64,000 bases of DNA, taken from the NCBI RefSeq assembly GCF_002159335.1, contig NZ_NFHP01000003.1:186001-250000 (forward strand), written 5' to 3'. Positions 1-64,000 of this stretch are shown in pieces. This DNA is from Collinsella sp. An7. GTDB taxonomy: Bacteria > Actinomycetota > Coriobacteriia > Coriobacteriales > Coriobacteriaceae. The translations under genes and the position numbers were made by a program. The first letter of the stretch is position 1. The number at the start of each line of letters is the position of its first letter. Under the pieces are notes generated by a model. That model saw nothing but the letters and a program-made list of their open reading frames with translations. It was not told where the DNA came from and searched no databases.

Positions 1-243
1 GCGGACAAGCGCAGGGAGCCGCTCACCCAAAACCGTTGGCGTGCCACCCCCGATATAGACCGTTCGGACGTCTGCGAGAGCCCCGCACTCACCGAACGCG
101 TTGATACGACGCTCGAGCTGCGCCACGTAAGTCGCAGCCGCCTCATCGAGCGCGCGTCCGCACAACCCGCGTGAGTCGAAGTCGCAGTAGGCGCACTTGG
201 CATGGCAGAAGGGTATGTGCAGATACAGGGCTCCTACAGACAC
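1..243 (-). CDS. hemW: HemW-like radical SAM protein, N-terminal part (cut by window edge)
   Basis: Only the first 81 codons are present; the rest lies beyond the left edge. Residues 13-20 (CHAKCAYC) form the CxxxCxxC motif that binds the radical-SAM 4Fe-4S cluster, preceded by the typical ALYLHIPF lead-in, and GGGTPT follows at about 65-70. HemW is a haem chaperone related to the oxygen-independent coproporphyrinogen oxidase HemN; the absence of an N-terminal extension before the cysteines favours HemW, but the missing C-terminus would decide. Translation starts at GTG 243 behind GGAGGAG. It follows lepA and dus in the same direction, and hemW next to lepA is a common arrangement in Gram-positive bacteria. 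Confidence 0.88.
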   Translation of the reverse strand, partial: MSVGALYLHIPFCHAKCAYCDFDSRGLCGRALDEAAATYVAQLERRINAFGECGALADVRTVYIGGGTPTVLGERLPALVR

Positions 244-326
244 GAACGCTCCTCCCCACTCTCAACCGCGCGCTTCGTTGTGTACCTCTCAGCAGATCCG
301 CCCAAGAAACGTCGTCCGCTCATGTG

Positions 327-380
327 TTGTGCAAAATGTAGCCATTGTGCAAAATGCAGCCAGATTCTGCGCAAAACGTG
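327..380. repeat. Tandem 18-bp repeat plus partial third copy between dus and hemW
   Basis: Two adjacent 18-bp units at 327-344 and 345-362 differ at one base; both contain TTGTGCAAAATG. A degenerate third unit (TCTGCGCAAAACG) begins at 367. The array lies in the 202-bp gap between the end of dus and the start of hemW, and nothing else in the gap looks like a gene. Tandem identical units upstream of a start codon suggest a cluster of protein-binding sites, but no regulator is identified. Confidence 0.6.
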
Positions 381-445
381 AGTGAACCCCATTCCCAGGA
401 ACGACAACAGCCGGTCGAGCCGATTGCCGCCCCTGCACTACGCCT

Positions 446-1450
446 CTACACCCCGGTAAGTACGTCCTCGTGTGCGCGCAGGTCGGCCTCGATTTCGTCC
501 ACCAGCTCCATAAACTCCTCGTAGGTGGTGCACTGCACCACCCGCCCGCGCCAGCTCGCGGCATGGGGCATGCCCTTCAGGTACCACGTCGCAAAGGTGC
601 GCGCCCGCGCCATAAAGGGCAGGTAGCGGTGGACGAGCCCGAGGTGCTCGCGCAGGGCGTCAAGCCGCTCAAAGAGGTCGTGCACCGGCGGCTCGACACC
701 CTCGAGCGCAAGCGCCCGCGCGTCGTCAAAGATCCAGGGATTTCCGTAGGTGCCGCGGGCGATAAACACCGCTGTGGCTGCTGTCTCGCGCAGCATACGA
801 GCCGCCGCCTCGGCCGAAAACACATCGCCCGAGCCCACCACGGGCACGTCCACCGCGCGCGCCACCTCGTCGATAACCGACCAGTCGGCCTCACCCGTAT
901 AGAGCTGCTTAGCCGTGCGCCCATGCACCGCTACCGCAGCCACGCCCGCGTCCTCAAGCCGACGCGCAAGCTCGGGAGCGGTGCGCTCACCGGTGGCAAA
1001 CGAAGCGCGCATCTTGACCGTTACGGGAACGTGGGCCTCGCGCACGCAGGCGCGTACGATCTCCTCCGCAAGCTCCGGCGTCTCCATGAGGGCGCAGCCC
1101 TCGCCCTTGGTGATGACCTTGCGCGCAGGGCAGGCCATGTTGATGTCGATGAGCGTGAGCTTCTCCCCCACCCGCTCCTCAACGGCGGCAACGGCGCCCG
1201 AGAACTGCTCGGGCTTGGAGCCAAAGAGCTGGACGCAAATCTGCGGTTCCTCGTCCTCGGGCAGCACGAGGCGCCAGGTCTTGTTGCTTGCGTAGGCAAG
1301 ACCGGCCACGCTCACCATCTCGGAATATGCATGCCGGGCTCCCCGTCTGCGGCACATGATGCGATACGCCGCATCGGTAACGCCCGCCATCGGCGCAAGC
1401 AAAAACGGCTGCTCGGCATAGGCGACACGCAGATCGTCCGAAAACGACAT
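446..1450 (-). CDS. dus: tRNA-dihydrouridine synthase, DusB-like
   Basis: The 334-residue product is a flavin-dependent enzyme that reduces uridine to dihydrouridine in tRNA D-loops. It opens with the FMN-barrel motif LAPMAGVTD (about residues 18-26), has the catalytic cysteine in NMACPARKV (about 104-112), the HGRTAKQLYTG motif and a C-terminal FMN-phosphate site IARGTYGNPW. Length and order fit the COG0042/DusB family. The ATG at 1450 is preceded by AAGGGA at good spacing. It lies 64 bp downstream of lepA and is probably co-transcribed with it. Substrate position (U16, U17 or U20) cannot be read from the sequence. Confidence 0.93.
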   Translation of the reverse strand: MSFSDDLRVAYAEQPFLLAPMAGVTDAAYRIMCRRRGARHAYSEMVSVAGLAYASNKTWRLVLPEDEEPQICVQLFGSKPEQFSGAVAAVEERVGEKLTLIDINMACPARKVITKGEGCALMETPELAEEIVRACVREAHVPVTVKMRASFATGERTAPELARRLEDAGVAAVAVHGRTAKQLYTGEADWSVIDEVARAVDVPVVGSGDVFSAEAAARMLRETAATAVFIARGTYGNPWIFDDARALALEGVEPPVHDLFERLDALREHLGLVHRYLPFMARARTFATWYLKGMPHAASWRGRVVQCTTYEEFMELVDEIEADLRAHEDVLTGV

Positions 1451-1514
1451 CGGATTCCCTTCATATCAAACCGGGGCAAGGTGGCCTGTCAGGCCCTTGT
1501 CCCTAAACACGTCA

Positions 1515-3332
<1,818 letters not shown>

Positions 3333-3340
3333 TCTATATG

Positions 3341-3367
3341 AAAAGGGCCCGTCGCAAAACGGGCCCT
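3341..3367 (-). terminator. Intrinsic terminator of rpsT
   Basis: A perfect 9-bp stem (AGGGCCCGT at 3344-3352 with ACGGGCCCT at 3359-3367, 6-nt loop) is followed on the minus strand by TTTTCAT. It ends the rpsT message 23 bp past the stop codon and just before the lepA start. Confidence 0.85.
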
Positions 3368-3390
3368 CACAAAACGATGCAGATGCTCGA

Positions 3391-3654
3391 CTACTTGATG
3401 GAGTTAACGAGGTTCTGCACGCCGGACTTACGGTTGGAAGCCTGGTTCTTGTGAATGATGCCCTTGGACGCAGCCTGATCGAGACGCTTGTAGGCGCGGT
3501 TGGCAGCGGTCTGGGCAGCCTCGACGTCGCCCTCGGCAACGGCGGCCTGCACGTGCTTGACGAGCGTCTTGAGCTCGGAGCGGACCGCGCGGTTGCGGAC
3601 GCGGGCCTTCTCAGCGGTACGGATACGCTTCTTCTGAGACTTGATGTTTGCCAC
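3391..3654 (-). CDS. rpsT: 30S ribosomal protein S20
   Basis: The 87-residue product starts [18 protein letters not shown] and matches S20 over its whole length: short, helical, rich in Lys/Arg/Ala, with the conserved [11 protein letters not shown] and [19 protein letters not shown] segments. S20 binds 16S rRNA helices near the 5' domain and is a primary assembly protein. The start codon is GTG (3654), behind AAAGGAACC; weak start codons on rpsT are linked to autogenous control in enteric bacteria, though that is not shown here. It has its own terminator just upstream of lepA. holA lies upstream in the same direction across a 690-bp repeat-filled gap. Confidence 0.97.
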
Positions 3655-3811
3655 TTTGTTTGGTTCCTTTCGATCTTCCGATCAGCTCGTTATCCGGGCC
3701 TCTGAGACACGGTGAGGTCACACAAGGAGGGAGTTTAGCACAAGCACTGCATGTTCGGAAGTGCAGAAGCTATGGAAATGCAGGTCGGAGGCTACTGGGT
3801 CGACCGCCCGT

Positions 3812-3905
3812 CCCGCGCCCCGTCCTCGCATGGGCTCATGCGGGTCTGGGTTGCGCCTTCGACGCAAGCCCTCACGAAATCGCCCTCGCGAGGGCGGGGC
3901 GCGGG
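3812..3905. repeat. Palindromic intergenic element, copy A
   Basis: Outer arms at 3812-3829 and 3888-3905 pair with one mismatch in 18 (GC-rich, CCCGCGCCCC type); a second imperfect stem (GGGTTGCG with CGCAAGCCC) sits inside. The internal sequence, read on the minus strand, shares CGATTTCGTGAGG, CTTGCG, GGCGCAA and GACCCGCATGAG in order with copy B at 4232-4329. The two are therefore inverted copies of one repeat family. Confidence 0.75.
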
Positions 3906-3935
3906 GCGAGCTACGAAGCCGTCGGCGCAGCAATA

Positions 3936-4198
3936 AAAACTACGTTACGATCTGAGGCATATAGCTCAGCACATATACGGATATATGAATACGCTTTCTG
4001 ACTCTAATCTACATAGATGTCATACCGGGTCGTGAGTGTTCAAAATCTCGAGAAATCAATGATTCCTTGAAGCTCTTCGACGACAGCACATGGGAATGAC
4101 AGCCGTCGTTTTTCAAAAGCGCAGGATACGATTTATGCATCCAACGGTTTGCAATCGAAATCGTTGATTTCTCCCAATTTTGACCACGACGGCTCACG
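3936..4198. repeat. AT-rich island with imperfect terminal inverted repeats
   Basis: This 260-bp stretch is clearly AT-richer than its neighbours. The segments 4031-4064 and 4159-4198 are imperfect inverted repeats: CGTGAG, TCAAAAT and GAGAAATCAA recur in reverse complement. No convincing open reading frame or RNA gene is seen. It could be a small non-autonomous mobile element or decayed DNA lying between the two GC-rich palindromes of the same gap. Confidence 0.4.
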
Positions 4199-4231
4199 GT
4201 GCGACTGTACGCATGCCAAGTAGATGGCGGC

Positions 4232-4329
4232 GGGGCGGCGCGGGGCGATGCCGGGTCGATTTCGTGAGGCTTTGCGCCGGCGGCGCAAAGCCGACCCGCA
4301 TGAGGCCCGGCATCGCCCCGCGCCGCCCC
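4232..4329. repeat. Palindromic intergenic element, copy B
   Basis: Perfect 24-bp arms (4232-4255 and 4306-4329) enclose a second perfect 11-bp stem (GGCTTTGCGCC at 4268-4278 with GGCGCAAAGCC at 4282-4292). The element ends 17 bp from the holA stop codon. It is an inverted, better preserved relative of copy A. Confidence 0.85.
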
Positions 4330-4346
4330 ACCGAATCAAGTGGATC

Positions 4347-5309
4347 TCACCCGCGCGAGCAGATCTGGACGATCCACGTGGTAATGGCAACCTCGGAGTC
4401 GCGTGAGCCCTTGAGGGCCTGCTCGACCTCTACGGCCGCACGGAGTGCTCCCGTGAGCTCGTCCATGGTATAGCGGCGAGCCCACGTGAGGTGGTTGCGT
4501 ACCTGCCAGCCCTGGAGGCCGAGGGTGCTGGCAAGCTCACGACCCTGCCCACGTGCGTCCAACGCCTTTGCCGTGATGAGCTCGCGCAAACGGGTGCAAA
4601 GTAGCGAATAGAGCCTCATTTCGCTTTTGGGAGGCTGCAGCCGGTAGAGCTCAAGGGCACGGGTAACGTCTCGAGCGGCAACGGCGTTGAGGAAGTCCCA
4701 GGGTTTTACCTCGGCGGTTCGCACGACAAAACGTTCAACGTCTGCGCGCTCGATCTGGGGGGCATCAACCATCTCGGCGAGCTTTTTGAGCTCGTTATCG
4801 AGCATACGCGTTGCCTCGCCGGCACGCGCGATGAGTTCCTCGGCGGCATCGAGCGAGATGGTCTTGCCGTGATGGCGCGCCATGCCCTGCACGAGAATCG
4901 GGAGCTCGCGGCCCTTCTTGGCTCCGCAGTCGATGATCGCCTTCTTGTCGATCTTGGCGATGGCCTTGTAGAGCCTGGTGTTCTTGGCAAGCGTGCCGGC
5001 AGTGAGGAGGACCGTCGTCGTGGGTGACGGGTCGGCGAGGTAATCGGTCAGGGCCGTGCGGATGGGCTCGGCAAGGCGATCGCACCCGTTGAGGATCACG
5101 AGTCGAAAGTCTGCACCCATGGGATAGGTGTTAAGCGAAGAAAGCAGGTCGTCCACGTCTTGGTCGCGCGTCATGTCGCGTTCGTCGAGGTTGAAGTCTG
5201 CCATGCCGCTCGCCTCAAGACGGCGACGCAAACGCTCGACCGCTGTATCGCGTTTGACCTCATCGGGCCCAACGGCCAGATAGGCCGGCAACAGCTTGCT
5301 CTCGGCCAT
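4347..5309 (-). CDS. holA: DNA polymerase III delta subunit
   Basis: This clamp-loader subunit (320 residues) opens the beta sliding clamp. The order of segments fits HolA: an N-terminal AAA+-like domain (PAYLAVGPDEVKRDTAVERL; later FRLVILNGCDRL and TTTVLLTAG), no functional P-loop as expected for delta, and a C-terminal collar domain with LYSLLCTRLRELI and GLQGWQVRNHLTWARR. ATG 5309 has AAGGGA upstream. It follows comEC in the same direction with a 57-bp gap, the usual comEA-comEC-holA order of Gram-positive bacteria. Confidence 0.94.
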   Translation of the reverse strand: MAESKLLPAYLAVGPDEVKRDTAVERLRRRLEASGMADFNLDERDMTRDQDVDDLLSSLNTYPMGADFRLVILNGCDRLAEPIRTALTDYLADPSPTTTVLLTAGTLAKNTRLYKAIAKIDKKAIIDCGAKKGRELPILVQGMARHHGKTISLDAAEELIARAGEATRMLDNELKKLAEMVDAPQIERADVERFVVRTAEVKPWDFLNAVAARDVTRALELYRLQPPKSEMRLYSLLCTRLRELITAKALDARGQGRELASTLGLQGWQVRNHLTWARRYTMDELTGALRAAVEVEQALKGSRDSEVAITTWIVQICSRG

Positions 5310-5366
5310 GGGTTTCCCTTCTCATCGCATGTATCGGACCCCATTCTACCCGCTTACGAGGACTCG

Positions 5367-7688
5367 TCACGCCGCGCGCTGTCGCTGCGTGCGTACGCGA
5401 ACACCCTCTGCATCCGGCTCTAGGGAAATGTCACCCACATCTATCGTGCAGAGAAAAGCGCTCCCCACGCTTTGGACTGCTTCAACCGCCTCGTCGCTCG
5501 GATGCCCGTAGGCGTTTCCCTCTCCAGCGCTCGCTATGCAAAGCTCAGGGTCAAGCGTCTTGAGCATCGAGGCGTCAGTCGAAGCGGCAGAGCCGTGATG
5601 GCCGAGCTTGAGTACGTCGATATCGCCAACACTGGCGGCATAGCGATCCGCTTGATCGGCCTCGCTATCACCGGTCAGAAGAGCATGAAGGGAAGTCCTA
5701 TCCACCCGATACGTAAGGTCGAGCACCAGCGAATCGGCGTTCTCGGTCCCCTCCACCTCATCCATGGGCCAGACCATCTCAGCGGCAAATGAGCCGATCC
5801 GCAGCGTATCCCCAACACTGACCTCAGATATCGGTGGCGGGTTTAGCTCGGCGAGCTCCCCTGGCATCGCATCGGAGGCGCCCTCGGCAACGATTAGGCG
5901 ACCGACGGGATACGCACTGAGTATGGCGGGGAGTCCGCCCCAATGGTCGCGATCCCAATGAGTAATGAGCACCGCGTCGAGGCGGAGCACCTCATTGCGT
6001 GCAAGGGCCGCAACCACAGCGTCATCTACCCCTGCATCCACCAGAAGCGTAGACGCGCCGTCGCGTACAAGGATAGCATCCGCCTGACCAACATCCAGCA
6101 CCGTGAGCGAGGGAGGGGCAAACCACCCAATGCGGATAACATGCACCGCGAGCGCTATCGCACACGCAGAGCTTACCAAGGCGACAGTCCGCATTGAGGG
6201 CAGCTTCCAGCAAACGTAGACGGCAACCGCGAGCACATAGGGTAACCACACCGCATGGCCGAGCGAGTCGGGATCAACCGAGATCGCGGCATAAGGAACC
6301 GCTGCGCAAGCCTCTGCAACAAAGATACTGAGTTGAGCCAGACCAAGCGGTACGGCAAGAAGCGCCCCCACCGCGGGAACCAAGGTAACAATTGGTACTA
6401 CGATTAACCCGCAGATCAAGAGCCCCGTCATGAGGGGACCGAGGATAAGGTTGGCGATGGGGGCGATGAGCGATAGCTCGCCAAAGACCGGCACGGTGAT
6501 GGGGACGGTCGCCAGCTGTGCCACCAGTGTGATCGCAAGCGCCGATGCCACGTTGACCGGCAGATGAGTTTGCCCCATAAACGCCTCGGCATACCCACCA
6601 AAGAGATGTATGAAGAGAACGCTTACGGCAGATAGCTGGAATCCAAGGTCGTACACCACACCGGGCTGATGCAGTACAAGAACGATCACAGCGAGTGCAA
6701 GCCCCGAAAGGCCATGGCCCCGCCGCCCACCCAGACGGGTCAGAAGACTAGCAGCAACCATAACAAGAGATCGGACTGCGCTCGGAGCGCCTCCGGTAAA
6801 GACCACATAGCAGCTCATGAGGGCAAGCAGCACGACCGTGCGCGCAGCCGGTCGGACGCGCGTGAGCGAGGCAAGCTGGACCACGAGAGCCGACACGAGC
6901 GCCAGATGTCCGCCCGAAACTGCCACGAGATGCGAGGTCCCCGTCTGGGCAAAAGCTTCGTTTGCCCGTGCTTGCGAGAGCTCGGTCGTCCTTCCGCACA
7001 CGATGCCGGCCAGAAGTGCACGGGACTCGCTTTCTGTGGGCGCGATAGTTCTCAACATCGCCTGCCGCACGCTCCAGATAGCCGATGGGGCAGCCTCGGC
7101 TCGACTACGAACGCGAACTACATCCACCTCGGCAAGCTGCCCCGCCATATAGGAGCTGCGATCCCACGGGTCGTTGGTAAAGGACCGGAGGCGCCCCACG
7201 ACATTGAGCACCACGCTCTCTTCAAAGGCCTCATCAGCCGATAGCGAGACCTCCCCCAGGGCCTCCCCATCACACGCCGCCGTAGCATTCATACATGCTC
7301 CGTACGATGAGAGCGACGGGTCTCCCGACACCGTAAAGGTGGGTCGGGAGACCGGCTGTGCCACAAGCTTCTCAGTCTGCCCCGCTCTCACCAGTAGACT
7401 TGCTCCCACGGCAAGCATTCCCAAGGCAAGCCCGGCAAGTCCCCAACGGGCATAGCGTCGAACACGAGCAAAACAACCGGAAAGCAGGCTAAATAAGAGT
7501 AATGCTGCGCTAAGCAGAATCAAGACCACGAGCGGCCCAGGTGCGTCCTCACGGTTCACAGCGCTTCGCCAACCCGCTTCCATGCCGAGCGCGGCCGCCA
7601 TAAGGACTCCGATAGCGGCTGCCCCTAGCGGTGGAAGGTACGGCCTTGGTGGCAGCACCATGGACTCGGCTGGCAACGGGCGGCTCAT
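5367..7688 (-). CDS. comEC: ComEC/Rec2 DNA-uptake channel
   Basis: The 773-residue membrane protein would carry incoming single-stranded DNA across the cytoplasmic membrane. It has N-terminal hydrophobic segments, an extracytoplasmic OB-fold-like part (residues about 110-200), a competence domain with the motif VAVSGGHLAL and many membrane helices, and a C-terminal metallo-beta-lactamase-like domain (LDVGQADAILV, THWDRDHWGG, LKLGHHGS). The HxDxDH form of the metal motif is usual for ComEC. Its start overlaps the comEA stop by 4 bp (ATGA), so the two are translationally coupled. No other transformation genes are in the window, so competence cannot be claimed. Confidence 0.95.
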   Translation of the reverse strand: MSRPLPAESMVLPPRPYLPPLGAAAIGVLMAAALGMEAGWRSAVNREDAPGPLVVLILLSAALLLFSLLSGCFARVRRYARWGLAGLALGMLAVGASLLVRAGQTEKLVAQPVSRPTFTVSGDPSLSSYGACMNATAACDGEALGEVSLSADEAFEESVVLNVVGRLRSFTNDPWDRSSYMAGQLAEVDVVRVRSRAEAAPSAIWSVRQAMLRTIAPTESESRALLAGIVCGRTTELSQARANEAFAQTGTSHLVAVSGGHLALVSALVVQLASLTRVRPAARTVVLLALMSCYVVFTGGAPSAVRSLVMVAASLLTRLGGRRGHGLSGLALAVIVLVLHQPGVVYDLGFQLSAVSVLFIHLFGGYAEAFMGQTHLPVNVASALAITLVAQLATVPITVPVFGELSLIAPIANLILGPLMTGLLICGLIVVPIVTLVPAVGALLAVPLGLAQLSIFVAEACAAVPYAAISVDPDSLGHAVWLPYVLAVAVYVCWKLPSMRTVALVSSACAIALAVHVIRIGWFAPPSLTVLDVGQADAILVRDGASTLLVDAGVDDAVVAALARNEVLRLDAVLITHWDRDHWGGLPAILSAYPVGRLIVAEGASDAMPGELAELNPPPISEVSVGDTLRIGSFAAEMVWPMDEVEGTENADSLVLDLTYRVDRTSLHALLTGDSEADQADRYAASVGDIDVLKLGHHGSAASTDASMLKTLDPELCIASAGEGNAYGHPSDEAVEAVQSVGSAFLCTIDVGDISLEPDAEGVRVRTQRQRAA

Positions 7689-8422
7689 ACGCAGATCAAC
7701 CCCGCAAGCTTCTCGTACTTCTTCTCGCCGATTCCACTAACTCGCATCAGGTCGTCCGGTGATGAGAACGGTCCGTTGGTCTCTCGGTCCTCCACGATGG
7801 CCGCAGCGGTTGCAGGTCCGACGCCCGGGAGCGTATCGAGCTCGGCCTCAGTTGCACGGTTGATGTTAATGAGGGCAGATGGTGCGGCGCCAGATTCTGA
7901 AGCTGCAAAACCCCCTATGCCTGCTGCGACTCCTCCGCTTGCATCTTCTCCCACACGCGGGATATAGATCTTCTCTCCGTCCGAGACGAGGGCCGCACGG
8001 TTGATGGACGAGAGTTCCGCATCATCGGTGGTGCCACCCGCGGCCGCCAGTGCATCTGCTACCCGAGCCCCCTCTGGAAGCTCAACCACCTGGGGCGCAG
8101 CGACGGCTCCATCCACATCCACCACAACGTGAGCGGGCGTCTTCGCCTCTCCGTGCGTCGTGTCATCGCCTTCTGAATCGCCTTCCGTTGACGTATTGGC
8201 ATCATCCGCAGCAGAGGACCCATCAGCGTCTTCGCGCGCAACGCCCTCATCGTTGCGTTCTATAAGCACCCCGTTAGAAGCCTGCATCCCCAGCACTGCC
8301 GCCCCCACAACCACGCCCGCGCCAGCCACAAAGAAGCAGACCATGATCGCGATAAGCCACGGTCGGCCCTTCACGGCTCGCACGACCCGATCTGACCACC
8401 CACCAGATTGAAGCTGTGCCAT
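7685..8422 (-). CDS. comEA: ComEA-like DNA receptor
   Basis: The 245-residue product has one N-terminal membrane segment (WLIAIMVCFFVAGAGVVVGA), an acidic Ser/Asp/Glu/Thr-rich linker, a SLBB-type domain (VVDVDGAVAAPQVVELPEG onward) and a C-terminal tandem helix-hairpin-helix (INRATEAELDTLPGVGPATA; later LMRVSGIGEKKYEKL) that binds double-stranded DNA. This is the standard ComEA architecture. I prefer ATG 8422 (MAQLQSG) because GAGGGG sits 8 nt upstream; ATG 8428 is nearly as good. It is coupled to comEC. Confidence 0.93.
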   Translation of the reverse strand: MAQLQSGGWSDRVVRAVKGRPWLIAIMVCFFVAGAGVVVGAAVLGMQASNGVLIERNDEGVAREDADGSSAADDANTSTEGDSEGDDTTHGEAKTPAHVVVDVDGAVAAPQVVELPEGARVADALAAAGGTTDDAELSSINRAALVSDGEKIYIPRVGEDASGGVAAGIGGFAASESGAAPSALININRATEAELDTLPGVGPATAAAIVEDRETNGPFSSPDDLMRVSGIGEKKYEKLAGLICV

Positions 8423-8508
8423 CGGCATCACCCCTCTCGACCCGATGGTCACACGGGCAGGGCAGGAGCAATGCGACTATGTCAGAAACCTGGTCACGGT
8501 CTTACCAA

Positions 8509-8528
8509 TTTCTAACCGTTTTCTAACC
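8509..8528. promoter_or_regulatory. Paired 9-bp direct repeat upstream of comEA
   Basis: TTTCTAACC occurs at 8509-8517 and again at 8520-8528, spaced 11 bp, about 90 bp before the comEA start. Repeats spaced by one helical turn in front of a competence operon could be a regulator-binding site. No clear -10/-35 pair is visible around it, so this is a weak call. The rest of the gap 8529-8690 shows nothing recognisable. Confidence 0.35.
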
Positions 8529-8692
8529 AGTAGGGCATAATACGGCCATCAACCAGGGAGTTTGACAAGAGACGGTTACGTTGTTCTCAGTGCGGGAGAT
8601 TTTGAAGAAGGAATGGAGGTCCGACGCGGGACAAGCCGAGCGCAGGCGTGCGGACCAGCAGCCTGTTGCATGCCGGCATAGTTTTATCCACG

Positions 8693-8735
8693 AAAAACTG
8701 CGGTCCGATTCCTTCTACGAGAAAGAATCGGACCG
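8693..8735 (-). terminator. Intrinsic terminator after thiI
   Basis: A 14-bp stem with one mismatch (8701-8714 with 8722-8735, 7-nt loop CTACGAG) is followed on the minus strand by CAGTTTTT. A second perfect 8-bp hairpin at 8757-8777 (ATTCCTTC/GAAGGAAT) lies between it and the thiI stop. Together they end the mihF-gmk-rpoZ-thiI message. Confidence 0.75.
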
Positions 8736-8796
8736 ATTTGGCAACGATATTGACGGATTCCTTCTCATAGAAGGAATGTGACAGAAGCCGGCGCCC

Positions 8797-10029
8797 CTAT
8801 TGCTCCCGCGGGGCCAGCTCGGCGTGGCGCTCACGCAGCCGGCGCGGCGGCCGGTACGAACCACTCTCAAAGTCGACGTACTCCACCGCATCCACCAAGC
8901 GCTCAATCATGGCCTCGTGGTCAAAGAGCTCCCAGGCCTCGTGCACCTGGTCGAGCTTGGCGTGCGTCTCGGGTGAGCGCGGCATAAAGAGCGTGCAGCA
9001 ATCCGGGGCCGTCTCGCATGAGATATCGTAGGTGCCGATCTTTTCGGCACGCTCGATGATCTCTTGCTTATCGGACCCGATGAGCGGCCGAAACACCGGC
9101 AGGGACACGACCTCGTTGACCGCCATGATGTTCTCGAGCGTCTGCGAGGCAACCTGTCCAAGCGACTCGCCCGTCACGATAGCCTTGGCACCCTCGATAC
9201 GGGCGATCCGCTCAGCCACCGCATACATCACACGGCGGTACATGATCACCCGCAGCGCGCTCGGACAGGCGAGGGAGATCTCGCGCTGGCAGTCGCCAAA
9301 GGGCACCACATAGAGGCGGCCGATCTGGATAGCCGGCGCAAGTGCCGCGATAATGTCCTGGCACAGGTACTCGCTCGTGTCGGCCGTCTGCGGCCTGCCC
9401 GAGAAGTGAACGGGCACGCACACCGCCCCGCGCCGCGCGAGCATCCAGGTGGCGACCGGCGAGTCGATGCCGGACGAGAGCAGCGTGACGACCTTGCCGG
9501 CGCTCCCCACGGGGAGCCCTCCCACACCGCGGACCGAGCGAGCGTACACGTAGACGCTCCCCTGTACCACGAGCACGTGCACGGTGACGTCTGGGTCGCG
9601 CATCTTGACCCGCTTTTGCGGAAACGCCTCGCAAAGGACCGACCCCACCTGCTGGTTGAGGTCCATCGAGGTCAGGGGGTAGTCGGTATTGGAGCGTTTG
9701 GCCGCCACCTTAAACGTGTCAAACTCCCCCGCCTCGCCAAGCGCGCGCACGGCAGCCCGACAGTACTCATCGGGCTCACGGTTAGTGTGGTAGGCAAGCG
9801 ACACGCGCGCCACACCGGGAACGCTGCGAATCACATCAAAGGCACGGTCGGCATCGCCGGGGGCCGAGAAGGTCATAAGGATATGGCCCGAGATACGGGT
9901 TACGCACGAGATGGAAAAGGCGGCACACGCCGCCTTAAGGGAATCCATGAGCATACGCTCGAAGTGAGCGCGGTTCTTACCCTTGAGCCCCACCTCGTGA
10001 TAATGGACCAGGCAGACTCGACTCGCCAT
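8797..10029 (-). CDS. thiI: tRNA 4-thiouridine synthetase ThiI
   Basis: The 410-residue product has an N-terminal ferredoxin-like/THUMP RNA-binding region (residues about 1-165) and a PP-loop adenylation domain with SSGIDSPVA at about 189-197, where most homologues read SGGIDSP. It activates U8 of tRNA for sulfur insertion and may supply sulfur for thiazole. No rhodanese domain follows, as in Bacillus-type ThiI, so a partner sulfurtransferase must carry the persulfide. Cysteines in SCETAPDCC lie near the C-terminus. The start lies 3 bp after the rpoZ stop, so it is the last gene of the mihF-gmk-rpoZ operon. Confidence 0.92.
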   Translation of the reverse strand: MASRVCLVHYHEVGLKGKNRAHFERMLMDSLKAACAAFSISCVTRISGHILMTFSAPGDADRAFDVIRSVPGVARVSLAYHTNREPDEYCRAAVRALGEAGEFDTFKVAAKRSNTDYPLTSMDLNQQVGSVLCEAFPQKRVKMRDPDVTVHVLVVQGSVYVYARSVRGVGGLPVGSAGKVVTLLSSGIDSPVATWMLARRGAVCVPVHFSGRPQTADTSEYLCQDIIAALAPAIQIGRLYVVPFGDCQREISLACPSALRVIMYRRVMYAVAERIARIEGAKAIVTGESLGQVASQTLENIMAVNEVVSLPVFRPLIGSDKQEIIERAEKIGTYDISCETAPDCCTLFMPRSPETHAKLDQVHEAWELFDHEAMIERLVDAVEYVDFESGSYRPPRRLRERHAELAPREQ

Positions 10030-10032
10030 AGG

Positions 10033-10314
10033 CTACGCTTCCGCCGCCCGATGACCGAGCGCATCCTCATAGCGCTCATGGTTGTAGGAGATATCGCCGT
10101 CGACGATCTCCTCCATTGCCATGGAGATGGTGTCCTCGCCCGAGACGGCAACGGTGATGTCGTCCACGTCCATCACAGCAAGCACGCGGTTGTGCTGACC
10201 GCGGAGCATGCTGTTGATGTCACAGGCACGCTTGGACGCAACCGCCGCAAGCAGGAAACGGTTGTTATCGGTCTTATCGAGCAGGCTGTCGATAGCCGGA
10301 TCTACAACAGACAT
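10033..10314 (-). CDS. rpoZ: RNA polymerase omega subunit
   Basis: The 93-residue product (MSVVDPAIDSLLDKTDNNRF...) carries the omega fold: DSLLDKTDNNRFLLAAVASKRACDINSMLRG matches the conserved helix that latches onto beta prime. The acidic tail after residue 45 is typical of actinobacterial omegas. The frame is open further upstream, but ATG 10314 gives the family start. It follows gmk by 4 bp, the classic gmk-rpoZ pair. Confidence 0.93.
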   Translation of the reverse strand: MSVVDPAIDSLLDKTDNNRFLLAAVASKRACDINSMLRGQHNRVLAVMDVDDITVAVSGEDTISMAMEEIVDGDISYNHERYEDALGHRAAEA

Positions 10315-10318
10315 GGCC

Positions 10319-10888
10319 TTAGTTCCTTTCGTGCTTCTTGATGATGCGAACAAGCTCAGTCGTCGCCTCGTCGAGGTCGTCGTTGATGAGCACCTCGTCG
10401 TAGCGATCGGCAAAGGCCAGCTCGCGCTGAGCGGTTGCAAGGCGCACCTCGACCACCTCGGGCGTCTCGGTCCCGCGCCCGATCAGGCGCTCGCGGAGAA
10501 CTTCATCCGAGGGCGGCTTGATGAAGATGAGCACGGCTTCGGGGAACCGCTCCTTAACCTGGAGCGCACCCTGCACGTCAATCTCCAAGATAAGCGACGT
10601 TCCGGCGGCAAGCTTGGACTCAACCTCGCTTACAAGGGTGCCATAGCAGTTACCAAAAACGTTCGCCCACTCAACGAACTCCCCCGCCGCAACGCGCCGC
10701 TCAAAGTCCTCGACCGTGAGGAAGTGGTAATTCACCCCATCGACCTCGCCGGGACGCGGAGAGCGCGTGGTAGCCGAAACCGTCAGGCCCAGACCAGGAA
10801 GCTCCTTGCGCACACGCGCCACAAGCGTACCCTTGCCTGCACCTGACGGTCCCGAGATGACGAAGAGTTTAGACGTCAACCGGCTCAC
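10319..10888 (-). CDS. gmk: Guanylate kinase
   Basis: The 189-residue enzyme phosphorylates GMP to GDP with ATP. The P-loop GPSGAGKGT lies at about residues 13-21, the GMP-binding region VSATTRSPRPGEVDGVNYHF follows, and EWANVFGNCYGT and DVQGALQVKE complete the signature. The start is GTG 10888, directly abutting the TAA stop of mihF, so its translation depends on coupling. Immediately downstream is rpoZ. The gmk-rpoZ-mihF cluster is common in Actinomycetota. Confidence 0.97.
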   Translation of the reverse strand: MSRLTSKLFVISGPSGAGKGTLVARVRKELPGLGLTVSATTRSPRPGEVDGVNYHFLTVEDFERRVAAGEFVEWANVFGNCYGTLVSEVESKLAAGTSLILEIDVQGALQVKERFPEAVLIFIKPPSDEVLRERLIGRGTETPEVVEVRLATAQRELAFADRYDEVLINDDLDEATTELVRIIKKHERN

Positions 10889-11197
10889 TTACTTGGTGAG
10901 CGCTTCGAGCAGCTGCTCGCGCTGACGAACGCCGAGGCCCTGGACACGGCGCGTGGCGGAGATACCCAGCTCGTCCATGATCTTGGCGGCCTTGGCCTTG
11001 CCGTAGCCCGGGAGCGACTCGATGAGGGTGGAGACCTTCATGCGAGACGCGATCGGATCGTCGGAGTTAAGCACGGAGTCGAGGGAAACCTCGCCCTTCT
11101 TGATTTTCTCGCGGAGCTCGGCACGAGCATGACGGGCGGCTGCTGCCTTCTCGAGAGCGGCCTTGCGCTGCTCATCGGTGAGCTGAGGAAGCGCCAT
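10889..11197 (-). CDS. mihF: Integration host factor, actinobacterial type (MihF)
   Basis: The 102-residue basic protein (MALPQLTDEQRKAALEKAAAAR...) has the S13-like helix-two-turn-helix segment VSTLIESLPGYGKAKAAKIM, followed by ISATRRVQGLGVRQREQLLEAL, the diagnostic end of mycobacterial IHF. It binds DNA as a monomer, compacts the nucleoid and was found as the host factor for phage L5 integration. The ATG at 11197 has GGAGG five nt upstream. It is the first gene of an operon with gmk, rpoZ and thiI, with a promoter at 11282-11310. Its presence matters because the same chromosome carries an integrated phage. Confidence 0.94.
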   Translation of the reverse strand: MALPQLTDEQRKAALEKAAAARHARAELREKIKKGEVSLDSVLNSDDPIASRMKVSTLIESLPGYGKAKAAKIMDELGISATRRVQGLGVRQREQLLEALTK

Positions 11198-11281
11198 GTG
11201 AACCTCCAAATGACTTGGTTAACAAACGAATTAGCTGGCTGAATGCCATAAAACCGCACGTCAGCCAATGACCGGATACAT

Positions 11282-11310
11282 ACCTTAGACGAACCCCGGG
11301 CAAAGTTCAA
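11282..11310 (-). promoter_or_regulatory. Promoter of mihF-gmk-rpoZ-thiI
   Basis: On the minus strand TTGAAC (11305-11310) and TAAGGT (11282-11287) are separated by 17 bp, a good match to the housekeeping -35/-10 pattern. Transcription would start near 11275 and leave a leader of about 80 nt before mihF. Confidence 0.6.
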
Positions 11311-11337
11311 GCGCACGGTGGACAAAAATGCCCGGTA

Positions 11338-11409
11338 GACGCACCCGCTCCATAGAACCTGCGCGAAAGGCGCAGGTAGCGGCCGTGCCGACGAGGGTGC
11401 GGGTGCGTC
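11338..11409. repeat. Nested inverted repeat after pyrF
   Basis: Outer arms GACGCACCCGC (11338-11348) and GCGGGTGCGTC (11399-11409) are perfect; inside lies ACCTGCGC/GCGCAGGT (11357-11364 with 11370-11377, loop GAAAG). It begins 9 bp past the pyrF stop and may end that operon, although no T-run follows. The outer arm resembles the ACGCACCCG core of the large repeat at 21899-21968. Confidence 0.65.
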
Positions 11410-11417
11410 AAGAAAGG

Positions 11418-12140
11418 CTAGACCCCCTCCACAAGCTCCTGAACGATCGCCTCAAAGGCGGCAACGGGGTCGTCTGCCTCGGTGATGGGCCGTCCGATGA
11501 CGAGGTGGCTCGCGCCAGCCTCGATGGCGGCAACCGGAGTGGCCACGCGCGACTGATCGCCGATTGCAGCCCCGGCGGGACGAACGCCCGGGGTCACGAT
11601 GAGGGCATCGGGGCCCAGCAGCTCGCGCATGCGCGCCGCCTCCTGTGGCGAGCACACCACGCCGTCGATTCCGTTGGCAGCAGCAAGGCGAGCCAGCCGG
11701 TCAACCTGCTCGGCCACGGGAGCCTCGACGCCCACCTGGGCGAGCGTCTCTTGGTTCATGCTCGTGAGCACGGTGATGGCCACGAGCTTGGGGCGCTCGG
11801 TGCGAACCTCGCCGGCAGCCTCGGCGCCCTCCCGGCAAGCGGCGAGCATGGCAGCGCCACCCGCACCGTGCACCGACAAGAGGTCGGCGCCCGCAATGCC
11901 CGCCGACTCGGCGGCACCGCGAACCTGATGCGGGATATCGTGGAGCTTAAGGTCGAGGAAGACCTTAAAGCCGCGCTTCTTAAACTCTTGCACGATCTCG
12001 GGGCCCGCGAGGTAGTAGAGCGTCATGCCCACCTTGAGCCACGTCGCATGGCCCTTGAGCGCCTCGGAGAGCGCCATTGCCTCGTCGTAGCCGCAATCGA
12101 GTGCGACGATGATGCGGTCGCGCGCCTCGGTATCTAGCAT
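11418..12140 (-). CDS. pyrF: Orotidine 5'-phosphate decarboxylase
   Basis: The 240-residue TIM-barrel enzyme makes UMP from OMP, the last step of pyrimidine synthesis. The active-site motif DLKLHDIP (Asp-Lys-x-x-Asp catalytic set) lies at about residues 60-67, the N-terminal IIVALDCGY and LKVGM segments bind substrate, and VTPGVRPAGAA and LVIGRPITEADDP form the phosphate gripper. ATG 12140 overlaps the pyrD stop (ATGCTAG), so it is coupled to pyrD. The frame is open upstream but those residues belong to pyrD. Confidence 0.96.
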   Translation of the reverse strand: MLDTEARDRIIVALDCGYDEAMALSEALKGHATWLKVGMTLYYLAGPEIVQEFKKRGFKVFLDLKLHDIPHQVRGAAESAGIAGADLLSVHGAGGAAMLAACREGAEAAGEVRTERPKLVAITVLTSMNQETLAQVGVEAPVAEQVDRLARLAAANGIDGVVCSPQEAARMRELLGPDALIVTPGVRPAGAAIGDQSRVATPVAAIEAGASHLVIGRPITEADDPVAAFEAIVQELVEGV

Positions 12141-13057
12141 TCGAAGGCTCCAATCAGCTCGGAGATGCTTGCAACACCCTGGCTCTCGGCCCAAGCCTCG
12201 AGCTCGGCGAGGATGCGCACCGCAGCATCGGGCTCGGCAAAGCTCGCCATGCCGACCGACACCGCAGAGGCGCCGGCAAGGATAAACTCAGCGGCCTCCT
12301 CGCCCGTGGTAACGCCGCCCACGCCGCAAACTGGGATGTCCACCGCGTTGGCGACCTCCCAGACCATGCGAACCGCGATCGGGTGGAGCAGCGGACCGGA
12401 AAGTCCGCCCGTGGGCTTGGAAAGCTTTGAGCGACGCGTGTGCACATCGATTGCCATACCGGGGATGGAGTTGATGACCGTGAGGCCATCGGCGCCCTCG
12501 GCCTCAAGCGCGCGGGCAATCTCGGGCAGGCGGACGGGAGCCATCTTAACGAGCAGCGGCCGCTTGGTGATGGGTCGGCAGGCGCGCATGACCTCGGCAG
12601 CACCCTCGGGGGTGGAGCCGGCAGCGGCACCACCCGCATCGATGTTAGGGCAGCTCACGTTAAGCTCAAAGGCCGAGGCCCAGGGGCAGAGCTCCTCGAA
12701 GAGCTCGAGCGCGGCGACATACTCCGCCGTGGAGTGCCCAGCAACCTGGCAGATGACGCGCGTGCCCTTGGCAGCGAGATCGGCCAAAAAGTCACCCGAC
12801 TCCGCAACCATGCCGCGAACGCCCGGGTTCTGGAGGCCGACGGAGTTCATCATGCCGCCCTTGACCTCGGTCATGCGGGGCTTGGGGTTACCCGGCCACG
12901 GCTCAGCGGCGCAACCCTTGGTGGTGATGGCACCGAGCGTGGAGACGTCGAAGAAGTTCTGGAACTGCCACCCAAAGCCAAAGGTACCCGAGGCGGTGTT
13001 GATGGGGTTCTTAAGGTGCATGCCGGCAAAGTCGACAGCCATATCTACGCGGCTCAC
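12134..13057 (-). CDS. pyrD: Dihydroorotate dehydrogenase, class 1B catalytic subunit
   Basis: The 307-residue FMN barrel oxidises dihydroorotate to orotate. The catalytic cysteine is in NVSCPNIDAGG (about residue 135), as in class 1B enzymes, and NPINTASGTFGFG and the C-terminal GVGGVTTGEEAAEFILAGAS bind FMN. Class 1B enzymes pass electrons to NAD+ through PyrK, which is the next gene upstream and overlaps it by 4 bp (ATGA). It ends within the pyrF start. Cytoplasmic and NAD-linked, unlike the membrane-bound class 2 type. Confidence 0.96.
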   Translation of the reverse strand: MSRVDMAVDFAGMHLKNPINTASGTFGFGWQFQNFFDVSTLGAITTKGCAAEPWPGNPKPRMTEVKGGMMNSVGLQNPGVRGMVAESGDFLADLAAKGTRVICQVAGHSTAEYVAALELFEELCPWASAFELNVSCPNIDAGGAAAGSTPEGAAEVMRACRPITKRPLLVKMAPVRLPEIARALEAEGADGLTVINSIPGMAIDVHTRRSKLSKPTGGLSGPLLHPIAVRMVWEVANAVDIPVCGVGGVTTGEEAAEFILAGASAVSVGMASFAEPDAAVRILAELEAWAESQGVASISELIGAFEC

Positions 13058-13851
13058 CAGACGACCTCCTTTGCATCAAAGACGGGGCCGCACATGCAGG
13101 CGCCCTTCATGCCACCCGTGGTCTCGACGGCGCACGTGGCGCACGCGCCAAAACCGCAGCTCATCATGCGCTCCACCGATGCCTCGCAGGAAACGCCCGC
13201 GTGCGCGGCCGCAGCGGAGACCTTGGCCATCATGGGCTCGGGACCGCAGGTTGCAACGTAGTCGAAGGTATCACCCTCGAGCTCGAGCACCCGCTCGGCC
13301 GCATCGGTCACAAAGCCGTGATAGCCGGCGGAGCCATCGTCGGTTGCGATGGAGATGACCGGCGAGCCGGCCTCCTCAAACTCATGCTCACCCACCAGCG
13401 TATCGGCCGTGGCAGCGCCGATGCACACCGTATAGGGAATGCCCTTCTGGGCAAGCTCGCGCGCAAGGCACAGCACTGGCGGTACGCCGATACCGCCCGC
13501 CACAAGAAGGGCGCGGCGGCAGCCCTCGGGAATCGTCCAGCCATGGCCACCCGGGCCAAGAACCGTGGTGGAGTCGCCGGGCTGCATGCGGGAGAGGCGC
13601 TCGGTGCCCTCGCCCACTACGGCGTACCAGATATCGATGGTGCCGGCCTCTGCGTCGGCCGCCGCATACGAAAGTGGAATGCGCAGAAGGCTCATGGCGT
13701 TGCCCGGAACGGCAATGTTGACAAACTGGCCGGGCTCAAGCCCCGAGGCAAGGGCGGGGGCGCTGATGCGCAGGGCAAAGACATCCCGCGCGATGGGCTC
13801 GTTGGCGACGACCGTGCAGTCGTGCACCCGAGCAGGCGAAGGTGTTGGCAT
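13054..13851 (-). CDS. pyrK: Dihydroorotate dehydrogenase electron-transfer subunit
   Basis: The 265-residue protein has an FAD-binding barrel (FALRISAP, GQFVNIAVP, LRIPLSYA), an NAD-binding domain (LLVAGGIGVPPVLCLAREL) and a C-terminal 2Fe-2S cluster region with cysteines in MSCGFGACATCAVET and GACMCGPVF. It passes electrons from PyrD's FMN to NAD+. ATG 13851 (MPTPSPAR) is behind AGGAG; the frame continues upstream without family similarity. It overlaps pyrD by 4 bp. The 117-bp gap to pyrC holds nothing evident. Confidence 0.95.
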   Translation of the reverse strand: MPTPSPARVHDCTVVANEPIARDVFALRISAPALASGLEPGQFVNIAVPGNAMSLLRIPLSYAAADAEAGTIDIWYAVVGEGTERLSRMQPGDSTTVLGPGGHGWTIPEGCRRALLVAGGIGVPPVLCLARELAQKGIPYTVCIGAATADTLVGEHEFEEAGSPVISIATDDGSAGYHGFVTDAAERVLELEGDTFDYVATCGPEPMMAKVSAAAAHAGVSCEASVERMMSCGFGACATCAVETTGGMKGACMCGPVFDAKEVVW

Positions 13852-13968
13852 AGGACTCCTCTCATCGGCTGACGGTGCGGACGCAACTGTCAGCCATCTT
13901 GCGCCGGCATCACCCGGCATGGTCCCTGAGGGCCGGCGGGCACCGATCGCGCCCGCCGGCCCGATTGA

Positions 13969-15244
13969 CTAGCAGACCTGACCGTTGCGAAGCGTCACGC
14001 GACCGCCCACAAAGACGTCCGTGGCGCGGCCGGTAACCGATACGCCGTCAAAGCCGCAGTTGCGCGCCTTGGACTCATAGCCGTCGGCACCAATGGTCCA
14101 GGTGACCTCGGGGTCAAAGACCGTGATATCGGCGAGCGAGCCGGCCTCGATGCGTACGGGCTCGAGCCCAAGGATACGACGCGGGTTGACACTCATGAGG
14201 TCGACCATGCGGCCGTAATCGATGACACCCGGCTTAACGAGGTTGGTGATGATGAGTGCGAGCGAGCACTCGATCCCCGTCATGCCAAAGGGTGCAAGCT
14301 CAAACTCCCGAGACTTCTCCCAGTCGGCGTGTGGCGCGTGATCGGTCACGATAGCGTCGACCGTGCCATCGGTCACACCAGCGCGGAGCGCGGCGGCGTC
14401 CTCTGCAGTGCGCAGCGGAGGGTTGACCTTGAAATTGGTATTGAACGTCTCGTCGATGCACTCGTCGGTGAGGAAGAGATGATGCGGCGTGGCCTCGCAG
14501 GTAACGGGAAGACCCTCAGCCTTGGCCTCGCGAACCATCTCGAGACCGCGAGCCGTCGAGATGTGCTGGATGTGGAGCTTAGCCCCGGTGAGGCGCGCCA
14601 CGGCGATGTCGCGAGCGATCTGAATCTCCTCGCCCTCCGCCGGCCAGCCGAGAAGGCCGCGCTTGGTGGAAACGGGGCCCTCGTTGATCTGGCCCTCGCC
14701 CACGAGGTCCTCGTCCTGGCAGTGGCTCATAAAGACCTTGCCGAACATCTTGCCGTAGTCCATGCAGCGGCGGAGCATGCCCGCGCCCTGGATACCGCGG
14801 CCGTCATCGGTGAAGGCCACCGCACCGTGCGCGACCATGTCGCCCATCTCGGAGATGATCTCGCCCTTGAGGCCCTTGGTCATAGCACCCGAGGGAAAGA
14901 CCCGGCAGTGTCCCTCGCGTTCGGCCACCGAGCGAACATACTCCACCACGGTGCCATTGTCGGTCACAGGGTTGGTGTTGGGCATCGAGCAGACGCCGGT
15001 CATACCGCCCTTGGCCGCGGCACGCGTCTCGGACGCGATGGTCGCCTTGTGCTCAAAGCCGGGCTCGCGCAGGTGCACGTGCATGTCCACCAGACCGGGC
15101 ACCAGGTACTTGCCGGCAAGGTCGATGACCTCGGCGCCCTCAGGCGCCTCAAGGCTCTCCCCCACCTGGGCGATGCGCTCGCCCTCAACCAGAACGTCGG
15201 CAACACCGTCGAGCCCCAGCGCAGGGTCGACGACATGGGCACCC

Positions 15245-15261
<17 letters not shown>
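13969..15261 (-). CDS. pyrC: Dihydroorotase
   Basis: The 430-residue amidohydrolase closes carbamoyl aspartate to dihydroorotate. It is a class I enzyme: zinc ligands in DMHVHLREPG, in LHIQHIST and in DAIVTDHAPH, and the substrate loop CSMPNTNPVTD. The C-terminal RILGLEPVRIEAGSLADITVFDPE is typical. ATG 15261 (MALLLKG) has GGGAGG eight nt upstream and lies inside the last codons of pyrB, a 17-bp overlap that couples the two. Confidence 0.96.
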
Positions 15262-16925
<1,664 letters not shown>

Positions 16926-17070
16926 CACAAAGCCGCGACGCAGGGGCGGGGCCAAGATGATACGACCCACGAGGCCATCACTTCTCTGACAACCTTTCAA
17001 GATATTGACCCAGCGAAGCACGACCGGCTCGCGGCTGGCGGACCGGAAGAACGGAGGTGCGTAATTGTGG

Positions 17071-17182
17071 GGTGGCTCGCCCCGCATGTCCTCCGGGGCG
17101 AATTCAGAGCTCGTGCACGCATCGAGTACATGCCTGCCGCACGGCGAAGCTGAGCCCCGGAGGACATGCGGGGCGAGCCACC
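17071..17182. repeat. 29-bp perfect inverted repeat
   Basis: Arms at 17071-17099 and 17154-17182 are perfect reverse complements over 29 bp (starting GGTGGCTCGCCCCGCATG) and flank a 54-bp centre. The right arm ends 8 bp before the glycosyltransferase stop codon. Its sequence is unrelated to the palindromes at 4232 or 20339. No T-run follows, so it is not a classical terminator. Confidence 0.85.
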
Positions 17183-17189
17183 AGTAGGG

Positions 17190-18266
17190 TTAGGCAGACC
17201 CTTTCCTACCCTTGAGCACCCCCAGGCGCGAGAGGGCGTAGCGGAGGCCATTTACGCGCCACGTATAGAAAAACTCCCGCACGAGGTACCATAGGTGTGG
17301 CCAGCTAGAAAACGGCCGGGGTTCATATCCCGTCAGGCGGAAGTACCGCTCCTTGGCGGCGTTGGTCAGGCAGTCCATCTGGGCGATCACATCGGGATCC
17401 ATCCGGCGCATGGTGGCCACGATGCGCTCGCGCATCTCGGGCTCCTCAAGGTGTCCACGCCCGATGGCCAAGCCGCAATGGCGCATGCCCATACGGTCGA
17501 GCGCGGCCTCGATGCCCTTGTCGTGCTCACCGAGAGCATCGAGAATGTCGCGCATGTCGTTCCAACGCGTGAGGGCGATGTCGGCCGTATCGCCGCAGGA
17601 GCTCGCCCCGGGACGGCGATCGCGGTAGCAGTAGAAGCACTCGTCGATGTAGACGATGCGCCGGGCGCGTGCGAGCGTGTCGATCATAAAGGGGTTATCC
17701 ACCCACCCGGCACCCGGGCACTCGACCAGCCGGATGCCGAACTCGTCGAGGAAGCTCCTCAGGTACAACGCCGTCCAGATGCTCGGATGATGCTGGATAA
17801 GACGCGGTGCGTCCTTGAGCGTAAAGGGTTGCTTGCGCACGTGGATACGCTTGTAGTAGGTGTTGCGGCAGAAGAGCTCGTCGGGAGTATCCGGGTCCTG
17901 AATGCGCCAGTAGGCGGACTTAACCACGTCGGGCTTCTCGGCAAAGGTGCGCGCAAAGGCGATGAGTCGGTCGTACATGTGCGGTTTAACAAAGTCGTCC
18001 GGCTCCACGATAGCGATGTACTCGCCCGTCGACTCGGCGATTCCGCGGTTTACCGAGGCGCCGTAGCCCTGATTCTCCTTGTCGATCACCCGGATGCGCG
18101 GATCGCGCGCAGCGTGCTCCTGCATAATGGCGAGCGATCCATCGGTCGAGCCGTCGTTGACCGCGATGATCTCGAGGGAGACCTCGTTGTTCTGCTCTAC
18201 GCTCGTGAGGCACTGATCGAGGTAGTCCTCGACGTTGTAAACGGGGATGATGACCGAGACGTCCAT
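17190..18266 (-). CDS. Family 2 glycosyltransferase
   Basis: The 358-residue protein begins with the GT-A fold signature MDVSVIIPVYNVEDYLDQCL, followed by IIAVNDGSTDGS (nucleotide-sugar binding), NQGYGASVNRGI and the metal-binding VEPDDF at about residues 91-96. There is no obvious signal peptide or membrane segment, so it acts on the cytoplasmic face. It lies 9 bp after an ABC transporter ATPase gene and probably builds the cell-surface glycan which that transporter exports. Donor and acceptor sugars cannot be told from sequence. Confidence 0.88.
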   Translation of the reverse strand: MDVSVIIPVYNVEDYLDQCLTSVEQNNEVSLEIIAVNDGSTDGSLAIMQEHAARDPRIRVIDKENQGYGASVNRGIAESTGEYIAIVEPDDFVKPHMYDRLIAFARTFAEKPDVVKSAYWRIQDPDTPDELFCRNTYYKRIHVRKQPFTLKDAPRLIQHHPSIWTALYLRSFLDEFGIRLVECPGAGWVDNPFMIDTLARARRIVYIDECFYCYRDRRPGASSCGDTADIALTRWNDMRDILDALGEHDKGIEAALDRMGMRHCGLAIGRGHLEEPEMRERIVATMRRMDPDVIAQMDCLTNAAKERYFRLTGYEPRPFSSWPHLWYLVREFFYTWRVNGLRYALSRLGVLKGRKGSA

Positions 18267-18275
18267 GCACTCCCC

Positions 18276-19064
18276 CTACGCAAACTGGTTGCGGTAGGCC
18301 TGGCAGACCTCGTCGACGGGACCGTCCATGCGCAGGTCGCCCTTCTCGATCCACACGGCGCGTTGGCAGATGCGCTCGACCTGCTCGATCGAGTGACTTA
18401 CAAAGAGCACCGTCACATCGCCCGACTCGATGAAGTGCTGAATGCGCTCCTCGCACTTCTGCTGGAAGAACACGTCGCCCACCGAGAGCGTCTCATCCAC
18501 GATGAGGATGTCAGGCTCGGTGATGGTGGCGATGGCAAAAGCGATGCGCGCGACCATACCGCTCGAGTAATTCTTGAGGGGCATGTCCACAAAGTCGCGG
18601 AGCTCGGCAAACTCAACGATCTCGTCAAACTTGGAATCGATGAACTTCTTGGTGTAGCCCAAAAGCGCGCCGTTGAGATAGATGTTCTCGCGCGCGGTGA
18701 GCTCCATGTCAAAGCCGGCACCGAGCTCGATGAGCGGCGCGATGTTGCCGCGCACGGTGCAGGAGCCCTCACTCGGCTCGAGCACGCCAGCGATGATCTT
18801 GAGCATCGTGGACTTGCCGGAGCCGTTGGTGCCCACAAGACCCACCACGTCGCCCCGCTTGACCTTAAACGAGACGTGCTTGAGCGCGCGGAACTCCGAG
18901 AAGAAGAGCTCGCGGCGCATGAGCTTGATGAAGTACTCCTTGAGGTTGTTGAGCTGCTCGGAGGCCATGTTGAAGATCATGGTGACGTCGTCGACCTCGA
19001 TGGCGTACTCGCCGGCGGCGGCAGGCGTGTTGTACTGACGATAGATTCCCGTGGGAGCGGCCAT
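18276..19064 (-). CDS. ABC transporter ATPase for surface polysaccharide export (TagH/Wzt type)
   Basis: The 262-residue ATPase has Walker A GTNGSGKST (about residues 66-74), the signature NYSSGMVARIAFA and Walker B ILIVDETLSVGD. The sequence pattern (FRALKHVSFKVKRGDVVGLVG; ENIYLNGALLGYTKKFI) is that of the TagH/Wzt/RfbB subfamily, which exports teichoic acids and O-antigen-like chains. It lacks the extra C-terminal carbohydrate-binding domain of Wzt. It sits between the permease and glycosyltransferase genes in one operon. Confidence 0.92.
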   Translation of the reverse strand: MAAPTGIYRQYNTPAAAGEYAIEVDDVTMIFNMASEQLNNLKEYFIKLMRRELFFSEFRALKHVSFKVKRGDVVGLVGTNGSGKSTMLKIIAGVLEPSEGSCTVRGNIAPLIELGAGFDMELTARENIYLNGALLGYTKKFIDSKFDEIVEFAELRDFVDMPLKNYSSGMVARIAFAIATITEPDILIVDETLSVGDVFFQQKCEERIQHFIESGDVTVLFVSHSIEQVERICQRAVWIEKGDLRMDGPVDEVCQAYRNQFA

Positions 19065-19134
19065 GGTGCGTCCTTATCTCAAACCGGGTGAACGGGGTTG
19101 GCGGCAGAAGCCGTCGGGTGCGCGCGGGGCGCGG

Positions 19135-19953
19135 CTAGATGTAGAGGATGAACTTGTGCTCGGTCTTGCGGAAGACGATGATGCCGAACACGAGCATCAC
19201 CACGGCCCACACCGTGCAGAGCGCAAGAATGCCCAGCGAGGGGTTCTGCTGCCAGAGCACGATATCGCGCATGAAGGTGACGAAGCCGTACATGGGGTTG
19301 GCCTTGACGATCGCGAGGGTCCATGAAGGCGCCCCGCGGTCGAGGAGCATCTGGAAGTCCCAGAAGACCGGCGTGATGTAGTTCCATGCGGTAAGCACGA
19401 CGCTCCAGAGGTGAATGACGTCGCGGAAGAAGACCGTGGCGGCCGAGAGCACAAGACCGATACCGATGCAGAAGACCATGAGGAGACCCAGGCAGACGGG
19501 CAACCAGATGATGTGCCAGGTGGGGACCACGCGGAACCAAAGCATGACGATGGCAACCGCGATGAGCGAGAAGGCAAAGTTGACGAGGGCAAAGAGAATC
19601 TTCTGCACTGGGAAGACAAAGCGGTCGATCTTGACCTTCTTGAGCAACGGTGCGGCGTCCAAGATAGAGGTAACAGCCTTGCTCGTGGAGTCGCTCATAA
19701 GCGAATAGGTGATGTTGCCGAGGATAAGGTAGAGCGGGAAGTTCTCGATATTGGAACCGAGAAGCGTCGAGAAGACGATGCTCATGACGACCATCATAAG
19801 CAGCGGGTTGAGCACGCTCCACGCCACGCCCAAGAAGCTTCTGCGGTACTTGATCTTAAAATCCTTGGTGACGAGCTGCTTGAGAACGAACAGGTCCTTC
19901 TCGAAGTCGTTCCGCGCGTGCGAGACGAACGTGCCTTCTGTCGTGTCTGCCAC
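19135..19953 (-). CDS. ABC transporter permease for surface polysaccharide export (TagG/Wzm type)
   Basis: The ABC2-type permease has six hydrophobic segments (for example LLMMVVMSIVFSTLLG and VVMLVFGIIVFR) after a cytoplasmic amphipathic start KDLFVLKQLVTKDFKIKYR, the hallmark of polysaccharide exporters, and ends HKFILYI. I choose GTG 19953 (VADTTEGTF), giving 272 residues, because GAGGAG lies 6 nt upstream; ATG 19992 is an alternative. The frame continues upstream over the tRNA-Asn gene, which cannot be coding. It pairs with the ATPase gene 70 bp downstream. Confidence 0.9.
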   Translation of the reverse strand: MADTTEGTFVSHARNDFEKDLFVLKQLVTKDFKIKYRRSFLGVAWSVLNPLLMMVVMSIVFSTLLGSNIENFPLYLILGNITYSLMSDSTSKAVTSILDAAPLLKKVKIDRFVFPVQKILFALVNFAFSLIAVAIVMLWFRVVPTWHIIWLPVCLGLLMVFCIGIGLVLSAATVFFRDVIHLWSVVLTAWNYITPVFWDFQMLLDRGAPSWTLAIVKANPMYGFVTFMRDIVLWQQNPSLGILALCTVWAVVMLVFGIIVFRKTEHKFILYI

Positions 19954-20024
19954 TGACGGCTCCTCTAAAACCGGGGATAAGTCGCTCTGCATTCTAACAC
20001 ACCCCAAAATTTTGAAATTTCTAC

Positions 20025-20052
20025 TTGCCATCCGCCACGACTTCTGTATACT
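20025..20052 (+). promoter_or_regulatory. Promoter of tRNA-Asn
   Basis: TTGCCA (20025-20030) and TATACT (20047-20052) are separated by 16 bp, 29 bp before the mature tRNA start. The same region also carries, on the other strand, the 5' flank of the export permease gene. Confidence 0.7.
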
Positions 20053-20081
20053 AATCACTGTTGCTTGAGAGCAGCCAACAT

Positions 20082-20156
20082 TCCTCGGTAGCTCAATGGT
20101 AGAGCACGCGGCTGTTAACCGCGCTGTTGTAGGTTCGAGTCCTACCCGGGGAGCCA
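20082..20156 (+). tRNA. tRNA-Asn (anticodon GTT)
   Basis: The 75-nt cloverleaf is complete: acceptor TCCTCGG pairs with CCGGGGA (one G-T pair), D-arm GCTC/GAGC, anticodon stem CGCGG/CCGCG with loop CTGTTAA (anticodon GTT), T-arm GTAGG/CCTAC with loop TTCGAGT. The 3' CCA is encoded. It is one of only two plus-strand genes in the window, divergent from the polysaccharide export operon, and is followed by its own terminator. Confidence 0.97.
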
Positions 20157-20168
20157 TTGATTTCCTGA

Positions 20169-20188
20169 CCCGCCTCCGGCGGGTTTTT
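20169..20188 (+). terminator. Intrinsic terminator of tRNA-Asn
   Basis: CCCGCC-TCC-GGCGGG (20169-20183) is followed by TTTTTCTTT, starting 13 bp after the tRNA end. Confidence 0.9.
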
Positions 20189-20338
20189 CTTTAAAGAGCA
20201 GCATTTGACGCAGTGCGTTATCCGCAAGGCGTTATCCACGTGCTCTTGATTGCCGCGAGCGTCACGAACCCACTGCGATTCTTTTGCGCTCATGACCTTG
20301 CTCTACGGTCTGGAAACCGTTCGGGAACCACTTAACAG

Positions 20339-20483
20339 AAAACTTCGCGTCAAGGTAAGGATGGAATCGGGGTTTCTCACGTAGCCCGATTTTACTCAAG
20401 CTCTCTACCAGCAGTTTTGCAAGTGCCGTTGCATCGTCTGCTCAGAAGAGTGCGATTCCATCCTTACCTTGACGCGAAGTTTT
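20339..20483. repeat. 31-bp perfect inverted repeat
   Basis: Arms at 20339-20369 and 20453-20483 are perfect reverse complements over 31 bp (starting AAAACTTCGCGTCAAGGTAA), separated by 83 bp. It occupies much of the 330-bp gap between the tRNA-Asn terminator and the end of the next glycosyltransferase gene; 20190-20338 shows nothing recognisable. Perfect arms of this length imply recent spread or selection for a structure. Confidence 0.85.
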
Positions 20484-20515
20484 GATACCGACCCCCTGCT
20501 CGCACGTTAAGCGCG

Positions 20516-21820
20516 CTACGCCGTGGGCTCCTTGACGACGTCGTCGAGCGTGATGGCGACGCTGTGCGGGGTGGGTACCCAATCGACCTTACGGAAGAGC
20601 GCGACCACGTTGATGGGGATGTACGTAAGCATGAACAGCGGATAGGTAAAGAGGTTCGCAACAAAGCGCCAGCGCACGGGGCAATGGAAATGCTTTCTCT
20701 CAACGATGACCACGATGAGCCCGCCGATAAAGAACGTGAGGTAGCTCGTGGCAAGCATGGTGATGAGCGACACAAGGCAGCTGTCGAGCTCGGCTGCGGT
20801 CGCAAGGAACCCATGGCTCAGGCTTCCCACCACGAGAAACGCGAGGTTAGCCACAGTAGAGAGCATGGTAAAGATGGTCCCCGGCCCCACCGTTACAAAG
20901 AAGTCGTACGCGGCGAAGCGTCGGAAGAGCGCAAACGACTTGAACAGCCCGAGCCCGTAGGTAAAGAAGACCTGATAGAACCCCTTGGTCCAGCGCATGC
21001 GCTGCTTCCAGGAAGCCTTAAAAGTCACCGGCTGCTCGTCAAAGAACTCGGCGGGCGCGTAGGCAATCCGAATCCCGTGCATAGCGCAGAAGGTGGAGAA
21101 CTGGATGTCCTCGGTGAGCGTATGGAACCGCCACCCTTGCATACCCCGGACGATGTCGGCCGAGATAAGGTAGCCGGAACCCGAGACCGCACACGAGGTG
21201 CCGCAAAGCATGCGCGCGTTATTGAGGAAGCGCGCCTCGCGGATGAAGGACGTAGCGTAGGCCGCGCTGATCCACGAGCTGCCGAAGTTCTTGGAGTTAC
21301 GGTAGCTCGTGACGGCCTGGTATCCCTGGTCGAAGGCGTCGTTCATGATGCGGGTGTAATCGCGCGAGACGAGGTTGTCGGCATCAAAGATAAAGAAACC
21401 CTCGTGCCGTCCGGGGTACTCCTCGAGGATACGCCGAAAACCGTAGTCCATGACCCAGCTCTTGCCCTTACGCGCGAGGTCGTTGCGCTCGTAGACGATG
21501 GCACCGGCGCGCCGCGCCGCCTCGGCCGTGTTGTCGGTGCAGGCATCAGCGACCACAAAGACGTCGATAAGCTCGGAGGGATAATCCTGGTCGAGGATAG
21601 ACCTCACGAGGTTGCCGATCACGGGCTCCTCATTATGCGCCGCGATAAAGAACGCGTACCGATGGAGACGCTTGGCCGGAGGATAGCTCACCTCGCCCTT
21701 GAGGAGACCCACCACAAAGAGAATGAGCTGGTAGAAGCAGAGCACGCTCAAAAGCATCATGAGCGTGTAGTTAAAGACCGTGATGGGAGTCCAGTCGGCA
21801 AGGAAAGGGAAGAACGGCAT
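20516..21820 (-). CDS. Membrane-bound processive family 2 glycosyltransferase
   Basis: The 434-residue protein has an N-terminal membrane segment (VFNYTLMMLLSVLCFYQLILFVVGL), a cytoplasmic GT-A domain with FIAAHNEEPVIGNLV, FIFDADNLVSRDYT (metal-binding DxD), TLTEDIQFS and QRMRWTKGFYQ (the QxxRW motif), and about four more C-terminal membrane helices. EDIQ plus QxxRW marks processive synthases such as poly-N-acetylglucosamine or hyaluronan synthase. It stands alone between two large inverted repeats, with lspA-rluD upstream. The polymer made cannot be inferred. Confidence 0.87.
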   Translation of the reverse strand: MPFFPFLADWTPITVFNYTLMMLLSVLCFYQLILFVVGLLKGEVSYPPAKRLHRYAFFIAAHNEEPVIGNLVRSILDQDYPSELIDVFVVADACTDNTAEAARRAGAIVYERNDLARKGKSWVMDYGFRRILEEYPGRHEGFFIFDADNLVSRDYTRIMNDAFDQGYQAVTSYRNSKNFGSSWISAAYATSFIREARFLNNARMLCGTSCAVSGSGYLISADIVRGMQGWRFHTLTEDIQFSTFCAMHGIRIAYAPAEFFDEQPVTFKASWKQRMRWTKGFYQVFFTYGLGLFKSFALFRRFAAYDFFVTVGPGTIFTMLSTVANLAFLVVGSLSHGFLATAAELDSCLVSLITMLATSYLTFFIGGLIVVIVERKHFHCPVRWRFVANLFTYPLFMLTYIPINVVALFRKVDWVPTPHSVAITLDDVVKEPTA

Positions 21821-21898
21821 GCGCGAGAGCGCCTCCCAGAATCGCAGAGGGTAAGCTGGCAGATACGCGAGAGTGTAGCCGATGCTTCGAGCTCTCGA

Positions 21899-21968
21899 AG
21901 TGAGAATAGGGGGACGGGTGCGTTTTACTCAAAAATGAGAAAAACGCACCCGTCCCCCTATTCTCACT
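21899..21968. repeat. Long hairpin with GGGGACGGGTGCG core
   Basis: Arms at 21899-21926 and 21941-21968 are perfect over 28 bp, and the stem continues inward (CTCA/TGAG) to leave a very short loop. The right arm includes the rluD stop codon. The GGGGACGGGT core also occurs in the palindrome at 27034-27066, so this is an interspersed repeat family (REP-like). It may also stop transcription between rluD and the glycosyltransferase gene. Confidence 0.85.
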
Positions 21969-22983
21969 GGAGTCCGAGCTGAGGAACGATCTCCTCCCCC
22001 GCCGCGGTGCGACCGAGCGAGACAGGCGCAAGCTCATCGAGCACGGCAGCGAGGTCCCACGGCAGCTCATCGCGGCGCTCGATGGTCTCCCCCGTCACCG
22101 GGTGCGTAAACGCAACGCGCCACGAATGAAGGAATTGCCTGGTGAGTCCACGGTCCGCCTTCTCGGCATATTTGCCGCCCCGCCCATAGAGCGGGTCGCC
22201 CACGCACGGGTGGTTGATATGGCGCATATGCACGCGAATCTGATGCGTGCGCCCAGTATAGAGATGACATTCGAGCAGCGTATAGCCGTCGTCAAAGCGA
22301 CCTGCGTCAAAGCGCTCGAGCACGCGGAAGGTGGTGATGGCCTGCCGGGCAAAGGGGTCGTCCGAGACGGCCATCTTCTGCCGATCGCGCGTAGACCGGG
22401 CGATACCGGTGTCGATCCGGCCCTCGTCCATGGCAACGTAGCCGTGTACGAGCGTAATGTAGCGCCGGTCGAGCGTGCGCAAACGAATCAGATCCTGGAG
22501 CGCGCGCTGGGTATCGTCGTCCTTGGCCGCAAGCATGAGCCCTGAGGTGTCACGGTCGAGCCGGTGCACGATGCCCGGGCGGTCCTCTCCCTGCACAGTA
22601 CCGAGATGCTCGAGCCCGCAGTGGTAGACGAGCGCATTGGCAAGCGTGCCATCGGCATGTCCGTGGGCGGGATGGCAGACAAGTCCGCGCTGCTTGGAGA
22701 GCACGATGAGGTAGTCATCCTCATAGCGGATGTCGAGCGGGATGTTCTGTGGAATGATGACACCGGGCTCCACGGGGTCGGGCAGCTCGACCGAGACCCG
22801 GTCGCCCGCCGAGACGGCATACTTTTTAGAGAGGCAGGTCTCGCCGTTGACCGCAACCGAGCCCCCCTCAATGAGGTGGGCGCAAGCCGAGCGTGAGGGA
22901 CATGACGGTTGTGCCCCCAGAAAGGCGTCGAGTCGCGCACCCGCATCGGCCGCGGCGACAAGCATATGGAGGTCGGCGGCCAT
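21964..22983 (-). CDS. rluD: Ribosomal large subunit pseudouridine synthase, RluD family
   Basis: The 339-residue enzyme has an N-terminal S4-like RNA-binding domain (residues about 15-75, SRSACAHLIEGGSVAVNG) and a catalytic domain with the active-site aspartate in PGIVHRLDRDTSGLML (about residue 140). TGRTHQIRVHMRHINHPCVGDPLYG near the C-terminus is also diagnostic. RluD-type enzymes isomerise uridines in 23S rRNA helix 69; the exact target is inferred. ATG 22983 starts one base after the lspA stop, the conserved lspA-rluD pair. Confidence 0.94.
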   Translation of the reverse strand: MAADLHMLVAAADAGARLDAFLGAQPSCPSRSACAHLIEGGSVAVNGETCLSKKYAVSAGDRVSVELPDPVEPGVIIPQNIPLDIRYEDDYLIVLSKQRGLVCHPAHGHADGTLANALVYHCGLEHLGTVQGEDRPGIVHRLDRDTSGLMLAAKDDDTQRALQDLIRLRTLDRRYITLVHGYVAMDEGRIDTGIARSTRDRQKMAVSDDPFARQAITTFRVLERFDAGRFDDGYTLLECHLYTGRTHQIRVHMRHINHPCVGDPLYGRGGKYAEKADRGLTRQFLHSWRVAFTHPVTGETIERRDELPWDLAAVLDELAPVSLGRTAAGEEIVPQLGLQ

Positions 22984-22984
22984 G

Positions 22985-23593
22985 TTAGCGCCCTCCGTTC
23001 CCACGCGAACCCTTGTTGCGGAGCGGCTTGCCCGCCTGGTCACGCGCGGCGAGGTGCTCGGAGCGATCCTCCTCAGCGCGCCGCTTGGCATCGGCATTTG
23101 CCGGAGAGAACAGGGCAAAGCCGATAAGCGCGAGCGCCACCCCCACCGTGACGCCGATGTCCGCCACGTTGAAGACCGGAAAATCGATAAAATCCGTGGC
23201 GATGAAGTCGGTCACGAACCCAAAGGCAACGCGGTCGATGGCGTTGCCGAGGGCACCGCCTGCGAGCATGCCGAGCCCCACAACCTCAAGGCGCGAGAGC
23301 AGGGGCGCACGCCACAGATAGGCCGCGCAGCCAATCACCACAACAAGGGCAAGCAGCGAGAAGAGCGGGCCGAACCCCGCCGCGAGCCCAAAGGAGACAC
23401 CCGTGTTCTCGACATAGATAAACGAGAGCACCCCGGGAATGACCGTCACATCGGCACCACCCGCAAGCGCTGCCCGCGCCGCCACCTTGGTGAGCTGATC
23501 GGCAACAAGAAAAACCACAGCAAGTACCAAAGCGACAATAAAGCGCCACCTCTGAGGCGGTCGATACGTCAGCTCATCACGCTCCACGAGCAT
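22985..23593 (-). CDS. lspA: Lipoprotein signal peptidase
   Basis: This membrane aspartyl protease cleaves the signal peptide of prolipoproteins. Four membrane segments are visible (FIVALVLAVVFLVADQLTK; LFSLLALVVVIGCAAYLW; later helices), with the LspA motifs DQLTK, ENTGVSFG, GNAIDRV (first catalytic Asp) and FPVFNVADIGV (second Asp). ATG 23593 gives 202 residues but GGGAG abuts it; GTG 23587 two codons later has better spacing. The tail after the last helix is basic (KRRAEEDRSEHLAARDQ...). It is coupled to rluD. Confidence 0.93.
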   Translation of the reverse strand: MLVERDELTYRPPQRWRFIVALVLAVVFLVADQLTKVAARAALAGGADVTVIPGVLSFIYVENTGVSFGLAAGFGPLFSLLALVVVIGCAAYLWRAPLLSRLEVVGLGMLAGGALGNAIDRVAFGFVTDFIATDFIDFPVFNVADIGVTVGVALALIGFALFSPANADAKRRAEEDRSEHLAARDQAGKPLRNKGSRGNGGR

Positions 23594-23781
23594 CTCCCTT
23601 CTTAGTCCGAGCGGTATAGGACATTGATCAAATAAGAATGCGGTAGGTTCAAAACATGCGCAAACCCTTTGAAAGGGCAATGGCAAAGCAAAACAAAATG
23701 CCGTTGCATTGAAACCCCGTAGGTCCAAGGCCAACAGCGAGGCGAACCGTGGTGCGGCAGATCGGCCCGAGGGAGGAGGGA

Positions 23782-23985
23782 ATAGGTCTTCGTGCCATGC
23801 CCGACGAGTGAGGGTCGAGGTGCCGTGCCACAGTGCGCCGCAGTGTCGGGTGCATCACGTCAACCTAGCAGGTCGGCGAGCGCCACTGAGGTGTGTCAGG
23901 TTACCGCGAAAGGCAAGGGCATAGGCCTTCGTGCCATGCCCGCCGCCTTGAACGGTAAGATGACGCGCCTCAGCGGCGCGCAGCA
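23782..23985. repeat. Two diverged direct repeats between ileS and lspA
   Basis: A 22-bp unit (ATAGGYCTTCGTGCCATGCCCG) occurs at 23782-23803 and 23921-23942, 139 bp apart, and similarity continues for about 40 bp downstream (GCCACAG..GCCGCAG versus GCCTCAG..GCGCAG). The 400-bp gap 23594-23993 has no convincing gene. Whether the repeats are mobile remnants or a structured RNA is unknown. Confidence 0.55.
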
Positions 23986-23993
23986 GCCCGTCG

Positions 23994-26816
23994 CTAGCTC
24001 AAAGCCTCAAAGCAACGGGAGCAGATATGCTCATACTCCCCATGCTCACCCGTGCTCTCGCGATAGTTCCAGCATCGGTCGCAGCGCTCGCCATGCGCAG
24101 GCTCCACCGCAACGGCAAGCTCGTCGCCCTCGACAAGCTCCACCTCAGAGACGATGTAGAACTCAGCAAGGTCGGGAGCATCGGGATCGGTAAGCAAGCC
24201 ATAGAGCTCAGCCGGCACCGTCGCGCGCACGCGGACCTCCTGGCTCTTGGTAAAGGTCCCCGCCTCACGCGCCTCCTCGAGCGCCTTGGTCACCGACGCG
24301 CGAAGCTCAAGCGCCGCATCAAGCACGGGTGCGAGCGCGTTGGCCTCGTCGAGCGAGATGGGCGCCTGGTACCAATCGAGGAGCGCCGCGTAGGTCTGAC
24401 CATCGCGGATGCCCTCGGGCGTGTAGGCCATAACCTCATCGGTGGTAAAAGCGAGGATGGGCTGCAGATCGCGCAGGAGCATCGAGAGCAGCTCGGCAAG
24501 AACCGTCTGGGCGCTCCGGCGGGCGGGCGAACCCTCCTTCTCGCAGTAGAGGCGGTCCTTCAGGGCGTCGAGGTACACGTTGGAGAGCTCGGTTACCACA
24601 AAGTCGTAGAGCGCACGGTAGGCGCGGTTGAACTCATAGGCCGCATAGGCATCGTCGACCTCTGCCTGAACCTGCGTAAGGCGCGCAACCATGAGCTTGT
24701 CGAGCGGAGTGAGCTCAGAGAAGGGCACGCGATCGCGTGCGGTGTCAAACTGATCCTCGAGCTCACCCAGCAAGAAGCGGAGCGTGTTTCGGAAGCGACG
24801 GTAGGCGTCGGAGGTGCGGGCGAGAATCTCGTGGTCGATGGCGACGTCGGAGGACGTATCGACCGAGGCCACCCACAGGCGGATGATGTCGGCACCCATC
24901 TCGTCGCAGACCTTGTTGGGGTCGATGACGTTGCCGAGCGACTTGGACATCTTGCGACCCTGACCGTCAAGCGTAAAGCCCTGGCTCACGACCGCCTTGT
25001 ACGGCGCGATGCCGTTGGCACCCACGCTCGTGAGCAGCGAGCTCTGGAACCAGCCGCGATGTTGGTCGGAACCCTCGAGGTAGACGTCGGTGGGATAGCT
25101 GAGCTCGGGGCGCTTCTCGCAGACGGCCTTCCAGGAGACGCCGGAGTCCCACCACACATCGAGGATGTCGCGGTCGGCCTTGAGATGGTGCCCACCGCAG
25201 GAGGGGCACACGCAAGCGTCGCCGAGATACTCCTCGGGAGAGTCGGTAAACCAGGCGTCGGAGCCCTTCTCCTTAAAGAGCGCGATGACGGCGTCGAGCG
25301 TGGCGTCGTTCATGACCTTCTCGCCGCAGTCCGCGCAGGTGTAGCTCGGGATGGGCACACCCCAGTTGCGCTGACGCGAGATGCACCAGTCGGGGCGACC
25401 CTCTACCATGGCGCCGATGCGGTTAGCGGCGCGCTCGGGGTACCAGCGCACATGGTTGCGCACCTGGTCGAGCGCCTGCTCGCGAAGGCTCGTCTCGTCC
25501 ATGGAGACGAACCACTGGTCCGTCGCACGGAAGATCGTGGGGTTCTTGCAGCGCCAGCAATGCGGATAGGAGTGGCGGATCTTCTTCTCGGCCAGAAGCG
25601 TACCGCGCTCCTGGAGCCAAGCGATGATCTTGGGATTGGCCTCGTCGGTGTCGAGCCCCGAGAAGGGACCGCCCGTGCCGTAGGTATCGCCTACATAGAA
25701 GCGGCCATCGTCGTCAACGGGCATGATGATCGGCAGGTCGCAGCGCATGCCGGTGTAATAGTCGTCCACGCCGTGGCCGGGAGCGGTATGGACGCAGCCC
25801 GTGCCGTCCTCAAGGGTGACGTAATCGGCCGTGACGACCTTGCCCGTAACGCCCTCAAAGATGGGCTGGTGGTAGGTGATGCCCACGAGGTCCTCGCCGC
25901 GCACGCACCAGGGCTCGGTCGCGCCGGCGGGCACAAAGAGCTTCGCGTCCTCGAGCTTGGCCACCTCGTGGAAGACCTTCTCCCAGAGCGCCTTGGCCAT
26001 GATGCCCAGGCGACCCTCGGCCTCAACCGCCACATAGTCCGCCTCGGGCGAGAGCGCCACGCCGGAGTTTGCCGGGAGGGTCCAGGGGGTGGTGGTCCAG
26101 ATCACCACGTCGACGGGCATGCCGGTAGAAGCGAGCGCCTCGGGTACGTCGATAAGCTCAAAGCGCACAAAGACCGAGGGGCTGACCTCGTCGGCGTACT
26201 CGATCTCGGCCTCGGCGAGCGCGGTGTGACAGTGCTTGCACCAGTGGACCGGCTTGCGGCCGCGGTAGATCATGCCCTTATCGAACATCGCCTTAAAGAC
26301 CTCGATGTCGGCGGCGTCGTGCTCGTGGTAGAGGGTGAGGTAGGGATGCTCCCAGTCGCCCAGCACGCCGAGCCGGCGGAATCCTGCCTTCTGAAGCTCG
26401 ATGTTCTCGACCGCAAACTCGTGGCACATCTCGCGGATCTTGGCCGTGGGCGTGGCGTTGAACTTGGCGGTGCCGAGGGCCTCCTCCACCTTATGCTCGA
26501 TGGGCTGGCCGTGGCAGTCCCAACCCGGGACGTAGGCGACCTCCTTGCCCTGCATCATCTGGTAGCGGTTGATCATGTCCTTGGCGATCTTGTTCATAGC
26601 GTGGCCAATGTGGATCGGGCCGTTGGCATACGGGGGGCCGTCGTGCAGGACAAAGCGCTCGTGTCCCTCGTTCTTCTTGCGAACCTGCTCGTAGAGGTGG
26701 TTCTCGTTCCAGTCTGCCAGTCGCTTGGGCTCCGCCTTGGCAAGCCCCGCACGCATAGGGAAACCCGTCTTGGGCAGATGCATGCTGTCCTGGTACTTGT
26801 TCTTCTCCTTCGCCAT
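23994..26816 (-). CDS. ileS: Isoleucyl-tRNA synthetase
   Basis: The 940-residue class I synthetase has the HIGH motif as PIHIGHAMNK (about residues 67-76), the CP1 editing domain in between, and the KMSKS motif GRKMSKSLGN at about 605-614. The C-terminal zinc finger is present (CDRCWNYRE ... CSRCFEAL), which places it in the bacterial IleS1 type, sensitive to mupirocin. It attaches isoleucine to tRNA-Ile and edits valine. ATG 26816 has AAGGAGGGG upstream. Expression is controlled by the T-box leader directly upstream. Confidence 0.98.
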   Translation of the reverse strand: MAKEKNKYQDSMHLPKTGFPMRAGLAKAEPKRLADWNENHLYEQVRKKNEGHERFVLHDGPPYANGPIHIGHAMNKIAKDMINRYQMMQGKEVAYVPGWDCHGQPIEHKVEEALGTAKFNATPTAKIREMCHEFAVENIELQKAGFRRLGVLGDWEHPYLTLYHEHDAADIEVFKAMFDKGMIYRGRKPVHWCKHCHTALAEAEIEYADEVSPSVFVRFELIDVPEALASTGMPVDVVIWTTTPWTLPANSGVALSPEADYVAVEAEGRLGIMAKALWEKVFHEVAKLEDAKLFVPAGATEPWCVRGEDLVGITYHQPIFEGVTGKVVTADYVTLEDGTGCVHTAPGHGVDDYYTGMRCDLPIIMPVDDDGRFYVGDTYGTGGPFSGLDTDEANPKIIAWLQERGTLLAEKKIRHSYPHCWRCKNPTIFRATDQWFVSMDETSLREQALDQVRNHVRWYPERAANRIGAMVEGRPDWCISRQRNWGVPIPSYTCADCGEKVMNDATLDAVIALFKEKGSDAWFTDSPEEYLGDACVCPSCGGHHLKADRDILDVWWDSGVSWKAVCEKRPELSYPTDVYLEGSDQHRGWFQSSLLTSVGANGIAPYKAVVSQGFTLDGQGRKMSKSLGNVIDPNKVCDEMGADIIRLWVASVDTSSDVAIDHEILARTSDAYRRFRNTLRFLLGELEDQFDTARDRVPFSELTPLDKLMVARLTQVQAEVDDAYAAYEFNRAYRALYDFVVTELSNVYLDALKDRLYCEKEGSPARRSAQTVLAELLSMLLRDLQPILAFTTDEVMAYTPEGIRDGQTYAALLDWYQAPISLDEANALAPVLDAALELRASVTKALEEAREAGTFTKSQEVRVRATVPAELYGLLTDPDAPDLAEFYIVSEVELVEGDELAVAVEPAHGERCDRCWNYRESTGEHGEYEHICSRCFEALS

Positions 26817-26873
26817 GACCCCTCCTTCTCGGCCGGGGCGCGTGGCGCCGCACCCCGTGTCGGGGCGCCCATG

Positions 26874-27212
26874 AAAAAAGCGCCCGTCCCTGCAAGCTGG
26901 GACGAAGCGCTTAACGCAGCCGCCGAAGCGTCCGACGGCACAAGCTCTCCGCTATACCACCCAGCTTAGGCGCTTGCGCGCCCGTTACTCGGCTGGCCTG
27001 TCACGGTGACCATTCCGGCGACGCCTACTCAGATGGGTCATTTGGGGACGGGTCCAATCTGACCCAGTATCCCAGCCATCCGTTCGGGCCGCGGCTCCGG
27101 GGTGATTTTCGCTCGGTCGCGCACGCGGGCTTTACAGCTACCGCCCGCTCTCTTGGGGTGCGCGGAGGCCGACTACTCCTCCCCTTCACAGCCATTGCAC
27201 GGCATTGTAGCA
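26874..27212 (-). ncRNA. T-box riboswitch leader of ileS
   Basis: The leader has the parts of a tRNA-sensing T-box in order. An extended -10 promoter (TGCTACAAT, minus strand, at 27204-27212) is followed by the AGTA motif, an AGAGAG stem I motif, a specifier loop containing ATC (27104-27106, isoleucine), the T-box sequence GGGTGGTATAGCGG (26949-26966 region) and a terminator with stem 26880-26910 plus TTTTTT (26874-26879). The TGGT bulge would pair with the ACCA end of uncharged tRNA-Ile. The usual ACCGCGG reads TATAGCGG here. Uncharged tRNA-Ile would favour the antiterminator and ileS expression. The flank 27213-27319 holds nothing evident. Confidence 0.85.
27034..27066. repeat. Short palindrome with GGGGACGGGT core inside the T-box leader
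   Basis: TGGGTCA (27034-27040) pairs with TGACCCA (27060-27066) around TTTGGGGACGGGTCCAATC. The GGGGACGGGT core is shared with the long hairpin at 21899-21968. It lies between stem I and the antiterminator of the ileS leader. Confidence 0.6.
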
Positions 27213-27319
27213 CGCCGACGGGCGCATAGCCGCTTTGTTGCAATTTGCCTACAAGGACCTGTCAATCGCGAGACACCCAAACGCGCGTGCCCGCATCGTT
27301 TGCGCTCATGTATCGGCAC

Positions 27320-27799
27320 TCAGGCGATACGGTCGACGCCCTCGCACTCGTCCTCGGACCCAAGATCGGCTAGCTGCAGCTTGTCAGCGGCCACCACGGG
27401 AATCCCCCGCTTGCGGAGCAGCTGGACAAAGACGCCGTCGCCGGGGACAAGCTTGCCCGTAAAGGTACCGTCATAAACGGTGCCGACGCCGCACGAGGGG
27501 CTGCGTGGCTGAAGGACGGCCAGGTCGACACCCCCGGCCTCCTCGATGCGCCTGAACTCCGCCTTCGCGCCGGCGCGAAACGCCGCGTCGACGCTCTCGC
27601 CAAACTCGTTGACGACCTCGCCCGCGCGAATCTCCGCACGCGGGCGCGGGATATGAAGGCCCCCGGCAACCTCAGGACAGACGGGTATGACCTCATGGCC
27701 CCACACCCGGAGTGCCTCGATAAGCTCATGGTTGCGGTTACTACCGCCGTTGTATTTGCACAGCTCGCCCAGCAGGCAGGCGCTCACCGCAATCCGCAT
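27320..27799 (-). CDS. DUF523 family protein
   Basis: The 159-residue protein starts MRIAVSACLLGELCKYNGGSN and carries the DUF523 hallmarks: SACLLG with a conserved Cys, VCPEVAGGLHIPRPRAEI, VLQPRSPSCGVGTVYDGTF with a second conserved Cys, and a C-terminal small domain. Members of this family (COG1683, YbbK-like) are widespread, cytoplasmic and of unknown biochemical role; conserved cysteines suggest metal or sulfur chemistry. ATG 27799 has AGGAGG at good spacing. It lies 11 bp behind a zinc-ribbon membrane protein gene. Confidence 0.88.
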   Translation of the reverse strand: MRIAVSACLLGELCKYNGGSNRNHELIEALRVWGHEVIPVCPEVAGGLHIPRPRAEIRAGEVVNEFGESVDAAFRAGAKAEFRRIEEAGGVDLAVLQPRSPSCGVGTVYDGTFTGKLVPGDGVFVQLLRKRGIPVVAADKLQLADLGSEDECEGVDRIA

Positions 27800-27810
27800 C
27801 GAGCGACCTC

Positions 27811-28914
27811 CTACCGTTCCCTCGGGCGCCATGAGTTGTAGTTCTCCTCAAAAAGCGTCAGGTTCTCATTGCGGCCCGAAGCATCAAGCGCCTCGCGCAG
27901 CGGCTTTGAGATCTCGCTTTGGTATTGGGAGAGGCGCTCACCGTCGGGGTAGGACAGCGAGATGTCCCACGACTGGCAGAGCACGTCAACGCGGTTGTAC
28001 ATCCACGTGGCAAGCTGCTTGAGATGCTCGAGGTCCTCGGCGTAGGGCGAATCCTGCTCGAGCCGTACGGCATCGAGCTCATCGCGCAAAGCCTGCACCT
28101 GGTCGCGCAGGGCATAGGCGCTTGAGGAGGCCTCACGGCGGCGCTCCAAATTCGAGAGTAGAAAGCCGCCGTTATAATCGTCGATCACATCGGAAAGCGG
28201 GTCTTGGAAGTCACCGATCTGGTTGTAGAGCTCGAGCAGACGGTCGTAGGCCGCCTCACCCGAGAGGACGGTGTCGTCGGTAAGCTCGACGGTCTCCTCA
28301 GTGGCATCCGCCCCGTCCGTCGCGGCGTCGCCCGTATCGGGTGTCATGCCCTCGCGCGAGGGGAACATCTCGGCAGCTTGGCGCTGCACCTCGGCATAGA
28401 ACCGCGGCATAACACCAAGCGGGTCGGCCACGACCATGTACGCGCATCCGCCGACAAGCGCCAGCGTAACGAGCGCCGCGGCGACCTTGCCGTACGGTCG
28501 CTTGCGGCGATGATAGGGGTCCTCGTCGGTGTGGCGCTTACTGCCGGCAGACTCCTCAACGGGAATCTTGAGGACGTTGGTTTTCTCGGGATCGAGACTT
28601 ACGTCGAGCACCTCGGCCGCCGACGGCTTGGAGGAGCGGTTCTTGAGCACCTCATCGGTGAGCTTGGGGAAGCTTGCCGTCTTGCCCGCAGCGAGGTCTG
28701 ACGCCGAGGCTTCGGCAGAGAGGATCCCCGGGGCGGGACGCCCACACTTGGGGCATGTGCGGGCCTTGGGCGAGAGGCGGGCTCCGCACCCCTCGCAGAA
28801 GATAAACTCATGCGCGGGGTGCGACGTGGGGGTTCCGAGGTAGGCGCTGCAGTGCGGGCAGACGGTCGCGTCGGCAGGGACGTTGGTATGGCAATGCGGG
28901 CAGAGCAAGGGCAC
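27811..28914 (-). CDS. Zinc-ribbon single-pass membrane protein, unknown function
   Basis: The 367-residue protein has two tandem zinc ribbons at its N-terminus (CPHCHTNVP ... CPHC at about residues 5-22; CEGCGARL ... CPKCG at about 39-57), a 90-residue polar linker, one membrane segment (VAAALVTLALVGGCAYMVV, about 142-160) and a C-terminal extracytoplasmic domain of about 200 residues that is acidic and helical (AYDRLLELYNQIGDFQDPLSD; ALRDQVQALRDELDAVRLEQ). This topology resembles zinc_ribbon_2 membrane proteins that sense or organise the envelope. The outer domain is not one I recognise. Confidence 0.8.
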   Translation of the reverse strand: MPLLCPHCHTNVPADATVCPHCSAYLGTPTSHPAHEFIFCEGCGARLSPKARTCPKCGRPAPGILSAEASASDLAAGKTASFPKLTDEVLKNRSSKPSAAEVLDVSLDPEKTNVLKIPVEESAGSKRHTDEDPYHRRKRPYGKVAAALVTLALVGGCAYMVVADPLGVMPRFYAEVQRQAAEMFPSREGMTPDTGDAATDGADATEETVELTDDTVLSGEAAYDRLLELYNQIGDFQDPLSDVIDDYNGGFLLSNLERRREASSSAYALRDQVQALRDELDAVRLEQDSPYAEDLEHLKQLATWMYNRVDVLCQSWDISLSYPDGERLSQYQSEISKPLREALDASGRNENLTLFEENYNSWRPRER

Positions 28915-28950
28915 CTCATCTCATCGCGGCCGCGTTCGCCGTGGCCGCGC

Positions 28951-31656
28951 TCAGCGAATCACCTGATTGAGTACATACGGCAGGATACCACCGCTACGGA
29001 CGTAGGCGGCCTCCGTCGGCGTATCCACACGAACACGGACGCGGAAGACCGTTTGGTCGCCCGAAGGCGCCTTGGCCGTGACCTCGAGCTCAGTCGGAAT
29101 GCCGTCTGCCCCCATCGGGGTATCCGGTGCAGGAGCGAACGAGAACTCCTCGAGCCCCGTGAGGCTAAGCGCCTCGGTACACTCCCCCGGAGCGAACTCG
29201 AGCGGGAGCACCCCCATGCCGATGAGGTTGGAGCGATGGATCCGCTCGAAGCTCTCAGCGATCACGGCGCGCACGCCCAGAAGATAGGGTCCCTTGGCCG
29301 CCCAATCGCGCGAGGAGCCCGACCCGTACATCTTGCCCGCGAGCACGATGAGCGGCACTCCAGCCGCACGTGCCGACTCCGCGGCATCAAAGACGCGAAC
29401 GGTCTCCCCCGTCACGGGGTCGAGGGTCCAGCCGCCGCGTCGACCGGGAGTGAGGAGGTTCTCGAGCCGCACGTTAGCAAAGGTGCCTCGCACCATCACC
29501 TCATGGTTACCGCGACGCGAGCCGTAGGAGTTAAAGTCAGCCTCGGCCACGCCGTGTGCACGAAGGTAGGCGGCCGCCGGAGAATCCGGTGCGATGGCGC
29601 CCGCCGGCGAGATATGGTCGGTCGTAACGAAGTCGCCAAGCATCACGAGCGCCCGCGCACCAGAAAGCGCACAGGCGTCCCCCGCTGCCGCATCGTCGAG
29701 GAAGGTCGGACGCCGCACATAGGTGCTCGCCGGATCCCACGGGTAGGTCCGCGAAGGCGTAGCCTCAAGCGCAGCCCAACTGTCGCTGCCGGTCATGGGC
29801 TCGGACGCAACCGCGGCATAGGTGCCCGCCACGTCCGCACGGACAAGCGCCGCCGCAACCTCCTCGTCGGTCGGAAGCAGTTCGGCAAGGTAGACAGGCC
29901 CACGAGCGCCCTCGCAAACGGGCTCAGCGGAGAGGTCGACGTCCATGGTGCCGGCGAGCGCGTAGGCGATCACGAGTGCCGGCGCGCAGAGGTAGTTCTG
30001 CGCAACCTGGGGCGAGATGCGCCCCTCGAAATTTCGGTTGCCCGAAAGCACACTCGTGAGCTCGCAGCTGCCGGCGATGGGCGCAAGTGAGTCCAAGATG
30101 GGTCCGGAGTTGCCGATGCAGCTCATGCACCCCCATCCGCAGACGGCAAACCCAAGGCCCTCAAGGGCTTCGAGCACGCCTGCGCGGCGCAAAAGCTCCG
30201 TGGTGGCGTGCGAGCCCGGGGCGAAAATCCGCTTGACCCACGGCGGCACCGCGCAGCCGAGCTCAAGCGCGCGGCGAGCGGTTAGGCCCGCCGCCACCAT
30301 CATGGCGGGGTCGGTTGCCGTGGTGCAGCTCGTTACCGCAGCGATCGCAATGGCGCCGTGCGAAACCTCACGCGGCGCGCCCGCGCAGTCAATGGAGAAG
30401 GTCTCCCCCGGCATGCACCCGGAGCGTGCCAGGGCCTCACGAAAGCGATGGCGCACTCCGCTGATCGGGACCCGATCATGCGGACGGGACGGTCCGGCAA
30501 GGGATGGCTCAACCGCAGCCAGGTCGAGCTCGATCACCCGGCTATACACGGTATCGGCATCAGAGGTCCCCGAGGCGCCGAGCATACCCTGAGCGGTAAG
30601 GTACGCACGGGTAAGCTCGACCTCATCCGCACTCCGCCCAAAAAGCGCCAGCTGCTCAAGCGTCGCCTCGTCGGCCGGGAAGAACGTTGCGGTGGCGCCG
30701 TACTCGGGCGTCATGTTGGCGATGGTCGTGCGCTGCGTTACCGTGAGGCTCGCAACGCCGGGCCCGAAGCACTCCACGAGCGAACCCACCACGCCCGCCG
30801 CGCGCAGCCGTTCGGCAAAGGTGAGGGCAACGTCCATGCCGCTCACCCCGGGGGCAAGCTGGCCCGTAAGGCGCACGCCAACCACCGGCGGTACCGTCAT
30901 GGAGATGGGCTGGCCGAGCGCTGCGGCCTCGGCCTCGATGCCGCCCACGCCCCACCCGAGCACACCCAGTCCATTGGCGGTAGGTGTATGCGAGTCGGTA
31001 CCCACGAGGGTGTCGAAGTAGACCGTCGGCGTCCCAGCGCAACCTGTTTTATCTGCGCACTTGGCCCCAGAGCCGGCGTCGCTCGTCCACGCCACGCGGC
31101 AGAAACGCTCAACGTTCAGCTGATGGCAGATGCCCACGCCGGGCGGCACGATAGACACGTTGTTAAAGCTCTCTGCCGCCCACTTCAAAAAGGCAAAGCG
31201 CTCAGCATTGCGCGCCGCCTCGATCCGGGCGTTCTCGCGCGCCGCCTCGGGACAGCTCACCACATCGGCGGTCACCGAGTGATCGATGACGAGCGTGCAG
31301 GGAATGAGCGGGTTTACCCGCGAGGGGTCCTCACCACGCGCAGCGGCGGAGTCGCGCATGGCAGCAAAATCGCAGAAAACGGGCACACCGGTAAAGTCCT
31401 GAAAGAGCACGCGCGCCGGCATGAACTCAATCTCGGCACCCGCGACACCCGCAAGCCCCGCCTCGATAACGGCATGGGCGCGTTCGCGTGCCTCCTCCTC
31501 GCTTGCAGAGCGTCGGACGACATTTTCCAACAGTATCCGCAGGCAAACCGGCAGGCGCGCCGCCTCGGGAAAAGAGCTGAGCGCCGTGTAACGATACGTA
31601 CGCCCGGCGACAGCAAGCGCGCGCTCAAATGGCAGAGGGGTAGCAGTGGGCTCCAT
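28951..31656 (-). CDS. acnA: Aconitate hydratase
   Basis: The 901-residue 4Fe-4S enzyme interconverts citrate and isocitrate and has full AcnA length and order. Cluster cysteines are in AVTSCTTATDP (about residue 465) and CMSCIGNSGP; substrate and fold motifs include TPTVYFDTLVGTDSHTP, FNSYGSRRGNHEVMVRGTFANVRL and GKMYGSGSSRDWAAKGP. The first cluster motif reads SCTTATDP where most AcnA read SCTNTSNP, but the cysteine is kept. ATG 31656 (MEPTATPLP) is behind GGAG. It is monocistronic; no other TCA-cycle gene is near. Confidence 0.95.
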   Translation of the reverse strand: MEPTATPLPFERALAVAGRTYRYTALSSFPEAARLPVCLRILLENVVRRSASEEEARERAHAVIEAGLAGVAGAEIEFMPARVLFQDFTGVPVFCDFAAMRDSAAARGEDPSRVNPLIPCTLVIDHSVTADVVSCPEAARENARIEAARNAERFAFLKWAAESFNNVSIVPPGVGICHQLNVERFCRVAWTSDAGSGAKCADKTGCAGTPTVYFDTLVGTDSHTPTANGLGVLGWGVGGIEAEAAALGQPISMTVPPVVGVRLTGQLAPGVSGMDVALTFAERLRAAGVVGSLVECFGPGVASLTVTQRTTIANMTPEYGATATFFPADEATLEQLALFGRSADEVELTRAYLTAQGMLGASGTSDADTVYSRVIELDLAAVEPSLAGPSRPHDRVPISGVRHRFREALARSGCMPGETFSIDCAGAPREVSHGAIAIAAVTSCTTATDPAMMVAAGLTARRALELGCAVPPWVKRIFAPGSHATTELLRRAGVLEALEGLGFAVCGWGCMSCIGNSGPILDSLAPIAGSCELTSVLSGNRNFEGRISPQVAQNYLCAPALVIAYALAGTMDVDLSAEPVCEGARGPVYLAELLPTDEEVAAALVRADVAGTYAAVASEPMTGSDSWAALEATPSRTYPWDPASTYVRRPTFLDDAAAGDACALSGARALVMLGDFVTTDHISPAGAIAPDSPAAAYLRAHGVAEADFNSYGSRRGNHEVMVRGTFANVRLENLLTPGRRGGWTLDPVTGETVRVFDAAESARAAGVPLIVLAGKMYGSGSSRDWAAKGPYLLGVRAVIAESFERIHRSNLIGMGVLPLEFAPGECTEALSLTGLEEFSFAPAPDTPMGADGIPTELEVTAKAPSGDQTVFRVRVRVDTPTEAAYVRSGGILPYVLNQVIR

Positions 31657-31874
31657 AGGACTCCAGTCTTTGCGAGCGGTCACAGTTATCCCATCCTACC
31701 CCGTCGTGCGGACAGAGACGGGAGAGGTCCCCAGAAGCCAGATTCGTAACACGGCTGTCACGCACAGGAGTGGCGCCGGAAGCGCATCCAGCACAGGCAG
31801 CCGTCGAACGTCCAGCCAGGCCTCACATCGTCTTTGTGCGGCAGCCGCCGGGCGCAGAGCCGACGCTGACAGCC

Positions 31875-34736
31875 CTACTTCTCGCGCCGTTTTGCCGGAC
31901 GTGCGGGGAGCTTTACCTGAATGCCATGAGCCGACTGGGTAACAGACGAGAAGCCCGACTTCGTGCGCTTCTTCTGCTTCTTTGCGGGCTGAGCATCGGA
32001 GTCCGCCGACACGCGATCGATGACCGGCCCCGGCTTCTCGCCCTCAGATTGAACAGCCGCCTTACCGGCAGGGGGAGCAGGCGCGCCAACAGGCCGCTTG
32101 GGCGCCTCTCCCTGAGCGCGGAAGGCATCGTTGGCCGCCGCGGCATCCTGATAACGGTGCTCCTCAACATAGCGGTTGAGCCGTTCGCGCGAGCGCCACA
32201 CAAAGCGGCGAAGCGCCGAGCGGGTCGAGCGCACACGCCGCGCACCGGAACGCCCCATCGTTACCTGCACGCCCCGCCCAAAACCGGTGGCGGAATAGGT
32301 GCGCCGCGGCTTAAGGCCATCCATCACGCGCGCTGTCGCAAAAAAGAGCGCGCACGCCAGTAGCGAGATGGCGGCGAGCGCGAGCGCCTCGGCCCACGAG
32401 AGGCGCGCGATGCTGAAGAGATCCGGGAATCCCAAGATACCCACAACGAGTCCCACGACGATGCTCGCCAGAAGCACCGTGCGGAGCGGCGTGAACGGCC
32501 ACGAGATCCGCGCAATGAGGCAGCAGCCCACCGCGCTCGTGGTAACGAGGCACATGGTGGAGAGCGTGAGGCTGCTCAGCCCGGCAAACGAGGCGACAGC
32601 CATGTTGAGGCAGGCGGCAACGACCACCGCGAGCGAAGCGGGCAGCGCCCGCTTGACCACGTTGGCGAGAAAGTTGCCCTTCACACGGGCGCGGTTAGCC
32701 TCGAGCCCGAGCACAAAGCCGGGATAGCCGATGCAGAAGAAGTTGATAAGCGTCATCTGGATGGGCTGGAAAGGATACGGTGGAAACGCGATGCAGATCG
32801 CCGCAAGGCCCATCGAAAAGAGCGTCTTGGTAAGGAAGAGTGCCGCGGAACGCTGGAGGTTGTTGATGGAGCGACGGCCCTCGGCCACCACCGCGGGCAT
32901 GGCGGCAAAGTCATTCTCCACCAGGACGATCTCGGCCACGTTGCGGGCGGCGTCAGAACCGGCCGCCATGGCAACGGAGCAATCGGCCTCTTTAAGCGCA
33001 AGGACGTCATTCACACCGTCACCCGTCATGGCGACCGTGTGCCCGCGCCGCTGGAGCGCCTGCACGAGCTCGCGTTTTTGCATGGGGGTCACGCGGCCAA
33101 ACACGTGGTAGCGGTCCACCGCCGCATCGATCTTAGCCGGGGTGTCGAGCGTGGTGGCGTCCACGTACGCTCCCGCCCCGGGAATGCCCACGACCTCGGC
33201 GATTCCCGAGACCGTGCGCGGGTCGTCGCCGGAGATGACGTTGAGCGTCACGCCCTGCTCGATAAAGTAGCCTATGGTCTCTGCTGCGGAAGTGCGGATC
33301 TCGTCGCGGATGGTCACAAAGCCGAGCGGACGGGCCTCGCCCACCGCGTCACCTTCAGCGGTAAAGCCGTCCACCGCGGCAACCACGAGCACGCGGCAGG
33401 TGGCCGCAAGGCGCGAGACCTCTGCCTCGACCTCAGCGTAGCCATGCGGCGAGAGCACAAACTGCGCCGCGCCCATCACGTAACTCCCCCCGGCAAACGA
33501 GGCACCGCTCCACTTCTTGGCAGACGAGAACGGAACAACCTGTTCAATTACGGCCTCAGGCACCTCATGGTCCGGAGCGGCGTAGTAGTCGAGCAGCGCC
33601 TTGCAGGTCTCGTTGGCGTCCTCAGAAGTAGCCCGCGCGATGTTGGCGAGCGCAAAGTCGAGCGCCGTCACCTCGGAGGGCACCCCTGGCAGCTGCCTGC
33701 CCGTGCCTCCGGAGACGGCCAAGGGATAGGTGCCCGCAACCTCCATGCGCCCCGAAGTGATCGTGCCGGTCTTATCGAGGCAGAGCACGTCCACGCGCGC
33801 AAGCGTCTCGATGCAGTAGAGCTGCTGGGCAAGCACCTTCTTGCGGGCGAGGCGTGCCGTGGCGATTGCGAGGACCGAGGATGTGAGGAGCACGAGCCCC
33901 TGCGGAATCATGCCCAGAAGGGCCCCCACCGTGGAGAGGATCTCGGTCGAGGGCACGTGGCCCGCCGCCAGCTCCGCACCGACCCACGGCCAAAAGCCGG
34001 CCCCGGCACCTGAGCCAAGGTAGCTCTCGTAGAGACTCGAGAAAAAGAGAGCCAACCCGAGGGGCAACATGATGACGCTCGCAAACCGCACGATGGCGTT
34101 GAGCGCGCGCATGATCTCGGAGTTGACCTTCTTAACGTACTTGGCCTCGTTGTTGATGCGCGCCACGTAGTTGTCTGCGCCCACGTGGATGACGCGCGCG
34201 TACACGAGCCCCGAGTCGACAAAACTGCCGCTCATAAGGGTCGCGCCTGGATCCTTCTTGATGAGGTCGCTCTCGCCCGTAAGAAGGCTCTCGTTCACCT
34301 GCGCCGAACCCTTGACCACCACGGCGTCCGCCGGAATCTGATCGCCGCGGCCAAGCTTTACGATGTCGTCGAGCACGATCTGCTCAAGGTCGAGCTCGCA
34401 TTCCGCGCCGTCGCGGATAACCTTGGCCTTTTTTGTGGCAAGCAAAGTGAGGCGGTCGACCATGCGCTTAGAGCGGAGCGACTGGAAGATGCCGATCCCG
34501 GTGTTGAGCACCACGATGGCGAGGAAGGTAAGGTTCTTCCACGACCCCGCGATGATAACGAGGATGGCAAGGATGACGTTGATAAGATTGAAGAGGGTAA
34601 GGAGGTTCTCGAGCACAAGTTCGCGCACCGACTTGGTCTTGAGCTCCATATTGAGGTTGACCTCGCCGCGCTCTACGCGCTCGGCCACCTCGGCGGCGGT
34701 GAGCCCATGCAGGCTCTCGGTTGCATCGTCTGCCAT
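31875..34736 (-). CDS. P-type cation-transporting ATPase (CtpE-like)
   Basis: The 953-residue membrane ATPase has the actuator motif LLTGESDLI, phosphorylation motif DKTGTITSG, and hinge GDGVNDVLALKEADCSVAMAAGS. The M4 segment MIPQGLVLLTSS and the lack of N-terminal metal-binding cysteines place it with CtpE-like pumps rather than heavy-metal pumps; Mycobacterium CtpE moves calcium, so calcium is a reasonable guess only. After the last membrane helix comes a basic tail of about 155 residues (GRSGARRVRSTRSALRRFV...) with no recognised fold. ATG 34736 has GGGAGGG upstream. It lies 110 bp from the divergent tRNA-Arg promoter. Confidence 0.93.
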   Translation of the reverse strand: MADDATESLHGLTAAEVAERVERGEVNLNMELKTKSVRELVLENLLTLFNLINVILAILVIIAGSWKNLTFLAIVVLNTGIGIFQSLRSKRMVDRLTLLATKKAKVIRDGAECELDLEQIVLDDIVKLGRGDQIPADAVVVKGSAQVNESLLTGESDLIKKDPGATLMSGSFVDSGLVYARVIHVGADNYVARINNEAKYVKKVNSEIMRALNAIVRFASVIMLPLGLALFFSSLYESYLGSGAGAGFWPWVGAELAAGHVPSTEILSTVGALLGMIPQGLVLLTSSVLAIATARLARKKVLAQQLYCIETLARVDVLCLDKTGTITSGRMEVAGTYPLAVSGGTGRQLPGVPSEVTALDFALANIARATSEDANETCKALLDYYAAPDHEVPEAVIEQVVPFSSAKKWSGASFAGGSYVMGAAQFVLSPHGYAEVEAEVSRLAATCRVLVVAAVDGFTAEGDAVGEARPLGFVTIRDEIRTSAAETIGYFIEQGVTLNVISGDDPRTVSGIAEVVGIPGAGAYVDATTLDTPAKIDAAVDRYHVFGRVTPMQKRELVQALQRRGHTVAMTGDGVNDVLALKEADCSVAMAAGSDAARNVAEIVLVENDFAAMPAVVAEGRRSINNLQRSAALFLTKTLFSMGLAAICIAFPPYPFQPIQMTLINFFCIGYPGFVLGLEANRARVKGNFLANVVKRALPASLAVVVAACLNMAVASFAGLSSLTLSTMCLVTTSAVGCCLIARISWPFTPLRTVLLASIVVGLVVGILGFPDLFSIARLSWAEALALAAISLLACALFFATARVMDGLKPRRTYSATGFGRGVQVTMGRSGARRVRSTRSALRRFVWRSRERLNRYVEEHRYQDAAAANDAFRAQGEAPKRPVGAPAPPAGKAAVQSEGEKPGPVIDRVSADSDAQPAKKQKKRTKSGFSSVTQSAHGIQVKLPARPAKRREK

Positions 34737-34839
34737 GAACCCTCCCTGGCATGTGGATAAACTTTTGCCAGTATGCCCCAAAGCACGCACGTTAGGCGGA
34801 GCCCTCAAAATCGGCGCGTAAATATGAGCGAACAAACCG

Positions 34840-34868
34840 CTGACGCTCACGGCGCAATTGGGTATAAT
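34840..34868 (+). promoter_or_regulatory. Promoter of tRNA-Arg
   Basis: CTGACG (34840-34845) and a perfect TATAAT (34863-34868) are separated by 17 bp and lie 11 bp upstream of the mature tRNA start. Confidence 0.85.
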
Positions 34869-34879
34869 GGCGTCTGCCC

Positions 34880-34956
34880 GTCCCGTTAGCTCAGCTGGAT
34901 AGAGCGTCTGCCTCCGGAGCAGAAGGTCACAGGTTCGAATCCTGCACGGGACACCA
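34880..34956 (+). tRNA. tRNA-Arg (anticodon CCG), probable phage attachment site
   Basis: The 77-nt cloverleaf is complete: acceptor GTCCCGT/ACGGGAC, D-arm GCTC/GAGC, anticodon stem TCTGC/GCAGA with loop CTCCGGA (anticodon CCG, reads CGG), T-loop TTCGAAT, encoded CCA. Phage genes begin right after its 3' end, as expected when integration uses the 3' half of a tRNA gene and rebuilds it. The matching copy (other att site) lies outside the window. Confidence 0.97.
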
Positions 34957-34967
34957 GAGACTGGTTA

Positions 34968-35008
34968 CCCGAACCCCGTACGTGCTTGTAGTGCGGGGCG
35001 GGTTTTTT
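34968..35008 (+). terminator. Intrinsic terminator of tRNA-Arg
   Basis: A two-part stem (CCCG/CGGG outside, CCCCGTAC/GTGCGGGG inside, one G-T pair) spans 34968-35002 and is followed by TTTTTT. If the attachment core lies in the tRNA 3' end, this terminator was brought by the phage. Confidence 0.85.
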
Positions 35009-35034
35009 ATAAGAGCGTAAATCACATAAAACGC

Positions 35035-35068
35035 AAAAATCCCCTCCCCGCCCGTAGGCGGAGAGGGG
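35035..35068 (-). terminator. Terminator of the phage late operon
   Basis: A stem at 35041-35068 (CCCCTCCCCGCC paired with GGCGGAGAGGGG, loop CGTA) is followed on the minus strand by ATTTTTG. It lies 14 bp beyond the endolysin stop and faces the tRNA-Arg terminator, so the host and phage transcripts converge here. Confidence 0.85.
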
Positions 35069-35082
35069 TGAATCGAGCTTGC

Positions 35083-36057
35083 CTACTCCAAGACCATCTG
35101 GATCGCCTCGATCGCCTTGCCGAGCCCGACGGTGCCGGTCGCGTACGGGGCGTAGACCCAGCCGGTCCACCCGTAGTCCTCGACGTGGACCTGGTACTTG
35201 AGCTGCTTTCCGGCGGGGATCTCCGTCGGGATGATCTGGATCGCCTCCATGCGGAGCGCCTGCCCGACCGTCCCGATGATGGGGTCGTTCGCGGAGCTTC
35301 CCTCGCCGGAGGACGCCCCCTTCCTGATGCCGGCGTAGGACTTCCACCCGATGTCCTCGATGTGGGCGAGGACGGTGAGCTCGACGCCCTCGGGCGGCGT
35401 GATCTTGACGGCCTCGAGCTGGAGGCCCTGACCGGTGGTTCCGGCCACCTGGCCGTCCCTCACCGAGTCGAGCCAGCCGAGCGTCTGGACGTGCGCCCTG
35501 TAGTTGAGCCCGGCGGCGTTGACGGCCGCGCCGGGTACCTGACCCTGTGCCATGGATTCCCCTTCCGACGTGATGTACGCGTGCAGCTGCCCCCAGTCGC
35601 GGTTGCCCGCGCCCGAGTAGTAGGCCGGGCAGCGCTTGCGCCCGGTGTGGCAGTCCCAGTGGCGCACCACGTTGGACGCCGGGATGCCGTAGTACTCCAT
35701 GAGGTGGAGCACCAGCTTGCGGAGGTTCTCGATGGAAGCCTGCGAGAACCGGGTACCGGGGTTGCACACCTCGATGCTGATGCTCTGGTTGTTGCCGATG
35801 AGCTGGCGGGCGCCGGTCCACGCGCCTACCGCCCACGCCGTGTCGTAGTCGTGGACGCACTGTACGATGTCCGCGTCGTCCACCGCGTACTGGAAGCTCG
35901 ACTTCCCGGGGTTGTTGGCGAGGTTTTTGGCCTCGTTCTCCGCGGAGGCCGTGTTGGCCGTGTTGTGCACGGCGATGTACTTGCGGGAGTTGCCGCCCGC
36001 CGTGTAGCGGTCGGCGCGCGCCCAGATGCGCTGCGTGGTGGGGTCAGGGTGCGTCAC
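35083..36057 (-). CDS. Endolysin: N-acetylmuramoyl-L-alanine amidase with ChW repeats
   Basis: The 324-residue lysin has an N-terminal type-2 amidase domain (KYIAVHNTANTASAENEAKN with a zinc His; VVRHWDCHTGRKRCPAYY with later zinc ligands; ISIEVCNPG) covering about residues 10-150, and three C-terminal ChW-type repeats (LGWLDSVRDGQVAGTTGQGLQ; DIGWKSYAGIRKG; DYGWTGWVYAP) that would bind the cell wall. It cuts the amide bond between muramic acid and the stem peptide. GTG 36057 overlaps the holin stop (GTGA), so lysis genes are coupled. It is the last gene of the late operon. Confidence 0.92.
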   Translation of the reverse strand: MTHPDPTTQRIWARADRYTAGGNSRKYIAVHNTANTASAENEAKNLANNPGKSSFQYAVDDADIVQCVHDYDTAWAVGAWTGARQLIGNNQSISIEVCNPGTRFSQASIENLRKLVLHLMEYYGIPASNVVRHWDCHTGRKRCPAYYSGAGNRDWGQLHAYITSEGESMAQGQVPGAAVNAAGLNYRAHVQTLGWLDSVRDGQVAGTTGQGLQLEAVKITPPEGVELTVLAHIEDIGWKSYAGIRKGASSGEGSSANDPIIGTVGQALRMEAIQIIPTEIPAGKQLKYQVHVEDYGWTGWVYAPYATGTVGLGKAIEAIQMVLE

Positions 36058-36299
36058 TCGGCATCGCCCACGTCGGCCTCCACGGTGCCGTCCTCGGGGT
36101 TGCCGGTGCGCATCATCGCCATGAGCGGAGACAGCACGCACATGATGGCGGCGGTGGCTATCGACGCCCACGTGGCGTCCTCGATGACGCCGGATACGCA
36201 GAGCGGCACCGCCACGATGAGCACCGATAGCACGCCCTGCACGATGGAGCGTGCGAGACGCATCTCGGTCTTCTCGCTGGTCAGGAACTTATCGAGCAT
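36054..36299 (-). CDS. Phage holin
   Basis: The 81-residue protein has a charged N-terminus (MLDKFLTSEKTEMRLARS), two hydrophobic segments (IVQGVLSVLIVAVPLCVSGV and WASIATAAIMCVLSPLMAMM) and an acidic tail. Size, topology and position directly before the endolysin, with a 4-bp overlap, identify it as the holin that permeabilises the membrane to time lysis. The family is not one I can name. Confidence 0.8.
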   Translation of the reverse strand: MLDKFLTSEKTEMRLARSIVQGVLSVLIVAVPLCVSGVIEDATWASIATAAIMCVLSPLMAMMRTGNPEDGTVEADVGDAE

Positions 36300-36307
36300 A
36301 TTTCCTC

Positions 36308-36646
36308 CTATCTGCCGCCCACGTAGGCGGCCATGAGCTCGTCGTGTATGTGCGTACCGGTTCCGTTGCCGCCGAGCGCGTGGTAGACGCGGTAAACGCT
36401 GTCTGCGCGCTCCTTCTCGTCGTACGGCATCGGCGCCCCCTCCACGACGTAGCGCTTGTGCATCTTCTGCAGCTGGTCTCGCATGAGCTCGCGCATCCCC
36501 GCCATGAGGGCCGCGTGCTCGGCGTCGCGCGCCTCGTCGTGCCGGCGCACGCGAGCCCTGCTCTCCCTGAGCGAGCCGGCCAGCGCGCCTATGACGGCCG
36601 TCATGACCGGCGCCGCCACCCACCCGGCGGCCTGAAGCCACTCCAT
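36308..36646 (-). CDS. Small membrane-anchored phage protein, possible second holin or antiholin
   Basis: The 112-residue protein has one N-terminal membrane segment (AAGWVAAPVMTAVIGALAGSL) followed by a long charged helix (RESRARVRRHDEARDAEHAALMAGMRELMRDQLQKMHKRY) and a His/Gly-rich end. It lies 8 bp upstream of the holin gene. Two small membrane proteins in a lysis cassette often act as holin and antiholin, but that role is inferred from position only. Confidence 0.65.
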   Translation of the reverse strand: MEWLQAAGWVAAPVMTAVIGALAGSLRESRARVRRHDEARDAEHAALMAGMRELMRDQLQKMHKRYVVEGAPMPYDEKERADSVYRVYHALGGNGTGTHIHDELMAAYVGGR

Positions 36647-36677
36647 CGCATCACCACCTTCCCACCGCGCGCCAACG

Positions 36678-37103
36678 TCAGGAGACGCGCCCGATAGCGT
36701 ACAGGTAGCACTCCATGTCGCGGGTCTGCTGGAAGCCCCTCACCCACCACTCGGCGTAGGAGGTATCGTGCTCGACGTACGCGGTGTGGATTGCGTTGTT
36801 GTTGGACTGCCTGCTCGACACGAGAAGCACCGGCGGCTCGACGAACGTGACCGGGTAGTTGACCTTGTACTGCTTGGAGTCCCCGCCGTCGGTGTCGCTC
36901 GTGGGGGTCTGGTACTTCTGGATGCACCAGCACTCGAAGGTGCCGGACTTCCAGCGGCGGTAGCGCCAGTCGCCGGACTTCCCCTGCTGGGTGATGTAGT
37001 CGACGCCGAGCTTGTCGATCGCCTCCATATTGGCGTTGATGGGGTCCGGGCTCACCGCGTCGGACTGCCCGATGACCGCGAGACCGAGGTTAGTGGTGGC
37101 CAC
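36678..37103 (-). CDS. Phage tail-tip accessory protein, unknown function
   Basis: The 141-residue protein starts MATTNLGLAVIGQSDAVSPDP and has an aromatic, beta-rich body (WRYRRWKSGTFECWCIQKY; YAEWWVRGFQQTRDMECYLYAIG). The N-terminal NLGL..IGQSD...PDPINANMEAID pattern is common in small tail-fibre-associated proteins that follow the fibre gene in Gram-positive siphophages. It starts at GTG 37103, overlapping the stop of the gene upstream by one base (TAGTG). A receptor-binding or fibre-head role is plausible but not shown. Confidence 0.6.
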   Translation of the reverse strand: MATTNLGLAVIGQSDAVSPDPINANMEAIDKLGVDYITQQGKSGDWRYRRWKSGTFECWCIQKYQTPTSDTDGGDSKQYKVNYPVTFVEPPVLLVSSRQSNNNAIHTAYVEHDTSYAEWWVRGFQQTRDMECYLYAIGRVS

Positions 37104-37735
37104 TAGGCATCAACCCCTTCCGCCGGGCCGAGGTCCTTCCACCGGAAGCCGTTGTCGGTGCCCGGCTCGTCGACGTTGTCGTCCACGAGCGACTCCCAGA
37201 GGCGCCCGTTGTGGGTCACGCGGTCGCCCTCCGAGTAGCCGTTGGTGCTGTCGGGCTGCTCCCACGGCTGCGGACCCTCGTCGCCCGAGCCCTCCTGGCC
37301 CGGCAGGATCCGGGCCCACAGGCTGGGCGCCGCCACCGGGTTCCAGCCCGGCTGCATGACCTGCACGCCGCTCCCGATGAAGCGGTACAGATCGCCGTAG
37401 TAGTTGACGCGCGTGACGGGCATGCCCGCGTCGTTGTCCGGGCCGTAGCACGTCATGCCGTCCACGTACTGGTCGGCCAGGGCCCGCACCAGATAGGCCG
37501 CCTCGTCGGGCAGGCTCTGGAACTGCATGCGGCTGAGAGCGAGCGCGGCCTCCTGCGCCGTCCCCTCCTCCGGCACGAGCTCCCACGTCTGCGTGATGGA
37601 CGTTCCGGCGCCGTCCCACCCGCTCTTGAGCCGGTAGCCGACCGGGCACTCGGGGGGCGCGGTCTCCACGACCGGGAGGCCGCTTCCGTCCGCGCTGAGG
37701 ATGACTACGCCGCCAGCCAGATATCCGTTTGCCAT
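37103..37735 (-). CDS. Phage tail protein with C-terminal carbohydrate-binding-like domain
   Basis: The 210-residue protein (MANGYLAGGVVILSADGS...) has a middle segment (LSRMQFQSLPDEAAYLVRALADQYVDGM) like those in phage tail-fibre adaptors and a C-terminal stretch PWEQPDSTNGYSEGDRVTHNGRLWESL that resembles the CBM5/12 chitin-binding fold (Y-x-x-GD-x-V ... W). It lies directly downstream of the large tail fibre gene and probably joins the tail tip to a cell-wall sugar. ATG 37735 begins the homologous part; the frame upstream overlaps the fibre gene and is not coding. Confidence 0.65.
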   Translation of the reverse strand: MANGYLAGGVVILSADGSGLPVVETAPPECPVGYRLKSGWDGAGTSITQTWELVPEEGTAQEAALALSRMQFQSLPDEAAYLVRALADQYVDGMTCYGPDNDAGMPVTRVNYYGDLYRFIGSGVQVMQPGWNPVAAPSLWARILPGQEGSGDEGPQPWEQPDSTNGYSEGDRVTHNGRLWESLVDDNVDEPGTDNGFRWKDLGPAEGVDA

Positions 37736-37764
37736 TGCGCCAATCCCTTCTACTCCTGTCTCCC

Positions 37765-40700
37765 CTACGCGCATACGTAGGAGAACGATCCGTCTATCGC
37801 CCTGCAATCCACCTTCGCGCCCGTCCAAGTGACCGAGTTCAGGATGAGGGCCCCGGTGGACGCCTTGATGTAGCACACGGCTATCCCGCGCTCGCCAGCC
37901 GGCCCCTCGGCAGAGACGAGAATCCACACGTCTCTCGGGGGGCGGTATCCCGATGGGACGGTGAGTATGGTCTCGTTTTCCGTGAAGGGGCTCGTCTTGG
38001 TCACCTTGGAGTCGACAGTCACGAGCCTGCCGACCTTGTAGGCGGTCGCCGAGCCGCCCTTTCCGGAGCCCTTCGTGCACGCGGCGGAGAGCGGGGGCAT
38101 GCGGAGGATGTTCGTGAAGTTCGCCGCCGTGCAGGTCGCGCCCACCCCCTGCCCCGTTCGATCGTCCTCTATGAAGACGTTCCCGGACTTGAGCCCCATG
38201 TAGACCTTGTTGGAGAGCAGGGACACGTTCGATCCGCTGAGGTACAGCGACTCGATAGAGCGCAGTTCCGTCGAGCTTCCGGTATAGGAAACGGACGCCT
38301 TGCCTCCGCACATCTTCACCTGAGACGAGGAGCTGTTCTTCCCAAGCTCGATGGTCGACGCGCTGAAGCTGGAGAGCACCGTGGAGCCGTTACGTATGTC
38401 CACGCCCGTTGCCTTGATGAGGGTGTTGTACGTGAGCGTCGTTGTCTGGTTTCCGACGCACAGGCCGGCACTGTCGAACTTGAGGTAGTTCGTGGCAGTC
38501 TTGGCGGCGTTGTTGGCGGCCGTCTGGGCGTTCGCCGCTGCGGTCTTTGCGGCGTTGGCCGTGGAGTTGGCGGTGTTAGCGGTGTTCTGAGCGTTTGTGG
38601 CGGTCGTTTTGGCCGAGTTTGCCGTGTTGTTGGCCGTTGTGGCCGTCGACTTCGCGCTGTCTGCCGTGCTCTTCGCCGTGTTCGCGGTGCTCACCGCGCT
38701 GGTGATCTTGACCTCCAGGCCGTCGGCGGTCTGCTCCACCGTGGTGGCCTTGGAAAGCGCGTTGTTCGCCGTGGTCTGCACGCTCGACACCGTGGTCTTA
38801 ATCGAGCTGTCCTGCTGGTCGACGTAGCTCTTTGTCGCGTAGCTCGCCATGCCGGACTTGCTCTGGTAGGTCTTGGCGACCTCGGCGGTGATGCTGTCCT
38901 CGGTCTGGGTGAGGGCCGTCTTCGTGGCGTAGGTGGCCGAGGCGTCGGCGGCGCTGAGCATGTCCTCGGGGGCGGGCGACCAGTCGGTGGGCTTGTTACC
39001 CTTCTCGAGCTTCGCGCCGCACACGTACACCGTCTTGCCGGACGCCGTGCTGTCAGTTCGGATGAGCGCGTACTTCGCCACCGTCGTGCTGCCGGTGCTG
39101 TTGATCCTCCAAGTGACCCACACGCGCTTCCAGCCGGAGGACACCGGCAGGTCGGTGTTGCCGTCTCCGTAGCCGCTCGCCGCCTGGCCGTCGCTCGACG
39201 CCACGCGCATGGTCGTGGCGTAGCCGGTCGCGCCGTAGAAGTACGCGCGCACCTTCCCTCCGGTGCCCTTGATCCAGAAGGACAGCGTGAACTCCTCGCC
39301 GAGCGCGAACTCGTTGACGAGCCACTCGCCGACCACCTGCTGCGCCGTCCCGCTCTTGGTGCCGCCGCGCACGGTGAGCCCCTGGTACTTCTCCGACTGC
39401 ACTGTCCAGCCCGAGCGCAGGTAGCCGTTCTCGGTCGAGGCGTAGCCGGAGTTCGTGAACGCCTTGGTTCCCAGCAGCAGGTTCGTCCCGCCCACCGAGA
39501 TGCCGTCCACGTCCTCCTGCGTGGCGTACTTCGCCGCGACCTCGGACTTGATCTGGCTGGCCGTCTGGTCGACCGACGACTTCGTGGCGTAGGAGCTGAG
39601 GCTCGCCTTGGTGGCGTAGGTGGAGCTGGCGTCGGTCTTCTTGAGGTAGGTCTGGGAGACGGTGGTCTTGAATCCGTCGATCGACTGCTGGGCCGACGTG
39701 GCCTTGGTGAGGGCGTCCGAAGCCGTGGTGGCGGTCTGCTCCACCTTGGTGTTGATGCCGTCGACCGTGGCCGAGAGCGACGTGACCCGGCTTATGGCCG
39801 TGCTCGCGTTCGTGCTCGCGGAGTTCGCCGTGGTCTGGGCCTTGTCCGCCGCGGACTTGGCGTTTGACGCGGCGGTCTTGGCGCTGTCCGCCGTCGACTG
39901 GGCGGTGTCCACGTCCTCCTGGACCGCCGTGATGGTCGTCTTGAGCCCGTTGGCCGTGGCCTCGACGCTGGTGGCCTTGCTGAGGGCCGAGTCGGCGGTC
40001 TTGGCCGTCTCCGTGAGGTCGGCGCGTATGCCGCTCGCGGTCTGCTCCACCTCGGTGGCCTTGTCCATCGCGTTTTCCGCCGCCGTCGCTGCCTCGGTGA
40101 TCTTGGTCGTGAGCGAGCTGGACGTGGCGCTGAGCGACGCCTGGGTGGCGTAGGTCTTGCTCGCGTCGGTCTTTGACAGGTAGTTGTTGGAGAGGTCGGC
40201 CTTGATGCCGTTCGCCGTGGCCTCGACGCTGGTCGCCTTCGAGAGTGCGTCGGTGGCCGTGTCGGTGGCCTGGGTCACGTCCGCCTTGACGCCCTCCACG
40301 GTGGCTGAGAGGCTGGTCACGGTCTCCTGCGTGCCCTGGGCCGTGGTGAGCGCGCTCTCGGCGGTGGCCTTCACGCCGTCGACGGTCTGCGACAGCTCGG
40401 TGGCCTGCTTCAAGGCATTCCCGGCGTCCTCCACCGCGCCCTCGATCTTGGTCCCCTGGTCGGTCACGGTCTTTGTGACGTCGGCTATCTTGCCGGAGAG
40501 GTCGGCGGCGGTGGAGCTCAGGTCGGAGGCCACCTGGTCCGCCTTGGCCGCCGCGTCCTTCGACGCCTGGACGGCCTGCTCGACCTGCTGGGCCTGCTGG
40601 TCTGCCTTGTCCCACGCCTCGTCGGCCTTGTCCGATGCCGACTGAGCCTGCTTCTTGATCGCGGCCACGTCGGCGTCGACGCCCTCCATGGCGCCGTGGA

Positions 40701-41994
40701 GGCCCTCCAGCTCCTCGTCCATCGTGGCCATGTCCTCGGTGAGCTTGCCCACGTCTTCGATGGCCTGCTGGGCCTGCTGCTTCGCGTCCTCGGCGTCCTT
40801 GCCCACGATCACGAGGTCGCCGCGCACGGACTCGATGGAGTCCTCGGCGGCGGTCACGCGGTCGAGCGCCCCGTCGATGCTCGCGTTCAGGCGGCGCAGG
40901 AAGGCGGACTGCTGGCCGGTGAGGCTGTCGTAGGTGACCCCGAGGGTGTAGCTCGTCTGCGAGGGGTCCATGAGGTCGAGCGACATCTCCTGCACGGTCA
41001 GGTACTCGTCGACGCCGTGCAGGGCCGAGCGCACGCGCGCCGCCTGACCCACGCGCAGGTGGCGGTAGCCCTCGCGGTAGAGCGCCATGTCCACGGCGCG
41101 GCACTCGACCGTCACCGACGGCGAGAGCAGCGTCCTCAGCCCGGCGACCGCGCCGCGCGCGAGGGAGGCGGCGTCCTCGGCCCCCTTCACCTCGTAGCGC
41201 TCCTCGCGGTAGCCGAACGCGGCGACCGAGGCCGGGTCGAACACGGCGTCGCCGCTCACCGAGAACCCGGCGTTGCGCACGAGCGCGAGCGCCGCCTCCG
41301 GGGCGCCCTCGAGGGTGAGGTCGCCGGAGTACGGGGCCACGGCGCTGAACCTGCCCTCGGTCGATCGCGTCACGGCGATGTCCACGACGTTCTCCCCGAG
41401 GTCGATGATCTGGTCGGCCGCCTCGTGGACGTCGGCCCACAGGTCGAGCCTGCCGCCTCCGGGGTACGGCGTGAACTCCAGCATGCCGCCGCGGGAGAGC
41501 ACCGCGTCCTCGACGCGCGACGCCACGGACGACCATGAGTCGTCAGATATGGCGAGGTCGCCATCGGCGATGAGGGCGCCCTGGTTCTCCCCGACCTCGA
41601 TGCGGTAGCCCCCGGCGTTCCGGAGGTTGTAGCGCTCCACGAGCCAGGAGAAGTAGCCCGCGAGCGTGGAGGGGCACTTCTCGCCCTCCGAGCCGTCAGA
41701 TGAGTGCGGTCGCACGAGCACGTCGTTCAGGCGGTCGACCTCCGAGACCGCCGTGACCGAGAGCAGCCCCTCGATGCCCTGTGACACCTCCGACACGGTG
41801 CCGCGGAACAGCGTCTCGCCGTCCCACGCCACCTCGACCTCCGAGGAGCCCGCCTCGACCGGCGTGCCGGGCAGCACGTCCATGTCGAGGTAGGCCGCGG
41901 CGTTGACCGACTGGGATATCGAGGCCGATACGACGGACGGGGAGTCGGAGAGCCCGTCGAAGGCGAGCCCGCCGTCGATGTAGACGTAGTACAC
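37765..41994 (-). CDS. Tail hub/fibre protein, 1,409 residues with coiled-coil repeats and lectin-like domain
   Basis: Residues 1 to about 370 resemble a siphophage tail hub (MYYVYIDGGLAFDGL ...; ISDDSWSSVASRVEDAVLSRGGMLEF; TYTLGVTYDSLTG). Residues about 375-830 are Ala/Thr/Ser-rich coiled coil with repeated modules (KATSVEATANG; YLSKTDASKTYAT; YLKKTDASSTYAT). Residues about 840-1000 form a CBM_4_9-like jelly roll (GTNLLLGTKAF ... FTLSFWIKGTGGKVRAYFYG ... PTDWSPAPEDM). More coiled coil follows to about 1160, then a beta-rich C-terminal head. It would carry host recognition. It starts at GTG 41994, directly abutting the stop of the distal tail gene. Confidence 0.85.
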   Translation of the reverse strand: MYYVYIDGGLAFDGLSDSPSVVSASISQSVNAAAYLDMDVLPGTPVEAGSSEVEVAWDGETLFRGTVSEVSQGIEGLLSVTAVSEVDRLNDVLVRPHSSDGSEGEKCPSTLAGYFSWLVERYNLRNAGGYRIEVGENQGALIADGDLAISDDSWSSVASRVEDAVLSRGGMLEFTPYPGGGRLDLWADVHEAADQIIDLGENVVDIAVTRSTEGRFSAVAPYSGDLTLEGAPEAALALVRNAGFSVSGDAVFDPASVAAFGYREERYEVKGAEDAASLARGAVAGLRTLLSPSVTVECRAVDMALYREGYRHLRVGQAARVRSALHGVDEYLTVQEMSLDLMDPSQTSYTLGVTYDSLTGQQSAFLRRLNASIDGALDRVTAAEDSIESVRGDLVIVGKDAEDAKQQAQQAIEDVGKLTEDMATMDEELEGLHGAMEGVDADVAAIKKQAQSASDKADEAWDKADQQAQQVEQAVQASKDAAAKADQVASDLSSTAADLSGKIADVTKTVTDQGTKIEGAVEDAGNALKQATELSQTVDGVKATAESALTTAQGTQETVTSLSATVEGVKADVTQATDTATDALSKATSVEATANGIKADLSNNYLSKTDASKTYATQASLSATSSSLTTKITEAATAAENAMDKATEVEQTASGIRADLTETAKTADSALSKATSVEATANGLKTTITAVQEDVDTAQSTADSAKTAASNAKSAADKAQTTANSASTNASTAISRVTSLSATVDGINTKVEQTATTASDALTKATSAQQSIDGFKTTVSQTYLKKTDASSTYATKASLSSYATKSSVDQTASQIKSEVAAKYATQEDVDGISVGGTNLLLGTKAFTNSGYASTENGYLRSGWTVQSEKYQGLTVRGGTKSGTAQQVVGEWLVNEFALGEEFTLSFWIKGTGGKVRAYFYGATGYATTMRVASSDGQAASGYGDGNTDLPVSSGWKRVWVTWRINSTGSTTVAKYALIRTDSTASGKTVYVCGAKLEKGNKPTDWSPAPEDMLSAADASATYATKTALTQTEDSITAEVAKTYQSKSGMASYATKSYVDQQDSSIKTTVSSVQTTANNALSKATTVEQTADGLEVKITSAVSTANTAKSTADSAKSTATTANNTANSAKTTATNAQNTANTANSTANAAKTAAANAQTAANNAAKTATNYLKFDSAGLCVGNQTTTLTYNTLIKATGVDIRNGSTVLSSFSASTIELGKNSSSSQVKMCGGKASVSYTGSSTELRSIESLYLSGSNVSLLSNKVYMGLKSGNVFIEDDRTGQGVGATCTAANFTNILRMPPLSAACTKGSGKGGSATAYKVGRLVTVDSKVTKTSPFTENETILTVPSGYRPPRDVWILVSAEGPAGERGIAVCYIKASTGALILNSVTWTGAKVDCRAIDGSFSYVCA

Positions 41995-42777
41995 CTAGAT
42001 GTACGCCTCCTCCCACTGCAGGACGACCGTGCCGTCTCCGATGAAGTCGTCCGGGTCCTGCTCGCCGTCGGCCACGGAGATTCCCGCCCACGTGTAGCGG
42101 CCCACGTCGGCCCACGTGCTCCCCGCGAGGTCGGCCCACGACGCGGGCCGGTAGCTGTAGATGGAGAGCCAGATCTCGTTGTCGCCCTCGGTGAAGGTGA
42201 CCGCGGCCATGCGGTAGGTCCGCCCGGCCGGCACGGTGAAGCGGTTTCCCTCCCACTCGACCGTCACGGGGTAGTCGCACGATATGAGCGGGTGCACCGG
42301 CCTCCTGCCCGAGCGGCAGGTCACCTTGGCCCCGCCGACCGCCGACACCGACTCGGTGTGCACCTCGCGGACCTTCCACGGGTCCGCGTCGATCTCCACG
42401 GCGATGCGGCACGACGAGCGCGGCACGAAGGCGGCGGAGGTCACGGTCGCGCGCCCGTGGTAGGTGAAGCCGGGGTCCCACGAGAGGGAGAAATCGGCCT
42501 CGATGCCGTGGAGCAGCTGCACGACCTCGCGCGCCACGTCCTGCCACGCGCTCCCTCCCCTTCCGTCGTAGCAGAGGGAGAAGGCGACCTTGCGCCTCCC
42601 GTATGCGGCGTGGCCGGTGAGAGCGTCGGTGAGGTCGATGTCCACCCCGCCGGGGACCTCGACAACGCAGGTCTTCGGCGCGGGCGGGTCGCAGGATATG
42701 CTGCCGTACTCGATGTAGAGGCCGAACTCCGCGCAGAGGTCGGTTCCGCCCCAGTTGACGTCGAAGGCCGTCCTCAT
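41995..42777 (-). CDS. Distal tail protein (Dit-like)
   Basis: The 260-residue protein lies between tape measure and hub/fibre genes, the fixed place of Dit, and begins MRTAFDVNWGGTDLCAEFGL with a GVDIDLTDALTGHAAYGRRKVAFSL segment typical of the Dit N-terminal ring domain. Its C-terminal half (YPVTVEWEGNRFTVPAGRTY; FTEGDNEIWLSIYSYR) is beta-rich, like the galectin-type Dit domain. It overlaps the tape measure stop by 4 bp. Confidence 0.78.
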   Translation of the reverse strand: MRTAFDVNWGGTDLCAEFGLYIEYGSISCDPPAPKTCVVEVPGGVDIDLTDALTGHAAYGRRKVAFSLCYDGRGGSAWQDVAREVVQLLHGIEADFSLSWDPGFTYHGRATVTSAAFVPRSSCRIAVEIDADPWKVREVHTESVSAVGGAKVTCRSGRRPVHPLISCDYPVTVEWEGNRFTVPAGRTYRMAAVTFTEGDNEIWLSIYSYRPASWADLAGSTWADVGRYTWAGISVADGEQDPDDFIGDGTVVLQWEEAYI

Positions 42778-45700
42778 CGGCTGAGCGCCCCCCTCCGCTG
42801 CATCCGCCCGAGCGAGCGGTTCATGTCCCTGCTGATGCCGCCGACGAGCCTGCCGCTGTCGAGGTAGACCCCCATGCCGCGTATCTCGTCGCGCAGCGCC
42901 GCGATTGCGGCGACGACCTCGGAGGCCCCCACCGACCGCTTCGCCACGCCCTCGGCGATGATGTCCGCGAACGGCTGGCTGTACCGGCGGTTAGTGAGCG
43001 GCACGATGGCCTCGGCCCCGGCCTCGCCCACGATGTCGAGCGGCACCGCCCTGGTGGCGATGGCGCCGCCCGCGTGCATGCGCACGCCGCCGTCCGCGTG
43101 GGGGCGGATGCCTCCGCGAGCTGCGTATTTCGGGATGGTCCCCGAGTAGACGCGGTTTTCGGTCTGGTTGATGGTTCGGTTGGTGACGGTGAGCGTCACG
43201 GACTTGTCGTGCATCCCCGCTATCGACCTGACGAGGTTGTCGACCGCGCGCTGCGCGACGCCAGTCACGGCGTTTCCCGTGGCCTGAGCTGTTGTGGACT
43301 TCGGAATCAAGTCGGTACCGTTCCAGACCCATACCCTGTTCTGGGAGTCGATGAGCTCGGCGTCTCCGACCGACACACCGGTGTCCTTCCACACCAAATC
43401 CGTGCCGTTCCACACGACGGCGCGGCCCTGAGCGTCTGAGAGCTGCATGCTGTCGACGGTCACCGCAGCGTCCTTGCCAAGCAGTGGCACGGCGTTGTAC
43501 CCGTCAACCGCCACACCCATGTCAGAGAGCGCCTCGGTGACCGACTTAGCCGTTCCGTCCCATTGTGCCGCAACCTGAGCGAGCTGGACGTCAGTTAGCC
43601 CGGAGAACGTAGACAGCGACACGCCCGACGCCTCAAGGTCTGCGGCGAAGTCCGCAGCGTCACCGCCGGTCTCTTCGAAGAACGCGGCGAGCGCGCCCGA
43701 CCCGTCAACGAGGTCCGCGAAGCTCTGTGTGCCTCCTGCGGCGGCATTACCAATCTGTGTCTCAAGGCGCTCGGCCGCCGCGCCCGTCTCCTCCATCTGA
43801 GACTCCACCTCGGCGAGGTTTGCCTTGGCTTCGTCCAGATCCTGTTTGGCATAATTGGAGCCGACCTTGCCGTATTTGGAAAGGGCCTCATCGTACGCCT
43901 TCTCGGCATCGCTCACCTGAGCGAGCGCGCGAGCGTACTCCTCCGCCTGCTCCGCCTGCTCGGAGTAGATGTTCTTCAGCTTGTCGCTCGCGGCATCGAT
44001 CTTAGCCTGCTGTATCTGGGCGTCTATGAGATCGTAGATACTTTCCTTGGCGACGGTCGCCCCGTCCGCCATGACCTGATACGCGCCACCGGAATCCTTC
44101 ACGACCTCGTAACTCGTGCCGCACTGGTCGTTGAGCACCTCCACGGCAGCTCGGAGCGAGCCGAGCCGCTGCGCGGACAGGTCAGTCTGACCGGCGTAGT
44201 CCGCGACGGCCTGTCGGGCGTCCTGCAGCTGGGATATGTTGGCCGACGTATTTCGGTTCAACTCGTCGAACTGCGAGCCGAGATCGGTGATGGACTGCCA
44301 GTTCTCCTGTATCTCGTCGCCGAGCGAAGATATCTCCGCACCCAGCATGCGCGGCGAATCGGATGCTGCCTCGATAGAATCGGCAGACGTCTCCGCAGCG
44401 CGCCCCAGCACCTCAAGCGCCTCGGCCTGAACGCGTGCCTCGCGTTCGCCCTCCGTGGCGCAGGAGACGAACGACGCGATGCCGCTGCCGACGATGGCGA
44501 TGCCCGCAGCAGCTAGCGCCGTCGCGCCCGGAAACTGGCCCATCACGCCCACCAGCTTGGTGAGCGGGGTCGTCGCCTTGCCCGGAGCAGTCGCGAAGTC
44601 GAGCAGCTTGGTCTGCAGCCCTCCGATGAGGTCGGAGGCCCCGCCGACCACCTTGCCCACGCCCTCTATGCCTCCGCCGAGCACCTGCATGCCCTTGCCG
44701 GCGACGGTGAGCGCGGGGCCGGCGAGCGCCGCTTTCGCCACGAGCCCGATGAGGTCGCCCTGCGCGGACTCGGACATGTCCGAGAATCCCTCCATGGCGT
44801 CGGCGGCGGCGGAGAGCACGTCGGAGACGGACTCGAGGCCGCGCTCCATGTGCGGCAGAAGCGACTCCACGAACGGCCCCGCCGCGTCGACGACCTCCGA
44901 GAAGGAGTCCTTGAGCTCGGCGTACGCGTCGCTTTCGCGCAGCTCCATGAGCGGTTGGGTGAGCGAGTCCGCGAGGTTGGAGGCCAGCCCCGCGAGCGTC
45001 TGCGACTGCTTCTCCATGAGGCCGCCGTAGCGCGCCTCCATGCCGGAGATGAGCGCGTCGATGGCCGTCGCGGAGTCGACCGCGCCCGCCGTGACCTTCT
45101 CCTGCGCGCCGGCCACGTCGGTGCCGATTGCGTCGGCGAGCATCTGCCACGCGGGGATGCCCTGCTCGGTGAGCTGGAGCATCTCCTCCGCCTGCACCTT
45201 GCCCTTGGCCTGCATCTGGCCGAGCGCGCGCGTGACGGCCTCGATCCCGGCCTGCCCGGTGCCGAGCGCCGCCGTGGCGTCGCCGACGGCGGTGAGCATG
45301 GGGATGACGTCCTCGGCGGTGAAGCCGTAGGCAAGCAGCTGGCGCGTCGCCGTCTGCAGGCCCGACAGCTCGAAGGGGGTCTTGGCCGCGAAGTCGGCGA
45401 GGTCCGCCATCATGTCGCGCGCGGCCTCTGCGCTGTCGAGCATGGTGGTGAAGCTCATATCGGTGGTCTCGGCGGCGCTGGCGGTGGAGAGCGCGAACGC
45501 CCCCACGCCGGCGGTCGCCGTCGCGAGCGGCAGCGTGATGCCCTGCGTGAGCTTTCCGCCGAGATCGGCCGCGCTCGAGCCGAGGTTGGCCAGGGAGGAT
45601 CCCGCCGCCTGCATCTTCGCGCCCGCCGCCGAGCCCTTGGCGGCGATGGACCCCAGCAGGGTCGACTGACGAGACAGCGTCGAGTTGAGACCCGAGGCCT

Positions 45701-46133
45701 CGGCCGCGAGGTCCTCCTGGGCGTCGGCCAGCCTCGACTGGACGTCCGCGAGGCGCTCTCCGGACGATTCGAGCCTCTGCTGGGCGCGCTGCAGGTTGAG
45801 CTGGGCCTGCGCCGCCTGCGACGAGTCCTCTCCGTGGTCCCTGACGGCCTCCGACAGGCGCTTTTGCGCCACCTCCACCTCTTTCGAGGCGTTGGCCATG
45901 TTGCGGTACGCCTTGTCGAACGACCTCTCCGCGCTCTTGACGGCGGACTCGAGGCTCCTCAGGCCGTCGGTCTTGACCGACTTGCCCAGGGCGTCGGAGA
46001 GCGACTTGCCCATGCGCTGGCCGCTCTTGGACAGATCGACGCCCTTGAGCTGCGCGTCGATGCTCTTCGCCGCCCCCTTGAGCGAGGGGATGAGCGTCAC
46101 GTAGGCGCTCGCGAGCTCGATGCCTCCGGCCAT
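42774..46133 (-). CDS. Tape measure protein
   Basis: The 1,119-residue protein sets tail length. Its N-terminal 150 residues are coiled coil (SGQRMGKSLSDALGK ... AQLNLQRAQQRLESSGERL). A conserved tape-measure domain follows (FELSGLQTATRQLLAYGFT, GQMQAKGKVQAEEMLQL, residues about 250-340), then hydrophobic segments around 470-560, and a C-terminal part with two WNGTDL units (about 885-935). By the usual 0.15 nm per residue a tail near 170 nm is expected, which is inference. Position after the frameshifted chaperone genes confirms the call. Confidence 0.93.
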   Translation of the reverse strand: MAGGIELASAYVTLIPSLKGAAKSIDAQLKGVDLSKSGQRMGKSLSDALGKSVKTDGLRSLESAVKSAERSFDKAYRNMANASKEVEVAQKRLSEAVRDHGEDSSQAAQAQLNLQRAQQRLESSGERLADVQSRLADAQEDLAAEASGLNSTLSRQSTLLGSIAAKGSAAGAKMQAAGSSLANLGSSAADLGGKLTQGITLPLATATAGVGAFALSTASAAETTDMSFTTMLDSAEAARDMMADLADFAAKTPFELSGLQTATRQLLAYGFTAEDVIPMLTAVGDATAALGTGQAGIEAVTRALGQMQAKGKVQAEEMLQLTEQGIPAWQMLADAIGTDVAGAQEKVTAGAVDSATAIDALISGMEARYGGLMEKQSQTLAGLASNLADSLTQPLMELRESDAYAELKDSFSEVVDAAGPFVESLLPHMERGLESVSDVLSAAADAMEGFSDMSESAQGDLIGLVAKAALAGPALTVAGKGMQVLGGGIEGVGKVVGGASDLIGGLQTKLLDFATAPGKATTPLTKLVGVMGQFPGATALAAAGIAIVGSGIASFVSCATEGEREARVQAEALEVLGRAAETSADSIEAASDSPRMLGAEISSLGDEIQENWQSITDLGSQFDELNRNTSANISQLQDARQAVADYAGQTDLSAQRLGSLRAAVEVLNDQCGTSYEVVKDSGGAYQVMADGATVAKESIYDLIDAQIQQAKIDAASDKLKNIYSEQAEQAEEYARALAQVSDAEKAYDEALSKYGKVGSNYAKQDLDEAKANLAEVESQMEETGAAAERLETQIGNAAAGGTQSFADLVDGSGALAAFFEETGGDAADFAADLEASGVSLSTFSGLTDVQLAQVAAQWDGTAKSVTEALSDMGVAVDGYNAVPLLGKDAAVTVDSMQLSDAQGRAVVWNGTDLVWKDTGVSVGDAELIDSQNRVWVWNGTDLIPKSTTAQATGNAVTGVAQRAVDNLVRSIAGMHDKSVTLTVTNRTINQTENRVYSGTIPKYAARGGIRPHADGGVRMHAGGAIATRAVPLDIVGEAGAEAIVPLTNRRYSQPFADIIAEGVAKRSVGASEVVAAIAALRDEIRGMGVYLDSGRLVGGISRDMNRSLGRMQRRGALSR

Positions 46134-46136
46134 GCG

Positions 46137-46831
46137 CTACCTCCTGTCCTCGGGGATGCCGAGTAGCTCGGCTATCTCGTCCATTTCGTCGGATGTGTAC
46201 TCGGTGCGGCCCTCGGCCTCGCGCTCCCGCTCGCGCGGGCTCATGACGCGCGGCGGCTCGGCGTTGCCGGGCAGCGAGCGGTCGGTGCGCTGCCACCAGA
46301 CGACGGCGCACGCGTCGGCCGCCGCGGCGATGAGGCGCTCCGCCTCGCTCCACCCGTCGCCCTCGGCGCGCGCCACGGCGCTGTCCGAGGGAAGGTGCGC
46401 GGCCATGGCGGACGCGTCCCTCCACGAGACGCGCCCGCCTATGTCGTCCACCGATACCCCGTAGAAGCGTCGGAAGTCGGCGCGCAGCTCGCTGTCGCGG
46501 AGGGCGATGAGAGCGCCGAGCCTCGCTAGTTTTTTAGCTCCGCCACCGCCTCGATGACGGAGTTGACGAACGCGGTCACCGCCGAGATGGGCAGGCGGCC
46601 GCCGTTGCGCCCGCGCAGCTCCGCCATGACGCGGTCGTGCGCGTCGCCCAGCACGAGGCGGTTCTGGCGCACGATGGCGCGCGACCGCTCGGCGGGCGTC
46701 GACGCCGGGTCGTAGATCACGGTGGAGCACTCGGCGATCTCGTAGTCGTCGGCGGGGTCCACGGCGACCCCCACGGAGATGCCGTCCACCTCGACGGTTG
46801 TGCCCTTGGGGGCCGTCTTCCTAGCCGCCAT
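46137..46831 (-). CDS. Tail assembly chaperone, -1 frameshift fusion (gpGT-like)
   Basis: A second frame, open from upstream of the gpG stop to 46137, continues the chaperone after a -1 slip at 46529-46535. The fused product has about 230 residues and reads ...AVAELKK-LARLGALIALRDSELR..., then FRRFYGVSVDDIGGRVSWRDASAMAAHL and an acidic end with EYTSDEMDEIAELLGIPEDRR. The T part resembles Gp13/Gp15-type tail chaperone extensions (GVSVDD, WRDASAMA). It ends 3 bp before the tape measure start. The extension has no start codon with a ribosome site of its own. Confidence 0.87.
46526..46831 (-). CDS. Tail assembly chaperone, short form (gpG-like)
   Basis: The 101-residue protein (MAARKTAPKGTTVEVDGISVGV...) is the unshifted product upstream of the tape measure gene. 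It ends ...AVAELKN at TAG 46528-46526, directly after the slippery sequence. In lambda-type phages such a protein and its frameshifted long form coat the tape measure protein during tail assembly. It follows the major tail protein gene by 2 bp. Confidence 0.88.
   Translation of the reverse strand: MAARKTAPKGTTVEVDGISVGVAVDPADDYEIAECSTVIYDPASTPAERSRAIVRQNRLVLGDAHDRVMAELRGRNGGRLPISAVTAFVNSVIEAVAELKN
46529..46535 (-). promoter_or_regulatory. Programmed -1 ribosomal frameshift site A AAA AAC
   Basis: In the gpG frame the sequence is CTA AAA AAC TAG; the heptamer A AAA AAC is a canonical X XXY YYZ slippery site and the zero-frame stop follows at once. The -1 frame then reads AAA AAA CTA GCG and stays open to 46137. 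GC-rich sequence downstream may form a stimulatory structure. Confidence 0.88.
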
Positions 46832-46833
46832 CG

Positions 46834-47415
46834 CTATTCACCGCCAGCGGAGGTCTCGGTGCTGTCGATGTAGTCGACGTAGTAGTCGCCGAGCCCGGCG
46901 TCGAGCAGCACCGCGAAGGTCATGTCCTTGCCCACGAGCTCGGTGTAGCTCATGGTCTCGTTGCCGAGCTGGTTGGGGACGACCTGCGGGATCACCTTGC
47001 GGTCCTTGCGGCCGTCGGCGAGCAGCGCCTCGATGACGGCGGAGTAGACCTCGGCGTTCGGGCCCTTGTCGTGGACGGTGAGCACGCCTTCCGCATCGGT
47101 GACGTTGTCCTGTCCGTACACGACCTTGAGTCCGTCGGCCTTGAGCTCGCGGAAGACGCACTGCATGGTCTTCTCCACCTCGCCGGCGGACGTGGCGATC
47201 GCGTCGCCGTTGGCGTCGCGCCCGGTGTTGGTGGAGCTGGAGTTGGAGAACGTGAAACCGCCGTCCCCCATGAACCCCATGTTCTTGAAGGCGGTGTCGA
47301 GCTCGGTCTTGTTGTCGGTCGGGAGCGTGGTGCCGTACGGCGCGATGAAGAAGTACGACCCCTTCTTGAACTTCGCGTACGACGCGTTCTTGCTGTTGTT
47401 CTTGGTGGTAACCAT
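46834..47415 (-). CDS. Major tail protein
   Basis: The 193-residue protein (MVTTKNNSKNASYAKFKKGSYFFIAPYGT...) lies just upstream of the tail chaperone pair, the standard place of the tail tube protein. It is beta-rich with a typical N-terminal arm and conserved-looking segments (TELDTAFKNMGFMGDGGFTFS; QCVFRELKADGLKVVYG; VIPQVVPNQLGNETMSYTEL). ATG 47415 has AGGAGG 10 nt upstream; the longer frame upstream is not used. It should be among the most abundant virion proteins. Confidence 0.85.
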   Translation of the reverse strand: MVTTKNNSKNASYAKFKKGSYFFIAPYGTTLPTDNKTELDTAFKNMGFMGDGGFTFSNSSSTNTGRDANGDAIATSAGEVEKTMQCVFRELKADGLKVVYGQDNVTDAEGVLTVHDKGPNAEVYSAVIEALLADGRKDRKVIPQVVPNQLGNETMSYTELVGKDMTFAVLLDAGLGDYYVDYIDSTETSAGGE

Positions 47416-47429
47416 GTCGGCGTATCCTC

Positions 47430-47780
47430 CTATTCGTTTGCGTAGAGCTCGCACACGAGGTGGTATCGCGGCGAGCCTGATTCAAGGTCGCGGTCGCGGA
47501 ACGTCGATGCGACTGAGGCGTGCGCCACGTTCTCGACCGCCCCGGGCATGTCCGCCAAAGCGTCACCGACCGACTGCGCGAGAAGCGCCGCATCGCGACG
47601 GCTGCCCGCCCAGCACTGGATGTCGAGGACGGGCCGCGAAGTCGGACCCTCGCCCGCGCCGCCTCCGGTCCGCTCCACGACCACGAGGGTCGATGGCCTC
47701 GGGTCGGGAACGTCGTAGTAGGCGGGCGCCCCGACGCAGCAGGCGTTCAGGTAGTCCACGCATGCGCGCTCGGCGTCCAT
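47430..47780 (-). CDS. Tail terminator/tail completion protein
   Basis: The 116-residue protein (MDAERACVDYLNACCVGAPAYYDVP...) has the small alpha/beta shape of tail terminators: an N-terminal helix, a PRPSTLVVVERTGGG strand pair and RPVLDIQCWAGSRRDAALLAQSVGDAL. The motif of a query strand, 'Q-C-W-A' and a following helix is typical of phage minor tail protein U/gp17-like terminators. Position between connector genes and the major tail gene supports it. Confidence 0.7.
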   Translation of the reverse strand: MDAERACVDYLNACCVGAPAYYDVPDPRPSTLVVVERTGGGAGEGPTSRPVLDIQCWAGSRRDAALLAQSVGDALADMPGAVENVAHASVASTFRDRDLESGSPRYHLVCELYANE

Positions 47781-47784
47781 GCGC

Positions 47785-48063
47785 TCACCTCCCCGCGTCG
47801 ATGCTCTTCAGGAGCGTGTTGCGCTTGTTCTGCGACCGGACGCCGTGGGGCGACGAGGAGACCACGCGGGCCATCGCCCTCCCCTTGGTGGACGACTCCA
47901 CGGCGGTGAACGGCTCGTTGACCATATCGTCCGGCGATGCCTTGGCACGCGCGCTCGCCGCGATGCGCTCGGCGCGGGCCATGATGTCCGCAGCGACGGA
48001 GGGGTCCGTCAGGAGCGCCCGCGCGCCGGCGCTGTTGATCTTCACCCTGATTCCGCTAGCCAT
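47785..48063 (-). CDS. HK97 gp10-like tail-completion/neck protein
   Basis: The 92-residue basic protein (MASGIRVKINSAGARALLTDPSVAADIMARAERIAASA...) has the helix-rich N-terminus and Arg/Ser-rich end (VVSSSPHGVRSQNKRNTLLKSID) of HK97 gp10-family neck proteins, but is shorter than many. It overlaps the connector gene upstream by 8 bp and lies 4 bp from the tail terminator gene. Confidence 0.7.
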   Translation of the reverse strand: MASGIRVKINSAGARALLTDPSVAADIMARAERIAASARAKASPDDMVNEPFTAVESSTKGRAMARVVSSSPHGVRSQNKRNTLLKSIDAGR

Positions 48064-48415
48064 TGACGCGCTCCACCTCCGCCGTGTAGTTCCACGCGCC
48101 GGGGACGTTCGCGGCCGTGTACGGCTGCGGGTCGCCCACCACGGCGCACTCGACGCCGCGCACGATGACGTGGCACCCGCGCAGCGACGCGGTGAAGGTC
48201 TTGGGGAAACCGAGCGTGAAGGATGCGCGCGTGCCGTCGGGCCGCGTGGTGTCCTCCACGTCTGCGGTGGAACTCGGCGCGACGAGGACGTTACCCACCT
48301 CGGTGTCCGCCCACGCCACGGACCGATCGCCGTGCGCGTCGTAGGAGACCGTAGGCGTGAGCACCGTCACCGTCTCGCCGGTGAGCAGCTGCGGCAGGTG
48401 GTCGAGCCTCACCAT
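48056..48415 (-). CDS. Head-tail connector (head closure) protein
   Basis: The 119-residue protein is beta-rich (GETVTVLTPTVSYDAHGDRSVAWADTEV; DGTRASFTLGFPKTFTASLRGC; GVECAVVGDPQPYTAANVPGAWNYTAEVERV). This pattern, a small barrel ending in a W-N-Y-T-A-E-V-E-R strand, is typical of head closure proteins in siphophages. It overlaps genes on both sides (7 bp and 8 bp), in the usual connector cluster. Confidence 0.72.
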   Translation of the reverse strand: MVRLDHLPQLLTGETVTVLTPTVSYDAHGDRSVAWADTEVGNVLVAPSSTADVEDTTRPDGTRASFTLGFPKTFTASLRGCHVIVRGVECAVVGDPQPYTAANVPGAWNYTAEVERVNG

Positions 48416-48810
48416 ATGGCCTCACCAGCCCGGTCGTGAATGGCGGGGCGGATGGAGGACACCGCGCCGCCACGGATGCCGAGCGCGCGGCGCTCCGAGG
48501 CGGTCAGGTAGAAGTCCTCCGTGGGGTTGGCCACGGACACGCTCGCCGTGTAGCCCACTCCCCCCTGGCTGTAGCTCGACAGGCCCGCGAGGTCGCCCGC
48601 GCTGAGCGAGCGGTGGACCACGGCGCACGCGGTGCGGGTGAGGTTCGCCCGCTGGAGCTCGTATCCCGCGTCCTCGGGCGCGAGCAGGCGGAGCCCCGGG
48701 TAGTCCGCGACGAAGGCCGAGGCGTCGCCGAGCAGGGTGGTCACCCGCTCGGCGTCCTCCACCTCGCCGTAGCGCGCCTCGTATTCCTCGACGGTGGCGA
48801 AGGGCTCCAT
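48409..48810 (-). CDS. Head-tail adaptor protein (gp6/Gp19-like)
   Basis: The 133-residue protein starts MEPFATVEEYEARYGEVEDAERVTTLLGDASAFV, the all-helical DNA-packaging adaptor fold (a 'T-x-E-E-Y ... R-V-x-x-L-L-x-D-A' pattern). It ends with a beta segment (YTASVSVANPTEDFYLTASERRALGI) that recurs in actinophage adaptors. It would bind the portal and seal the head. Confidence 0.78.
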   Translation of the reverse strand: MEPFATVEEYEARYGEVEDAERVTTLLGDASAFVADYPGLRLLAPEDAGYELQRANLTRTACAVVHRSLSAGDLAGLSSYSQGGVGYTASVSVANPTEDFYLTASERRALGIRGGAVSSIRPAIHDRAGEAIW

Positions 48811-48820
48811 GCCATCCGCC

Positions 48821-49246
48821 CTAGTTCGAGAGCTGGCCCGCCGTGCGCTCGGCAGCGAGCAGGGCGTTCAGCTTCGTCTTGCACTCGTTGACCAGCGTCA
48901 CGACGGCGGAGAACTCGGTCGGATTGACGGTCTCCGCGCTTGACGTGGAGGTCGCGTTAGCAGCCGCCACGTCCGCCACGGCGGAAGCCATCTTCACGAC
49001 GCCCTCCACGGCCGTGGAAGCATTGCCGGGCAGCGTCGGGATTACGCCGGATGCGAGCTTCGCGGCCTGGATGGTCCCGTCCGCGATCTTCTCGTTCGTC
49101 ACGGAGTTAGCCTGGAGCATGGCCGTGGTGATTGAGTTAGCGCCGGGAGTCGAGCCTCCGCTCGGGAGGCCCTCGATGTGCACCTCCTCGACGTGCTGCC
49201 CCTTAGAGGGCTCGTCCGCGGTGTACTTCATGCTGCGGATGGTCAT
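48821..49246 (-). CDS. Head fibre/decoration-like protein
   Basis: The 141-residue protein (MTIRSMKYTADEPSKGQHVEEVHIEGLP...) has a central repetitive stretch SITTAMLQANSVTNEKIADGTIQAAKL that resembles trimeric beta-helical fibre repeats, and ends with a helix FSAVVTLVNECKTKLNALLAAERTAGQL like those in phage head fibre proteins (Phage_fiber_2 type). It follows the major capsid cluster. It may decorate the capsid and bind glycans. ATG 49246 has GGAGG seven nt upstream. Confidence 0.6.
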   Translation of the reverse strand: MTIRSMKYTADEPSKGQHVEEVHIEGLPSGGSTPGANSITTAMLQANSVTNEKIADGTIQAAKLASGVIPTLPGNASTAVEGVVKMASAVADVAAANATSTSSAETVNPTEFSAVVTLVNECKTKLNALLAAERTAGQLSN

Positions 49247-49551
49247 GCCATCGCCTCCTCCAGTGCCGCGAGCATCGCGGCCTTGTTCGCCTTCTTCGGG
49301 AGCGAGACGCCGTGCGCCTCCGCGTACGCGCGAATCTCGGTGATGGTGGATCCTGCATCGGGGCGCTCGGCGCCCGCCTCGCCTCCACTTGCCCCCGCGT
49401 AGTCCTCGTCGGCTCGCTCGCATGCGGCCTCGTCGGCCTCCACTCCCCCCGCCTCATCGACGGAGATGAAGCCGCGGGCGAGCCAGCGCTCCACGCTCAC
49501 GCTCGGCACGTCGACCTCAGCGCCCGTGTAGGGCGCTATCATGCGGGCCAT
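49243..49551 (-). CDS. Small capsid-region protein with C-terminal LEM/HeH-like helix pair
   Basis: The 102-residue protein begins MARMIAPYTGAEVDVPSVSVERWLARGF, has an acidic linker and ends TITEIRAYAEAHGVSLPKKANKAAMLAALEEAM, a helix-extension-helix pattern (LEM/Rho-N type) found in small proteins next to phage major capsid genes. A DNA- or protein-binding role in head assembly is plausible only by analogy. It overlaps the fibre-like gene by 4 bp and lies 2 bp after the capsid gene. Confidence 0.7.
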   Translation of the reverse strand: MARMIAPYTGAEVDVPSVSVERWLARGFISVDEAGGVEADEAACERADEDYAGASGGEAGAERPDAGSTITEIRAYAEAHGVSLPKKANKAAMLAALEEAMA

Positions 49552-49553
49552 GG

Positions 49554-50453
49554 CTAGCCCCTCGGATAGGTGTCGGTGAGGCGCACGAAGCAATCCTCGT
49601 CCATGACGGCGAAGCCGACCTCCATCTCGCAGCGGAGCGCGAACATGTTGCGCTGCCAGAGGTTGATCTGCTTGTTTCCGTCGTTGATGGTGGCCTGGTT
49701 GGAGTACTCGACCGTGATGTCCTCGACGATGCCGTACACGGCCTTGTTCCAATCGCCCACGAAGCCGATGGTGTTCGCGGCGCTGGAGCCGGCGTTGTAC
49801 GCGGCCTGTCGGTAGTACGCGGGGAGCGAGAGCACACGGCCCACGCTGCCCTGGTCGGTCGGGGAGTCGATGAAGATGGGACGGCCCGAGGAGTCCTTGG
49901 CCATGAGCAGGATGCTCTCGGCCTGCGGGGCGAAGACCCACGCGGTCGCGGAGCCGCCTGCGGTGGAGACCGTCGTCTTCGCTGTCACGAGCTTGTCGTA
50001 GGTGTCGGCCTCGATGTCGACGGCGGTCGCTCCGGAGAGCGTGTCGAAGTTGGAGCCGGGCGCGGACTGAAAGCCGAAGGCCGTGGCGTCGAACAGCGCG
50101 GCGAGGGTCCCGGGAACGCGCTCGATGACGGCGTTGTAAAGGGTGTCCTTGTCGCGGCGGAACTGGTTGCTGAACGGGACGATGACCGCCATCTTGTACG
50201 GTACGATCTTCTTCGAGCCGAAGGTCGGGGTGCTGACCGTCTTCTCGGCGGTCTCGTCCACCCACGCGGGCTTGGGGTCGGTCTCGATCACGTCGAGCGT
50301 GATGCCAGGGCCGGGGATTACCATGCGGCGAGCGTTGGCCATGACGAAGGAGGATTCCTGCGTCTTAGCGATGACCTCCGAGCTGATCTCGCTCGGGAGG
50401 ACGATGCCGGTGGTCGTGCGGTTTACGTCCACCTTGGTGGTGTTGAGTGCCAT
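49554..50453 (-). CDS. Major capsid protein, HK97 fold
   Basis: The 299-residue protein (MALNTTKVDVNRTTTGIVLPSEISSEVIAKTQESS...) has the HK97 pattern: N-terminal arm, spine helix and E-loop region (FGSKKIVPYKMAVIVPFSNQFRRD), P-domain (AVIERVPGTLAALFDATAFGF) and A-domain (WVFAPQAESILLMAKDSSGRPIF; LLSLPAYY-type loop as VLSLPAYYRQAAY). It follows the scaffold gene, so no maturation protease need be fused. It lacks the long N-terminal delta domain seen when the scaffold is fused. Confidence 0.92.
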   Translation of the reverse strand: MALNTTKVDVNRTTTGIVLPSEISSEVIAKTQESSFVMANARRMVIPGPGITLDVIETDPKPAWVDETAEKTVSTPTFGSKKIVPYKMAVIVPFSNQFRRDKDTLYNAVIERVPGTLAALFDATAFGFQSAPGSNFDTLSGATAVDIEADTYDKLVTAKTTVSTAGGSATAWVFAPQAESILLMAKDSSGRPIFIDSPTDQGSVGRVLSLPAYYRQAAYNAGSSAANTIGFVGDWNKAVYGIVEDITVEYSNQATINDGNKQINLWQRNMFALRCEMEVGFAVMDEDCFVRLTDTYPRG

Positions 50454-50465
50454 TCGTATACTCCT

Positions 50466-50960
50466 CTACATCTGGGATTCGATGAAGTCGAAGAAGATGT
50501 CCTTCTTGTCCTTCGGTGCTGGGCCGGGCCGCTTCCCGTCGCCCTTGAAGATGGGAGCGCTCGGCTGCCCCTGCGCGAAGGCGAGGATCGACGCGGCCTG
50601 CGCCTCCATCGCCTTGCGGTCCGTCTCGGTGAGCAGCGATGCCGGGACACCCGTCGCCTCGGACACCTCTGCGGCGTCCTTGGCGCGCTTTGCCTCGGCC
50701 TCGTAGGCGGCGAGCTTCGCCTCGGCCTCCTCGGCGCGCTTTGATGCGGCGTCGAGCTTCTCGGCGTCGGTCATGGACTGGGCGGCGAGCTCGTCGTATC
50801 GCTTCGCCTTGTCGGCGTTCGACTTGCTCCGGCCCTCCCACTTGCGGCTCTGCTCGATGGCCTTATCGCGCTCGTCTGTGAGCGATGCGACCTGCGCCAT
50901 CAGCTCCTCGACGGTCGGCTGCTCCCCACCGGTAGCGGCGGGCTCGGTACCTTCGGCCAT
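50466..50960 (-). CDS. Capsid scaffolding protein (DUF4355-like)
   Basis: The 164-residue protein (MAEGTEPAATGGEQPTVEELMAQVASLTDERDKAIEQSR...) is a highly charged coiled coil from about residue 20 to 110 (KWEGRSKSNADKAKRYDEL; EEAEAKLAAYEAEAKRAKD), with a short basic C-terminal tail (KGDGKRPGPAPKDKKDIFF). Composition, length and position directly before the major capsid gene fit a DUF4355-type scaffold. The frame upstream of ATG 50960 runs through two terminator hairpins and is not coding. Confidence 0.85.
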   Translation of the reverse strand: MAEGTEPAATGGEQPTVEELMAQVASLTDERDKAIEQSRKWEGRSKSNADKAKRYDELAAQSMTDAEKLDAASKRAEEAEAKLAAYEAEAKRAKDAAEVSEATGVPASLLTETDRKAMEAQAASILAFAQGQPSAPIFKGDGKRPGPAPKDKKDIFFDFIESQM

Positions 50961-51018
50961 GCGGCCCCCTTTCCGCCCGTGCGGGCGTCGTCTTGACCCC
51001 GTGCGGGGTCGCGGCATG

Positions 51019-51072
51019 AAAAAGGCCGGGAGTCTCACCCGGCCAGATATGAAAAGAGCCCCGTGCGGGGCT
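51019..51072 (-). terminator. Tandem intrinsic terminators inside the head operon
   Basis: Two hairpins on the minus strand end in T-runs: AGCCCCGTGCGGGGCT (51057-51072) followed by CTTTTC, and GGCCGGG/CCCGGCC (51024-51030 with 51038-51044) followed by TTTTTCAT. They lie in a 208-bp gap between the MuF-like and scaffold genes. The rest of the gap, 51073-51168, has nothing clear. Confidence 0.8.
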
Positions 51073-51168
51073 GGTTTCGCATAGATTGGCGGGCGGGGTC
51101 GCGTGTCTTCCGCCCCTACGGTCATGCGGCGACCGTCGACCGTGCAGCCTGCCCACGGGCTAGATCGG

Positions 51169-51966
51169 CTATGCCGTGGGCTTGCCCGTCCTCATGCGGG
51201 CGACCTTCTTGGCGTGCTTCGCGCTGTTCGCGTATCCTCTAAAAATCTTGTCGCGCTCCTCATCAGCCGTAGTCCCGCGCCTCTCGGCGCGCTCGGCGGC
51301 GAGGGCGTCGACGGCATCCTGCCAGCGGTCGTTGATGGCCTTCGTGTCGTATCCCTCCACCCCGCCGTCGCCCCACTGGCAGACCACTCTGCAATTGCAG
51401 CCGGAATGGTAATGGTCGAGCTTGACCGCGCCCGCTGTGGCCTCGGATGAGTACACGAACCCGCGTGACGCCAGCATGAGGCAGAAATCGCACGTCTCGT
51501 CGCCGGTCGGCACGCGAGCGAACTTGGGTTTGCGCGGGTCGCGCCTGCCGTTGGCGAACATCGACTCTCCCGCGCTTCGCTTCATCTCGTAGTCGATGCG
51601 CTGCAAGACTTGATCATTGAAGGTCTCCACGCGCCCGTCGAGGACGAAGCGCACGAAGCCGCGCACCGCGCGCTCGGTTTTGCGCGGGTCGTACCCGCTG
51701 ATGGCCACGGCCCCAAGGCGCTCCCCCAGAACCAGCTCGCGGGCGGCGTCGTATAAGTCGGCGGACGCCTGAGCGGCCATGGTCGTGTAGGTCGGCATGA
51801 CGGTGGCGAGGATTTGCAGCACGAGGTCGCGGCACTCCGCGATGTTCTCGGGCGTCCAGTTGATGCCCTGCAGGGCCTCCAGCACGCGGAACTGCGCGTC
51901 GGCGCTGATGCCGTTGATTTCCTCGGTCAGGAAGTCCACCGCCGCGCGCGGGATGGTGACGGCCAT
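51169..51966 (-). CDS. MuF-like minor capsid protein
   Basis: The 265-residue protein sits between portal and scaffold genes. The N-terminal 130 residues are helical; the C-terminal half holds the MuF-type segment RVPTGDETCDFCLMLASRGFVYSSEATAG ... KLDHYHSGCNCRVVCQW with conserved Cys and His residues. Such proteins are packaged in few copies and may help DNA ejection. No toxin domain is attached at the C-terminus. Confidence 0.83.
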   Translation of the reverse strand: MAVTIPRAAVDFLTEEINGISADAQFRVLEALQGINWTPENIAECRDLVLQILATVMPTYTTMAAQASADLYDAARELVLGERLGAVAISGYDPRKTERAVRGFVRFVLDGRVETFNDQVLQRIDYEMKRSAGESMFANGRRDPRKPKFARVPTGDETCDFCLMLASRGFVYSSEATAGAVKLDHYHSGCNCRVVCQWGDGGVEGYDTKAINDRWQDAVDALAAERAERRGTTADEERDKIFRGYANSAKHAKKVARMRTGKPTA

Positions 51967-51969
51967 TGG

Positions 51970-52152
51970 CTACTCCTTCAACTCATAGAAGTCGCGTTGC
52001 AGCCGCTTGAACTCGTCGCCACAGATGCGCGAGCGTTCTTTCATCATGTCGCGCACGTCCGCGTTCCTGCCGTCGCGGATGGTGCTCGCGGTGTAGCTGT
52101 ACCAGTCGCGTGCGAACATCATGAGGAGCATCTGCGTGTAAAGGTCCATCAC
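51970..52152 (-). CDS. Small phage protein, unknown function
   Basis: The 60-residue product (MMDLYTQMLLMMFARDWYSYTASTIRDGRN...) has an N-terminal hydrophobic/aromatic helix and a charged C-terminal helix (MMKERSRICGDEFKRLQRDFYEL). It overlaps the portal stop by 4 bp and ends 3 bp before the MuF-like gene, so it is translated within the operon. I do not recognise a family. Confidence 0.65.
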   Translation of the reverse strand: MMDLYTQMLLMMFARDWYSYTASTIRDGRNADVRDMMKERSRICGDEFKRLQRDFYELKE

Positions 52153-53585
52153 TGAGTCACCGCCTGCGTGCCGCCGCCCATGAGCGACAGGATGGCGCGC
52201 TGGTTGGCGTTCGCGCCCATCTGCTGCACGACCTTCTGTCGCATGTCCTCGCCGAATCCGAGCTGCTCCCAGAAGACCTCGGTGGCGGCGAACTCGGGCA
52301 CGACGGAGGCGATCTTCACCATTGCGTCGGCCTGGCTCGCGATGGACGGCATGAGCGGGTTCTTGAAGTTGGCCGCGATTTGCAGCGCGTCATACGTGTC
52401 GAGCGTCGCGTCGTTGGCGATGGCAAGCGCCATCTTGGCGATGGTGACCAGCGACTCGCCGTTGCCCTCGTTGAGGTCGGTGACCTCCATGATGAGCGGC
52501 TCGTTTGCCTGCGTAATGGCCTCGGCGCTCGACGGGTTGTCGTGGATGACGCCGAGCTGCGACACGGGGACATTCGTCTCGCCGGAGAATCGGGCGGCCA
52601 ACGCCCGCATGTAGTCGGTGTGCGGCTGCATGGAGCCCTGCGAGAGCTGGCCGAAGGTCGGCGTAGAGCCGTCCTCGGTCTGGGAGACGGTGAAGATGTT
52701 GCCGATGTACGCCTCCCAGCGCGTGCGGTTCTCAAAGGGGTCTGAGTCCACGCCGAGAAGGTACTTCTGAGGGCTCGTGAAGAACTCCGCCGAAATCTCC
52801 GTGCGCAGGGCCTCTCGCACGCCGCTGTCCGTGATGAATCGCACGGCGCGGGTAATGCGCGACTGGCCGAGCGGCTGGCTCTCGGTCGGGTTGTAGGCCA
52901 GCGCCTCCATGAGCGGTCTGCCCATGCGGTGCGCCATGCGCGCCACCGTGATCGCGTCGCGCCCGTCGACGTGGTAGGTAGCCTCGTCGGTGTAGAGCGC
53001 CAGCTCGTCGGGCGCGCCCGAGTCGTCGTAGTGCATGATGACGAGGCCGGACGAGATGCGGCCCAGCCGCTCCGACCACTTGGCCGCGCCGTCCTCGGCG
53101 CTGTGCGTCACGACAATGACCGGCGGCTCGCCCACATCGCCCTTGGAGAGCGTCACAAAGTCGCAGCCCGCGATGAGCTCGCTCTCGCACGCCTGCTTGT
53201 ACTTGCGCTTCAGGTTGCAGCGTCGCACGAGCTGGTCGACCTGCGCGGACAGCGCCTCGTCACCCACGGTGAAGCCGTCGAAGCGGCTGCGCGACGCCAT
53301 CGCGGAGACGGCCTTCTTGGGCCATCCCACCACGGTCTCGATGTTTCGCAGCGACGGCGGGATTGAGATGCCCAGGTCCTTGAGGACGTTCTCGCCGTCG
53401 TAGTAGCGGCGGCGAAGCTGGTTCTTGGCGAGGTGGCTCGCCCAAATGGAGAGCAGCTCGTCCACCTCATCGGCGATGCCGAACTCGTCTCCATCGAGCA
53501 CGAGAGCCGAGACGATCGCGCGGCTGTCGTGCTTCAGGCGATGCGACGGCGGCGCGCCGCGATGCCAGGTGTTCGGTTGCTCCAT
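52149..53585 (-). CDS. Portal protein, SPP1 Gp6-like
   Basis: The 478-residue protein forms the dodecameric DNA gate of the head. It has the SPP1-type portal pattern: an N-terminal clip/wing region (LLSIWASHLAKNQLRRRYYDGENVLKDLGISIPPSL), YNPTESQPLGQSRITRAVRFI, and the stem/crown with SVSQTEDG-like loop (IFTVSQTEDGSTPTFGQL), VSQLGVIHDNPSSAEAI. Length is typical. It overlaps its neighbours by 1 and 4 bp. Confidence 0.92.
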   Translation of the reverse strand: MEQPNTWHRGAPPSHRLKHDSRAIVSALVLDGDEFGIADEVDELLSIWASHLAKNQLRRRYYDGENVLKDLGISIPPSLRNIETVVGWPKKAVSAMASRSRFDGFTVGDEALSAQVDQLVRRCNLKRKYKQACESELIAGCDFVTLSKGDVGEPPVIVVTHSAEDGAAKWSERLGRISSGLVIMHYDDSGAPDELALYTDEATYHVDGRDAITVARMAHRMGRPLMEALAYNPTESQPLGQSRITRAVRFITDSGVREALRTEISAEFFTSPQKYLLGVDSDPFENRTRWEAYIGNIFTVSQTEDGSTPTFGQLSQGSMQPHTDYMRALAARFSGETNVPVSQLGVIHDNPSSAEAITQANEPLIMEVTDLNEGNGESLVTIAKMALAIANDATLDTYDALQIAANFKNPLMPSIASQADAMVKIASVVPEFAATEVFWEQLGFGEDMRQKVVQQMGANANQRAILSLMGGGTQAVTQ

Positions 53586-54397
53586 CAGCTGTCACCCCCA
53601 AGCATCGAGACGATGGCCCGCTCGCGGTCGCTCAGCTCCCACACGTGGGCGCGCGCCCGTTCGGCTGCGGCCCGTTCGGCTGCTGCCCTCTCGGCTGCTG
53701 CCCGCTCGCTTAGGAGCAGCCCACCCCCGTAGATTCCGCGCGGATTGGCGTCGAGCCTGGAGATGCGGCAGCAGTCGCCGCGACGCACGACGAGGCGGGT
53801 GTGGTGCCGCGCCATCCACTGGAGCTTCGCGGCGGTCAACACCTCGTCGGGGTACTCGTACTTCGGCAGCTTCCTCGACTTGGCCTTGAGCAGCCTGTCG
53901 TTCGCCTCGTTGATGCGGTCCGACAGCTCCGGCTCGCTCTCTGCCACCACGTCCCCGCCCATGTTGGTGACGAATGAGGTGGGAACCACCGCGCCGTTCT
54001 CGTAGGTTATGTTCGCATCGCACACGACGTGGCAGACGTCCATGCAGACGGACACGCCGCTCAGGCACGTGAGCGAGGGTGCGAAGAGAAAGAACGGGAT
54101 ACCCTCGTCGAGGTAGAAGCGCTGAATCTTGGCGAGCATAGAGAACGGCGGGTTGTCCACCACGCAGCACCCGTCTGGGTAGTCGAACGACTCGTAGTCG
54201 CCGCCGGGCCAGAACGGGCGCACCATGTCGGAGCGCCGCACTCCGTACCTCTCGGCCACCCACTCCGCCACGACCTCGTATATCTCGTCCGGCGTGTAGC
54301 AGTCGTCCGTGGTCTTCTTCGGCTTGAACTTCTCCACGAAGCCATCGTAGTCCTCGAACAGCTCGCGCTGCTGCGAGGTCACTCCGCCACGTCCCAT
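53585..54397 (-). CDS. DNA adenine methyltransferase-like phage protein (DNPPF motif)
   Basis: The 270-residue protein lies between terminase and portal genes. It has YTPDEIYEVVAEWVAERYG (residues about 34-52), RPFWPGGDYESFDYPDG and the catalytic-type motif VVDNPPFSM at about 79-87, as in phage N6-adenine methyltransferases of the Dam/NPPF type; IPFFLFAPSL follows. A clear glycine-rich SAM loop is not obvious. The C-terminus carries repeated ERAAA units ending in RARAHVWELSDRERAI. It overlaps the terminase and portal genes by one base each (TGATG). Confidence 0.6.
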   Translation of the reverse strand: MGRGGVTSQQRELFEDYDGFVEKFKPKKTTDDCYTPDEIYEVVAEWVAERYGVRRSDMVRPFWPGGDYESFDYPDGCCVVDNPPFSMLAKIQRFYLDEGIPFFLFAPSLTCLSGVSVCMDVCHVVCDANITYENGAVVPTSFVTNMGGDVVAESEPELSDRINEANDRLLKAKSRKLPKYEYPDEVLTAAKLQWMARHHTRLVVRRGDCCRISRLDANPRGIYGGGLLLSERAAAERAAAERAAAERARAHVWELSDRERAIVSMLGGDS

Positions 54398-55821
54398 CAG
54401 TACACCACCGCCTTGCGTCCGGGTCGTCTCTTCGTTGTCCTCGCCTGCCACAGCGCGAGCGCGCAGGCCTCTATGAGGGTCGCGTCCGCGCCGCCAGCGT
54501 CCTCGAAGCCCACGCCGTCCTGCCCGATGCGGCGGCGGGCGGTGAGGGTCGCGGAGGCGGTCAGCTCCTCCTGACCGTAGTGCGCGAGGTCGCGCTCGGC
54601 AACGGCGTTGGTGAGCATGGACACGGCCTTGGCCATGTCGCGCGGGCCCGCCACCACGACGGCGCGCTTGGGGAAGCCGATGTCCGCGAGCCTCGTGGTG
54701 AGCGCCGCCGTGCTGCCGCCGTCGATGGCCACCGTGGCCACCTTGTCGCGGCGCGCGTCCAGCCACGCGGCCACCCAGCCGACGCCCTCGGAGAGCGGGC
54801 GGGTGTCCACCCACTCCACGTAGGCCGCGCCCTCGGCGGGGCGCAGGCAGTAGGCCAGCGTCGCTCGGTCGGGGCCGAACTTCACGCCCGCGCACGTGAC
54901 GCGCGGCTCGGGCGGCTCGTCGGTCTCGCAGAGCGCCCACGCCTTCTCCGAAATGACGTGCTCCACCGCAGCGGTGGAGGCGTCCCACCAGCCCAGGTAC
55001 TCGCGGGCGAAGCTGTCCGGCTCGCGCACGAGCGACTGCGCCGCCGAGCGCATGGAGCGCTCCTTGATGCGATAGCCCATCATCGGGTTGCACTCGTACC
55101 AGCGCTCCGCGTCGAGCGGGTCTCCAACCTCGCCAGCCGCCCACTCCAGCCACCAGTCCTCGCCGAGCTCACTGGCGTGGGCGCGGTCGTGCATGTCGCG
55201 GAAGACGGTGCCGGGGCACTTCTGATTCGGCGGCGTTCCGATGTAGATGACCTGCGGGTCTCCGGAGTCGCCGGCGATGGTGGTCGGCATGAGGGCGTCG
55301 CGCTGCTCGGCGGTGAGCTCCTGCGCCTCGTCCACGACGATGACATCGTAGGTGCCTCCGCGCGCGCCCGAGTTGGTGCGCGTGGAGAACTCGATGAGGT
55401 GGCCGTCGGCGAGGTATATCCCCTCGGCGCCCTGCGCCTTGTAGACGCCGCCGTGCGGCTTGAGCTTGGTGGAGAAGTCGCGGTTGGCCGCGATGAAGTC
55501 GCACATGAACTTGAACATCTTACGCACGGTGCCAGCGTGGTGCGCGGAGTACAGGACGTTACGGCCCTCGATGAACGCCGCCCACAGCGCGTAGTAGCGC
55601 GCCGCGAAGCTCTTGCCGTTCTGGCGTGGGCGCGACAGGCCGATGTTGATGGCCTCGGCCTCGCCCAGCTCGTTCTTCGCGAGGTACAGATCCATCTCGT
55701 ACGCCTGCGCCGGGATGAAGCTCACGCCGTAGCGGGCGAAGAGCGCGACCGCCTCCGGGCCGTCGGTGCGGTCGTATGCCCCGACCACCTCGAAGGTGGG
55801 CGTCTGGCGCCCGCGCCTCAC
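54397..55821 (-). CDS. terL: Terminase large subunit
   Basis: The 474-residue packaging motor has an N-terminal ATPase with Walker A-like SRPRQNGKSFAAR (about residues 63-75), Walker B VIVVDEAQELTAEQRDAL and coupling motif YIGTPP, and a C-terminal RNase H-like nuclease with acidic residues in CAGVKFGPDRATLAY and TVAIDGGST. The SRPRQNGKS form is common in actinophage terminases of the HK97/phi-type. It starts at GTG 55821, overlapping the small subunit stop (GTGA). Confidence 0.94.
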   Translation of the reverse strand: MRRGRQTPTFEVVGAYDRTDGPEAVALFARYGVSFIPAQAYEMDLYLAKNELGEAEAINIGLSRPRQNGKSFAARYYALWAAFIEGRNVLYSAHHAGTVRKMFKFMCDFIAANRDFSTKLKPHGGVYKAQGAEGIYLADGHLIEFSTRTNSGARGGTYDVIVVDEAQELTAEQRDALMPTTIAGDSGDPQVIYIGTPPNQKCPGTVFRDMHDRAHASELGEDWWLEWAAGEVGDPLDAERWYECNPMMGYRIKERSMRSAAQSLVREPDSFAREYLGWWDASTAAVEHVISEKAWALCETDEPPEPRVTCAGVKFGPDRATLAYCLRPAEGAAYVEWVDTRPLSEGVGWVAAWLDARRDKVATVAIDGGSTAALTTRLADIGFPKRAVVVAGPRDMAKAVSMLTNAVAERDLAHYGQEELTASATLTARRRIGQDGVGFEDAGGADATLIEACALALWQARTTKRRPGRKAVVY

Positions 55822-56042
55822 GAGCGCCGCTTCCGCGCGGCCTCCACCGGGTCGGTCTCGGCCTCGTGGTCGGGCAGCGCGTCTATCTCAGCCATGACCT
55901 CCATGAGGCGCTTGGAAAGGGCTGCGATGTCGCGCGCGCTGTCCTTGGCGTCGATGGTCTCGGCCACGGCGTCGCGCAGGGCCACCAGCGCCGTCCTGCG
56001 GTCGTTCGTGCGCACGGCCTCAAGAACGCTCACGTGAATCAC
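55818..56042 (-). CDS. terS: Probable terminase small subunit
   Basis: The 74-residue product (starting VIHVSVLEAVRTNDRRTALVAL) is a helical protein with DAKDSARDIAALSKRLMEVMAEIDAL, a pattern seen in short actinophage terminase small subunits. It is too short to hold the usual N-terminal DNA-binding helix-turn-helix plus oligomerisation domain in full. Its position directly before terL with a GTGA overlap is the main evidence. GTG 56042 is the likeliest start; the frame upstream crosses a terminator. Confidence 0.7.
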   Translation of the reverse strand: MIHVSVLEAVRTNDRRTALVALRDAVAETIDAKDSARDIAALSKRLMEVMAEIDALPDHEAETDPVEAARKRRS

Positions 56043-56065
56043 CGGCCTCTCTACCTGTGGAAACG

Positions 56066-56087
56066 AAAAAGGCCGCACGTGGCGGCC
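56066..56087 (-). terminator. Intrinsic terminator between HNH and terS genes
   Basis: GGCCGC-ACGTG-GCGGCC (56071-56087) is followed on the minus strand by TTTTTCG. It lies 24 bp upstream of the terS start, inside what should be one late transcript. Confidence 0.78.
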
Positions 56088-56171
56088 TGTGGAGTCGGGG
56101 TGCCTCTGTTTTCTGACTATGCCCGCGGGCGTCGGGTCGACCCCATGGGAGGGGGTGCCCCCCTGGGCCTC

Positions 56172-56582
56172 TCAGAGCGCGCCAGAGCGCCGCTTGGGAT
56201 GGCGCACGGGTACTTGCGCCGACTTGCCCTTCGCGCCCCGTGAGACGGCTCTCGCGCCCTCGCAGAACGCCAGCGCTGACGGCCACGGGCCGAACCTGCG
56301 GCGCACCTCATCGCGGATGCGCCCGACGGCGGACACGCTGCGGTCGCTGCGCCACTGGTTGCAGCACCGGTGGGCGGGCGCGGTGTTGGCCATGTCCGCC
56401 GGGTCGCCGCCCTTGCTGACGGGCAGCAGCTCGTCGAGCTCGAAGGCGAGCGGGGTGCCGGCCGGGGCGTCGAGCGGGATGGGGAGTCCGCATATCCAAC
56501 ACGGCTGACCGAGCGCGCGCACGCGCTTCCACAGGACGTCGCGCCGGTACGATCTGCGCGGGTTCGGCTTTGGCTTGGCCAT
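56172..56582 (-). CDS. HNH endonuclease, first gene of the late operon
   Basis: The 136-residue nuclease has a zinc-supported HNH domain: CWICGLPI, FELDELLPVSKGGDPADMANTAPAHRCCN. HNH proteins next to terminases assist cos cleavage and packaging in HK97-like phages. The usual DH of the first motif reads DE here and the second zinc pair is HxxC rather than CxxC. Both occur in related phage HNH proteins as I recall them, so it need not be dead. ATG 56582 has GGAGGGGG upstream. It is the first gene behind the putative late promoter. Confidence 0.85.
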   Translation of the reverse strand: MAKPKPNPRRSYRRDVLWKRVRALGQPCWICGLPIPLDAPAGTPLAFELDELLPVSKGGDPADMANTAPAHRCCNQWRSDRSVSAVGRIRDEVRRRFGPWPSALAFCEGARAVSRGAKGKSAQVPVRHPKRRSGAL

Positions 56583-56614
56583 GCGCCGCCCCCTCCACTG
56601 GTTGGTGGGGAATG

Positions 56615-56640
56615 AAAAAAGGGCCGCGCATCGGCGGCCC
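56615..56640 (-). terminator. Intrinsic terminator between the late promoter and the first late gene
   Basis: GGGCCGC-GCATCG-GCGGCCC (56621-56640) is followed on the minus strand by TTTTTTCAT (U-tract 56615-56620). It lies about 60 nt downstream of the inferred late transcription start and 33 bp before the HNH gene, so late expression requires reading through it. Confidence 0.85.
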
Positions 56641-56706
56641 CTCACGTTCGGCGACTGCGGCGCTGGCCCGGGGAGGTGGTGTCGGTTCCGCGCCGCTTTC
56701 GCTGAC

Positions 56707-56800
56707 AATATAGTGGCACGGAATGCGGGCGCACGGGCCGTCTATATGCGTCTAAATGTGTCTGCGACTGTCTATGACTGTCTATCGCTGTCTATCGCGC
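56707..56800 (-). promoter_or_regulatory. Putative late promoter with six helically phased 10-bp repeats
   Basis: From 56741 to 56800 the sequence is six contiguous decamers; on the plus strand each begins TCTA or TCTG and four carry TCTAT (minus-strand consensus CAGNNATAGA). About 30 bp downstream is a -10-like TATATT (minus strand, 56707-56712) with no recognisable -35. Transcription would start near 56700. The array then covers about -41 to -100, the place for an activator or loading site, and lies directly after the ArpU-like gene. Confidence 0.7.
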
Positions 56801-56814
56801 GCGGTCGCGACATG

Positions 56815-56846
56815 AAAAAAGCCCCCGGCGACGCATCGCCGAGGGC
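56815..56846 (-). terminator. Intrinsic terminator of the ArpU-like gene
   Basis: GCCCCCGGCGA (56821-56831) pairs with TCGCCGAGGGC (56836-56846) around CGCA, with one G-T pair, followed on the minus strand by TTTTTTCAT. It lies 18 bp after the regulator stop codon. Confidence 0.88.
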
Positions 56847-56864
56847 AATCCGGTTCGCATCATA

Positions 56865-57338
56865 TCAGAACAGCGCGGCCTGACCGCAGCCCTCGCGCGC
56901 GGCGGCGAGCCCCACCGAGTCGACCCACTCGAGCGCCTGCCTGTGCGCCTGCCGTGCCCCAGAGCCCGTGACTCCGAGCGCGCGGCCGATGCGGTCCCAC
57001 TCGTAGAGGTCGAGGTAGCGCAGCTCCAGCACGTCGCCCCACGACGGGTGGTTGGGGTTGGCGGCGCGCACGCCGGCGCACACGGCGCGGGCGTCCTCCA
57101 CCGCGCGCTCGTACTCGGCGAGCTCAGAGCGGGCGCGCGCCTCGGCGTCGATGCGGGCGTCCGTGGCGCGCATGGGGTCCGACGCTCCGCCGCCGCGCCC
57201 GATCGCCTCGTACGACTGCGCCCTCGCGCCCTCCCGCTCGCGCATGGCCCGGATCGCGGCGAGCCGACCGTCGATGTGCCGCTGCGCCGCCGACGCGGCC
57301 TCGAAGTACTCGCGTGCCGTAATGGTCACCACCTCCAC
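56865..57338 (-). CDS. ArpU/RinA-like phage late transcription regulator
   Basis: The 157-residue protein has a helical N-terminal half (TAREYFEAASAAQRHIDGRLAAIRAM; ARIDAEARARSELAEYERAVEDARAV) and a C-terminal sigma-70 region 4-like helix-turn-helix (LELRYLDLYEWDRIGRALGVTGSGARQAHRQALEWV). This architecture and its place just before terminase match ArpU/RinA family late regulators. Translation starts at GTG 57338, only about 8 nt from the expected transcript start. It has its own promoter with an inverted repeat and its own terminator, and the phased repeats it may act on lie just downstream. Confidence 0.75.
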   Translation of the reverse strand: MEVVTITAREYFEAASAAQRHIDGRLAAIRAMREREGARAQSYEAIGRGGGASDPMRATDARIDAEARARSELAEYERAVEDARAVCAGVRAANPNHPSWGDVLELRYLDLYEWDRIGRALGVTGSGARQAHRQALEWVDSVGLAAAREGCGQAALF

Positions 57339-57352
57339 ATGGTCTAGCTGCG

Positions 57353-57391
57353 ATTATAACATGTGCGCATACCGGACTTGTGTTATGCGCA
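57353..57391 (-). promoter_or_regulatory. Extended -10 promoter and operator-like inverted repeat of the regulator gene
   Basis: On the minus strand TGTTATAAT (TATAAT at 57353-57358) is an extended -10. An inverted repeat TGCGCATA (57364-57371) and TATGCGCA (57384-57391), spaced 12 bp, covers the -35 region. A dimeric repressor bound there would block RNA polymerase, so the late regulator gene may be under repressor control. Confidence 0.7.
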
Positions 57392-57406
57392 TGATGCATG
57401 GTCGTG

Positions 57407-57441
57407 AAAAAAGCCCCGCACGCCGTCCTGGCGCACGGGGC
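57407..57441 (-). terminator. Terminator of the early phage operon
   Basis: GCCCCG...CGGGGC (57413-57441, inner stem CACGCC/GGCGCA) is followed on the minus strand by TTTTTTCAC (U-tract 57407-57412), 6 bp beyond the last early gene. Confidence 0.85.
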
Positions 57442-57446
57442 CTCCG

Positions 57447-57794
57447 TCACGATCGGCCTCCGGGCTTCACCCCGGCTTCGCCGCACGCCTCGCGTATGCG
57501 GCGGGCGTAGCTGTCGAGCACGTACTGCGTGGAAACGCAGTAGGTCAGGTCGTTGTCCTCAATCTCGTCCGCCAGCGCCAACAGCGCGTCGCGGTCGGGC
57601 GACACGGTGCAGGCGTCCGCTGGCTCGTACGTCCTCGCAAAGATGTCCGGCTTGCACGGGTACCGCTCGCCCTCGACCCCCGTGATGATGTAGTCGCCGG
57701 CACTCGCGTGCATGACGCCCTCGAGCGTCTCGATGTCCGTGGGCTCCTCTGTCACGAAAGCCTCGACAACGACAGGCTTCTTCCTGTACTTCAT
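57447..57794 (-). CDS. PGDYG-like phage protein with extra C-terminal module
   Basis: The 115-residue protein begins MKYRKKPVVVEAFVTEEPTD and contains ASAGDYIITGVEGERYPCKPDIFARTYEP, a pattern found in many phage proteins of unknown role. After residue 68 comes a second module (SPDRDALLALADEIEDNDL ... YARRIREACG) also present at the end of the next gene upstream. It is the last gene of the early operon and overlaps its neighbour by 4 bp. Confidence 0.75.
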   Translation of the reverse strand: MKYRKKPVVVEAFVTEEPTDIETLEGVMHASAGDYIITGVEGERYPCKPDIFARTYEPADACTVSPDRDALLALADEIEDNDLTYCVSTQYVLDSYARRIREACGEAGVKPGGRS

Positions 57795-58120
57795 GATTCC
57801 ACCCCCAGTGCCTCGCGGATGCGCTCGCACACGTCCTTAAGCATCCATGCGTAGTTGTCAACTCCCGGAGACTGGACCTCCCAGCACGCATCCCCCTCAA
57901 GCTCGCCCGCCAGCTCCAGCAGCGCCTCGCGGTCGCAAGACGGCTCTATGAGGTCGGCGAGACGATACGTCATTTCGTCCCATCTCGCTATCTCGTTGTC
58001 CGGGTCTATGGCGTCGGCCCCATAGTGCGCGAACTCATGGGCATCCATGTTGCCACCGAGCCACTTAGCAGTCGCCCTCAGCCTCTCCGCCACGCGCCGC
58101 CTCTCGTCATCTGTCGCCAT
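57791..58120 (-). CDS. Phage protein, unknown function, shares C-terminal module with its neighbour
   Basis: The 109-residue acidic protein (MATDDERRRVAERLRATAKWLGGN...) has an N-terminal helical region and a C-terminal module (SCDREALLELAGELEGDACWEV ... WMLKDVCERIREALG) matching the end of the neighbouring 115-residue protein. I do not recognise a fold with known function. It overlaps both neighbours (4 and 14 bp). Confidence 0.72.
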   Translation of the reverse strand: MATDDERRRVAERLRATAKWLGGNMDAHEFAHYGADAIDPDNEIARWDEMTYRLADLIEPSCDREALLELAGELEGDACWEVQSPGVDNYAWMLKDVCERIREALGVES

Positions 58121-58475
58121 AGCGCCCCCTCTCGTCGTTCCGCCCCTCGCGGCGGTTCCAGCTCGATATGGCGCGCCCGACCGCCAGCGTGCGCGTCAGC
58201 TCGTCATCGCCGTGCCAGACGCGCCAGCACTGGTACTCGTGCACCGTGGACGCGTGGCACGACCCGCACACGACGCGCGCCCCCACGCACGTCTCGCTCA
58301 GATCGTTGACCTGCACGTATGGGACTCCGCCACAGAACGGGCACGGGAGCAGCAGGTCGCTCTCGACCGCCTGCCCCGTGTCAGACATGACGCTCTCTCG
58401 GATGCGGCGCACCGTCCCCATGTCGGGCTCGTCGGCGACGGTGCGCGGTATGCCGGGCATGAGCCAGTCGAACAT
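58107..58475 (-). CDS. Lar-like zinc-ribbon protein (copy 1)
   Basis: The 122-residue protein contains LLLPCPFCGGVPYVQVNDL ... RVVCGSCHAST ... AISSWNRR, the pattern of the restriction-alleviation protein Lar and related phage zinc ribbons. Lar proteins moderate host type I restriction; family membership here is clear, the activity is inferred. A close relative lies at 58962-59327. It starts at ATG 58475, overlapping the upstream stop by one base (TGATG). Confidence 0.75.
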   Translation of the reverse strand: MFDWLMPGIPRTVADEPDMGTVRRIRESVMSDTGQAVESDLLLPCPFCGGVPYVQVNDLSETCVGARVVCGSCHASTVHEYQCWRVWHGDDELTRTLAVGRAISSWNRREGRNDERGRYGDR

Positions 58476-58699
58476 CACTTCCCCCTCTCTTCCGTCACCT
58501 GCACGCGCCCCCACCTCTCACGGAACGGTAGAGGGTTGCGCGCGACGAGGGCGACGGCCTTGTAGACGGCTGGCACGGAGATGTTGAGGGCGCGTGCCAC
58601 GTCCTGCGCCGTCTCCCCGGCCATGAACAGCTCGTGAGCCTTCCACGCAACGCCGTCGGCGCGAGGGTCGTAGAACGCGTTGTACCGGCGGCCCATCAC
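58475..58699 (-). CDS. Small helix-turn-helix protein
   Basis: The 74-residue basic protein (MMGRRYNAFYDPRADGVAWKAHELFMAGETAQDVARALNISVPAVYKAVALV...) has a helix-turn-helix of resolvase/Trp-repressor type (ETAQDVARALNISVPAVYKAV). It could be a small phage regulator or DNA-binding adaptor. It sits between the two Lar-like genes and overlaps both neighbours by 1-4 bp. Confidence 0.72.
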   Translation of the reverse strand: MMGRRYNAFYDPRADGVAWKAHELFMAGETAQDVARALNISVPAVYKAVALVARNPLPFRERWGRVQVTEERGK

Positions 58700-58959
58700 T
58701 CGCTCACCCTCGCTCCGCAGTTCGGGCAGTAGCGATACTCGGTAAGCCTGCCCCCGTTGTCTGCAAAGCAGTTACCGTCAATCGTCTGGCCGCAGCCGTC
58801 GCAATGCCATACGCTTGTCTTGCTGAGCTTGATTCGGCACGTGCGCTCAGGGACGTACCACTGGCCGTCAATCTCGACGCGCTCGAAGTCGCCGGAGTCT
58901 GGCACGGTGTTCACGTCGTGCTCGACGGCCTCGGTGTCGCTGAAATGGTACATGCTCAT
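58696..58959 (-). CDS. Small zinc-ribbon protein
   Basis: The 87-residue protein (MSMYHFSDTEAVEHDVNTVPDSGDF...) has a C-terminal four-cysteine ribbon: WHCDGCGQTIDGN ... YRYCPNCGARVSE. A short beta segment VEIDGQWYVPERTCRIKL precedes it. ATG 58959 has AGGAGGG seven nt upstream. The function is unknown; such ribbons in phage early regions are often nucleic-acid or protein binders. Confidence 0.75.
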   Translation of the reverse strand: MSMYHFSDTEAVEHDVNTVPDSGDFERVEIDGQWYVPERTCRIKLSKTSVWHCDGCGQTIDGNCFADNGGRLTEYRYCPNCGARVSE

Positions 58960-58961
58960 TC

Positions 58962-59327
58962 CTAAGCCCTCCTGTTCCAGGTCTGAATCGCCTTCTCGAT
59001 GGCTAGCAGCCGCGTGATGTCCTCGCCGGTCGGCAGGTAGGTCGTGCGTCCGCTCTGGTAGTCCCTCGACGTGGAGACGTGGCAGCCTCCGCACACCACG
59101 CGGGCCTCGTACCCCATGTCGTCGGGGTACGGCCAGTACTGGATCCACGCACGACCGCCGCAGAACGGGCACGGGAGAAGCTGCTCCGAGTAGGCCGTCT
59201 GCCCGGTGTCGTCAACGAGCGCCGCCTCTACCTCCCGGAGTCGGGCCATCATGGCCTCGCCCCTCTCAAGCTCCGCGTCGGTGAAGGTGTGTGGCGTTCC
59301 GTCTGGCAGCTCGATCGTCTTGCTCAT
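58962..59327 (-). CDS. Lar-like zinc-ribbon protein (copy 2)
   Basis: The 121-residue protein has LLPCPFCGGRAWIQYW ... ARVVCGGCHVSTSRDYQS ... AIEKAIQTWNRR, and is a clear paralogue of the gene at 58107-58475 (both also share a DDTGQ/SDTGQ lead-in before the ribbon). The N-terminus adds a helical stretch (TFTDAELERGEAMMARLREVEAAL). It starts at ATG 59327 with a one-base overlap to the upstream gene. Confidence 0.75.
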   Translation of the reverse strand: MSKTIELPDGTPHTFTDAELERGEAMMARLREVEAALVDDTGQTAYSEQLLPCPFCGGRAWIQYWPYPDDMGYEARVVCGGCHVSTSRDYQSGRTTYLPTGEDITRLLAIEKAIQTWNRRA

Positions 59328-60331
59328 CACTCGCTCACCCCCGCCAGCGCCTTGGCGCGGCGCACGAGGTCCAACACGCGCGCCTGGACGTCGTCGCCAC
59401 CGTTCTCGAAGTCGCTCGGGGACCAGTTGCCCAGGTTCCACGCTATGTCACGGGCGATGCTCCTAGCGTCCTCCTCTAGCTGCCCCCAGCTTTCGGGGCG
59501 CTCGTGGGTGAAGTCGGCTCCGAAATAGTCGAGGTCATTGCCTTTGATGCGGGCTACTCCATCGCCCTCAATTGCATCTATGATGTAAGGGCCATTGCCT
59601 TTGGTGTCCCACACCGTCTCCCCCTCGCGCAGCGGCCTGCCGTCCGCCGCGAGGACGGGGGCGCGGTGGGTTATCCGCTCAGGCCGCAGATAGCAAGGGG
59701 TGTCGTTGCCTCGCAAGTAAGCGACTCCATCAGAAATCTCGTACACTTCATAAGGTCCCTCTCCGGTGTCAACGTCATAAACCTTGTCACCAACACGAAC
59801 CGCATCCGCGTTTACATCAACCATCTCATGCGCGGGGCGATTGACGCGCTCGCCCTTCGAGTAGGCGCGTAAGTTAAGCGCGAAGCTGCCGTCTGAGTAC
59901 ATGATCACGACACTGACGCAATTCTCGTCACCGTAGCGCTCGAAATCGTCTAGGAATCGCACCGGCTCGCCGTCCTCGAACCTCGGCCACGACTCGACCA
60001 GCCACTCCATGCCCTCGGGCATGAGGCGGCGGTCCAGCTCGGCCATCGCGTCGCTCCACCCGGTGTCGGGGTCGATGCCGAGCGCGGCACACAGCTCAGA
60101 TCGTCGGTTGTAGGCGTCTTGGAAATCCCTGCGCACCTCGTCGAGCCCGCCGTGCCCGCGCACCCACCGCAGCGCCTCGCGCTCCTCCTCGGGCAGCAGG
60201 TCGTAGGCGCTCATGGTAGTGTCGCGCGAGCGGTCCTTGAGCCTGGCGAGCTCCTGCCGCGCCTGGTCGCGCTCCGCCCGGTAGCGGGCCGCCGCGAGCT
60301 GGTCCTCGTAGGGGTCGTGCATGTCGCTCAT
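59327..60331 (-). CDS. Multidomain phage protein with two repeated beta modules
   Basis: The 334-residue protein has an N-terminal coiled coil (EDQLAAARYRAERDQARQEL), a helical part, and two tandem modules at about residues 170-225 and 225-285 with shared shape: VRVGDKVYDVDTGEGPYEVYEISDGVAYLRGND and LREGETVWDTKGNGPYIIDAIEGDGVARIKGND (each given in part), followed by FTHERPESW. The modules look like small beta barrels. The function is unknown; it is the largest unassigned gene of the early region. ATG 60331 has GGGAGG upstream. Confidence 0.75.
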   Translation of the reverse strand: MSDMHDPYEDQLAAARYRAERDQARQELARLKDRSRDTTMSAYDLLPEEEREALRWVRGHGGLDEVRRDFQDAYNRRSELCAALGIDPDTGWSDAMAELDRRLMPEGMEWLVESWPRFEDGEPVRFLDDFERYGDENCVSVVIMYSDGSFALNLRAYSKGERVNRPAHEMVDVNADAVRVGDKVYDVDTGEGPYEVYEISDGVAYLRGNDTPCYLRPERITHRAPVLAADGRPLREGETVWDTKGNGPYIIDAIEGDGVARIKGNDLDYFGADFTHERPESWGQLEEDARSIARDIAWNLGNWSPSDFENGGDDVQARVLDLVRRAKALAGVSE

Positions 60332-60522
60332 GCTTCCTCCCACTCATCGCAATGGTCTTCCTCGTTTGCGTACTCCCTGTCGCCGAACGGCCCGGTGCAC
60401 ATACCGTACCCGCACCGCCCGCATGGGCAGGGCTCGTACCACCGGCATCGCAGGCACACCCGGGCCTGCCCCTCCACAGCGTCGTCGTACGGCGCGTAGA
60501 GGTCCATGTCGTAGTCCGTCAC
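60328..60522 (-). CDS. Small cysteine-rich phage protein
   Basis: The 64-residue acidic protein has a compact cysteine cluster CLRCRWYEPCPCGRCGYGMC (about residues 23-42), which could bind zinc or an iron-sulfur cluster, and a later HCDEW. GTG 60522 has GGGGGAG upstream. It overlaps the next gene by 4 bp. I do not recognise the family. Confidence 0.7.
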   Translation of the reverse strand: MTDYDMDLYAPYDDAVEGQARVCLRCRWYEPCPCGRCGYGMCTGPFGDREYANEEDHCDEWEEA

Positions 60523-60553
60523 CTGTAGCTCCCCCTCTCGTCCTCGCGCTCCG

Positions 60554-60760
60554 TCACGCGTCCAACTCCTCCGCATCGACCTTCTCGGCGACCATCGTCC
60601 CCGGCTTTCGCTCGGCCCTCCTGTGGGCCGCTGGGTACGACAGCCACCTGACCGTCTTCTCGCTGACGCCCAGACGCTCGGCGCACTCGCGGAGCGTCCC
60701 AAGGACGAGCAGCTCGTCGCCCCGGTACACCGCGTAGAGGACCCCGTCAGCCCTCTCCAC
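60554..60760 (-). CDS. Small DNA-binding protein with helix-turn-helix
   Basis: The 68-residue protein (VERADGVLYAVYRGDELLVLGTLRECAERLGVSEKTVRWL...) has a short beta hairpin followed by a helix-turn-helix (TLRECAERLGVSEKTVRWL) and a basic tail. This beta-hairpin plus HTH shape is common in small phage proteins that read a short site. GTG 60760 has GGGGAGG six nt upstream; the longer frame upstream is not supported. Confidence 0.75.
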   Translation of the reverse strand: MERADGVLYAVYRGDELLVLGTLRECAERLGVSEKTVRWLSYPAAHRRAERKPGTMVAEKVDAEELDA

Positions 60761-60869
60761 GGGGCGCCTCCCCGGTCCTCGCCAGCCACCGGCCGCACGA
60801 CCCGTCCCACGCGACCGCCGCGCGGGCGGCGACTTTAGACAGGTCCCCGTCATCGACGGCGCCCGTCAT
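60747..60869 (-). CDS. Possible 40-residue phage protein
   Basis: A short frame from ATG 60869 (MTGAVDDGDLSKVAARAAVAW) to 60747 lies between two better genes and overlaps each by 14-20 bp. It has no strong ribosome site. Alternatively it is the displaced C-terminus of the 74-residue protein upstream after a frameshift. Kept as a weak call. Confidence 0.3.
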   Translation of the reverse strand: MTGAVDDGDLSKVAARAAVAWDGSCGRWLARTGEAPRGEG

Positions 60870-61074
60870 GACCGCGAGCGCTGCGGAGACCCTGCGCGCG
60901 CAGCCACCCGCCCGAGACCCGCATGCCGTCGAGCTTGGCGAGCGACAGGATGGCGCCCCGGCACCTGCGCAGCCGGTCCCTCGCCGCCGCGCGCTCGGCG
61001 CGCCTCGCGGCCTCGGCGTACGTCGGGTCGGGCGCCCCGGAGGAGTTGCGCCGCCCGGTGCGGTCCTCATACAT
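60850..61074 (-). CDS. Small basic phage protein, unknown function
   Basis: The 74-residue protein starts MYEDRTGRRNSSGAPDPTYAEA, a beginning I have seen in small phage proteins of Coriobacteriia (YEDxTGRRN..G..DPT.Y.A), followed by an Arg-rich helix (RRAERAAARDRLRRCRGAIL) and AKLDGMRVSGGWL. The last dozen residues look unlike the family and may reflect a frameshift. ATG 61074 has GGGAGG six nt upstream and overlaps the stop of a 17-codon frame. Confidence 0.6.
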   Translation of the reverse strand: MYEDRTGRRNSSGAPDPTYAEAARRAERAAARDRLRRCRGAILSLAKLDGMRVSGGWLRAQGLRSARGHDGRRR

Positions 61075-61120
61075 CGGGGACCTCCCCGATCGCGTCTGCT
61101 GTGTAAAGTCCGATAATCAT
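61067..61120 (-). CDS. 17-residue micro-ORF coupled to the next gene
   Basis: From ATG 61120 the frame reads MIIGLYTADAIGEVPDV and stops at TGA 61067, across the start codon of the 74-residue protein. GAGGGG lies five nt upstream of the ATG, a good ribosome site. It may be a leader peptide that opens translation of the next gene or a real microprotein. Confidence 0.45.
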   Translation of the reverse strand: MIIGLYTADAIGEVPDV

Positions 61121-61161
61121 TCTTGCCCCTCTCGGGCATCGTGATGCCCCTAGAAGCCGTT

Positions 61162-61224
61162 TTAACAGTCGTGCGGGGTCCCAATACCGTGGCGAGCCGT
61201 AAAATGCCGTATTCGGCGTGTCAC
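61162..61224 (-). CDS. Possible 20-residue micro-ORF
   Basis: GTG 61224 overlaps the stop of the 77-residue gene (GTGA) and the frame reads MTRRIRHFTARHGIGTPHDC to 61162. Only the coupling geometry supports it. The gap 61121-61161 shows nothing else. Confidence 0.25.
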   Translation of the reverse strand: MTRRIRHFTARHGIGTPHDC

Positions 61225-61454
61225 GACCTCGACACGCGCTCGGCCTCCACAGCCCGCGCGGGACCGCCGAGCAGCGGGCGCAGGAGCACCCGTCCGCCCT
61301 TGGCCCACCCGGCGATCAGGTACGTCATGCCCGTACCCTCGTCCGGCACGTAGACCATGTGCCCCCGCTCCATCGGTCGGCCGTCGCCGTAGCGGTACTC
61401 GTCCATCTCGCGCGCCGGCACGCCGAGAAGCGCCTCCGGGCCGTACTTGCCCAT
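61221..61454 (-). CDS. Small phage protein, beta-rich, unknown function
   Basis: The 77-residue protein (MGKYGPEALLGVPAREMDEYRYGDGRPMERGHMVYVPDEGTG...) looks like a small SH3-type barrel (RGHMVYVPDEGTGMTYLIAGWAKGGRVLLRPL). ATG 61454 has GGAGGAG six nt upstream. It lies 24 bp behind a pair of tiny membrane proteins. No family is recognised. Confidence 0.7.
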   Translation of the reverse strand: MGKYGPEALLGVPAREMDEYRYGDGRPMERGHMVYVPDEGTGMTYLIAGWAKGGRVLLRPLLGGPARAVEAERVSRS

Positions 61455-61478
61455 CGTGTTCTCCTCCACCGTCGCGGG

Positions 61479-61589
61479 TCACACCCCCATCCATCCGACG
61501 AAGAACCCGTGCGCGTAGCCGACGACGTAGCCCGCGAGCAGCATCCCGGCGAGCACGGCGATGAGCAGCGCCCAGTCGTACCACCTCAC
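61479..61589 (-). CDS. 36-residue single-pass membrane protein
   Basis: The frame reads MRWYDWALLIAVLAGMLLAG followed by YVVGYAHGFFVGWMGV: one hydrophobic helix with an aromatic, glycine-rich end. It starts at GTG 61589, overlapping the stop of the 55-residue membrane protein (GTGA), with GGGGGAG three nt before the start. It is too short for routine gene calling. A role in membrane association of replication or in superinfection exclusion is possible but only a guess. Confidence 0.6.
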   Translation of the reverse strand: MRWYDWALLIAVLAGMLLAGYVVGYAHGFFVGWMGV

Positions 61590-61753
61590 CGGCTCCCCCT
61601 AAGCATCAGGGCCGCCGCGAGCAGCGCCGACCCGGCGAGCGCCATGAGGCCGTAGCCCGCCCCGTGGATTATCCCGACGGCGAGCGACGCGGAGACCGCC
61701 GCCACCGGCACGAGGCAGCCGCAGGCCACCAGGCGCGAGTCCTTCTTGTCCAT
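61586..61753 (-). CDS. 55-residue two-helix membrane protein
   Basis: The frame starts MDKKDSRLVACGCLVPVAAV and continues with two hydrophobic segments (LVPVAAVSASLAVGIIHGAG; GLMALAGSALLAAALML) and a short basic end. ATG 61753 has AGGAGG five nt upstream. It lies 42 bp after the helicase gene and is coupled to the 36-residue membrane protein. Holin-like size, but it is far from the lysis genes. Confidence 0.65.
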   Translation of the reverse strand: MDKKDSRLVACGCLVPVAAVSASLAVGIIHGAGYGLMALAGSALLAAALMLRGSR

Positions 61754-61795
61754 ATGGACCTCCTATTCGGTTTTCATACGTTTTTCTGCATAAAA

Positions 61796-62761
61796 TCAGG
61801 CGAACCCGAACTCGCCGTAAGCTCCGTTGTACGCGAGCCGCACCGGCCCGTCGCACGTCCCGCGCCGGTTCTTGACCGGCCACAGCTCCACGTCGGCGAA
61901 CTCCCCGCGCTGCACGGAGTCGTCGCGCCTGACCAGCGCGAAGGCCGTGAGGCCGGTGTACTCGATCCACGACGAGCCGCGAAAGATGTCGGCGCCCGGG
62001 TTGTCGCCGGACTTGCCCTTGCGCATCTCGCTACCCTTCGCGCGCGATATGGCGCTGATGGCCACCACCGCCACGCCCGCCCGGATGGCGGCGAGGTTGA
62101 CGGCGCGCACGGAGTCGCGCAGCGCCTCGGTCTCGTCCTGCCCCGGAAGCGCGTCGATGCACTGAAGGTAGTCGAGGAAGAGCACGCGACCGCCGTGGGC
62201 ACCGGTGCTCCGTATCTCCTCGCAGATGTACACGAGGTTGCTCGCGTTCCCGTCGCTGATGGCGTCCACGATGCGCAGGTTCGGGCAGCGGACCATCAGC
62301 TCGATGTCCGCCGAGTACACCGGGTCGTTCGCCGGCTCGTACGTCCCGTCGGCTATCGCCGCCGCCTGCTTGCGCCCGAGCTCCTCGAAGTCCGCCCAGT
62401 GCCACGGCTCCAGCCCGTCGAGCACGTAGGAGAGCCGCGAGCCCATGCGGGCGCGCACCTCGGGCATCCCGAGCTCCAGAGATACGTACGTCACGCCGGT
62501 TGGCCGCCCCGTGTCCGGGTCCGTCGACTGGGCCATCCTTTCGGCGAGCCACAGGCAGAAGGCGCTCTTGCCAGCGCCCGTGGTCCCGCCGATGAAGTGC
62601 ACGCCGGGGCGGAAGCCCCCGTGCAGCATGCGGTCCAGCTCGGGGATTGTCGACGGGACGGGCTGCTTCGAGCTGGTGTAGGCGCTGAGGTAGTCGCCCA
62701 TCTTCTCGCCGACGTTCCAGAAGGCGGGCGCGGGACGCATCATCGACTCGTGCGCCTTCAC
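61796..62761 (-). CDS. DnaB-like replicative helicase
   Basis: The 321-residue protein is a RecA-fold ATPase with Walker A GGTTGAGKS (about residues 58-66), GVTYVSLELGMPEVRARM and Walker B VLFLDYLQC, then VAISAISRAKGSE and a C-terminal VELWPVKNRRGTCDGPVRLAYNG, as in DnaB. It lacks the N-terminal collar domain of host DnaB (about 450 residues), a short form common in phages. It would unwind phage DNA and is loaded by, or acts with, the winged-helix protein encoded just upstream. Confidence 0.87.
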   Translation of the reverse strand: MKAHESMMRPAPAFWNVGEKMGDYLSAYTSSKQPVPSTIPELDRMLHGGFRPGVHFIGGTTGAGKSAFCLWLAERMAQSTDPDTGRPTGVTYVSLELGMPEVRARMGSRLSYVLDGLEPWHWADFEELGRKQAAAIADGTYEPANDPVYSADIELMVRCPNLRIVDAISDGNASNLVYICEEIRSTGAHGGRVLFLDYLQCIDALPGQDETEALRDSVRAVNLAAIRAGVAVVAISAISRAKGSEMRKGKSGDNPGADIFRGSSWIEYTGLTAFALVRRDDSVQRGEFADVELWPVKNRRGTCDGPVRLAYNGAYGEFGFA

Positions 62762-63270
62762 ACTATCCTCCTTGCGATCTCGGCGCTCATCGCGCCGTAG
62801 TCGAATCTCTCGGCGCTGGGCCGCCCCTCGCTAGAGGGGGCGGCACAAGCGCCCTCTAGTAATCTAGTGGGGTTGGCTGAGGCACTTACCCTTTGGGAGT
62901 GCGAGACACTACCCTTTCTAAGTGCCTCAGCCGACCCTTTCTCATTAATGGGTTGTCTGGGCGGATACCCTTTACCGCGCGGCATCAAGATGTACTTCTG
63001 GGCCTTTCCGCGATGAGAGTAGCCCGATTTCACAATCATCCCTTTACGTCGTAGCGCTTGGATTGCGTCGCGCACGGTAAACTCGCTCACGCCCAATATC
63101 TCGGCCATCTCTGTGCGGGGCCGACACGACTCGAACTGGCCCTTGCTGTTGCGCTCCATGTTCGCCGCGAGGAGCAGCATGACGCGCTCCTGCGTGCCGG
63201 AGAGACCGGCCTCGGCCCACTCGGCTATCCACGGCTCGAACGCCCGCGCGAAGCGCGTCTGCCTGCTCAC
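62758..63270 (-). CDS. Winged-helix phage replication protein
   Basis: The 170-residue protein starts at GTG 63270 (SRQTRFARAFEPWIAEWAEAG), overlapping the upstream stop (GTGA). Residues about 25-95 form a winged helix (GTQERVMLLLAANME; RTEMAEILGVSEFTVRDAIQALRRKGMI; KYILMPRGKGY). The rest is polar and probably flexible, ending RFDYGAMSAEIARRIV. Position before the helicase suggests an initiator or helicase loader. The stretch 62860-62960 has lower GC than its surroundings, as often seen in phage origins inside initiator genes. Confidence 0.75.
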   Translation of the reverse strand: MSRQTRFARAFEPWIAEWAEAGLSGTQERVMLLLAANMERNSKGQFESCRPRTEMAEILGVSEFTVRDAIQALRRKGMIVKSGYSHRGKAQKYILMPRGKGYPPRQPINEKGSAEALRKGSVSHSQRVSASANPTRLLEGACAAPSSEGRPSAERFDYGAMSAEIARRIV

Positions 63271-63728
63271 TGTTCGTATCTCACCCCCAGCAGGTCGCTC
63301 ACGATCCGGGCGGTCTCGCGCCGGTCGCAGAACATGAACCGCGCGCCGTGCCGCTCGTGCAGCGCGTCCAGAATCTTGCGGAGCTGCGGGCCGTTCATCG
63401 GCTTGCGGCGCTTGGCGCGGCACTCGTCGGTGAGCGGGTTGCAGCGCCGGCACCGGCGGCACACCCCGCTCACCCACGTCTCGATGAGCTCCGGCCGCTC
63501 GTACTCCGGGTGCTCCTCCACGAGGATGACCAGCACCTTGCCGTCCGCCGTGGCCCGGTCCAGCTCCCGCACGAACCGGTCGTGGTCGCGCCCGACGTTG
63601 CCCGCGAGCTCCTGCACGTCCCTCTTGGTGTCCACGAGGTAGCGCGAGCCCTCGGCCCAGTAGTCGCCCGTATCGAGCTTTCGCCGTTCCACCGCGACGC
63701 CGTGGGCGGCCCACCATGAGTGCTTCAC
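63267..63728 (-). CDS. ERCC4-type nuclease
   Basis: From GTG 63728 the product has 153 residues with the nuclease motif KLDTGDYWAEGSRYLVDTKR (ERCC4/XPF type: GDY ... V-x-x-K-R), a four-cysteine insert CRRCRRCNPLTDEC, and MFCDRRETARIVSDLL. The frame continues upstream without a standard start codon and encodes VIYEDTRQQRGRHA, the expected first nuclease motif (E-D-x-R). The true start may thus be a non-standard codon near 63768. It would process branched or flap DNA during phage replication or recombination. Confidence 0.8.
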   Translation of the reverse strand: MKHSWWAAHGVAVERRKLDTGDYWAEGSRYLVDTKRDVQELAGNVGRDHDRFVRELDRATADGKVLVILVEEHPEYERPELIETWVSGVCRRCRRCNPLTDECRAKRRKPMNGPQLRKILDALHERHGARFMFCDRRETARIVSDLLGVRYEQ

Positions 63729-63777
63729 GGCGTGCCGCCCGCGCTGCTGCCTCGTGTCTTCGTAGATGACCGCGCCG

Positions 63778-64000
63778 CTAGAAGGGGATGTCCTCGGAAT
63801 AGGTGGACAGCTCGGCGTCGGTGATGGGAGCGGCCTTGGCGTCTCGGTCGTCCTTGGTCTGTGGGGCGGGAAAGTCGCCCTCCTTGATGGCCTGCACCGT
63901 GCAGATGTGCTGCAAGTCGACGGCGGTGCGGTCCTTGCCCTTGGCGTTCCCGCGCTGCCCGGTGTAGAGCCGGTGGCGGAGGACCATGCCGACCCACTTG
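63778..64000 (-). CDS. SSB-like single-stranded DNA-binding protein, C-terminal part (cut by window edge)
   Basis: At least 73 C-terminal residues are visible (KWVGMVLRHRLYTGQRGNAK ... LQHICTVQAIKEGDFPAP ... TYSEDIPF); the frame runs off the right edge. The acidic tip ending SEDIPF mimics the D-D-D-I-P-F tail by which bacterial SSB recruits repair and replication proteins. The OB-fold core would lie beyond the edge. It precedes a nuclease and replication genes, as phage SSBs often do. Confidence 0.6.
   Translation of the reverse strand, partial: KWVGMVLRHRLYTGQRGNAKGKDRTAVDLQHICTVQAIKEGDFPAPQTKDDRDAKAAPITDAELSTYSEDIPF

Follow-up and report, generated by a model that had tools for sequence, protein, structure and literature searches.

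Late operon activation by regulators of the RinA/Ltr type in Gram-positive phages is poorly understood. About four direct repeats have been described just upstream of the late promoter for the Ltr, RinA and Alt regulators, and in phage phi13 the Ltr-dependent activity of this promoter was abolished once the direct repeats had been deleted (PMC13123087). Both Ltr and RinA are reported to act as activators of initiation (PMC13123087). For the TP901-1 late promoter, four repeats at -76 to -32 are cited in the same source (PMC13123087).

Here, we analyzed a window of 64,000 nucleotides (the whole stretch of DNA under study) from the genome of a gut bacterium, in which six 10-bp repeats of a resident phage lie between a regulator gene and the genes for packaging. 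The first-pass annotation of this DNA had taken the arrangement to be without precedent, an idea that fails in view of the Ltr, RinA and Alt repeats already reported near the late promoter (PMC13123087).

The array and its surroundings

The array has an invariant core, GTCT, at 56740, 56750, 56760, 56770, 56780 and 56790 on the plus strand; on the minus strand, which is the coding strand here, the core reads AGAC and begins at 56793, 56783, 56773, 56763, 56753 and 56743. With a period-10 score of 39 out of 50, the array is the top site of the window (the runner-up scored 28), and it exceeds the maxima of 25–30 found in 40 Markov-3 simulations of 64 kb, bearing out the six contiguous decamers of the first-pass annotation. 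The decamers had been drawn as TCTATNNNNG at 56741–56800. They do exist, at 56740–56799, but in the frame as drawn four of the six copies fit at TCTAT. The “exact helical phase” ascribed to them was likewise right in part: the spacing is a regular 10 bp, but since it is 10 rather than 10.5 bp, the helical phase is only approximate. One period is absent beside the promoter box, as is also the case in two relatives, G003 and G028. Elsewhere in the window, a 15-bp tandem repeat at 53655–53708 lies within a coding frame, where it repeats AERAA-like residues.

Read along the minus strand, the regulator gene comes first, followed by a terminator, the six decamers, a 20-bp spacer, the -10 region, a leader with a second terminator, and the HNH-like, terS, terL and portal genes (Table 1). 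The regulator gene ends 65 bp upstream of the array, and an intrinsic terminator, consisting of a stem and a T-run, precedes the first late gene, both as annotated earlier. The leader matched no known structured RNA in Rfam. Another strong, terminator-like hairpin with a T-run is found upstream of the regulator gene and on its strand, at 57402–57452 (fold z -5.9), so that the regulator gene is bracketed by terminator-like hairpins.

The -10 region, GTGCCACTATATTGT, contains three candidate hexamers: CACTAT (56715–56710, with TG upstream), TATATT (56712–56707) and TATTGT (56710–56705). TATATT is the -10-like element that had been noted as lacking a -35, and a search for a sigma-70 -35/-10 pair at the proposed late promoter indeed gave none. 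In the window, any assignment of the exact -10 hexamer and of the start site is tentative. In G003, GTGCCACTATAGGGT lies just as far from the array as the -10 region does here, although its word and spacer differ from those in the window.

Table 1. Positions of the array and neighboring features in the window
Feature	Position	Strand	Description
Array of six 10-bp repeats	56740..56799	-	Proposed row of regulator binding sites; period-10 with other words in relatives
Late regulator, 157 aa	56865..57338	-	N-terminal helical hairpin and C-terminal sigma-region-4-like HTH; distant RinA (phrog_36/DUF1492) relative
-10 region of proposed late promoter	56705..56719	-	Without -35
Intrinsic terminator in leader, between proposed promoter and first late gene	56618..56643	-	Stem 56643–56618, then T-run
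Intrinsic terminator 3' of regulator gene, just upstream of array	56821..56846	-	Terminator search, fold
First late gene, HNH-nuclease-like	56172..56581	-	44% identity to G016 HNH-like protein; no Pfam match itself
Terminase small subunit	55818..56078	-	phrog_1459, E 1.7e-13
Terminase large subunit	54397..55821	-	Pfam Terminase_6N, phrog_9
Portal protein (SPP1 gp6-like)	52149..53585	-	Similarity

The regulator protein

The window regulator matched phrog_36, the RinA family, with an E-value of 2.4e-5 (1.9e-38 for phi11 RinA itself), a similarity that places it in the RinA superfamily, and 36 of the 45 members of the regulator alignment matched the same profile. It had previously been labeled “ArpU-like”; we could not confirm this, as the protein was without any NCBIfam match at E-values up to 1, and it is better described as a RinA-like (phrog_36-like) protein whose HTH is of the sigma region 4 type. 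Searching the named phage records by tblastn with the regulator retrieved no relatives.

The Pfam Sigma70_r4 profile matched the window regulator at 7e-4, which falls below the curated cut-off, and other members at values down to 3e-7. An AlphaFold model based on 45 sequences (pLDDT 90.8) shows two long helices followed by a C-terminal three-helix HTH, and residues 82–146 of the model superpose on -35-binding sigma-4 domains with Z scores of 6–7 and an rmsd of about 2 Å. A sequence-profile search also gave hits to sigma-E region 4 (E 0.04). A Foldseek search of the PDB with the whole regulator returned no significant match, and the E-values by themselves are not significant for sigma-4. The closest viral models include DUF1492 proteins, and DUF1492 is also the name given to a RinA in one phage record. 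As modeled, the regulator has a C-terminal HTH of the sigma-4 type.

Arrays in related phages

The first relatives found, with regulators 49–72% identical to that of the window (and one at 30%), carried period-10 arrays with the words TTACCA, TTGCAC, TTGCGT and GTGACG. Regulator homologues were present in 83 of 398 genomes of the same class. The 1.6 kb following each regulator gene was scored at periods from 5 to 25, with 24 of 40 matches defining a strong array. A strong period-10 array followed the gene in 23 of 58 non-redundant loci encoding a homologue. At the same threshold, these 58 loci gave no array at period 8, one at period 11, seven at period 9 (a coding-like multiple of three) and 15 at period 20 (a harmonic of 10). 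Of the control regions, 1 of 54 before the regulator and 1 of 52 lying 2.5–4.1 kb downstream had a period-10 array, and shuffled sequences had a mean of 0.75. The check proposed with the first-pass annotation, namely that the decamer phase should be conserved while the bases drift in relatives carrying this regulator, was thus clearly positive.

About half of the homologue loci had no strong array within the 1.6 kb; shorter or more distant arrays exist in L158, L168, L173 and L002. Spacing also varies after some regulator genes: L188 alternates between 10 and 11 bp (the mean, 10.5, equals the helical repeat), and L177 has about 9 bp (by eye). More period-10 repeats, possibly inside coding sequence, occur upstream of the regulator at L113:4027–4090 and L121:2170–2260. 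At three loci (L116, L110, L115), further genes are seen between regulator and array. In G005 and G003, a HicA toxin-like gene and a gene for an HTH protein separate the regulator gene from the late promoter; the G005 copy matched Pfam HicA_toxin (E 5e-10), and the adjoining HTH protein may be its antitoxin partner. G011 shows the gene for this partner together with a partial HicA-like sequence. G003, a Coriobacteriaceae MAG, contains two copies of the related prophage region, L110 and L111, which have identical regulator matches and lie on a single contig, separated by about 42 kb.

Blind scans of viral contigs for TGACA or TGGCA every 10 bp yielded 224 arrays. Sixteen of them, including some near-duplicates, were preceded by a regulator-like gene, where about 0.6 would be expected by a rough estimate, and 15 of these lay within -74 to +119 nt of the gene end. 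A scan with the GTCT pattern gave one array just after a regulator-like gene (L037) and otherwise mostly unrelated tandem repeats. Diverged GTCT period-10 arrays with no detectable regulator homologue nearby were seen in six viral contigs (L025, L049, L085, L086, L087 and L099), and possibly represent the same type of site with unrelated regulators.

Short tandem repeats form easily, and period-10 repeats unrelated to any regulator are common in viral contigs, so a chance or mutational repeat without function had to be considered. The presence of arrays with different words at the same place in 23 of 58 loci, and their near absence from the flanking control regions, refutes this explanation, to which we assign a negligible probability.

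Shared core, promoter motif and phase

The repeated word varies from phage to phage, but most words have a TTGNCA-like core that resembles a -35 element. A circular alignment of 28 array profiles, made with no target motif, converged on TTG[ACG]C. (The weak period-10 loci L162, L164, L170, L172 and L179 were omitted from this register alignment by eye, but were kept in the count of 23 in 58.) Gibbs sampling downstream of the arrays produced CGTGATATAACTATG, an extended -10, to which the window box is a weak match. Direct repeats thus lie upstream of a -10 box, as they do in the RinA/Ltr superfamily.

The box holds a fixed position relative to the words: of the 15 loci with a high motif score, to which this test was confined, 14 deviate by at most 1 bp modulo 10 (Rayleigh p 1e-5). 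Several boxes had been picked wrongly by the sampler, and on the unedited picks, with no quality filter, the phase was therefore not significant (p 0.11). We also considered the final word as an ordinary -35 element, but measured by eye it lies about 12–14 bp from the first hexamer and about 20 from the second, rather than 17.

A leader terminator was present in 13 of 24 loci with arrays, compared to 20 of 849 control windows (2.4%). This recurrence fits a lambda-Q-like antitermination, in which the promoter would fire unaided, the array would serve to load the regulator onto the polymerase there, and the polymerase, so modified, would read through the leader terminator. The phrog_79 profile, “anti-termination protein Q-like”, matched 12 of the 45 regulators (weakly in the case of the window), and phi11 and TP901-1 similarly have a hairpin and T-run before terS, as read from their sequences. 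However, a promoter with no -35 is unlikely to be strong when firing alone, and Ltr and RinA are reported to activate initiation (PMC13123087). We regard antitermination as a tentative proposal, and as an addition to activation by the regulator rather than an alternative to it.

Which protein reads the array

The HNH, terS and terL genes follow shortly after the array, and the terminase small subunit (TerS), if ring-shaped, could read such a row of phased words, raising the question of a cosB- or pac-like packaging site that TerS would wrap. A sequence of this kind would follow TerS, and comparison of three genomes revealed the opposite. TerS is shared by G005 and G016 (124 of 127 residues identical, or 98%), whereas the last 45 residues of their regulators share 31 and their words differ. 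Conversely, G005 and G011 have unrelated TerS proteins, but regulator C-termini identical at 44 of 45 positions and the same word. The phase lock between array and -10 box and the position of the array, which in many phages abuts the stop codon of the regulator gene, also speak against a packaging site, which we consider highly improbable.

Across the core columns of 21 loci, word similarity correlated best with that of the recognition helix (r 0.34), compared to 0.14 for the N-terminal hairpin. Since the word tracks the regulator HTH and not TerS, the regulator is the likely reader of the array on this comparative evidence, although the link between word and regulator could arise in part from physical linkage and shared ancestry.

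A model for late activation

The earlier suggestion that the array is the binding or loading site of the regulator is supported by the conserved phase, by the phase lock to the -10 box and by a word that follows the regulator rather than TerS. Because relatives keep the spacing and change the words, the array looks like a docking row for the regulator. From the sequence comparisons, the array is very probably the operator of the late promoter, to which the adjacent RinA/Ltr-like regulator would bind through the words, aiding RNA polymerase at an extended -10 that has no -35. The regulator made from the adjoining gene would bind one -35-like word per 10 bp, with several molecules sitting head to tail along the array. 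Once bound, it would recruit or modify the RNA polymerase holoenzyme at the -35-less box, and the packaging-head-tail operon would be switched on from that promoter. What we observe is the array, its phase, the promoter motif, the order of the genes and the tie between word and HTH; from these we infer binding, activation and the number of protomers.

A bolder generalization, which is doubtful at present, is that regulators of the RinA/Ltr-type superfamily are sigma-region-4 mimics that stand in head-to-tail rows on -35-like words, one per helical turn, both recruiting polymerase to a promoter that has no -35 and carrying it through the leader terminator. If so, word and recognition helix would co-diverge, each phage having a private word, and these phages would hold a natural set of orthogonal switches. 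The comparative set comprises dozens of regulator–word pairs in one fixed geometry. It opens the recognition code, the contribution of helical phasing and a possible step of antitermination to direct tests, and such pairs could serve synthetic biology as orthogonal phage switches.

Comparison with known late switches

The closest counterpart is the P23 promoter of Staphylococcus phage phi13 (Ltr family IV), where the regulator gene likewise lies directly upstream of the late promoter, repeats upstream of the TATA box are required for P23 activity, and a nuclease and terminase are the first late genes (PMC13123087). Since repeats of the phi13 type are needed for activation by Ltr, the window array appears to be a variant of the known Ltr/RinA late switch. 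It differs from P23, which has three and a half copies of an 18-bp repeat, in its 10-bp repeats, present in about 4–14 copies across relatives and with a variable word. In Lactococcus phage TP901-1, the gene for the activator is similarly followed at once by imperfect direct repeats and then by an extended -10 (TGATATACT), but the pattern is weaker and its period is 11 bp, and Alt is assigned to phrog_2198, with a marginal match to phrog_36. The RinA proteins of Staphylococcus phages phi11 and 80alpha belong to the same superfamily as the window regulator (phrog_36, DUF1492). The word is TTGGCAG in phi11 and TTGACAG with a 94% identical RinA allele, in both cases 3' of the rinA stop codon and with 11-bp spacing; the pattern in the RinA phages is weaker, with two to three words at 11 bp, in contrast to the six or more words of the present arrays, which are spaced by 10 bp. 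Lambda Q binds a single site between -35 and -10. The lambda pR'-tR' region resembles the window in having a leader terminator between the late promoter and the late operon, but lambda lacks an extended phased row, and antitermination is only a possibility for the window array.

The near-invariant 10-bp phase with many copies seems to be new, although the original Alt, RinA and Ltr papers may already note some of these features. Also seemingly new, in comparison with these systems, are the private yet -35-like words, their phase lock to an extended -10 without a -35, and the recurrent leader terminator.
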